A DNA stretch of 36,320 bases from assembly GCA_937871715.1 (NCBI GenBank), contig CALMOE010000069.1:1-36320 (forward strand). Direction: 5' to 3'. The position numbers were made by a program, and so were the translations under genes. Source of the stretch: an uncultured Geobacter sp. GTDB lineage: Bacteria > Desulfobacterota > Desulfuromonadia > Geobacterales > DSM-12255. How positions within the stretch are numbered: position 1 is the first letter of the stretch; each line of letters opens with the position of its first letter. The notes beneath the pieces were generated by a model, which was not told where the DNA came from, made no database searches, and saw only the letters and a program-made list of their open reading frames with translations. Shown here in pieces: positions 1 through 36,320 of the stretch.

Positions 1-3
1 AAT

Positions 4-2265
4 TTACACACGTTGGGGACCCCGAGCGTGTGCTCTGCACACTTTGGGGACCTCGTTAGAGCACACGCTGGGGTTCCCATATATCCATGAATGGGGTGCG
101 GTATTCACCGCTTCGGAGAATAGGCCGCCCCCACCCGCATCCCCCTCTTCCTGCATGGAAAACTGCTGAAACTTGCTAAAAAGCCTTTCCCGGTCATCCG
201 GCTTGATTACCTTGCCGTCATCGCAGACGGAAACCGCCAGAAAATCTGCCACTCTCTCCGCCGTTAGGGTAATGACCGAGTCGGACGGGGAGAACTTGAC
301 CGCGTTGGAAAGGAGATTGGAGAGCACCTGCTGCAGCCTGTCGTAATCACCAAGCACCTGTGGGAGTTCGAAGTTGATGCCGTTGACGAAGGAGATGTTC
401 CTCTCCAGGGCCATCCCCTTTACCACTTCGATGGCATAGATGGCCAACTCCCCCATGTTTATCGCCCGCTTGGCAAAAGTTATCTGGTCCGACTCGATTC
501 TGGAGATCTCCAGGATGCTTCCTATTCTGGCAATCAGCCGCTCCGTGTTCCTCTGGCAGACGCCGAGCATCTCCCGTTCCGCTGCGGTCAGCCACTTCCC
601 CTTCTTGAGGATGTACTGCAGCGAACCCTTCATGGAGGTGAGGGGCGTCTTCAGCTCGTGGGAGACGATGGCGATGAAGTCGCGCTTCAAACGGTCAAGC
701 TCCCCATCGCCACCAGCTTCCCTCATGACGAGGAGGATCCCGCTTAGCCCCCCACCTTCTGCCGGCAGGCTCAAGCAGGCTATGGTCAGTTTTCTGCCGC
801 AGTGGGTCGTAATGATCGGCTGGGCATCCCCCTCCTGCCACGAAAGGGGATCAGTAGCAAACCTTGCCTCCAGCTCCGTCAACCTGAGATCCGCCAGCAG
901 CTGCCGGATGGAACGACCCATGCATCCTGCGGCAGTCATGCCGAGGAGCTTTTCACCCATGTCGTTGATGGTGACGACCTTCAGATCGCCGTCAGTTACC
1001 ACCAAACCGTCGCCGCTCTTTTTCAGTATGGCTGCCAAAAGCCCGTGATCGTCAGCGTGCCTTCTCCCCAGTTCGTCGACTTTAGCCATCAGCTCCGACT
1101 TCTCCCTGACCAGCCCGTCTTTCTCCCCGAGGAGGAGCGAGTCTCGATTGGCAAAGATTTCGATCAGCCGGTTGCAGCTCTCATAGATCGACTGAAATTC
1201 TCCCGCCCCTTTCTGCGGAAGGCGTACGGTGTAGTCACCGATCTCTATGCTGCGTACCGTTTCGGAGAGCCTTGTAATGGGGATGGAGAACTGTCTTGAG
1301 GTGAAATAGGCGAGAATGACTATGAAGGGCAGGCTGAAAAGGGCGCAGATGGTGAGGTTGCGGAAGTTCTCGCTCCCGGGGCCGACCAAGTCCCCCCTTT
1401 CCAGGGCAACGGCAATTGAGCCGATGAAATCCCCGTTAAGGTTCTGTATCGGCTCGGCGATCATCTCGTAGCTGCGGCCGTTGAGCATTGTAGTGCCGTT
1501 GAAGGAGAAGCCCGCTTTCAGGGGCTGCAGCACCTTCATCTCCAGGTGATGGACCAGTCCGTCTCCGGCCGGCATGGTGCTGGCTATCCGCTCCCCCTGC
1601 TGGGTGACCATCATCTCCACGGTCCTGCCGAAAACCTTCTGCTGCTGATAGGCCAGGTGGGGATCCTTGTTGATGTCGTCCCCGGCCACCACGGCCCCCA
1701 GCAACCTGCCGTCTCCACCAATGACCGGCACGAGGACCAGCTGCACCATGACATCCCTGTTTCCGGACAGAGCCTGGCAGGCATCGGCACTGATCTCCCG
1801 GCAAAACTCCTCCCGGCTGACCAATTCGGTGGTGATTATCGGCTGCCTCCTGCTGTAAAGAGTCCTGAGCAGATCCCCCTGCAAGAAGCTCTTGCCGCCA
1901 CTGTCTGAATTGCCCCGCACCAGCACGTTCTGATCCCCATCGTAGATGGTGAGCATCTCCAGGAAATCCAGGGAGTTGCTCCAGCGGCTCAATGCATCCT
2001 GCAGCCGCCCCCTGTCGCGCTCCCTCATCCACCCATGCACCGGAGCAGAAGATGCCGGCAGTTTCAAGGACTCAAGAACTACCTCTGGGCGCGCGCCGAA
2101 CTCTCTCTTGGCAAACTTGAGCGCGGTCTGCAGGTCCTTGACGATCTCGTTTTCGTTGAGCTGACTTATGGAGTAGTAGGAGGAGAAGAAGAGAATTGAG
2201 TAGGAGCATAGCAAGACGGCGCTTATGGCAATGAACAGCCTGCTTTTTATGGTCAGGTTTTTCAT
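4..2265 (-). CDS. PAS-domain sensor histidine kinase, C-terminally truncated (possible pseudogene)
   Basis: Membrane sensor kinase of a two-component system; signal and partner regulator unknown. From the chosen ATG (2265) it has a transmembrane segment (about residues 10-32), a large periplasmic sensor region, a second transmembrane segment (about 305-325), a HAMP linker, a PAS domain (about 415-520), a HisKA helix with phospho-acceptor His536 in SHELKTPL, and an ATPase domain with an N box (NLLSNAVKF). The G1 box reads DDGKVI instead of the usual DxGxGI. After GGGGL (about residue 712) the protein leaves the family pattern: the G2 box and the last strands are replaced by about 40 residues encoded by the palindromic repeat at 7-111. 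A start at 2328 is possible, but GGAG stands just before the ATG pair at 2268/2265. Catalysis is doubtful. No response regulator gene is in the window. Confidence 0.82.
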   Translation of the reverse strand: MKNLTIKSRLFIAISAVLLCSYSILFFSSYYSISQLNENEIVKDLQTALKFAKREFGARPEVVLESLKLPASSAPVHGWMRERDRGRLQDALSRWSNSLDFLEMLTIYDGDQNVLVRGNSDSGGKSFLQGDLLRTLYSRRQPIITTELVSREEFCREISADACQALSGNRDVMVQLVLVPVIGGDGRLLGAVVAGDDINKDPHLAYQQQKVFGRTVEMMVTQQGERIASTMPAGDGLVHHLEMKVLQPLKAGFSFNGTTMLNGRSYEMIAEPIQNLNGDFIGSIAVALERGDLVGPGSENFRNLTICALFSLPFIVILAYFTSRQFSIPITRLSETVRSIEIGDYTVRLPQKGAGEFQSIYESCNRLIEIFANRDSLLLGEKDGLVREKSELMAKVDELGRRHADDHGLLAAILKKSGDGLVVTDGDLKVVTINDMGEKLLGMTAAGCMGRSIRQLLADLRLTELEARFATDPLSWQEGDAQPIITTHCGRKLTIACLSLPAEGGGLSGILLVMREAGGDGELDRLKRDFIAIVSHELKTPLTSMKGSLQYILKKGKWLTAAEREMLGVCQRNTERLIARIGSILEISRIESDQITFAKRAINMGELAIYAIEVVKGMALERNISFVNGINFELPQVLGDYDRLQQVLSNLLSNAVKFSPSDSVITLTAERVADFLAVSVCDDGKVIKPDDRERLFSKFQQFSMQEEGDAGGGGLFSEAVNTAPHSWIYGNPSVCSNEVPKVCRAHARGPQRV
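7..111. repeat. Palindromic repeat element ending the kinase gene
   Basis: Three copies of a CACAC-N2-TGGGG unit start at 7, 38 and 62. The block also holds a long imperfect inverted repeat: arm 15-36 pairs with arm 58-78, with an identical core of GCGTGTGCTCT against AGAGCACACGC. A small perfect hairpin (GCGGT, 4 nt, ACCGC) lies at 98-111. The kinase reading frame runs through it and stops at 4-6. It looks like a REP- or MITE-like element, but its left end is outside the window and no transposase or target duplication is visible. Confidence 0.6.
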
Positions 2266-2307
2266 CATGCTCTCCGCTTCAAGGGATAAAACTGCAGGTA
2301 AAACGCC

Positions 2308-2337
2308 AGGGGGGGCAAGAGAGTTCAATCCCCCCCT
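2308..2337 (-). terminator. Hairpin after gpsA (G7/C7 stem)
   Basis: AGGGGGGG (2308-2315) and CCCCCCCT (2330-2337) form an 8-bp stem with a 14-nt loop in the spacer between gpsA and the kinase gene. On the minus strand the stem is followed a few bases later by a short T run. It may reduce read-through from gpsA into the kinase gene. The T run is short, so termination is only plausible. Confidence 0.4.
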
Positions 2338-2355
2338 CTTTCACGCTGCTGATAC

Positions 2356-3369
2356 TCAAAACCCCTCGGCCTTTGGATCCCGCCCCATCAGCTCAATTAC
2401 CGCGGTTCTGGCCGGCCTGTCGGCGTAGAGGATTTCATGGACCATGAAGGCGATGGGCATCTCCACCCCAATCTTCCTTGCCAGTCGGCAGGTGGACTCG
2501 GTGGTTTGCACCCCTTCGGCAACCATGCGCATCTCGCCGAGGATGTCGCTCAGGCGCCTCCCCTGACCGAGCTGGATGCCTACCGTCCGATTCCTGGAGA
2601 GATCGCCGGTGCAGGTGAGAACCAAGTCTCCCATGCCGGCAAGTCCGGCAAACGTCTCCCCCCTGGCCCCGAGAACAACGCCCAGGCGGCCGATCTCCGC
2701 AAGGCCGCGGGTTATGAGGGCAGCCCTGGTGTTGCTGCCGAATCCCAGCCCGTCGGCTATCCCTGCGGCAATGGCAATGACGTTCTTCACCGCCCCGCCG
2801 AGCTCGACGCCGATGATGTCGCTGTTGGTGTAGACGCGGAAATAGCTGCAGTTGAATGCTTCCTGCACGCTCCTGGCCACCCCGTGGTCAACTGCTGCTG
2901 CAACCACCGCGGTTGGCATCTCCATTGCCACCTCCCGGGCGAAGCTCGGCCCGGAGAGGACTGCAAAGCGGTTGTAGAGCTCTGCGGGGAGGAGCTCCTC
3001 GTAGATCTGGGAGACCAGCTTCAGGCTCTCCACCTCTATCCCCTTGGAGGCACTGACGATGATTGCATCGGCAGGAATATGGGGAATCACCTGCTGCAGA
3101 ACGGAGCGCAGGGACTGGGACGGGACGACGAAGAGGAGGAGATCCTTGCCGCTGACAACCTCCTGCAGCGAGCCGCTGAAGGAGAGATTGTCCGCAAGCC
3201 TTATCCCGGGGAGGTACATGCCGTTCTCCCTGACGGAGCCCATCTGTGCCACCAGCTCCTGCTCATAGGCCCAGAGGGTGACCCTGTGCCCCTTCTTGGC
3301 AAGCAGGTCCGCCAGGGTCGTACCCCAGCTTCCCGCCCCGATAACTCCGATGTTCGCTCTTGCCTGCAT
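2356..3369 (-). CDS. gpsA: Glycerol-3-phosphate dehydrogenase [NAD(P)+]
   Basis: Cytoplasmic enzyme that reduces dihydroxyacetone phosphate to sn-glycerol 3-phosphate, the backbone precursor of phospholipids. The 337-residue length is normal. The N-terminal Rossmann motif GAGSWGTTLA is at residues 11-20, SGPSFAREV occurs mid-protein, and the substrate-domain signature GAVKNVIAIAAG carries the catalytic Lys195; GLGFGSNTRAALITRG follows. The ATG at 3369 is used. It lies 64 bp downstream of the HEAT-like gene on the same strand, at the distal end of the dnaA-gyrA gene run. An ACTGCCG/CGGCAGT inverted repeat (3390-3415) stands in the leader. Confidence 0.97.
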   Translation of the reverse strand: MQARANIGVIGAGSWGTTLADLLAKKGHRVTLWAYEQELVAQMGSVRENGMYLPGIRLADNLSFSGSLQEVVSGKDLLLFVVPSQSLRSVLQQVIPHIPADAIIVSASKGIEVESLKLVSQIYEELLPAELYNRFAVLSGPSFAREVAMEMPTAVVAAAVDHGVARSVQEAFNCSYFRVYTNSDIIGVELGGAVKNVIAIAAGIADGLGFGSNTRAALITRGLAEIGRLGVVLGARGETFAGLAGMGDLVLTCTGDLSRNRTVGIQLGQGRRLSDILGEMRMVAEGVQTTESTCRLARKIGVEMPIAFMVHEILYADRPARTAVIELMGRDPKAEGF

Positions 3370-3433
3370 AAACTCCCCTGTTAATCTCTACTGCCGTTCA
3401 ACCCTGATCGGCAGTGACTTTCAATAACTTAAG

Positions 3434-4996
3434 CTACATCCAGCCATCATCCTCTGGATTGTTGCGCATGTCGTAACCTTCGCTCATCGCCTCCCTTGCA
3501 GCCATCAGGCTCTCCATTGCATAGCGGCGCAGAAATGGGTGGAGGTGGGGGGGGAGGGAAAACTGCGCGATACTCTCGGCAGCTGCAAGGGTAGCACGAA
3601 CCATCTCCGGGTCAACCCCGGCCCGGGCAAAGTAGTCAGCGTTGAGGAGGAGTCGTCGGGATATCTCTACCAGCCGGGGGGGGAACAGATCCTGGCAGAA
3701 TCCTGCCAGCAGCCTCTCCAGCTCTTCCGCCAGCTCTTCCCCTTGCAGGCGCTCCTCCAGGGAAGCCCACTGGGCAGCTGCCTCGTAAACCCCCTTGTCG
3801 GCAATGATCCATCCGGCAAAGAACTCGTCCTCGAACAGCTGGGCCGACATGGAGAGGAGCTTGGTGTTCACGCCGACTGCTGGAGAAGGGAGCTCGATGG
3901 TGTAGGGGCGCGGCTCGATCTCCTGCGGAGCAAAAACGGGCCTGCGCAAAAGGAACTCCGGCGGCAGGAGGTAACCCTCTTCCCTGGTGCGATGGATGGC
4001 ATCCCGCAAAAGCAGCAGGGCGTACTCTACAGGTACGGGCTCCACCAACTCCTCCGTGAGCCGGAGAGAAGCCCGCTCCTCATACTCGCCACTGCTCAGG
4101 CAGCTGTCCCCCCAGACCCCTTTCACCCCGGTGACATCGTGCAGCTGGAAATCCACGCTGTCAATCAGGCCGTCGTTGCGCCACCTGGCGAGCCAGAGGT
4201 AGCGGTAGCCACTGCCGTCCACCGGACCGGCATAGGCCGAATGGTAAGCCGGGCGTGACACCGGCCCGGGGGGCTCTTTGCAGGTAATCCCCACAAATGA
4301 GAGCCTTCTCAGACTCTGCGCAACCTTTTCCCGCAGCTCTCCGGGTGCATTGCCGCCGAACTCGGCCAGCAGGGACGCTGCCCTCGGCTCCCTGATCCTC
4401 CCCATGGCAGCGACAGCCTCTGCCGCCACCTCGACCTCGTCGTGCCAGAGAAGGAGGGAGAGAAAATCGAGTACGCGCGGATCTGAAAGCCTGCATAGCT
4501 CCCCGATAAAAGCGCGCTTCATCTCCTGCGACATGCAGCTGAAATCTTCCAGCAGCCAGAGTCTCCCCTCTTCCCCCTTGTCCATGAGAAGGGGGAAGGA
4601 TTCGGCCAGGGGACCCGGTATGCAGGAGAGGAGCACGGAAAAGGGGGGGACGGTCACGTCCACGCCGCAGTCCTCAAGGGTGGCCAGCAGGGCCGATTTC
4701 CCCTCCAGCTCCAGGTCCCGGCGCTTGAGGGCTATCTGGACTATCTGGTCGAACCAGTACTTGTCGTCGAAAAAATCCAGCAGATACGTGTACTTGGAGA
4801 TCAGGCTGCCGCTCTTCTCCCGCCAGAGCTTGCGCAGAAGGGGCTGGACGGCGGAGCGGCCGGCCTTGCGCAGCTGGTTGCCGATGTCGTCCATCTCGGC
4901 GTAGGTGATGTTCTCCTTCTTCAGCCTCTCAAGAAGCTGCAGAACCCCCAGGCGCTCCTTTAAGCTCCTGTCAATCTTACGGGTACGCTCTTCCAT
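3434..4996 (-). CDS. HEAT-like repeat protein of unknown function
   Basis: A 520-residue soluble protein with no signal peptide or membrane segment. The N-terminal half (to about residue 240) is built of amphipathic helices. One stretch, near VEVAAEAVAAMGRIREPRAASLLAEF, resembles a canonical HEAT/PBS-lyase repeat. The C-terminal half is a different, mixed region with no motif I recognise. It begins only 5 bp after the gyrA stop, so it is very probably co-transcribed with gyrA. By memory, Geobacter genomes carry a HEAT-repeat protein at this position. Function unknown; a protein-binding scaffold is an inference from the helical repeats. Confidence 0.85.
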   Translation of the reverse strand: MEERTRKIDRSLKERLGVLQLLERLKKENITYAEMDDIGNQLRKAGRSAVQPLLRKLWREKSGSLISKYTYLLDFFDDKYWFDQIVQIALKRRDLELEGKSALLATLEDCGVDVTVPPFSVLLSCIPGPLAESFPLLMDKGEEGRLWLLEDFSCMSQEMKRAFIGELCRLSDPRVLDFLSLLLWHDEVEVAAEAVAAMGRIREPRAASLLAEFGGNAPGELREKVAQSLRRLSFVGITCKEPPGPVSRPAYHSAYAGPVDGSGYRYLWLARWRNDGLIDSVDFQLHDVTGVKGVWGDSCLSSGEYEERASLRLTEELVEPVPVEYALLLLRDAIHRTREEGYLLPPEFLLRRPVFAPQEIEPRPYTIELPSPAVGVNTKLLSMSAQLFEDEFFAGWIIADKGVYEAAAQWASLEERLQGEELAEELERLLAGFCQDLFPPRLVEISRRLLLNADYFARAGVDPEMVRATLAAAESIAQFSLPPHLHPFLRRYAMESLMAAREAMSEGYDMRNNPEDDGWM

Positions 4997-5001
4997 GATA
5001 C

Positions 5002-7578
<2,577 letters not shown>

Positions 7579-7594
7579 GAATAAACCTTTTCGG

Positions 7595-7661
7595 CCACAG
7601 GCCACGGGCTGAGGGATCGAGGTTTTCCCCCGTGCCTCTCACCTCGCGCCTCGTGCCTGTC
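7595..7661. repeat. Heptad-periodic inverted spacer between gyrB and gyrA
   Basis: On the plus strand, four 7-base units ending in GG (first CCACAGG at 7595-7601, last ATCGAGG at 7616-7622) are followed by TTTT. Five units of complementary type then occupy 7627-7661 (for example GCCTCTC, GCCTCGT). The two arrays can pair imperfectly, so the spacer can fold into a long G/C-rich hairpin in the gyrB-gyrA transcript. No promoter is apparent within it. Related structures lie at 33020-33106 and 35088-35212. Confidence 0.65.
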
Positions 7662-7662
7662 G

Positions 7663-10050
<2,388 letters not shown>

Positions 10051-11145
10051 TCACTGTACAAGGCGGCCATTCCTCACCTGGAAGGCCGTACATGCGGTAT
10101 TTTCCGGCAACGGCACGGTTGCCGGGTCGGTGGTAGTGATGAAGACCTGCATCTCACCTTCCAGCAGGTAGCCCAGAAGGTGGGATATGCGACTGCTGTC
10201 CAGTTCGGCGGTCATGTCATCGAGAAGCAGCACTGGAGAACTGCCACTTCTCCTCTTCAGGTACTCTATTTCCGCCATTTTCAGGGCGAGAACAAAACTC
10301 TTCTGCTGCCCCTGTGACCCATGCTGCCTTATCGGTTTGTCGTTGAGAAGAAAAACCAGGTCATCCCGGTGAGGACCTATCATGGTGGTGCCGCGTTCCC
10401 GTTCCACCCTGCTGTTCTCTTGCAGCGCCAAACGAATTTTTTCCTTTATTTCTGCTGCTTCATTGCCCCCTTCAAAAGCGTGGGCATGATAGCACAATCG
10501 CCCAACCTCGTCACTACCTGAGATGACCGAATAAAAAGCGCTGAAAAGCGGCGCCAGTTCGTTCAAGTAATTAACCCTGGCAAGAGTAAGCCTGGTAGCG
10601 GTTTCCACCAACTGTTCGTTCCAGGCTTCCATGGCAAAATAGTTGCGCTCCCTAAGGAGCTGGTTGCGCTGCTTAAGCGCGCGGTAATAGTCATGGTAAA
10701 GCCTTAGATATACGGCGTCGCTGCTGAAGACTGCCCTGTCAAGGTAGCGTCTTCTCTGCTCCGGAGAGCCGCTTACCATGATCAGTTCCTCCGGCGAGAA
10801 TGCCACCACCGACAGGCAACTGCAGTAATCGGTAAGCCGCTGAGAAACCTTGCCGTCAACGCTTAGCTGCTTGCTGCGAGGTTGGAAAGACAGTTCCAGA
10901 TCATGGCTTATATCGTTGTCCATGATGGAGCATTTCAGCAGAGCCCCCTCTTTTCCCCACCTTATGATCTCACTCTGGCGTGCATGCCTAAACGACTTTA
11001 CAGTGCCAAGAAAAAAGATAGCTTCGAGAAAATTGGTCTTCCCCTGGCCGTTTTTGCCGTAGAAGAGGTTGAAGCGGCTCCCAAGCTCCACGTTGCATCG
11101 TTCTATGTTTCTGTAATTACTGATATAAAGTTGCTTAAGCAGCAT
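10051..11145 (-). CDS. recF: DNA replication and repair protein RecF
   Basis: SMC-like ABC ATPase that with RecO and RecR loads RecA at single-strand gaps. The 364 residues begin with the typical KQLYISNYRNIE strand. The Walker A motif GKNGQGKTN is at residues 30-38, the signature region SQGQQKSFVLALKMAE lies in the C-terminal third, and Walker B is LLLDDMTAELD. The ATG at 11145 has only a weak upstream site (GGGAC). An upstream ATG in another frame stops after five codons. A large hairpin (11159-11203) lies between dnaN and this gene. Confidence 0.96.
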   Translation of the reverse strand: MLLKQLYISNYRNIERCNVELGSRFNLFYGKNGQGKTNFLEAIFFLGTVKSFRHARQSEIIRWGKEGALLKCSIMDNDISHDLELSFQPRSKQLSVDGKVSQRLTDYCSCLSVVAFSPEELIMVSGSPEQRRRYLDRAVFSSDAVYLRLYHDYYRALKQRNQLLRERNYFAMEAWNEQLVETATRLTLARVNYLNELAPLFSAFYSVISGSDEVGRLCYHAHAFEGGNEAAEIKEKIRLALQENSRVERERGTTMIGPHRDDLVFLLNDKPIRQHGSQGQQKSFVLALKMAEIEYLKRRSGSSPVLLLDDMTAELDSSRISHLLGYLLEGEMQVFITTTDPATVPLPENTACTAFQVRNGRLVQ

Positions 11146-11158
11146 GTCCCATTAAATG

Positions 11159-11203
11159 AGAAAGGCCGCTACCTTTGCTTGCATAGCAAAGGTGGGCCTT
11201 TCT
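11159..11203. other. Large hairpin between dnaN and recF
   Basis: AGAAAGGCC (11159-11167) and ACCTTTGCT (11171-11179) pair with AGCAAAGGT (11185-11193) and GGCCTTTCT (11195-11203). This gives two perfect 9-bp stems separated by a small 3/1 internal loop and capped by 5 nt. Neither strand has a T run directly after it, so it is not a standard intrinsic terminator. It sits 14 bp before the recF start and could act as an mRNA processing, stability or translation-control element. Confidence 0.7.
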
Positions 11204-11226
11204 TGACAGCAGGTCAAATGCGGTTT

Positions 11227-12345
11227 CTATAGACGCATCGGCATTACTACGGAAAGAAATTCGTTGTTGACAGCCGGCTTGACTATTGCCGGCGACATCT
11301 CGTCGCGGAGAAGAAGGAGTATCTCTTCACCGTCAAGGACGTTGAGCACGTCGATCAGGTAGCGTGCATTGAATCGGGTGGTAATCTTCTCCCCTTCGTA
11401 TCTTACCTCGATCTCTTCCCTCGCCTCCCCCAGCTCCGGATTACTAGATGAGATTTCCAGGGCGCTGTTGTCGATTTCAAATTTTATACCTTTGAACTTT
11501 TCACTTGAGAGGATTGCCATACGCTTCAGGGAGTGGAGGAAGAGTTCGCGTCTGATAAATATCTCCCTGTTGTTACCTGTCGGTATTACTCTGGTGTAGT
11601 CAGGAAATTCACCATCCACTAGGCGCATGACGACTGTGGTGTTCCCCTTGATCACCGCAGCGCTGTTGTCGATGAATCCGAGGAGAATATCGCTCTGCTC
11701 CTCATCGCAAAGCTTTTTCAGTTCGAAAATACCCTTCTTTGGGAAGATGACCCCTTTTTCGAGCATCTCTATATCCACATTGTTTATAACCTGCTCGGCT
11801 ACGCAAAGCCTGTGACCGTCGGTGGCGACCAGTCTGAGTATCTGTTCCTCGCCGTCCTGGGAGACCTTGAAGAGTATGCCGTTAAGATTGTATTTCGTCT
11901 CGTCGTGGCATATGGCGTAGGAGGTCTGTTCTATCATCCTGCTCAGTATGTCCGACTTGAGGGAGATGAAGCTGTTTTCGCTAATTTTCGGAAAGAACGG
12001 AAATTCTTCCGGAGAAAGGCCGACAATGTTGAATTTTGCCTTGCCGCAGCTGATATCCACCCAGTTGTTATCCTTTGTAGCCAGGCGGATCTGCTCATCC
12101 GGCAGCTCCCTGATAATCTCGTAGAGTTTCTTGGCGGAAAGGGTAATTCGCCCCTTGCTGATTACATTGGCGGAGTATGTGCTCTTCATGCCAACTTCCA
12201 GGTCAGTAGCCGTGAAGGTAAGGGTCTCCTCGCCGGCTTCGATGAGAACGTTGGAGAGTATCGGCATCGTGTTTCTCTTCTCGACAATACCCTGAATTTT
12301 CTGCAGAGCCTTGACAAAGAGCTCTTTATCGATAGTGAATTCCAT
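11227..12345 (-). CDS. dnaN: DNA polymerase III beta subunit (sliding clamp)
   Basis: Ring-shaped processivity clamp that tethers polymerase III to DNA. The 372 residues start MEFTIDKELFVKALQKIQGIVEKR and contain the family strings TMPILSNVLIEA, ATDGHRLCVAE and GEFPDYTRVIP. They end in the usual MPMRL C-terminus, the tail near the clamp-loader and polymerase binding pocket. The ATG at 12345 is preceded by an AGGGGGAA ribosome site. It follows dnaA across a 209-bp AT-rich spacer with DnaA boxes, so it may have its own promoter there. Confidence 0.98.
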   Translation of the reverse strand: MEFTIDKELFVKALQKIQGIVEKRNTMPILSNVLIEAGEETLTFTATDLEVGMKSTYSANVISKGRITLSAKKLYEIIRELPDEQIRLATKDNNWVDISCGKAKFNIVGLSPEEFPFFPKISENSFISLKSDILSRMIEQTSYAICHDETKYNLNGILFKVSQDGEEQILRLVATDGHRLCVAEQVINNVDIEMLEKGVIFPKKGIFELKKLCDEEQSDILLGFIDNSAAVIKGNTTVVMRLVDGEFPDYTRVIPTGNNREIFIRRELFLHSLKRMAILSSEKFKGIKFEIDNSALEISSSNPELGEAREEIEVRYEGEKITTRFNARYLIDVLNVLDGEEILLLLRDEMSPAIVKPAVNNEFLSVVMPMRL

Positions 12346-12554
12346 GCTTCCCCCTGTTTCTAATGTTTATAGTATAAAAAACAGTAGTATTAGTAATAGC
12401 AGCTGTTTAAAAATGGAAACAAGTGATAAATGGTTGATATAAAACAGAAATATGTATTAATAAATCTGTAGTTTGCATGTGGATAAAAAAACCTTTTCCA
12501 CAGCAGACAAATTTCATCCACAACTTTACCCAAATATCAACACTCTTTTCAACC
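12346..12554. other. AT-rich dnaA-dnaN spacer with DnaA boxes
   Basis: The spacer contains one perfect DnaA box (TTATCCACA on the minus strand, 12478-12486), one TTTTCCACA (12494-12502), one single-mismatch TCATCCACA (12514-12522) and a weaker ATATCAACA (12534-12542). All four lie within 65 bp near the dnaA stop. The dnaN-proximal half is extremely AT-rich. It could serve as an origin sub-region, as a DnaA-titrating or autoregulatory site, or both. No clear sigma-70 promoter for dnaN could be fixed. Confidence 0.65.
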
Positions 12555-13901
12555 CTACGCCAACAATTTTCTCTTCAGCTGTTCATAGTTTGCCATTACG
12601 TCCGGTTTATCCTGCAGCATGGCGCTGATTTTTTTCACTGCATAGATTACCGTGGAGTGGTCCTTGCCGCCGAATTTCTCACCTATTTCCGGATAGGACG
12701 CCTTGGTGAGCTCACGGCAGAGATATATTGCCATCTGTCTGGGGATGACGAAATTTTTCAGTCTCTTCTCGGATTTGAGATCGGCAATCTTGATCTTGTA
12801 ATGATCGGCAACAACTTTCTGAATGGATTCAATGCTGATCTCTTTGCTTTTGTCGACGATTATGTCTTTGAGGATATCCTTGGCCATGGCGATATTTATC
12901 TTGTTTTTCGTAAGACTTGCATAGGCACCTATCCTGATGAGCATCCCCTCAAGTTCCCTTATGTTGCTGGCGCTGCTGGAACCTATGAGCAGCGCCACAT
13001 CGTTTGGGAGGTCGATTTTGTTAATTTCCGCCTTCTTCTTCAAAATAGCTACCTTGGTCTCCACATCCGGCGCTTGTATATCGGCAATGAGCCCCCACTC
13101 GAACCTTGAGCGGAGTCGTTCCTCCAGCCCAGGTATATCCTTTGGAAACTTGTCAGAGGTTATGACTATCTGCTTGTGTGATTCATATAGAGCATTGAAG
13201 GTGTGAAAAAACTCCACCTCAGTGGCTTCCCTGCCGGCCATGAACTGGATGTCGTCAATCAGGAGCAGGTCTGCTTTCCTGAACTTCGCGCGAAACTCCT
13301 CCATCTTCTTGTGCCTGATGCAGTTTATCATCTCGTTCATGAATGTTTCCGAGGTGTAGTAGCATATCTTTGCATCAGGATTCCTGGCCAGTATCTGGTT
13401 GCCGATGGCCACCATTAGATGGGTTTTGCCCAAGCCTGTGCCGCCGTAAATGAAGAGAGGGTTATACTTCTCTGCCGGTGCCTCAGCCACCGCCTGGGAA
13501 GCTGCGTGGGCAAATTCGTTGCTAGTTCCGCAGACAAAAGATTCGAAGGTATACTTGCTGTTAAGAGTCGTGGCGAAGGAGCCGTTTTTTGCCTTGTCTG
13601 TAACGGTCACGCTCTGCTGTACTTCTTCGTCGCTGCCGCTTTTTCTGTTTTCCTCAAGGATGGTTTCGGCAACATTGAGAACTATGTCGAACATGCTGTT
13701 TGTCAGTCCGGAGACCACATCCCTGATAAGAGAGATGTATCGTTCACGAATCTCGTTTTTGTGAAATTCGCTGGGAACTTCGAGTATGTATGCCGATTCG
13801 TTCGCGTCCACGAATATTATCGGTTTTATCCATGTCTTGTACGACTGGGGGGTGAGCACCCCCTCTATCTTTTTTTGTGCTTCAGTCCAGATCTGTTCCA
13901 T
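12555..13901 (-). CDS. dnaA: Chromosomal replication initiator protein DnaA
   Basis: AAA+ initiator that binds DnaA boxes at oriC and opens the duplex. The 448 residues have an N-terminal oligomerisation and helicase-loading domain (to about 80), a linker, an AAA+ core with Walker A GGTGLGKTH (153-161) and Walker B LLLIDDIQF, and the C-terminal DNA-binding domain with the GGKDHSTVIYAVKKI signature. ATG at 13901. It is the first gene of the minus-strand run and diverges from rpmH across the candidate origin. DnaA-like boxes on both sides suggest autoregulation. Confidence 0.98.
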   Translation of the reverse strand: MEQIWTEAQKKIEGVLTPQSYKTWIKPIIFVDANESAYILEVPSEFHKNEIRERYISLIRDVVSGLTNSMFDIVLNVAETILEENRKSGSDEEVQQSVTVTDKAKNGSFATTLNSKYTFESFVCGTSNEFAHAASQAVAEAPAEKYNPLFIYGGTGLGKTHLMVAIGNQILARNPDAKICYYTSETFMNEMINCIRHKKMEEFRAKFRKADLLLIDDIQFMAGREATEVEFFHTFNALYESHKQIVITSDKFPKDIPGLEERLRSRFEWGLIADIQAPDVETKVAILKKKAEINKIDLPNDVALLIGSSSASNIRELEGMLIRIGAYASLTKNKINIAMAKDILKDIIVDKSKEISIESIQKVVADHYKIKIADLKSEKRLKNFVIPRQMAIYLCRELTKASYPEIGEKFGGKDHSTVIYAVKKISAMLQDKPDVMANYEQLKRKLLA

Positions 13902-14226
13902 TTATAAACACCATTAATTGTTAAATAATTATTTATACATAAGCTGGTAAAAAATACTGGCGTAGTGGGTAAACAGGTGCCAAAATTGTTATAAACAGCG
14001 TTATCAACAGTTGTTGATAAATATTTGTCCAAAAATTGCTTTTAAAACAGGTAAATAAGAGAAGTTACAACCGTAATCGGCGGTTGAGACTATCAGACCC
14101 CCCCAATATTTGCAAGGTCATTATTTATCAGGTATTTAAAATAGTTATTGACAAATATGCCCATATATGAGTAATAACCATCTTTCCTGCAAGACTCGAT
14201 TTAAAATGAAAGAGGTATAAATAAAA
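13902..14226. other. Candidate oriC: AT-rich dnaA-rpmH spacer
   Basis: This divergent, AT-rich, 325-bp region holds no gene. It contains TTATAAACA (13989-13997) and a symmetric pair of TTATCAACA sites facing each other, 14001-14009 (plus) and 14012-14020 (minus). All are near-consensus DnaA boxes. A CAACCG/CGGTTG mini-hairpin lies at 14068-14086, and a run of seven C follows at about 14098-14104. Very AT-rich stretches near 13902-13950 and 14110-14160 could be the unwinding element. Genes on both sides point away from it, as expected at a bidirectional origin. The rpmH promoter is inside its right end. Confidence 0.65.
14148..14177 (+). promoter_or_regulatory. Sigma-70-type promoter of rpmH
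   Basis: TTGACA at 14148-14153 and TAATAA at 14172-14177 are separated by 18 bp. This gives a leader of about 40 nt before the rpmH start, with GAGG near 14210. It would drive rpmH-rnpA-yidD-yidC and possibly mnmE. Confidence 0.6.
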
Positions 14227-14376
14227 ATGAAACGCACATTTCAACCCAGCAATATATCTCGTAAACGTACCCACGGTTTCCTTGTACGCATGTCAACCAA
14301 AAACGGCAGACTGGTTATCAAGCGCCGTCGCGCCAAAGGTAGAAAGCGTCTTTCTGTTACCGTAGCAGGAAAATAA
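14227..14376 (+). CDS. rpmH: Large ribosomal subunit protein bL34
   Basis: A small, very basic 49-residue protein of the 50S subunit. It begins [18 protein letters not shown] and ends in an Arg/Lys-rich stretch followed by LSVTVAGK, which is the full family pattern. It is the first gene to the right of the candidate origin and lies 13 bp upstream of rnpA, the near-universal rpmH-rnpA pairing. Confidence 0.97.
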
Positions 14377-14389
14377 ATTTTCTGCGTCG

Positions 14390-14737
14390 ATGCCCTCTTT
14401 TCCCAAGAAGGTTCGACTTCTGAGGCGCAGTGAATTTACGTCCGTTGCCGCTTCTGCCCATAAAAGGCATACGCCTAACTTCATAATCGTCTACGGACGA
14501 AATGAACTACTGCATCCAAGAATCGGCATTACCGTCTCGAAGAGAGTCGGTAATGCCGTTTGTCGCAACAGGCTTAAACGTTTTATAAGGGAATTTTTCC
14601 GTAATAATCAGGAATTATTCACAAGATCTGATTTCAACATAATCGCCCGGAGCGGTGCGGGGCATCTCGAGTATGCTGAGGTCTGTCAGGAACTTGCCAA
14701 TGCCCTTGGTCGAATTGGCCAGCAAAACATCAATTGA
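14390..14737 (+). CDS. rnpA: Ribonuclease P protein component
   Basis: Protein cofactor of RNase P, which removes 5' leaders from precursor tRNAs. The 115 residues are basic. The hallmark RNR region [18 protein letters not shown] is preceded by [10 protein letters not shown], and [20 protein letters not shown] is the usual N-terminal strand. ATG at 14390. The 3' end overlaps the start of yidD in another frame, a common arrangement. Confidence 0.96.
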
Positions 14738-14939
14738 GCTGATAGTTGCTCTAATACGTATCTATCAGCGTTATCTCTCACCCCTAACTGGGACTTCCTG
14801 TAGATTCTATCCCTCCTGCTCTGAATATTCTTTACAGTCTTTCAAAAAATACGGAGTAGCAACCGGCCTGTGCATGACTGTCGTTCGCATAGTCAAGTGT
14901 CATCCATATCATCCTGGGGGTTATGACCCCGTACGCTGA
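14700..14939 (+). CDS. yidD: Membrane protein insertion efficiency factor YidD
   Basis: Small membrane-associated helper of the YidC insertase. The family core is intact: [24 protein letters not shown] and [12 protein letters not shown]. The start at 14700 (79 residues) is preferred because AGGA lies 8 nt upstream. An ATG at 14655 would add a tail inside rnpA that is not family-like. It overlaps the rnpA 3' end by 38 nt and is followed after 15 bp by yidC, so the set is probably translationally coupled. Confidence 0.93.
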
Positions 14940-14954
14940 CTCATTGGAGATTCC

Positions 14955-16556
14955 ATGGAAAAACGTGTTCTCTTAGCAATCGTCCTCTCCATAGCCGTTA
15001 TGTACGGCTACACCTTGATTTTTCCCCAAGCGAAGCAACAGCCACCTGTCGCCAAGGTTGATATGAGCGCCCCTGCCGCAACTGCAGCGGTGCCAGCAGT
15101 TGCAAACCCTTTGCCGGTTGTAGTTCCAAAGCAGGCAGTTGGAGCAGAGCAGCAGAGTGCCAGGGATGTAACTGTAGAAACCGATGTATATAAAGCGGTA
15201 TTCAGCACGCTGAACGGTTCGCTCAAATCACTCTCCCTCAAGGAGTACAAGGATGTCGCCGGAGCCCATGGGAAGGAGATCGTTCTTTTCCGAGAGGATA
15301 ACTCCCCTAGCTACACCCTGGCGAGCGAATATCCTGGAATCAGCCAAGATACAAATCTCATTTATGCCCCGTCCGTCCAGAGCCTGAATGTTTCCGGCAA
15401 CGATAGTAAGGCATTGCAGTTCGTTGCCACTTCTGCCAACGGAGTCGTAGTCAGCAAGACATACACTTTCACTGGCAAGGGGTATGCCATTGCCCTTGAC
15501 CACGGCATAGCCAATAAGAGTTCAGCCAACGTGTCTGGATCGGTAAACCTCATACTCCGTAACAGGTCGCTGAAGCCGAAGGAGGATGCCGGCCGTTACG
15601 AGGTGTTTGGTCCTGTCACCAGAGCTGCATCAGACGTCGTCTTTGATAAGAGCGAGGATATTGCCAAGTCCCCCAAAACCTATGCAGCCGCAGTCAAATG
15701 GAGCGGTTTCGCCGACAAGTATTTTCTCAATGCCGTTTTGGCAAACGGCGGAAGCATCGCCTCCCTCTCCCTAAAGAACAACAACGGCATTATGGAGCAG
15801 AGATTTTCCGCTCCGGCACTCTCCCTGATTCCTGGTCAGTCCGCCGCCGTTTCCCACAAGCTATATATCGGTCCAAAGGATCTGGATATTCTCAAGAGCC
15901 AGGGGGAGCAGCTTGAGCAGGTAATAGACCTGGGTTGGTTTTCCGCCATTGCCAAGCCGATGCTCCACTCCCTCAAGCTTTTCTATCGCTACCTGCATAA
16001 TTACGGCCTGGCTATCATCATTATCACTGTCATTTTGAAGGTTCTTTTCTTCCCCCTTACCCACAAGAGCTACAAGTCTATGAAGGAGATGCAGAAGCTT
16101 CAGCCGAAGATGCAGCAATTGAAGGAAAAGCACAAGGATGACAGAGAGGCTATGAACAGGGCGGTTATGGAGCTTTACCAGACCCATAAGGTAAATCCGC
16201 TTGGCGGCTGCCTCCCCATGATTGTCCAGATTCCGGTTTTCTTCGGCCTGTACAAGGCACTGATGTTCTCAATCGAACTCAGGCACGCACCTTTTTACTT
16301 CTGGCTGCAGGATCTTTCCGCAAAGGATCCATACTATGTAACACCCATAATCATGGGTGCCACCATGTTCATCCAGCAGAAGATGACACCGACAAACATG
16401 GATCCGCTTCAGGCCAAGATGATGCTCGCCCTGCCGGTCGTATTTACCTTCATGTTCCTGAATTTCCCATCCGGACTGGTACTCTACTGGCTGGTGAACA
16501 ATATTCTCACCATCGCACAGCAGGCTTATATTAACAAGTCTCTGAAGGAGGCCTGA
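14955..16556 (+). CDS. yidC: Membrane protein insertase YidC
   Basis: Inner-membrane insertase that works alone or with SecYEG. The 533 residues are the Gram-negative form: an N-terminal transmembrane anchor (about 4-22), an Ala/Pro-rich linker, a large periplasmic beta domain (about 75-320), and the C-terminal 60KD_IMP core from about 340. The core contains LKVLFFPLTHKSYKSMKEM, the cytoplasmic coiled hairpin, and NPLGGCLPMIVQIPVFFGLY. TTGGAG precedes the ATG. The next gene, mnmE, starts 7 bp after the stop, so the jag/khpB gene that often sits here is absent. Confidence 0.97.
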   Translation: MEKRVLLAIVLSIAVMYGYTLIFPQAKQQPPVAKVDMSAPAATAAVPAVANPLPVVVPKQAVGAEQQSARDVTVETDVYKAVFSTLNGSLKSLSLKEYKDVAGAHGKEIVLFREDNSPSYTLASEYPGISQDTNLIYAPSVQSLNVSGNDSKALQFVATSANGVVVSKTYTFTGKGYAIALDHGIANKSSANVSGSVNLILRNRSLKPKEDAGRYEVFGPVTRAASDVVFDKSEDIAKSPKTYAAAVKWSGFADKYFLNAVLANGGSIASLSLKNNNGIMEQRFSAPALSLIPGQSAAVSHKLYIGPKDLDILKSQGEQLEQVIDLGWFSAIAKPMLHSLKLFYRYLHNYGLAIIIITVILKVLFFPLTHKSYKSMKEMQKLQPKMQQLKEKHKDDREAMNRAVMELYQTHKVNPLGGCLPMIVQIPVFFGLYKALMFSIELRHAPFYFWLQDLSAKDPYYVTPIIMGATMFIQQKMTPTNMDPLQAKMMLALPVVFTFMFLNFPSGLVLYWLVNNILTIAQQAYINKSLKEA

Positions 16557-16563
16557 CAAGGTC

Positions 16564-17934
16564 ATGTACAGAGCTGATACCATAGCCGCCATCAGCACCC
16601 CCCAGGGTGAAGGTGGCATAGGTATAATCAGGGTTAGCGGTCAAGAATCCCTCTCCATCCTGCAGCGCCTGTTTCGCTCGATCCCAAACGGTGGCTTTCA
16701 AAGCCACCGTTTTTATTATGGCGAGATACTGCCGCCAGATAGCGCCGCAGTACTAGATGAGGTGATGGTTGTTTATATGCGTTCACCGCGCAGCTTCACC
16801 CGCGAGGACGTCGTCGAGATCCAGTGTCATGGCGGTACAATCATCCTGCAGCAGATACTGCAACTTGTTCTCGATTGTGGCGCCAGGCTGGCCGACCCAG
16901 GTGAGTTCACCCGTCGCGCCTTTTTAAACGGCCGCATCGACCTGGTACAGGCTGAGTCTATCATCGACCTGATCAGGGCTAAGACTGAAGCTTCCCTCGC
17001 CATGGCCCACAGTCAGCGTGACGGCTCCCTTTCTGCCAAGCTGCACGACGTCCAGGGTTCACTGCGCCAGCTTCTGGCCCTCATCGAAGCATATGTTGAT
17101 TTCCCTGATGAAGACCTTGGCGATCAGGACAACTCCCTGCTGAGAAGCACATATGATCTTGCGGCTACCAAGGTTCGTCAGCTGCTTGCAGGCTACCAGG
17201 AGGGGAAGGTGCTGCGCGAGGGGATTTCCGTGCTCATCGCCGGCAAGCCAAACGTCGGCAAATCAAGCCTGCTCAATGCCCTGTTGAAGGAGAAAAGGGC
17301 AATTGTCACCTCCATACCGGGCACCACCCGTGACCTTATCGAAGAGGTGGTAAATATCCGTGGTCTGCCGCTGAAACTTCTTGATACCGCCGGCATCTGC
17401 CAGAGCGATGACCCTGTTGAGCAGGAGGGGATACGGCTTGCCCGCGAGAGGATTCCTTCAGCTGACCTAGTTCTTTTTCTGCTCGACTCCTCCCGGCCTT
17501 ATGACTCTGATGATGCCGTAGTGTACGAGGCTCTCCAGGGGAGGAATTTTCTCTTGGTACTGAATAAGTCAGACTTACCCGCCGCTATCGATCTTCCCGA
17601 TAGCCTTATCAGCCATCAGAACGTCCCTGTATCAACCTTTAGCGGTGATGGTCTGGAGGGGCTGAAGGAGACGATAGCGAATCTCTTCCTGCATGGCAGA
17701 CTCAGGGATAACAGGGATCTGACCCTTCTCTCCAAGGCAAGGCATCGTGACGCTCTGCAACGGGTTGAGCATGCGCTGCTCAGTTTCAGTTCAGCGCTTC
17801 AGGTGGGTGTTTCGAGCGAACTGCTGGCCATTGATATCCGTGAGGCACTTGATGCTATCGGCCAGATTACCGGCGAGACGACTACTGATGATATCCTCGA
17901 CCTGATCTTCGGTCAGTTCTGCATAGGAAAGTAG
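16564..17934 (+). CDS. mnmE: tRNA modification GTPase MnmE
   Basis: With MnmG it installs the (carboxymethyl)aminomethyl group at C5 of wobble uridine U34. The 456 residues start with the formyl-THF-binding domain (DTIAAISTPQGEGGIGIIRVSG). The G domain has the P-loop GKPNVGKSS from Gly227, the GTTRD loop, DTAG and NKSD. The C-terminus is the conserved FCIGK with its invariant cysteine. A perfect 13-bp inverted repeat followed by T-rich sequence lies within codons 41-50. It is adjacent to yidC and upstream of its partner mnmG. Confidence 0.97.
   Translation: MYRADTIAAISTPQGEGGIGIIRVSGQESLSILQRLFRSIPNGGFQSHRFYYGEILPPDSAAVLDEVMVVYMRSPRSFTREDVVEIQCHGGTIILQQILQLVLDCGARLADPGEFTRRAFLNGRIDLVQAESIIDLIRAKTEASLAMAHSQRDGSLSAKLHDVQGSLRQLLALIEAYVDFPDEDLGDQDNSLLRSTYDLAATKVRQLLAGYQEGKVLREGISVLIAGKPNVGKSSLLNALLKEKRAIVTSIPGTTRDLIEEVVNIRGLPLKLLDTAGICQSDDPVEQEGIRLARERIPSADLVLFLLDSSRPYDSDDAVVYEALQGRNFLLVLNKSDLPAAIDLPDSLISHQNVPVSTFSGDGLEGLKETIANLFLHGRLRDNRDLTLLSKARHRDALQRVEHALLSFSSALQVGVSSELLAIDIREALDAIGQITGETTTDDILDLIFGQFCIGK
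16686..16712 (+). other. Terminator-like palindrome inside mnmE
   Basis: AAACGGTGGCTTT (16686-16698), a single C, and AAAGCCACCGTTT (16700-16712) form a perfect 13-bp inverted repeat, followed directly by TTATTATG. In RNA this is a GC-rich stem with a tight loop and a U-rich tail. It has the form of an intrinsic terminator but lies about 120 nt into the mnmE reading frame, in the sense direction. Whether it terminates is unknown; translating ribosomes would normally disrupt it. Confidence 0.75.
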
Positions 17935-17936
17935 AT

Positions 17937-17952
17937 TGTTTCACGTGGAACA
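17937..17952. other. parS: parS-like ParB-binding site
   Basis: TGTTTCACGTGGAACA differs at one base from the ParB consensus TGTTTCACGTGAAACA and keeps the central TTCACGTG. The left half is consensus and the right half is the known C-variant. It lies 3 bp after the mnmE stop, outside coding DNA and about 3.9 kb from the candidate origin, the expected location for a centromere. No parA or parB gene is in the window. Confidence 0.85.
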
Positions 17953-17962
17953 AGTTTATTAA

Positions 17963-17995
17963 TATCCCAATAACATTGAATAAATTGCTGGGATA
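17963..17995 (+). terminator. Possible terminator after mnmE
   Basis: TATCCCA (17963-17969) and TGGGATA (17989-17995) form a 7-bp stem with a 19-nt loop, and a TATTTTTTG run follows 4 nt later. The long loop makes it weak, but it is the only candidate end signal between mnmE and mnmG. Confidence 0.35.
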
Positions 17996-18035
17996 CAGTA
18001 TTTTTTGAAGACGTACTGTGAAACAGGGGATTGCC

Positions 18036-19910
18036 GTGATTCTATACGACAAGGGGTATGATGTTATCGTCGTCGGCGCAGGCCATGCCGGATGCGAGGC
18101 GGCGCTTGCAGCCGCACGCATGGGGTGCAGCACGCTGCTGCTCAGCATCAATCTGGATGCTGTGGCGCTCATGTCCTGCAATCCGGCCGTTGGCGGGCAG
18201 GCCAAGGGGCATATAGTCAGGGAGATAGATGCCCTTGGCGGCGAGATGGGGAAGAATATAGATGCCACAGGGATCCAGTTCAGGGTGCTGAACATGAGGA
18301 AGGGGCCTGCTGTCAGGGCATCAAGGGCCCAGGCAGACAAGCAGTTGTACCGCCTGCGGATGAAAAACGTCCTTGAGCACCAGGAAAATCTCGATCTCAA
18401 GCAGGCCGAAGTTACCGCGCTCCATCTGCAGGATGGGGTTGCCGCCGGTGTTGACACCAGGGCATCGGTCAGATATCGCGGCAAGACCGTTGTCCTTACG
18501 ACCGGAACCTTCATGCGCGGCCTGATCCATATAGGGCTTGTCAACTATCCGGGTGGCAGGGCCGGCGATCTCCCCTCCATCGGACTGTCCGATCAGTTGA
18601 AGGATCTTGGGTTTAGCGTGGGGAGGCTTAAAACCGGAACCCCGGCACGGCTGGATGGCCGTACGATCGATTTTTCCCGGCTGGAGCCCCAGTTCGGTGA
18701 TGATCCCCCCAGGCCGTTCTCTTTTTCAACGGAGCGGATCGACAGGCCGCAGATACCGTGCTATATCGCCTACACCAACGAGAGGAGTCATGAGATAATC
18801 CGTTCCGGGCTCGACCGCTCCCCTCTCTACGCCGGTATAATCGAAGGTATCGGCCCCAGGTACTGTCCCTCCATCGAAGACAAGGTGATGCGTTTCCCCG
18901 ACAAGGATAGACACCAGACATTCCTTGAGCCGGAAGGGGCGGACACGGTGGAGTACTACCCCTCCGGACTCTCCACATCCCTGCCGATAGATGTGCAGTG
19001 GGCCTTCTATCGCAGCATCGAGGGGCTGGAGAGGGTGGAGATAATGCGCCCTGCCTATGCCATTGAGTATGACTATGTCGATCCGATCCAGCTCCACGCG
19101 ACCTTGGAGACCAAGCTGATTGCCAACCTTTACCATGCCGGTCAGATAAACGGTACCTCCGGTTATGAGGAGGCTGCAGGCCAGGGTCTTATGGCCGGCA
19201 TTAATGCCGCCATGCGCTGTCGTGGAGAGGAGGGGATCGTCCTGGGGCGCAATGAGGCGTACATAGGGGTGATGATAGACGACCTGGTAACGCTCGGTAC
19301 CCGCGAACCTTACAGGATGTTCACCTCCAGGGCTGAGTACCGACTGCTCCTCAGGGAGGATAATGCCGATCTGCGCCTGCGCGACACGGGCTACAGAATC
19401 GGACTGGTCAGGGATGGGGATTACTCTGCATTTACGCAGAAGAAGCGCCTGATAGCTGCCGAGATGGAGAGGCTTGCAGCGCAGAAGCTTCTTCTTTCGG
19501 AGGCGGACAGCTCCTTTCTTCAGGAGTTCGATCTTGAAAGGATGCAGAATGCCATTAGCTACGAGCAGCTGCTGCGCCGCCCCGATATCACCTATGAGCA
19601 GCTTGCGCGCCTTGACTCCTCGTGCATGGAGCTACCGGATGCTGTCCGCGAGCAGGTGGAGATACAGGTCAAGTACAAGGGGTACATAGACAGGCAGGCC
19701 GAGCAGGTTCGGCGCATGTCCAGGATGGAGTCTGCCAGGATTCCCCACTCTTTCGATTACCTCTCCATGTCCGGGCTGACGGCAGAGGTGCGGGAGAAGC
19801 TGCACCGCTTCAGGCCGGATACCCTCGGGCAGGCGTCCAGGATTCCGGGTATCACCCCTGCAGCCATAGCGGTTCTCTCCATCGCCCTCAAGGTAAGGGA
19901 GGAAGAGTGA
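18036..19910 (+). CDS. mnmG: tRNA uridine 5-carboxymethylaminomethyl modification enzyme MnmG
   Basis: FAD-dependent partner of MnmE in U34 modification of tRNA. The FAD-binding motif VVGAGHAGCEAALAAARMG is near the N-terminus. CNPAVGGQAKGH, KTGTPARLD and GQINGTSGYEEAAGQGL are family signatures, and the C-terminal helical domain that contacts MnmE is complete. The GTG at 18036 (624 residues) is chosen because AGGGG lies 6 nt upstream. A GTG at 18018 would add six residues and has only a weak site. The stop overlaps the rsmG start. Confidence 0.96.
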   Translation: MILYDKGYDVIVVGAGHAGCEAALAAARMGCSTLLLSINLDAVALMSCNPAVGGQAKGHIVREIDALGGEMGKNIDATGIQFRVLNMRKGPAVRASRAQADKQLYRLRMKNVLEHQENLDLKQAEVTALHLQDGVAAGVDTRASVRYRGKTVVLTTGTFMRGLIHIGLVNYPGGRAGDLPSIGLSDQLKDLGFSVGRLKTGTPARLDGRTIDFSRLEPQFGDDPPRPFSFSTERIDRPQIPCYIAYTNERSHEIIRSGLDRSPLYAGIIEGIGPRYCPSIEDKVMRFPDKDRHQTFLEPEGADTVEYYPSGLSTSLPIDVQWAFYRSIEGLERVEIMRPAYAIEYDYVDPIQLHATLETKLIANLYHAGQINGTSGYEEAAGQGLMAGINAAMRCRGEEGIVLGRNEAYIGVMIDDLVTLGTREPYRMFTSRAEYRLLLREDNADLRLRDTGYRIGLVRDGDYSAFTQKKRLIAAEMERLAAQKLLLSEADSSFLQEFDLERMQNAISYEQLLRRPDITYEQLARLDSSCMELPDAVREQVEIQVKYKGYIDRQAEQVRRMSRMESARIPHSFDYLSMSGLTAEVREKLHRFRPDTLGQASRIPGITPAAIAVLSIALKVREEE

Positions 19911-20569
19911 CGCGTGAATTGGCGCTCCTGAAAGATGGCGCGGCAGAACTGGGGATAGAGCTGGATGGAACGGCGCTGGGCAGGTTTTCCCTGTTTGCTG
20001 CCGAACTTGCCAAGTGGAACAGGAAGATAAATCTCACCGCCATAACGGCCAGTGAAGATGTGATGATCAAGCATTTTCTCGACTCCCTGACCATCTTGGC
20101 CAGGGTTGACCTTTTCGGCAGGTTGCTTGATATCGGTTCAGGTGGAGGTTTCCCTGGAATCCCGCTGAAGATAGCAAAGCCTGAACTGGAGGTGGTTTCG
20201 GTTGATGCGGTGGAGAAGAAGATTCTCTTCCAGCGGCATGTTGCCCGTCTCCTCAATTTTAATGGTTTTACAGCCATCCATGCCAGGGGGGAATCATTGG
20301 TGGGCAAATATCCCTCCTCCTTTGATATAATTGTATCCAGGGCGTTCACTGATATCGTCTCATTCGTTCGGATGGTGCGACCTCTGCTTGCAGCAGGGGG
20401 GAGGATTGTGGCGATGAAGGGGAGTGAAGGGGTGGGCGAAATGGCCCTTTGTGAAAATGAGTTGTCTTTAATTGGTGTCGAGGTTGAAACCGTGCATGAA
20501 TTCGGGCTTCCATTGGCCGGCGACAGACGCTCGTTGATTATAATGAGAAACAGTGGGGGCAGTCGATAG
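19907..20569 (+). CDS. rsmG: 16S rRNA (guanine-N7)-methyltransferase RsmG
   Basis: SAM-dependent enzyme that methylates the 530-loop guanosine of 16S rRNA (G527 in E. coli). The 220-residue product starts at GTG 19907, which overlaps the mnmG TGA as GTGA; GGAGG lies 4 nt upstream. It has the HFLDSL motif, the SAM-binding LLDIGSGGGFPGIPLKIA and VSRAFTDIVSFV, all family hallmarks. Loss of this gene is known to give low-level streptomycin resistance in other bacteria. The parA-parB pair that commonly follows it is not present here. Confidence 0.95.
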   Translation: MTRELALLKDGAAELGIELDGTALGRFSLFAAELAKWNRKINLTAITASEDVMIKHFLDSLTILARVDLFGRLLDIGSGGGFPGIPLKIAKPELEVVSVDAVEKKILFQRHVARLLNFNGFTAIHARGESLVGKYPSSFDIIVSRAFTDIVSFVRMVRPLLAAGGRIVAMKGSEGVGEMALCENELSLIGVEVETVHEFGLPLAGDRRSLIIMRNSGGSR

Positions 20570-20790
20570 AATGGCATGGCAAAAGCGACCTGTTGCACGA
20601 AAATTGAGATTAGGCGGCCAAGATTTAACGATAAGCAAATAGTGTCTTCGAGGCATGGCGATGACAGGGTTGCCTTTAGAAAAGCGAGCCTGGGCAAAAT
20701 ACGGAGGCCGTGTTTTGCATAATAAATAGGCAGGTTGCTCCAGGCAATCTGATCGGCCTTTAGCTTCTTCATGGAAAAGGAGATGAGATC
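20570..20790. other. Non-coding spacer rsmG to lipoprotein gene
   Basis: No credible small gene was found in this 221-bp stretch. A hairpin at 20696-20716 may end the mnmG-rsmG transcript, and the AAGGAG ribosome site of the next gene is at its right end. No clear promoter could be placed. Confidence 0.5.
20696..20716 (+). terminator. Candidate terminator after rsmG
   Basis: AAAATACGG, a 3-nt loop and CCGTGTTTT form a 9-bp stem with one G-U pair. The TTTT tail is part of the right arm. Confidence 0.45.
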
Positions 20791-21519
20791 ATGCTTAGAA
20801 AATTTACAGCCATCCTGATGCTGATTATCCTCACCCTCCCCTCCTGTACCACCTACAGGAGTCAGTATGTCTCCTTCCGCCCGCCTGAGGCTTATCTGAA
20901 CAACCAGAAGGTTGCGGGGATCTCCCTTGGTGGGGAGGCCTATGCGGACAGCGCCTCGGCCAGTGATGCCTTCGGCTTTGACATCAAGGGTGCAGGGCTC
21001 CTCCCGGTGCAGCTGGTGATGAACAATGAAAGCGGAAAGGGGGTGAAGATCGTCACCTCCCAGACCTTCCTGGTGGACAAGGAAGGCCGCTACTGGCAGG
21101 TGGTGCCTAACCACGTGGCCATTGACCGCCTCGACAAATCGACGGAGCTGGCCGGCTTCTTCGGTAAGGGGGCTGGCCAGGGGGCACTTATCGGCGCTGC
21201 CGGAGGTGCCATCCTGGGCGCAGCTCTGGGGATAGTCTCCGGTAGCAATGTTGGCAATGCCATGGGCAAGGGGGCTGCCCTTGGTGGGGCTGGCGGTGCC
21301 ATCATCGGCGGAGCCAAGGAAGGCACCTCGCCGGAACGCTCCAACGACATAATAAGCGACATCAGGGCCAAGGGGCTAGAAGGCAAGGTGGTTCCCGCCG
21401 ATTCCCTTGCCAATGGCTTCCTCTTCTTCCCCGGTGAGGCACAGTCTGCAAAGGCTATCAAGCTGCAGATCAAAGAGGTGGACACGGAGAAGATTCACTC
21501 AATAATGCTCAATTTCTAG
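20791..21519 (+). CDS. Glycine-zipper lipoprotein of unknown function
   Basis: A 242-residue predicted lipoprotein. It has a basic-hydrophobic signal and lipobox LPSC with Cys19 as the lipidation site. The middle (about residues 125-175) is a Gly/Ala-rich segment with GxxxG-type spacing typical of glycine-zipper membrane segments. A beta-rich region follows: KGLEGKVVPADSLANGFLFFPG, a pattern I associate with binding or envelope lipoproteins. AAGGAG precedes the ATG. hemH follows after 12 bp, so the two are probably one transcript. The exact function is not recognised. Confidence 0.85.
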   Translation: MLRKFTAILMLIILTLPSCTTYRSQYVSFRPPEAYLNNQKVAGISLGGEAYADSASASDAFGFDIKGAGLLPVQLVMNNESGKGVKIVTSQTFLVDKEGRYWQVVPNHVAIDRLDKSTELAGFFGKGAGQGALIGAAGGAILGAALGIVSGSNVGNAMGKGAALGGAGGAIIGGAKEGTSPERSNDIISDIRAKGLEGKVVPADSLANGFLFFPGEAQSAKAIKLQIKEVDTEKIHSIMLNF

Positions 21520-21531
21520 ACCGAGGTATCG

Positions 21532-22488
21532 ATGTCAGCAGACAAGGCAGTCCTCCTACTGCAGATGGGGGGGCCAGATTCGCTGGATGCAGTCAAACCG
21601 TTTCTTCTAAACCTCTTTAGCGACAGGGATATCATCAAGATTGGACCTGCCTGGCTGCAGCCCGTTCTGGCTCGCATCATTGTCAGCAAGAGGCTTTCCA
21701 GGGTTGAAAAGAATTACAGTGAGATCGGTGGCAAGTCCCCCTTGAGGGAGCTCACGCAGCAGCAGGCAGAAGCGCTGGAAAGCGTTCTCGGCAATGGCTA
21801 TCGCTGCTTCGTGGCCATGAGATACTGGCACCCATCTACCATCGAGGCCCTTGCCGAAATAACAAGGGCTGGGATACGGGAGGTTATTGCCCTCTCCCTC
21901 TACCCCCACTACTCCAGGGCTACCACCGGTTCCAGCATCAGGGAGCTGAGAAGGGTGCTCGGAGAGGCCGGGGTTGGCTTCGATGTCAGGTATATAGACA
22001 GTTTCTACAACGAGCCCGGCTACATAGAGGCTCTTGTGGAGAGAATCAACGAGGGTCTGGCGGAGTTTCACCCCCTGGCTGATGTGGAGCTGCTATTTTC
22101 GGCACACTCCCTCCCCCAGTCGTTCATAGACGATGGGGATCCTTACCTTTCCCATGTGGAGGAGACCGTTCGTCTGGTGATGCAGAACTTCCGGATTCCC
22201 CACCATCTGGCTTTCCAGTCGCGGGCCGGGCCGGTAAAGTGGCTTGAGCCATCTACTGATGAGATGCTGCAGAGACTTGCCAGTGAGGGGGCCAAGAATA
22301 TCCTCGTGGTTCCCCTTTCCTTCGTCTCCGATCACATAGAGACCCTGCACGAGATTGATCTGGAGTATTCGAAGATGGCCTGGGAGCTGGGGATTGCCAA
22401 GTTTGCCAGGATTCCTTCCCTGAACAGCTCTGCAAAGTTCATCAATTGCCTAGCCTCCCTGGTTCGCAGGGCGGAATCGGGTTGTTAG
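21532..22488 (+). CDS. hemH: Ferrochelatase
   Basis: Inserts ferrous iron into a porphyrin, the last chemical step of heme (or coproheme) synthesis; the substrate branch cannot be told from sequence. The 318 residues start with [11 protein letters not shown] and contain [16 protein letters not shown], the metal-binding [12 protein letters not shown] with its invariant His, [17 protein letters not shown], and [20 protein letters not shown] with the second conserved His and Glu. Twelve bases separate it from the lipoprotein gene. The enzyme suits a cytochrome-rich lifestyle, as does hemW further right. Confidence 0.96.
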
Positions 22489-22491
22489 CAG

Positions 22492-22680
22492 ATGACCGGC
22501 GTGGAGAAGTGTGCACTCTGTGGCGGTGAGTTGGGCTCAATGGAAGAGGAGAGCGAATTTGCCAGGGCCGGTGAGTGGCTGGCTGAAGATGTGTGGAAAG
22601 ACAAGGGCTCCCTCTGTGTCCGTTGCCTGGAAAACAGAGGGAGGCTGGCGATGATGTACCTGCACGAATATAACCGCTGA
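22492..22680 (+). CDS. Small two-CxxC (zinc-ribbon-like) protein
   Basis: A 62-residue acidic protein with Cys7-x2-Cys10 and Cys42-x2-Cys45, a spacing that can form one tetrahedral zinc site. No signal peptide or membrane segment is seen. It starts 3 bp after the hemH stop, so it is almost certainly co-translated with it, though its own ribosome site is weak. Function not recognised; a metal-binding accessory to heme synthesis is only guilt by association. Confidence 0.75.
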   Translation: MTGVEKCALCGGELGSMEEESEFARAGEWLAEDVWKDKGSLCVRCLENRGRLAMMYLHEYNR

Positions 22681-22696
22681 TCCCTTACCGTATGCG

Positions 22697-23608
22697 TCAG
22701 TCCCGCGGTACGGCGAGCATCCTGTCCAGTGCTCTCTTTGCAGGAATGCGTACCTCCTCTGGTACGGTCACAACCGGCTGCAGCGTCTGTAGGGCGGCGA
22801 GTATATCCTCCAGGGAGGTGAGCTTCATGTTGGGGCAGATCAACGCCGGCGAGGCGATGATGAACTCCTTGCCCGGGTTTTCCTGGCGCAGGCGGTAGAG
22901 GATTCCCGCCTCGGTGCCGATGATGAAGCGAGTGGCAGGGCTCTTTCTGCAGTAGTCGTACATTCCGGTAGTGGAACAGACATGGTCGGCAAGGGCAACC
23001 ACTGCAGGGTTGCATTCGGGGTGGCAGACGAAGAGGGCGTCCGGGTTATCCTCTTTCAGCTTGAGGACATTCTCGGCCTTCAGGCGTTCATGGGTCGGGC
23101 AGTATCCGTCCCAGAAATGAAACTTCTTGGCTGAAGTGCGGGCGATGTACTGGCCAAGATTGCGGTCAGGGGCGAAGATGATCTCCTCATCCTGGAGGGA
23201 CTCCACTACTCTTACCGCATTTGCTGAAGTACAGCAGATATCGCTGACCGCCTTGACGTCGGCGGAAGAGTTTACATAGGTTACCACCGGAGCTCCGGGG
23301 TGGCGGGCCTTGAACTTCAACAGTTCTTCGGCGGTTACCATGTCAGCCATGGGGCAGCCGGCATCCAGGCGGGGGAGGAGAACCGTCTTGTCTGGAGCCA
23401 GTATTGCTGCGGATTCGGCCATGAAATGCACGCCGCAGAATACTATCAGCTCCTTGTCAGTCCTGGCAGCCTCCTGGGAGAGTGCCAGCGAGTCACCGGT
23501 TATATCGGCGATCTCCTGGACTTCGTCGCGCATGTAATTGTGAGCAAGGAGAATGCCGTTCCTCTCCTTGAGCAAATCCTTTATCTGCTGCTTCACTGTT
23601 TCCTGCAT
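22697..23608 (-). CDS. nadA: Quinolinate synthase A
   Basis: Oxygen-sensitive [4Fe-4S] enzyme that condenses iminoaspartate with dihydroxyacetone phosphate to quinolinate in de novo NAD synthesis. The 303 residues carry the three expected cluster cysteines: Cys85 in DAGCPMAD, one in HPECNP, and one in [24 protein letters not shown] and [10 protein letters not shown] are further signatures. AGAGG lies just before the ATG at 23608. It converges on the hemH operon (16 bp between stops) and diverges from tatA. nadB and nadC are not in the window. Confidence 0.96.
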
Positions 23609-23623
23609 GTTTCCCTCTTCGCT

Positions 23624-23650
23624 ATACTACTTTAGTATCCGATGATACTA
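23624..23650. promoter_or_regulatory. Operator-like three-half-site array at the nadA promoter
   Basis: ATACTA (23624-23629), TAGTAT (23633-23638) and ATACTA (23645-23650) form two overlapping inverted repeats. The left pair has a 3-bp gap. The right pair extends to TAGTATC-CGAT-GATACTA. The array covers the -10 and the expected start of transcription, so it is placed for repression of nadA. The binding protein is unknown; NAD-pool repressors such as NrtR are a candidate class. Confidence 0.6.
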
Positions 23651-23673
23651 GACAATGTTCAAGCGGCTGTCAA
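23645..23673 (-). promoter_or_regulatory. nadA promoter
   Basis: On the minus strand, TTGACA (23673-23668), 17 bp, then TAGTAT (23650-23645) form a good sigma-70-type promoter about 40 bp before the nadA start. The -10 overlaps one half-site of the operator-like array. Confidence 0.65.
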
Positions 23674-23684
23674 ATCCTTTGCCG

Positions 23685-23713
23685 TTGACTCCGGTGAGTA
23701 AAAGCACTATTAT
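23685..23713 (+). promoter_or_regulatory. tatA promoter
   Basis: TTGACT (23685-23690), 17 bp, then TATTAT (23708-23713), about 38 bp upstream of the tatA start. It is back to back with the nadA promoter. Confidence 0.6.
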
Positions 23714-23751
23714 TTTATCAATTTCGCGTATTTTGCTAACAGGGGTGGATA

Positions 23752-24036
23752 ATGTTCGGTATTGGCATGCCCGAATTGATAGTTATTCTGGTTATCGCGC
23801 TGATTGTCATCGGTCCGCAGAAACTGCCGGAACTGGCCAGGTCACTGGGGAAGGGGCTGGCCGAATTCAAGCGGGCAACCGACGATTTCCGTCAGGGGGT
23901 CGAGGATGAAGCGAGAGCTGCTGAAGAGAGGGAGCGCGTTGCCCGCATCTTGGCGGAGAAAGAGGCTGAACTGAAGGCCGGGGAGGAGAAGGCCAAGGCA
24001 GCCAAGGTTGAAGATCAGCAGAATAAGAAGGCCTAG
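23752..24036 (+). CDS. tatA: Twin-arginine translocase TatA/TatB-family subunit
   Basis: Membrane component of the Tat pathway, which exports folded proteins. The 94 residues begin [20 protein letters not shown] (transmembrane helix, about 6-22), then the hinge [20 protein letters not shown], the amphipathic helix, and a charged Glu/Ala/Lys-rich tail. A Glu at position 8 of the helix is more TatB-like, while the short tail is TatA-like; many deltaproteobacterial members are ambiguous. GGGGTGG precedes the ATG. No tatC is nearby, so it is a stand-alone gene with its own promoter and terminator. Confidence 0.88.
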
Positions 24037-24062
24037 ATTCAACTACTTGGCTGAAAGATATT

Positions 24063-24090
24063 GTAAAGGCGGGGATTTCCCCGCCTTTAC
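24063..24090. terminator. Bidirectional terminator between tatA and cpoB
   Basis: GTAAAGGCGGGGA (24063-24075) and TCCCCGCCTTTAC (24078-24090) form a perfect 13-bp stem with a 2-nt spacer. It stands between the tatA stop and the cpoB stop, which it abuts, and serves the two convergent genes. T-rich sequence follows on both sides, though the runs are short. Confidence 0.8.
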
Positions 24091-24915
24091 CTATTTGATC
24101 TTGGTTAGCAGATCCTTGGCAAGTGTCGCTTCATCGGAATTTGGCGCCTTTTCCAGGAGCTCCTTGAGGACGAATCTGGCGCTTTTCGCGTCCCCCAGCT
24201 CTCTGAAGGCCATTGCCTGTTTGAGCATTGCCGCAGGCACCTTCTCCTTGCCCGGATACTCCTGTATTACCCGCTGATACTCGAGCACCGCCTGCTCGAA
24301 GTTCTTTTCCGTGTAGTAGCTTTCACCGATCCAGTACCTCGCGTTAGCAGCCAGCTTGTGCTCGGCAAACTGCTCGATTATTTTATTGAATGCTTCCCGA
24401 GATTTCTTCAGATCGCCCGCCCTGAAGCTCTCCATACCCTGCTTGTAAAATGCGTCGGCCGTTGGGGGGGATTCCACTGTCTTGGCAAGAGCGGTTACTC
24501 TTGTGTTAGTATCCTGCAGCCCCTGCTCCAGCTTGGCAAGACGCTCCTCAATGGACTTGATCCCCTTCGCGGTGTCCTCCTTCAGCATGGTAAGGTCATC
24601 AAAAGGCTTTTTTGTCGCATTACCCAGGTCATCTACCTTGCCGGCAACCACCTGCAGGTCTATGCGCATGGTATCCAGGTTTGCCTGCATGTCAGCTGAA
24701 CCCCGGCGTAGATTGTCGAGGCTCTTCAGAGCCTCGCGGCTCCCCTTTTCCGAGGCTTCCATGGCTTCCTGCCTGGCCGAGGATATGTTCTTCTCAGCCA
24801 GAGCCAAGCGAGACTTGATTTCATCTATATCCTGCTGGGCAAGATTCATCTCCCCCTTAGTGGCGCATGCCGCCAGGGTGAAGAGGAGTGGTGCAAGAAA
24901 CAGAGATTTTTTCAT
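24091..24915 (-). CDS. cpoB: Tol-Pal system coordinator CpoB (YbgF), lipoprotein form
   Basis: Periplasmic protein that in E. coli links Tol-Pal with peptidoglycan synthesis at the septum. The 274 residues have a lipobox LAAC (Cys17), a long coiled-coil N-terminal half (about 25-140) and three C-terminal TPR-like units from about 155, including ARYWIGESYYTEKNFEQAVLEYQRVI. The lipobox differs from the soluble E. coli form. An AGGAGGGG site precedes the ATG. It is separated from pal by a strong terminator-like hairpin, so expression should depend on read-through or an unseen promoter. Confidence 0.9.
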   Translation of the reverse strand: MKKSLFLAPLLFTLAACATKGEMNLAQQDIDEIKSRLALAEKNISSARQEAMEASEKGSREALKSLDNLRRGSADMQANLDTMRIDLQVVAGKVDDLGNATKKPFDDLTMLKEDTAKGIKSIEERLAKLEQGLQDTNTRVTALAKTVESPPTADAFYKQGMESFRAGDLKKSREAFNKIIEQFAEHKLAANARYWIGESYYTEKNFEQAVLEYQRVIQEYPGKEKVPAAMLKQAMAFRELGDAKSARFVLKELLEKAPNSDEATLAKDLLTKIK

Positions 24916-24936
24916 CGTCCCCTCCTGTGAAAGGGT

Positions 24937-24966
24937 AAAAAAAGGAGCCTGTTAGGCCCCTTTTTT
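24937..24966. terminator. Terminator hairpin between pal and cpoB
   Basis: AAAAAAAGGAGCCT (24937-24950), gtt, then AGGCCCCTTTTTT (24954-24966) form a stem with one mismatch, flanked by A and T runs on both sides. It is a bidirectional intrinsic-terminator shape. In the direction of pal transcription it would cut mRNA before cpoB. Confidence 0.75.
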
Positions 24967-24982
24967 GAAATTATTTGTCTGA

Positions 24983-25600
24983 CTACCTGATAACTTCGAA
25001 TTCGACGCGTCTGTTCTTGGCCCAGGACTCCTCGTCGTGGCCGTTGTTCAGAGGGCGTTCCTTGCCGTAACTGACTACTGTCATCTGTTCGGGCGGTACC
25101 CCGAGGGTTATGAGGTAGTTCATGGCTGCCTTTGCCCTGTTCTCGCCAAGGGCCAGGTTATATTCGTCGGAGCCCCGCTCGTCGCAGTGACCTTCAAGGC
25201 GTACCCTCCCCTTGTACTTCTTGAGGAGATAGTCGGCGTTGCCGTAAAGGGTGTCCCGAGAGGTTTGCGACAGGGCATAGGAGTCGAATTCGAAGTAGAT
25301 TCTCGCCAGAGCCTGCCTGGCGGCGTCATAGGCGGAAAGCTGGGACGCATCGGCAACCTGAGGTGCGGACTTGACAAGCCCTGCCGCCACATCGTCCTTT
25401 ATCTGCTGGGTATTGATCTGCTCGGCCGGTTTGGCAGGCACCTGGGGCGGTGTCTCTTTCTTCGGCTCTGCTGCCTGCTGCACAGGAGGCTTCTGGGCAG
25501 CAAGACCCTCATCAGGCTTTACCTGGTCCTTCGCACAACCGCTGATCAACAGCATCGAAACAGCCAGGGCGGAAAGCCCTGCAATTATACTCCTACGCAT
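24983..25600 (-). CDS. pal: Peptidoglycan-associated lipoprotein Pal
   Basis: Outer-membrane lipoprotein that binds peptidoglycan and TolB, keeping the outer membrane attached during division. The 205 residues have a signal with lipobox ISGC (Cys22), a Pro/Gln/Lys-rich tether (about 25-65) and the OmpA-C domain. That domain has IYFEFDSYAL, the LEGHCDERGSDEYNLALGENRA peptidoglycan-binding signature and a KNRRVEFEVIR end. AAAGGAG lies before the ATG. It has its own strong promoter, apart from tolQRAB. Confidence 0.96.
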   Translation of the reverse strand: MRRSIIAGLSALAVSMLLISGCAKDQVKPDEGLAAQKPPVQQAAEPKKETPPQVPAKPAEQINTQQIKDDVAAGLVKSAPQVADASQLSAYDAARQALARIYFEFDSYALSQTSRDTLYGNADYLLKKYKGRVRLEGHCDERGSDEYNLALGENRAKAAMNYLITLGVPPEQMTVVSYGKERPLNNGHDEESWAKNRRVEFEVIR

Positions 25601-25625
25601 CTCCGGCTCCTTTGTTTACGTGAGG

Positions 25626-25641
25626 GTTTTACTGCTAAAAC
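25626..25641. promoter_or_regulatory. Palindrome in the pal leader
   Basis: GTTTTA (25626-25631), ctgc, TAAAAC (25636-25641) is a perfect inverted repeat directly after the pal -10 element, around the expected start of transcription. It is a possible operator; no regulator is assigned. Confidence 0.4.
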
Positions 25642-25669
25642 ATTATACATATCCTGAGGTCAAATTCAA
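25642..25669 (-). promoter_or_regulatory. pal promoter
   Basis: On the minus strand, TTGAAT (25669-25664), 16 bp, then a consensus TATAAT (25647-25642). It lies in the 106-bp tolB-pal gap, so pal can be expressed independently of tolQRAB. Confidence 0.7.
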
Positions 25670-25706
25670 TAAGAGCGACAAGATAGCATCATGGCAGAAA
25701 GGCGCA

Positions 25707-26954
25707 TCAATTAAGGCTTGCGCCCCAGGTCGGGTGGGTCTGGGCGCCGGGGAGGCGTGAAACCCTGGTCTGGGCTGAACCGTCGGCACGCATTACATAA
25801 ATGGCATCGCTACCGCTCCTTTTGCTGCTGAAGAGAATGAAGCGCCCATCCGGCGACCAGCGTGGATGCTCGTTACTCCCGTCGAAGGTAATCTGCCTGT
25901 CGTCGGAGCCGTCTGGGTTGATGAGGTGAATCTGGAATCCAGAGCCGTGCTGTCTGCAGTAAGCAATTCTGTCCCCCTTGGGGGACCAGCGCGGGGCCAC
26001 GTTATATGCTCCTGACTTTGTAAGCCGTTTGACGTTGCTGCCGTCGGCCTGCATGATGAAAATCTGCGGCTTCCCCAGACGGTCGGAGACAAAGGCGAGC
26101 TTGCTGCCGTCCGGAGACCAGGTGGGGGAGAGATCTATGGCCGGATTGTTGGTAAGGCGTGCCAGCTGCTTGCCGGCGGTACTTATGAGGTAAATCTCCG
26201 AGTTGCCATCCTTGCTTTTGGCCAGGGCGATCCGGTTGCCGTCGGGAGAGTAAGCCGCGGTGATGTTGATGCCGCCGCTGGAGGAGATGCGAGCCTCGCT
26301 GCCGGTAAAGAGCTCGCGACGATACAGGTCAGGATTCCCCTTCTTGTAGGAGGTGTAGAGGAGCTCGCGGCCCGAGGGGGAGAACTCCGGATTCAGGTTG
26401 ATTGAGCCGTTGCTGGTTAGCTTGCGCGCCCCCTGTCCGTCCCAGTCCATGATATGAATCTCCTTGTTCCCCGAAGCGGTGGAGACAAAGGCGACTTTGG
26501 CGGTGAAGGCCGAGCGTTCGCCGCTGATGTTGCCGACAACTTCATCGGCGAATGTGTGGGCGGTCCGGCGAATATCCTGTCTCGCGGCCCTGTAACGCTT
26601 TGCGATGAGTTCCCTTCCCGACTGATTGTCCACCAGGCGATACTCCAGGCTTATTGAGTCCTGGGTGGGGGTATAGACAGTTTTAAGGGTGAGATCGGCA
26701 TCTGCACCGGTCCCTATCCCTTCCAGTTGCTGGAATATGCCGGTCATGTCCAGGTCGAAGGAGAGAGTTGATCGTATCTCCTCGCTTATTTTCCCATCTT
26801 CGTCAGCTGAGGAGGGTAGAGGCTGGGCGATCACCAGGCGCAGCTGGCGGTTGCCCGGGGCCGATACCCGCAAAAAATCCTCCTTGGAGAGGAGCTGTGA
26901 TGGGGCCAGGGATATGAGCAGAAGCAGCAAGGCTGTGCAGCGTTTTTTGATCAC
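25707..26954 (-). CDS. tolB: Tol-Pal system beta-propeller protein TolB
   Basis: Periplasmic protein that shuttles between Pal and TolA. The 415 residues have a cleavable-type signal (about 1-23), a short N-terminal domain (about 35-150) and a six-bladed propeller. The blades show repeats such as NPEFSPSGRELLYTS, SPTWSPDGSKLAFVS and APRWSPKGDRIAYC. Compared with E. coli TolB as remembered, about 20 residues of the N-terminal domain, between GIF and GADADL and including the usual Trp, are missing. It overlaps tolA by 4 bp (ATGA) and ends 106 bp before pal. Confidence 0.94.
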   Translation of the reverse strand: MIKKRCTALLLLLISLAPSQLLSKEDFLRVSAPGNRQLRLVIAQPLPSSADEDGKISEEIRSTLSFDLDMTGIFQQLEGIGTGADADLTLKTVYTPTQDSISLEYRLVDNQSGRELIAKRYRAARQDIRRTAHTFADEVVGNISGERSAFTAKVAFVSTASGNKEIHIMDWDGQGARKLTSNGSINLNPEFSPSGRELLYTSYKKGNPDLYRRELFTGSEARISSSGGINITAAYSPDGNRIALAKSKDGNSEIYLISTAGKQLARLTNNPAIDLSPTWSPDGSKLAFVSDRLGKPQIFIMQADGSNVKRLTKSGAYNVAPRWSPKGDRIAYCRQHGSGFQIHLINPDGSDDRQITFDGSNEHPRWSPDGRFILFSSKRSGSDAIYVMRADGSAQTRVSRLPGAQTHPTWGASLN

Positions 26955-27724
26955 TTGTTGCTCACCTCCTGCGGGCTGAAAATATAGAGTTTTTCGAAAT
27001 CATTGCCATTAGGGGTGGGGGGGAAGGAGGGCCTTGCCTTTTCTATGGCGCGCAGAACCGAATCGTTGAACAGCTTGTCCGTAGACGGCCTTTCCATGAC
27101 GTAGCGGACAAGCTTCCCTCTTTTGTCAATGTAGAGACGAACTGCCGCCTCGGGCTGCTTGCTGCGATAAACGATGGTGGTGACCAGGGCATCCCTCAGG
27201 CGTGACTGGATATATGCCCCATAGTCGGAGCCGGCGGTTGTTCCCACGGCTGAAGGAGCACCCCCCTTGGCAGAGGCAGCGACCTTCCGCTGCAGCGACT
27301 CCAGGGCTGCGGACTGATGTCTGGCCTCAGCCCTGTGCTCAAGACGGCTTAGTCTTTCCCTGAACTCCCTTGCCTCCTGGTCTGCGCTGCCGGTCTCGGT
27401 CTGGGGGGGCGGCTGGGTTTTCAAAGCCTGCGCAGGGGTCTTGGACGGCAGGGCCATGGCAGGCCTGGTGGCGGGCGGTTGCCCGGTGGAAGGGGGGGGC
27501 GCCGCCTTCTCCACCACTGCAGGTGACGGGGTGGTCGGCCCCCTTCCGGGCGCAGGCTCCGCCACAGGCAGGGAGACTATGTCTACGTAGTAAGTGGGTG
27601 TCTCCTGCAGCGCAGATCTGTACAGGCCGGCAGTGGAGAAGAGGAGGACAACCACCGTGTGCAGCAGCAGGGAGAGAACCATCCATCCCGGCTTGAGGTC
27701 GTATGGCCCAGCCTTGAGGTTCAT
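26951..27724 (-). CDS. tolA: TolA/TonB-family energy transducer
   Basis: Inner-membrane-anchored periplasm-spanning protein that couples TolQR motor energy to TolB and Pal. The 257 residues have one N-terminal transmembrane helix (about 14-34), a Pro-rich spacer (about 50-110), a short Arg/Glu coiled segment, and a C-terminal TonB/TolA-type fold (about 165-255). That fold contains YIQSRLRDALVTTI and VRLYIDKRGKLVRYVM. Position between tolR and tolB, with 4-bp overlaps on each side, identifies it as the operon's TolA. The long Ala/Lys helix of E. coli TolA is absent. Confidence 0.88.
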   Translation of the reverse strand: MNLKAGPYDLKPGWMVLSLLLHTVVVLLFSTAGLYRSALQETPTYYVDIVSLPVAEPAPGRGPTTPSPAVVEKAAPPPSTGQPPATRPAMALPSKTPAQALKTQPPPQTETGSADQEAREFRERLSRLEHRAEARHQSAALESLQRKVAASAKGGAPSAVGTTAGSDYGAYIQSRLRDALVTTIVYRSKQPEAAVRLYIDKRGKLVRYVMERPSTDKLFNDSVLRAIEKARPSFPPTPNGNDFEKLYIFSPQEVSNK

Positions 27725-28137
27725 TTTGCCTGGCCGGGCTCCGTAAGCATCCCCAGTCGCTCTACCCCTGCCCCCTTGATTTCGGCCATCGCTCTTATGA
27801 CCTCGCCGTAGGGCACGTCGCGGTCAGCCTTGAGGAATACCTCCTTCTTGCTCTTGGAGGCAAATATGGCGTCCAGCTTCTCCTTCAGCGTCCCCCTGGG
27901 GATTTCGCTGTTACCCAGATAGGCCCTGCCGTTCTTGTCAATGGTGATGATTACCGGCTCTTCCTTGGTGGGCATCGCCTTGGCGTCTGTTTTAGGGAGG
28001 TTGACCTGCATCCCCTGCTGCATCATCGGCGCGGTGATCATGAAAATGACGAGCAGAACCAGCATGACATCCACCAGGGGTGTCACGTTGATCTGCGACA
28101 TCACGCTGCGGTCTCCGCCCCTGTGACCTGTATCCAT
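27721..28137 (-). CDS. tolR: Tol-Pal system protein TolR (ExbD family)
   Basis: Inner-membrane component of the proton-driven TolQR motor. The 138 residues have a short cytoplasmic N-terminus, MSQINVTPLVDVMLVLLVIFMI with the conserved transmembrane Asp that carries protons, and a periplasmic domain. That domain has VNLPKT, VIITIDKNGRAYLG and the KADRDVPYGEVIRAM motif. ATG at 28137, 13 bp after the tolQ stop; GGAGG lies upstream at a rather long distance. It overlaps tolA by 4 bp. Confidence 0.96.
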   Translation of the reverse strand: MDTGHRGGDRSVMSQINVTPLVDVMLVLLVIFMITAPMMQQGMQVNLPKTDAKAMPTKEEPVIITIDKNGRAYLGNSEIPRGTLKEKLDAIFASKSKKEVFLKADRDVPYGEVIRAMAEIKGAGVERLGMLTEPGQAK

Positions 28138-28150
28138 AGGGAGCCCCCTC

Positions 28151-28825
28151 CTACTTCTTCGCGAACGAGCGCTGAACGATGTTCAGAAACTCGGTGGAGA
28201 AGTTGTCCATTTCGGCGATGAGGACCTTGATCCTGTTCTGGAAATGGTTATACCCCATCACCGCTGGAATGGCGGCCACCAGGCCGATTGCCGTAGCCAC
28301 CAGGGCCTCGGCGATTCCAGGGGCGACGACTGCCAGGGAGGCCGAGCCTGTTTCGCCTATCCCCTTGAAGGATGTCATGATCCCCCAGACGGTGCCGAAA
28401 AGGCCGATGAAAGGGGCGGTGGAGCCGGTGGTTGCCAGGAAGGTGAGATACTTCTCCAGGCGTGTTATTTCCGAGGTGGTCGCACGGCGCAGTGCCCTGG
28501 CGACGTTTTCAACCCCGCCGAGATCGGTGGACAGCACGTGGGGATCCTCCCTGTCCTCACCCTTTTCCACTACCTTTTTCAGCTCGCTGTAACCTTCGGA
28601 GAAGAGGACCGAGAGGGGGGAGTTGGCGAAACGGTCTATCTGGGCGCTGATGGCGTCGAAATGTTTCGTCTGCCAGAAGAAGTTGAGGAACTGGTCCGAG
28701 TCCTTGTTTGCCTTGTGTACCTGCAGCAGCTTGAAGAAGATGATGGCCCAGGAGACCACTGAGAAGTAGAGCAGTATGAAGAGGACGATTTTTACGACGA
28801 TACCGGTGCCGGCAAATAGTGACAA
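28151..28825 (-). CDS. tolQ: Tol-Pal system protein TolQ (ExbB/MotA family)
   Basis: Three-helix inner-membrane motor protein partnering TolR. The 224 residues have a first transmembrane helix (about 8-30), a cytoplasmic loop, and two helices in the conserved region around TTGSTAPFIGLFGTVWGIM and GIAEALVATAIGLVAAIPAV. It is the first gene of tolQ-tolR-tolA-tolB. ybgC, which heads the E. coli cluster, is missing. A clear promoter and a palindromic leader lie upstream. Confidence 0.96.
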   Translation of the reverse strand: MSLFAGTGIVVKIVLFILLYFSVVSWAIIFFKLLQVHKANKDSDQFLNFFWQTKHFDAISAQIDRFANSPLSVLFSEGYSELKKVVEKGEDREDPHVLSTDLGGVENVARALRRATTSEITRLEKYLTFLATTGSTAPFIGLFGTVWGIMTSFKGIGETGSASLAVVAPGIAEALVATAIGLVAAIPAVMGYNHFQNRIKVLIAEMDNFSTEFLNIVQRSFAKK

Positions 28826-28875
28826 GGGCCACCTCCATGGAGTCAGTATATGTTAAGGGAGTGAACTTAAGAGCT

Positions 28876-28892
28876 GCTGGCTGTCAGCCAGC
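28876..28892. promoter_or_regulatory. Perfect palindrome in the tolQ leader
   Basis: GCTGGCTG (28876-28883), one base, CAGCCAGC (28885-28892). It lies about 12 bp downstream of the tolQ -10 element, so it would overlap the start of the transcript. It could be a repressor operator or an mRNA hairpin; no T run follows. Confidence 0.5.
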
Positions 28893-28903
28893 ATGGATCA
28901 AGT

Positions 28904-28932
28904 TTAATATGCCTCTGCACAGGGCAAGTCAA
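28904..28932 (-). promoter_or_regulatory. tolQRAB promoter
   Basis: On the minus strand, TTGACT (28932-28927), 17 bp, then TATTAA (28909-28904). It lies between the nitrilase-gene stop and tolQ and is well placed to drive tolQ-tolB. Confidence 0.65.
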
Positions 28933-28937
28933 TCATT

Positions 28938-29717
28938 TTAATAGCACTCCGGTTTCCTGTCGCTGAAACAGGAGATCTGCTGGCGCCACCCCTCCATGTC
29001 GGCAAAATCCAGGGTGGCGACGATGGTCTCGGTTTCGTAGCCGGCCTCGGCGAGCAGCTCCCCCTTTGCATCGATGATCATGCTCATGCCGAAAAAGTCC
29101 AGCTTGCCCACAATGCCGCAGCAGTTGGCGGATATGACGAACAGCTGGTTCTCGATGGCCCTGGCGCGTAACAGGGTCCGCCAGTGCTCCTGGCGAGGCT
29201 TGGGCCATTCACCCGGAACGACGAGGATTTCAGCACCCTCAACGGCCAGGCGCCTGGCAAGTTCGGGGAATCTCAGGTCGTAGCAGATGAAGACCCCTAG
29301 CTTGCCGACGCTTGTCTCCGCCAGCAGCCAGGAGTCGCCGGCATCGAAGAAACGATCCTCCTGCATGAGGGAGAAGAGGTGCATCTTGCGATACCTCCCC
29401 GCCACTCTCCCCCCGTCCAACACATATGCGGTGTTATAGACCTTGTCTTCGTGGGGTTCGGGGAGCGATCCGATAACCACCATGCCGTGCCTGCGGGAGA
29501 GCTCCCCCAGCTCCTCCACGACTTCCGCGCTGCGCTTGGCAAGCTCGTTGAGCTGCTTGTAGTCAAATCCGGTCGCCCACATCTCGGGGAGGAGCACCAG
29601 TCTGACCCCCTCCCCTGCCAGACGCTCTATTTCTGCTCGCACGTAGCTGAGATTGCTGTCTATATCCCCTGGGGAGATGTTAAATTGCACTGCCGCTGCC
29701 TTGACGCTACGGGACAT
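28938..29717 (-). CDS. Carbon-nitrogen hydrolase (nitrilase superfamily)
   Basis: Likely an omega-amidase-type or related amidohydrolase acting on a small amide. The 259 residues have the Glu-Lys-Cys triad: Glu45 in LLPEMW, Lys111 in YRKMHLF and Cys145 in FICYDLRFPE. Thus the catalytic set is complete. The ATG at 29717 has AGGAGG 7 nt upstream; a longer frame starting at 30212 is not supported and would read through another gene. It diverges from the coiled-coil gene and lies upstream of tolQ, with the tolQ promoter between. The exact substrate cannot be inferred. Confidence 0.9.
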   Translation of the reverse strand: MSRSVKAAAVQFNISPGDIDSNLSYVRAEIERLAGEGVRLVLLPEMWATGFDYKQLNELAKRSAEVVEELGELSRRHGMVVIGSLPEPHEDKVYNTAYVLDGGRVAGRYRKMHLFSLMQEDRFFDAGDSWLLAETSVGKLGVFICYDLRFPELARRLAVEGAEILVVPGEWPKPRQEHWRTLLRARAIENQLFVISANCCGIVGKLDFFGMSMIIDAKGELLAEAGYETETIVATLDFADMEGWRQQISCFSDRKPECY

Positions 29718-29740
29718 GGGCGCCTCCTGGCTGAATATTG

Positions 29741-29769
29741 TTGTCAAGGGAGACATTTTAAAGGATATT
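29741..29769 (+). promoter_or_regulatory. Possible promoter of the coiled-coil gene-hemW pair
   Basis: TTGTCA (29741-29746), 17 bp, GATATT (29764-29769); four of six -10 bases match. A GCCGG/CCGGC hairpin with a 5-nt loop (29785-29799) follows in the leader. Confidence 0.35.
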
Positions 29770-29817
29770 AGCTTACTATTCAAGGCCGGTGCATCCGGCT
29801 CTTCATCGGAGATGAAC

Positions 29818-30174
29818 ATGGGATTGGCAGGGCTTTTTACATCGGCACTGAAGGATGCTCCCTGGCAGAAGATCGCCACGATGGCGATGGAGTATGCCCC
29901 GGAGATATACCGCAGGGCCAGCGAAATGTTGCGCAGGGACGTTGCCGGGCCGCAGAGGGAGCAAGCCGAGGCCGAGCTTAAGGCGCGAGTCGAGAGCCTG
30001 GAAAAGCTTCTCCTCGAGCAGGAGGAGATCATCAGGGGGCAGGAGGAGAGATGCGCCCAGCTGTCTGACGCCTGCCTGCAGCTGGAGAGTAGGCTGAGGA
30101 ACTTCAGGATCATCTGCGCCGTACTCGCCGTCAGCTGTGTCATCCTGGCCTTCCTGGTGTTCAGGCAGGGGTGA
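29818..30174 (+). CDS. Small coiled-coil, tail-anchored membrane protein, unknown
   Basis: A 118-residue protein with an N-terminal region MGLAGLFTSALKDAPW, a Glu/Gln/Leu-rich coiled coil (about 45-90) and one C-terminal transmembrane helix (about 95-115) ending FLVFRQG. It thus looks anchored with a cytoplasmic coiled coil. The ATG at 29818 is chosen because GGAG lies 6 nt upstream; longer starts would run into the nitrilase gene. Its TGA overlaps the hemW GTG (GTGA), indicating co-translation. No family recognised. Confidence 0.72.
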   Translation: MGLAGLFTSALKDAPWQKIATMAMEYAPEIYRRASEMLRRDVAGPQREQAEAELKARVESLEKLLLEQEEIIRGQEERCAQLSDACLQLESRLRNFRIICAVLAVSCVILAFLVFRQG

Positions 30175-31295
30175 GAGCCTCCCTCTACCTGCATATCCCT
30201 TTCTGTCGCCAAAAGTGCAGCTACTGCGACTTCAACTCCTTTGATTCCCCGACCATCCCCGTAAGGGAGTATGTCTCCCGGTTGCTGCGGGAGATGGCAG
30301 CAACGGCTGAACGGTTTGCTCCCGTCTCAGTCCCCACGGTCTATTTCGGTGGCGGCACCCCTTCCCTGCTCCCCACCGGCCTGCTGACCGGTCTGTTGGT
30401 CAGCGCCGCGCAAGCGTTCGAGCTGGAGAGCGATGCGGAGATCACCCTGGAAGCAAATCCGGGAACAGTGACCCTTGAGTCCCTGGGGGCCTACCTTGAT
30501 GCCGGGGTGAACAGATTGTCCGTCGGCATACAGTCCCTCGATGACCGGGAGCTTGCCATTCTCGGCAGAATCCACACGGCTGACCAGGGAGCCAGGGCGA
30601 TCGCACTGGCGCGCAGCGCCGGATTTGCCAACATAGGCCTGGACCTGATGCACTCCCTCCCCGGCCAGACCCTTGCCGGGTGGAGGGAAACCCTTTCACG
30701 TGCCGTAGACCTGGGTGTGGAACACATTTCCGCCTATGCACTCTCCATAGAGGACGGCACCCCGCTGGCGGCAGCGGTCGACAGGGGGGATATCCTCCCT
30801 GTGGATCCGGACCTTTCGGCGGAGATGTTCGAATATACCGCCGACTTCCTTGTCTCAGCCGGATACGAGTATTACGAGGTATCCAATTTTGCCCGTCCCG
30901 GACGCCGCTCCCGCCACAACCAGGTCTACTGGCAGAGGGGGAGCTACCTTGGCTTCGGTGCCGGCGCCCACTCCTTTCTCAACGATAGGGGGTGGGGTGT
31001 CAGGTGGGAAAACCCGCCGGATCTGGCTGAGTATGCCGCCTCCTTTGGGGGGGCGGAACATCCTCTCAGCCGCGAGGATGCCATGGCCGAGTTCTTCTTT
31101 CTCGGTCTGCGCATGCTGGAGGGGGTGGACCTCTCAAGTTTTGCGGCAGAGTTCGGCGAAGCTGCGGAAAATCTGTACGCTGACGCCATGGAGAGCTGTC
31201 TGGCGGAAGGGGTGCTGCAGAGGCGCGGAGATATGCTGGCGCTCACCCGCCGCGGCCTGCTTTTGGCCAACAGGGTCCTGGCCAGGTTCATCTGA
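30171..31295 (+). CDS. hemW: Heme chaperone HemW (radical SAM family)
   Basis: Radical-SAM protein related to coproporphyrinogen dehydrogenase HemN, but known from other bacteria to bind and deliver heme. The 374 residues have the cluster motif Cys12-x3-Cys16-x2-Cys19 and YFGGGTPSLLP. HSLPGQTLAGW follows, and RHNQVYW is the HemW-specific HNxxYW motif. The length is that of HemW, shorter than HemN at about 450. Start GTG at 30171 overlaps the previous stop by 4 bp. It is next to hrcA, as is common. Confidence 0.93.
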   Translation: MRASLYLHIPFCRQKCSYCDFNSFDSPTIPVREYVSRLLREMAATAERFAPVSVPTVYFGGGTPSLLPTGLLTGLLVSAAQAFELESDAEITLEANPGTVTLESLGAYLDAGVNRLSVGIQSLDDRELAILGRIHTADQGARAIALARSAGFANIGLDLMHSLPGQTLAGWRETLSRAVDLGVEHISAYALSIEDGTPLAAAVDRGDILPVDPDLSAEMFEYTADFLVSAGYEYYEVSNFARPGRRSRHNQVYWQRGSYLGFGAGAHSFLNDRGWGVRWENPPDLAEYAASFGGAEHPLSREDAMAEFFFLGLRMLEGVDLSSFAAEFGEAAENLYADAMESCLAEGVLQRRGDMLALTRRGLLLANRVLARFI

Positions 31296-31323
31296 GGTGC
31301 GGGGGCAAATCTGTCCGCAAGCC

Positions 31324-31352
31324 TTGACAATCCCTGCCATAATTATTACTTT
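31324..31352 (+). promoter_or_regulatory. hrcA operon promoter
   Basis: TTGACA (31324-31329), 17 bp, TACTTT (31347-31352). The CIRCE operator starts 13 bp downstream of the -10, over the expected transcription start. This is a vegetative promoter under repression rather than a sigma-32 one. Confidence 0.7.
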
Positions 31353-31364
31353 TGCACTAGCTGG

Positions 31365-31391
31365 TTAGCACTCGGCCGACAAGAGTGCTAA
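31365..31391. promoter_or_regulatory. CIRCE operator (HrcA-binding site)
   Basis: TTAGCACTC, 9 bp, GAGTGCTAA is a perfect consensus CIRCE element. HrcA bound here represses the hrcA-grpE-dnaK-dnaJ transcript until heat shock, so hrcA is autoregulated. It is the only CIRCE seen in the window. Confidence 0.97.
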
Positions 31392-31412
31392 GTTATGTTT
31401 CGGGAGCGAGCC

Positions 31413-32444
31413 ATGGAGGACGGACTAAACCTCAGAAGCCGCCAGATACTGGAGGCTATCATCGAGGATTACATCAGCACGGCGGAGCCGATCGGCAGCA
31501 GTGCCATCAGGAGCCGGCACGGCCTCTCCCTTTCTCCGGCAACCATCCGCAACGTCATGGCCGATCTGGAGGAGCTGGGCTTTCTCTCCTCACCCCATAC
31601 CTCCGCTGGGAGGGTGCCGACGGAGAAGGCCTATCGTTTCTACGTCGACTCACTCCTGGCTGTGGGGGGGGTAGATCGGGGGGAGAGGGAGGAAATCCGC
31701 CGTCGCTGCACCATGGCTGGCAAGGATGTGGAAGGGGTCTTCAGGGGGGTCAGCCAGATGCTATCCTCCGTTTCCCACTACATGGGGATCGTCGCCGCAC
31801 CCAGCTTCAACTCCAACGTCTTCCGCCAGATCGAGTTCATCCCCCTTGGCGGACGCAGGATCCTCGCCATACTCGTATCCCAGAGCGGTTCGGTGCAGAA
31901 CAGGATCGTCGAGTTGGAGAGGGACATCTCCGCCGATGACCTGCAGAAGATGACCAACTATCTGAACGAAATGCTCCATGGGCTGACCATCTCCCAGGTC
32001 AAGGGGAAGATAGTCAGGGAGATGGAGGGGGAGAGGGCGCGCTACGACGAGATGCTCGCCAATGCCCTGAGGCTCTCCCAGCAGGCGCTGGACGACGTGG
32101 GGGAGGAGATCTTCATCGAAGGTCAGGCCAACATCCTCGATCTCCCCGAGTTTGCCGATGTGCAGAAGATGAAGGATATCTTCCGTGCCATGGAGCAGAA
32201 GAGTCAGCTTCTGACCGTTCTGGACAGCTGCCTCAAGGCGCCCGGGGTGAACATCTTCATCGGTTCCGAGTCTCACCTGAACAGCATGTCCGGCCTTAGC
32301 ATGATCACTTCTACCTATGTTTCCGGCAAGAATACCCTTGGGGTTCTCGGGGTAATCGGACCGACACGCATGGGGTACGGCAAGGTCATCCCGATAGTCG
32401 ATTACACCGCCAGGATGCTAACCCGCATGCTGCACGTGGATTAG
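31413..32444 (+). CDS. hrcA: Heat-inducible transcription repressor HrcA
   Basis: Winged-helix repressor that binds CIRCE and is kept active by GroEL in studied species. The 343 residues open with the DNA-binding domain [15 protein letters not shown] and [30 protein letters not shown], with [16 protein letters not shown]. The C-terminal GAF-like and dimer region ends [23 protein letters not shown]. The ATG at 31413 is preferred (GGGAG 6 nt upstream) over 31395. It is preceded by its own CIRCE site and followed by grpE after 35 bp. Confidence 0.96.
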
Positions 32445-32479
32445 CAGTAAAGCAAACTGAATACAAGGAGTCGTGTTGC

Positions 32480-33022
32480 GTGAAAAAGAAGAGCCACGAA
32501 GAAGTTGAAGTCCCAGAGCAGCAAGCCGTGGAGGAGAGCGCGCCGCTGGACCGCATCCAGGAGTTGGAGACCCTCCTTGCTGCCAAGGAGGCCGAGGCCG
32601 CCGCGAACTGGGACAAGTTCGTCCGCGAACGTGCCGACCTGGAGAACTACCGCAGGCGGACCCAGAAGGAGAAGGAGGAGTTGATCAAGTACGGCAACGA
32701 GTCCCTTATCCTGGAGATTCTCCCCTCAGTGGACAACATGGAGCGGGCCTTGAACCATCTGGATGCGGAGAGCCAGGATCCGGTAATGGTAGGTATCCGC
32801 ATGACCCTGGAAATGCTTATGGGGGCTTTGAAGAAGTTCGGCGTAACTCCCGTTGAGGCGGCGCCGGGTGGCGGGTTCGACCCCGCCCTGCACCAGGCAA
32901 TGGGGCAGGTGGAGTCCCAGGAGTACCCGTCGGGGAGCATAGCCGAGGTCTTCCAGAAGGGGTACCTCCTCAACGAGAGGCTCCTGCGCCCGTCCATGGT
33001 GATGGTGGCGAAGAGTCAGTGA
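32480..33022 (+). CDS. grpE: Nucleotide exchange factor GrpE
   Basis: Dimeric cochaperone that releases ADP from DnaK. The 180 residues have an acidic, disordered start, the long dimer helix (about 20-75) with [22 protein letters not shown], and the beta-domain with [11 protein letters not shown] and [18 protein letters not shown]. The start is GTG at 32480, with AAGGAG 9 nt upstream. It sits between hrcA and dnaK; the grpE-dnaK gap is a 159-bp spacer with heptad repeats. Confidence 0.95.
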
Positions 33023-33181
33023 ATAGGGAATAGGGAAATCTGCAAGGGAAGAGTCTTACGGTAACTGCATTTGGTCTTTTACTGTTCACCGATCCCCGAT
33101 ACCGATTTTTTTATGAGGCCCCTTGTTTTTTCTGCGGGGGATAACTAGTTTTCAGATAGAACGAATTTCAAGGAGGCAGTA
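33020..33181. repeat. grpE-dnaK spacer with heptad repeats
   Basis: Repeating 7-base units GAATAGG begin at the grpE stop (about 33020-33036). Four units of the opposite strand sense lie at 33079-33106 (for example TCACCGA, TCCCCGA). The two arrays flank a non-repetitive centre. No second CIRCE and no convincing sigma-32 promoter was found, so dnaK probably relies on the hrcA transcript. The dnaK ribosome site AAGGAGG is at the right end. Confidence 0.55.
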
Positions 33182-35086
33182 ATGAGCAAGGTAATAGGCA
33201 TAGATCTCGGCACAACCAACTCCTGCGTGGCGATCATGGAGGGTGGCGAGCCGGTTGTCATAGCGAACGCCGAAGGGAGCCGCACCACGCCGTCCATGGT
33301 GGCCATCACCGAGAGCGGCGAGCGCCTCGTCGGCCAGCAGGCCAAGCGCCAGGCAGTCACCAACCCGGAGAATACCCTTTTCGCCATCAAGCGGCTCATC
33401 GGTCGCAAGTTCGACACTGAGGCGGTGAGGAAGGATATCAAGATCTCCCCCTTCAAGATCGTCAAGGCGGACAACGACGATGCCTGGGTGGATGTGCGGG
33501 AGAAGAAGTACTCCCCCCCTGAAATTTCCGCCATGGTCCTGCAGAAGATGAAAAAGACCGCCGAGGACTATCTTGGCCAGACCGTGACCGATGCGGTCAT
33601 AACCGTCCCGGCCTACTTCGACGACTCCCAGCGCCAGGCCACCAAGGACGCGGGGAAGATCGCCGGCCTCAACGTCCTGCGCATCATCAACGAGCCGACC
33701 GCCGCGGCCCTTGCCTACGGCCTGGACAAGAAGCACGACGAGAAGATCGCCGTCTTCGACCTTGGCGGAGGAACCTTCGACATCTCCATCCTGGAGCTGG
33801 GTGACGGCGTCTTCGAGGTCAAGTCCACAAACGGCGACACCTTCCTCGGCGGCGAGGATTTCGACCAAGTGGTCATCGACTGGATTGCCGACGAGTTCAA
33901 GAAGGACCAGGGGATCGACCTGAGAAGCGACAAGATGGCGCTGCAGCGCCTGAAGGAGGCGGCGGAGAAGGCCAAGTGCGAGCTCTCCACCTCCATGGAG
34001 ACGGACATCAACCTTCCCTTCATCACCGCCGATGCCACCGGCCCCAAGCACCTGAACCTGAAGCTCTCCCGCGCCAAGCTGGAGGCGCTCTGCGGCGACC
34101 TGCTCGCCAAACTGGATGGCCCCTGTCGCCAGGCTCTGAAGGATTCGGGTCTGTCAGCCTCCGAGATCAACGAGGTCATCCTCGTCGGCGGCATGACCCG
34201 CATGCCGGCGGTGCAGCAGCGGGTGGAGCAGATCTTCGGCAAAGTTCCAAACCGTGGCGTAAACCCGGATGAAGTAGTCGCCATCGGCGCCGCCATCCAG
34301 GGTGGCGTCCTTAAAGGGGATGTCAAGGACGTGCTCCTCCTCGACGTAACCCCACTCTCCCTCGGCATCGAGACCCTGGGGAGCGTCATGACCAAGCTGA
34401 TCGAGAAGAACACCACCATCCCCTGCCGCAAGTCCCAGGTCTTCTCCACCGCCGCCGACAACCAGCCGGCGGTCAGCATCCACGTACTCCAGGGGGAGCG
34501 GGAGATGGCCGCCGACAACAAAACCCTGGGGAACTTCGAGCTGACCGGCATCCCGTCGGCCCCCCGCGGCGTTCCCCAGATCGAGGTAACCTTCGACATC
34601 GATGCCAACGGCATCGTCCACGTCTCAGCCAAGGACCTGGGTACGGGCAAGGAGCAGTCGATCCGCATCACCGCCTCCTCCGGCCTCTCCAAGGAGGAGA
34701 TCGACAAGATGGTGCGGGATGCGGAGGCCCACGCGTCAGAGGACAAGAAGAAGCGCGAGCTGATCGAGGCCCGCAACCAGGCGGACAGCACCGTCTATCA
34801 GACTGAGAAATCCCTCAAGGAGTTCGGCGACAAGATCGACGCCTCCGAGAAGGAGAAGATCGAGGAGAAGCTGGCCGAGCTGAAGAAGGCAATGGAGGGG
34901 AACGATCCAGAGGCCATGAAGAAGGCAGGCGAGGAGCTGATGCAGGCCTCCCACAAGCTTGCCGAGGCGGTTTATGCCCAGGCCCAGCAGGCAGGTGGGG
35001 CAGGCGAGCATGCCGCCGGAGGCGAGAAGTCCGCCAAGGGGGACAATGTTGTGGATGCGGATTTCGAAGAAGTGAAGGATAAATAA
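33182..35086 (+). CDS. dnaK: Chaperone protein DnaK (Hsp70)
   Basis: ATP-driven chaperone. The 634 residues start [21 protein letters not shown] (phosphate-binding loop 1). [15 protein letters not shown] and [15 protein letters not shown] are the other two Hsp70 signatures. The linker [16 protein letters not shown] is followed by the substrate-binding beta sandwich, the helical lid and an acidic C-terminus ending in [10 protein letters not shown], the usual EEVD-like bacterial tail. AAGGAGG lies 7 nt before the ATG. It is the third gene of the CIRCE-controlled cluster. Confidence 0.98.
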
Positions 35087-35087
35087 A

Positions 35088-35212
35088 ACGGGCTCCGGGC
35101 TGAGGGCTCGGGGCACAGGGCCAGTCGAAGAAAGGCGAAAGGCGTACAACCGTACCCTTTCGCCTTTTGCCGTAATTATTTTCCCTGAGCACCCAGCCCC
35201 GAACCCCGAGCC
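35088..35212. repeat. dnaK-dnaJ spacer: heptad arrays around a long hairpin
   Basis: Five 7-base units (ACGGGCT, CCGGGCT and three more, 35088-35122) and four of the opposite sense (35185-35212, for example CCGAACC, CCGAGCC) flank a strong central hairpin. The hairpin arms are 35131-35147 and 35152-35167, with 16 paired bases, one bulged C and a 4-nt loop. The whole spacer could fold as a nested stem. It may attenuate dnaJ relative to dnaK or be a mobile-type repeat. Confidence 0.7.
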
Positions 35213-35226
35213 AAAAGGATTATATT

Positions 35227-36320
35227 TTGGCAGACAAACGCGACTATTACGAGGTGCTGGGGGTAAACCGCAACGCCGCCGAGACGGAGATCAAGAAGGC
35301 CTTCAGGAAGATGGCGGTGCAGTATCACCCGGACAAGAACCCGGGGAACAAGGAGGCTGAGGAGAAGTTCAAGGAGCTCTCCGAAGCTTACGAGGTCCTC
35401 TCCGATCCCCAGAAGAGGGCCCAGTACGACCAGTTCGGCCATGCCGGCGTGAGCGGCGCCGGATTCTCCTCCGGCGGCTTCGGCGCCGGCTCCCCCTTCG
35501 GCGACATCTTCGGCGATATCTTCGGCGACATCTTCGGCGGAGGAGGCCGGCAGCGGAGCCGGGGGCGCCGGGGGGACGACCTGCAGTACAACCTGGAGAT
35601 CAGCTTCGAGGAGTCGGCCAGTGGGGTGGCGAAGGAGATTGAGGTCCCCTTTGCCAAGCGCTGCACAGTATGCGACGGCAGCGGTGCCAAGCCAGGGACC
35701 GAGCCGAAGAGCTGCCCGACCTGCAAGGGTGCTGGACAGGTCCGCTTCCAGCAGGGCTTCTTCAGCGTCAGCAAGACCTGCGGACAGTGCAACGGCGAAG
35801 GGCGCATTGTGGACAATCCTTGCACCGAGTGCCGGGGGACCGGATCGATCCGGGACAGGAAGAAACTCTCAGTCAAGGTCCCTCCCGGTGTGGAGACCGG
35901 CGTCCGCCTGAAGATGACCGGCGAGGGGGGGCAAGGCACAAAGGGTGGCGGCAACGGCGACCTGTACATCTACATCGAGGTAAGGGAGCACCCGATCTTC
36001 AGGCGCGAAGGGGACGACGTCATCTGCGAGACCCCCATCAGCTTCACCCAGGCGGCCCTGGGTTGCGAACTGGAGATCCCCACCCTGGAGGGTAAGGTCG
36101 CCATGAAGGTCCCCGATGGAACACAGACCGGCAGGATATTCCGCCTGCGCGGCAAGGGGTTCACATCCCTGCAGGGTTACGGCAAGGGGGATCAGCTGGT
36201 GGTCCTGAGGGTGGAGACCCCGAGCAACCTGAATTCCCGCCAGCGGGAGCTTCTGGAGGAGTTCGCCAGGATCAGCGGCGAAGAGATCAATCCGCAAAAC
36301 AAGAATTTCTTTGATAAAGT
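35227..36320 (+). CDS. dnaJ: Chaperone protein DnaJ (Hsp40), partial at window end
   Basis: Type I cochaperone that delivers clients to DnaK and stimulates its ATPase. The start is TTG at 35227, with AAGG 8 nt upstream; no ATG fits the frame. The reading frame is open to the last base, giving 364 complete codons, so only about 5-20 residues are missing. The J domain has the HPD motif in YHPDKN. A Gly/Phe region carries three FGDI units in tandem. Four zinc-binding CxxCxGxG motifs follow ([32 protein letters not shown]), then the substrate-binding domains. Confidence 0.96.

Follow-up and report, generated by a model that had tools for sequence, protein, structure and literature searches.

The spacer between gyrB and gyrA in this DNA belongs to a class of intercistronic hairpins that occurs throughout the genome and is built from convergent heptad arrays. 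Such hairpins are probably maintained by slippage and foldback copying, and kept as a folded gap in operon mRNAs (we place the probability of this reading at roughly 55%). The window, meaning the whole stretch of DNA that was analysed, is 36,320 nucleotides long and is contig C69 of a draft genome (G000; 304 contigs, 3.43 Mb). The interest does not lie in gyrase, as the gyr spacer is an ordinary member of the class.

Two opposed arrays with a 7-nt phase had been described in the earlier note on either side of a TTTT, and the coordinates given there are exact. In that frame, the units are CCACAGG, CCACGGG, CTGAGGG and ATCGAGG (7595-7622) and CCCCCGT, GCCTCTC, ACCTCGC, GCCTCGT and GCCTGTC (7627-7661). 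Read in the gyr sense, the gap contains a GAGG arm, GAAAA, a CC-phased arm and then the gyrA ribosome-binding site (Table 1). The 5′ arm has five units and begins 3 nt past the gyrB stop codon.

Table 1. Features of the window, with positions counted from its first nucleotide.
Feature	Position	Strand	Remarks
gyrA	5002..7580	-	ATG at 7580-7578; ORF call reaches 7605 (GTG)
gyrB-gyrA intercistronic spacer	7581..7662 (82 nt)	-	Mostly occupied by the heptad inverted pair
3′ pyrimidine-rich arm	7593..7622	-	+ strand GGCCACA GGCCACG GGCTGAG GGATCGA GG; CC-phased on the gyr-sense strand
TTTT, apical loop region	7623..7626	.	AAAA in gyr-sense RNA
5′ purine-rich arm	7628..7659	-	Gyr sense: CAGG CAC GAGG CGC GAGG TGA GAGG CAC GGGG
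gyrB	7663..10041	-	Stop codon 7663-7665
grpE-dnaK spacer, weak heptad traces	33018..33105	+	GAATAGG x2.4; GATCCCC/GATACC; doubtful member
dnaK-dnaJ spacer, nested heptad hairpin	35089..35212	+	Outer GGGCNNN arrays enclose an inner GAAAGGC hairpin

Over positions 7595-7661, there are 32 identities in 60 comparisons at lag 7, compared to 13-21 at each other lag from 3 to 14. The three highest-scoring 60-nt segments for lag 7 in the whole window start at 7592 (34 identities), 35087 (32) and 35153 (30), and the mean is 14.4. In first-order Markov simulations of the window (n=200), the highest lag-7 score was 33. The gyr site, which has the top lag-7 score in the window (34/60), is clear from its periodicity alone, because none of the 200 simulations reached 34. 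The dnaK-dnaJ case leans on structure too, because a score of 32 was reached in 11 of the simulations and 30 in 47. The fold predicted for the gyr spacer RNA in the operon sense has an energy of -35.1 kcal/mol (z -3.1). No matches to the Rfam 15 families were found within the window at gathering score.

The same design was thought to recur twice near dnaK. The dnaK-dnaJ gap is a clear case, and a better example of the design than the gyr gap. Its operon-sense RNA folds with -69.4 kcal/mol (z -7.2), and the design is conserved in a genome of the same genus (G001, L116:7640-7773). The site upstream of dnaK is doubtful, with 2.4 copies of GAATAGG and a fold (33015-33110) that is no better than those of shuffled sequences (z +1.93). 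Repeats of other kinds are present inside genes of the window. The interior of dnaJ carries a 12-nt tandem repeat, CTTCGGCGACAT, in 3.7 copies (35496-35539), and two 50-nt direct repeats, 90 nt apart, are located at 21175-21314 in a Gly/Ala-rich ORF (20791-21519), which we take to resemble a glycine zipper.

The suggestion of a genome-wide class of intergenic heptads is borne out by pattern searches of G000. The pattern GAGGNNCGAGGNNCGAGG (GAGGNNC heptads) gave 67 matches, compared to 1 for the reversed control, and GAGGYNNGAGGYNNGAGG (the GAGGYNN form) gave 44, compared to 0 when the pattern was read backwards. These 44 matches group into 20 loci. A convergent partner, defined as three CCTC heptads with at most 2 mismatches within 150 nt, is found at 14 of the 20 loci and a divergent one at none; the same rule is satisfied at 52 of 4000 random places. 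The arrays are thus paired in opposite sense, as had been proposed. Among the six loci lacking a partner by this rule, the gyr and atpD-atpC loci have one by eye, and one locus is at a contig end.

The arms of the GAGG elements consist of about five units (32 nt), with exactly five in 12 of the 20 left arrays. Longer arrays (seven to nine units) are mostly perfect GAGGTTC runs. In 13 GAGG pairs, two positions of the unit vary freely, and its A, G, G and last C hardly change. Single arrays exist as well (C96, C220, C248-like, and perfect GAGGTTC runs). G000 also uses other words, GGGCTNN (8 matches, compared to 2 for the control), GGTCAAC, AGCCTTT and GTGAGAA, and the GTGANNN pattern is not clearly enriched over its control (29 matches against 20). 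Three other descriptions were set aside. One word per genome does not fit, as G000, G001 and G010 (another genus of the same family) each use several. Stop-codon arrays were rejected since GTGANNN units give a stop in every frame and GAGGNNC units do not, and mimicry of the Shine-Dalgarno sequence by GAGG was rejected since the other words have no such likeness.

The period of seven is also seen when no word is specified. A word-blind scan at lag 7 of sampled DNA from five genomes found 55 arrays and 15 neighboring pairs. Nine of the pairs have a duplex energy of -18 kcal/mol or lower, and the purine-rich arm comes first in all nine. The control lags gave no such hairpin pairs for 8, 10 and 11, and four for lag 6. 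Among the spacer windows of G000, 9 of 193 score at least 18/28 at lag 7, compared to 0 to 3 for lags 5, 6, 8, 9, 10 and 11. The folding z scores of the 12 spacers tested range from -1.9 to -11.0. A broad scoring run listed many spurious G-rich coding stretches among its 56 items, 39 of which are unpaired. It was used for arm outlines only, and pairing was counted by the fixed rule given above.

The elements have a characteristic position relative to genes. ORF-based gene calls gave a readable upstream gene at 21 of 30 loci, and in these the element starts between -17 and +12 nt from the upstream stop codon (median 2). Most elements separate co-directional genes, at junctions that we take to include atpD-atpC, gyrB-gyrA, dnaK-dnaJ, sucC-sucD, hemA-hemC, argB-argD, rlmH-gpmI and nadK-recN; the element at C63 is located between converging genes. 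Since they lie mostly between co-directional genes, the elements should be part of operon mRNAs, a prediction from operon position only.

At the gyr junction the element has few counterparts. Of the 30 loci fetched, 20 have gyrB beside gyrA (that of the window and those of 19 relatives), and a lag-7 array is kept in one of the 19, G010 (20/28). The spacer in G001 (L052) has a different palindromic repeat, of the CCCTCCC...GGGAGAGGG type (z -2.3). Unrelated sequence without structure at orthologous spacers had been named in the earlier note as evidence against the idea, and by the lag-7 measure this is the situation in 18 of the 19 relatives at this junction, though not at the others. Because most relatives lack the gyr element, it is dispensable for a working gyr operon. 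At this junction, the element is either recent or dispensable.

The other junctions were compared by joining the 110-nt flanks of 27 G000 elements as one query against G001 and G010, which gave 20 spacers in G001 and 9 in G010, all chosen for their array in G000. A lag-7 array is present in 10 of the 20 orthologous spacers of G001, compared to 1 of 90 spacer windows sampled from that genome (p 3.9e-8), and in 7 of the 15 that are full-length. One of the ten, at C63, is at a different place within the spacer. In G010, the array is present in 7 of 9 orthologous spacers, compared to 4 of 57 windows (p 1.3e-5). C43b, C148a, C148b, C277, C288 and C9 had no match in G001, and C19, whose G001 match came without a locus, was left out.

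The heptad word often differs between the orthologous spacers, with word classes assigned by eye. At atpD-atpC, the word is GAGGNNC in G000, GGCTAAN in G001 and AGGCNNT in G010, and in a further genome (G004) a GGGCTAT array stops 21 nt before atpC, as placed by match coordinates. GAGGNNC is found together with GGGGCTC and GGGCTCT across the orthologues of C272, with GGGCTCT at C192, with GGGACTT at C248, and with GGGCTCA at C20. The word is common to G000 and G001 at C18, C174, C269, C298 and dnaK-dnaJ, and GGGCTNN arrays were found in G000, G001 and G010. In two G001 spacers where the heptad element of G000 is absent, other sequences were observed. The orthologue of C43 (L362) has a palindrome near GRCGTAGCGCTGCTACGCC, a sequence reported as the core of a short-RNA family of G. 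metallireducens in the sections consulted of that paper (PMC2700814), and the orthologue of C96 (L346) has a GCGGCGTAGC-like stretch, with a looser likeness.

The two arms of an element fit each other when the words differ. Own arms were compared with cross-species chimeras, using arms set by hand and chosen by eye, and they pair better in 13 of 13 comparisons between different words, by a mean of -12.2 kcal/mol; the 16 comparisons taken together give 14 negative differences, one zero and one positive. With automatic spacer halves, own arms are better in 9 of 10 comparisons between different words (mean -12.9 kcal/mol) and in 11 of 14 overall. At C174, the own arm pairs worse than the arm of the other species (+5.7 kcal/mol with hand-set arms, +9.8 with automatic ones), and the gyrB-gyrA test shows no difference (-0.1 and +0.2).

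Within the GAGG class of G000, own arms pair no better, and even a little worse, than arms swapped between loci. This holds in a set of 13 pairs, where choosing the arms by a GAGGY pattern introduces a bias in the left arm and the weak partners L006, L010 and L158 were dropped, and in a set of 16 pairs, where orientations were mixed, the partner rule was retained, and C63 and C127 were dropped. The pairing in this class therefore stems from the shared GAGG-C frame, and compensatory evolution arm by arm was rejected here. The complementarity of the variable bases in the 16 pairs is 0.22 within elements and 0.32 between them (p about 0.02, one-sided), the unexpected direction. This slight excess of mismatches may reflect the loss of perfect palindromes, chance, or bias from the pattern selection. 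The idea that the repeat stays self-complementary thus holds between words and species, where own arms are better by about 12-13 kcal/mol, but not within the GAGG class or at gyrB-gyrA.

Growth of the arrays by heptad slippage, also proposed in the earlier note, is supported by changes of whole units at orthologous spacers. The rlmH-gpmI-like spacer (C110) has about eight CTTTAGC and six CTGAGCC units in G001 and about two units in G000. At C269, there are five units in G001 and three in G000. Moreover, neighboring units share their free bases above chance (0.193, compared to 0.116; reached in 0.022 of simulations). Several contigs end inside arrays, and perfect GAGGTTC runs also occur singly. 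The breaks include the ends of C68 and C203 in G000 and the start of C19 in G010. Because assemblies break inside long heptad arrays, draft genomes undercount them.

In this class, a purine-rich arm runs from the upstream stop codon, followed by a short loop and a pyrimidine-rich arm that ends just before the next ribosome-binding site. Units would be gained and lost by 7-nt replication slippage, the step that the unit counts support. The coordinated changes in the two arms suggest that one arm is recopied from the other by foldback template switching, which would let the hairpin persist while the word turns over. What is retained would be a folded, untranslated gap, useful or at least safe in an operon mRNA. 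Most likely, the folded gap would protect the RNA between the cistrons against the loading of Rho and against endonucleases, and the element would act in stability and polarity rather than as a protein-binding word.

A stronger form of this proposal, which we hold only tentatively, is that the element is structure-first. Its position, 7-nt phase, convergent purine-first hairpin and arm length would be inherited, and the word would be rewritten in both arms within a bacterial family, with GAGGNNC, GGCTAAN, AGGCNNT, GGGCTCT and GGGACTT being the words exchanged at shared junctions. If true, this would need either a copying process that keeps the arms in step (slippage and foldback) or a factor acting in trans that tracks the word, and the 7-nt phasing itself would be the selected property. 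A hairpin that is kept while its word changes is a natural experiment that sets 'sequence matters' against 'structure and phase matter'. The atpD-atpC, hemA-hemC-like, rlmH-gpmI-like and dnaK-dnaJ spacers provide orthologous series for questions on slippage, foldback and operon mRNA.

The main alternative, a serious one although we consider it the less probable, is that the elements are a neutral by-product. Seven would be the most slippage-prone unit, gaps between genes would tolerate heptads, foldback would invert copies, and nothing would be selected; shared positions would reflect inheritance, and word changes fast turnover. Heptanucleotides are the commonest class of long simple sequence repeats in most genomes, and a 7-nt polymerase contact has been proposed as the cause (Mrazek, as cited in PMC4679880, sections consulted). 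Perfect GAGGTTC runs are seen as single arrays and where contigs end, the same word is found in unrelated phyla, the arms are untuned within the class, and most relatives manage without the gyr element, all as expected from neutrality. However, arrays that persist at orthologous spacers with both arms rewritten have more order than neutral decay predicts. The strict convergent, purine-first polarity and the conservation of the GAGG-C positions next to two free ones in each unit also argue against it.

G-quadruplex formation, which has been proposed for the GGGAATC repeats, with four or more G-tracts at 7-nt spacing acting on transcription or translation, would be an improbable explanation. It is consistent with the outer arm of dnaK-dnaJ, which is GGGN4 repeated, with the GGGCTNN arrays of the three genomes, and with the circular dichroism evidence reported for Xanthomonas repeats (PMC4692102, sections consulted). 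However, the tracts of the gyr arm are no longer than GG except at its end, and G-tracts are wholly absent from GTGANNN arrays; quadruplexes as the feature common to all elements were therefore set aside. Moreover, a complementary C-rich arm adjoins most arrays, which favors a duplex hairpin.

A transposase-driven mobile palindrome (REP/REPIN or MITE type) that inserts at stop codons is very unlikely. REP, BIME and REPIN palindromes are dispersed, often intercistronic and transcribed as hairpins, with a conserved sequence and a link to RAYT transposases. They share dispersed intercistronic hairpins with the G000 class and lack the 7-nt periodicity. The many dispersed palindromic copies, the CAGG...CCTG ends of many GAGG elements, and two Y1_Tnp (PF01797) genes near each other in the genome (G000:C262:612-863 and 3177-3506) agree with mobility. 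However, the two Y1_Tnp loci have no heptads or lag-7 signal (maximum 13), the copies vary in their free bases, and orthologous elements vary in word. An intrinsic terminator or attenuator between cistrons is just as hard to sustain. In its favor, the hairpins are strong, T-runs follow a few copies (C18, C174), and quadruplex-type repeats are, compared to controls, more often the place where Xanthomonas transcripts start or stop (PMC4692102, sections consulted). However, no U-tract follows the gyr or dnaK-dnaJ hairpin and elements are located inside operons (atpD-atpC, gyrB-gyrA) whose downstream genes are needed.

The class is not undescribed, as the earlier note had supposed. Heptad hairpins are already known as a kind, and both Xanthomonas GGGAATC heptads (PMC4692102) and G. 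metallireducens heptads (PMC2700814) are in print. In a search of openly accessible article texts, we found no description of one heptad word taking the place of another at orthologous hairpins. In G. metallireducens, according to the sections consulted, Gmet_H4 comprises 49 elements of four tandem GGGACCG heptads on one strand, also inside genes (PMC2700814). They resemble the G000 class as heptanucleotide arrays that are partly intergenic and probably belong to the same broad bacterial group; the 'class 3' sites of the same paper (five tandem heptads, MTYCTGA) are nearer in unit number. In marine Beggiatoaceae, TAACTGA heptamers are intergenic, occur in two to six copies and have been proposed to have a post-transcriptional role (PMC4679880). 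As described in the same sections, these differ from the G000 class as direct repeats of one strict word upstream of start codons, with one inverted case.

Exact 25-nt GAGGTTC arrays are found in at least 117 stretches in named genomes of many phyla. Of 97 genomes of the order, 37 have GAGGYNN arrays, in numbers as different as 101 in G035, 44 in G000 and 2 in G001. Given this wide and uneven spread, the GAGG word is recurrent and not a lineage marker. The stretches with GAGGTTC heptads (L174-L253) come from Halomonas, Shewanella, Polyangia, Desulfosporosinus and others. Several of the arrays are opposed by eye, and they adjoin other heptad words (AAGGTTC, GAACNNN, TTAGGTT, CAGTCCC).

The closest relatives are the GGGAATC and GGGGA(T/C)T heptads of Xanthomonas and Nostoc (Rehm et al. 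2015, PMC4692102). In the sections consulted, these are G-rich and intergenic, with a variable number of units. Those of Xanthomonas are mostly located between aligned ORFs within 50 bp of stop codons, and are either single or in convergent inverted pairs (70 cases in Xcc and 75 in Xac); 83% have the same place in the second species, where the pair type is usually kept. The G000 class is likewise over-represented, near stop codons, between aligned genes, and in convergent pairs or single. However, the heptads of Rehm et al. have one fixed word per genome and prefer four units, whereas G000 uses several words, with two or three free positions in each unit and arms of about five units, and in its relatives the word differs at one and the same spacer. 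Compared to the GGG tracts of those heptads, the gyr arm has GG except at its inner end, and the outer arm of dnaK-dnaJ has GGG. Many arms here lack the G-tracts required for three-tetrad quadruplexes, unlike those heptads. The G000 class therefore works like the heptads of Rehm et al. but is a variant of them.
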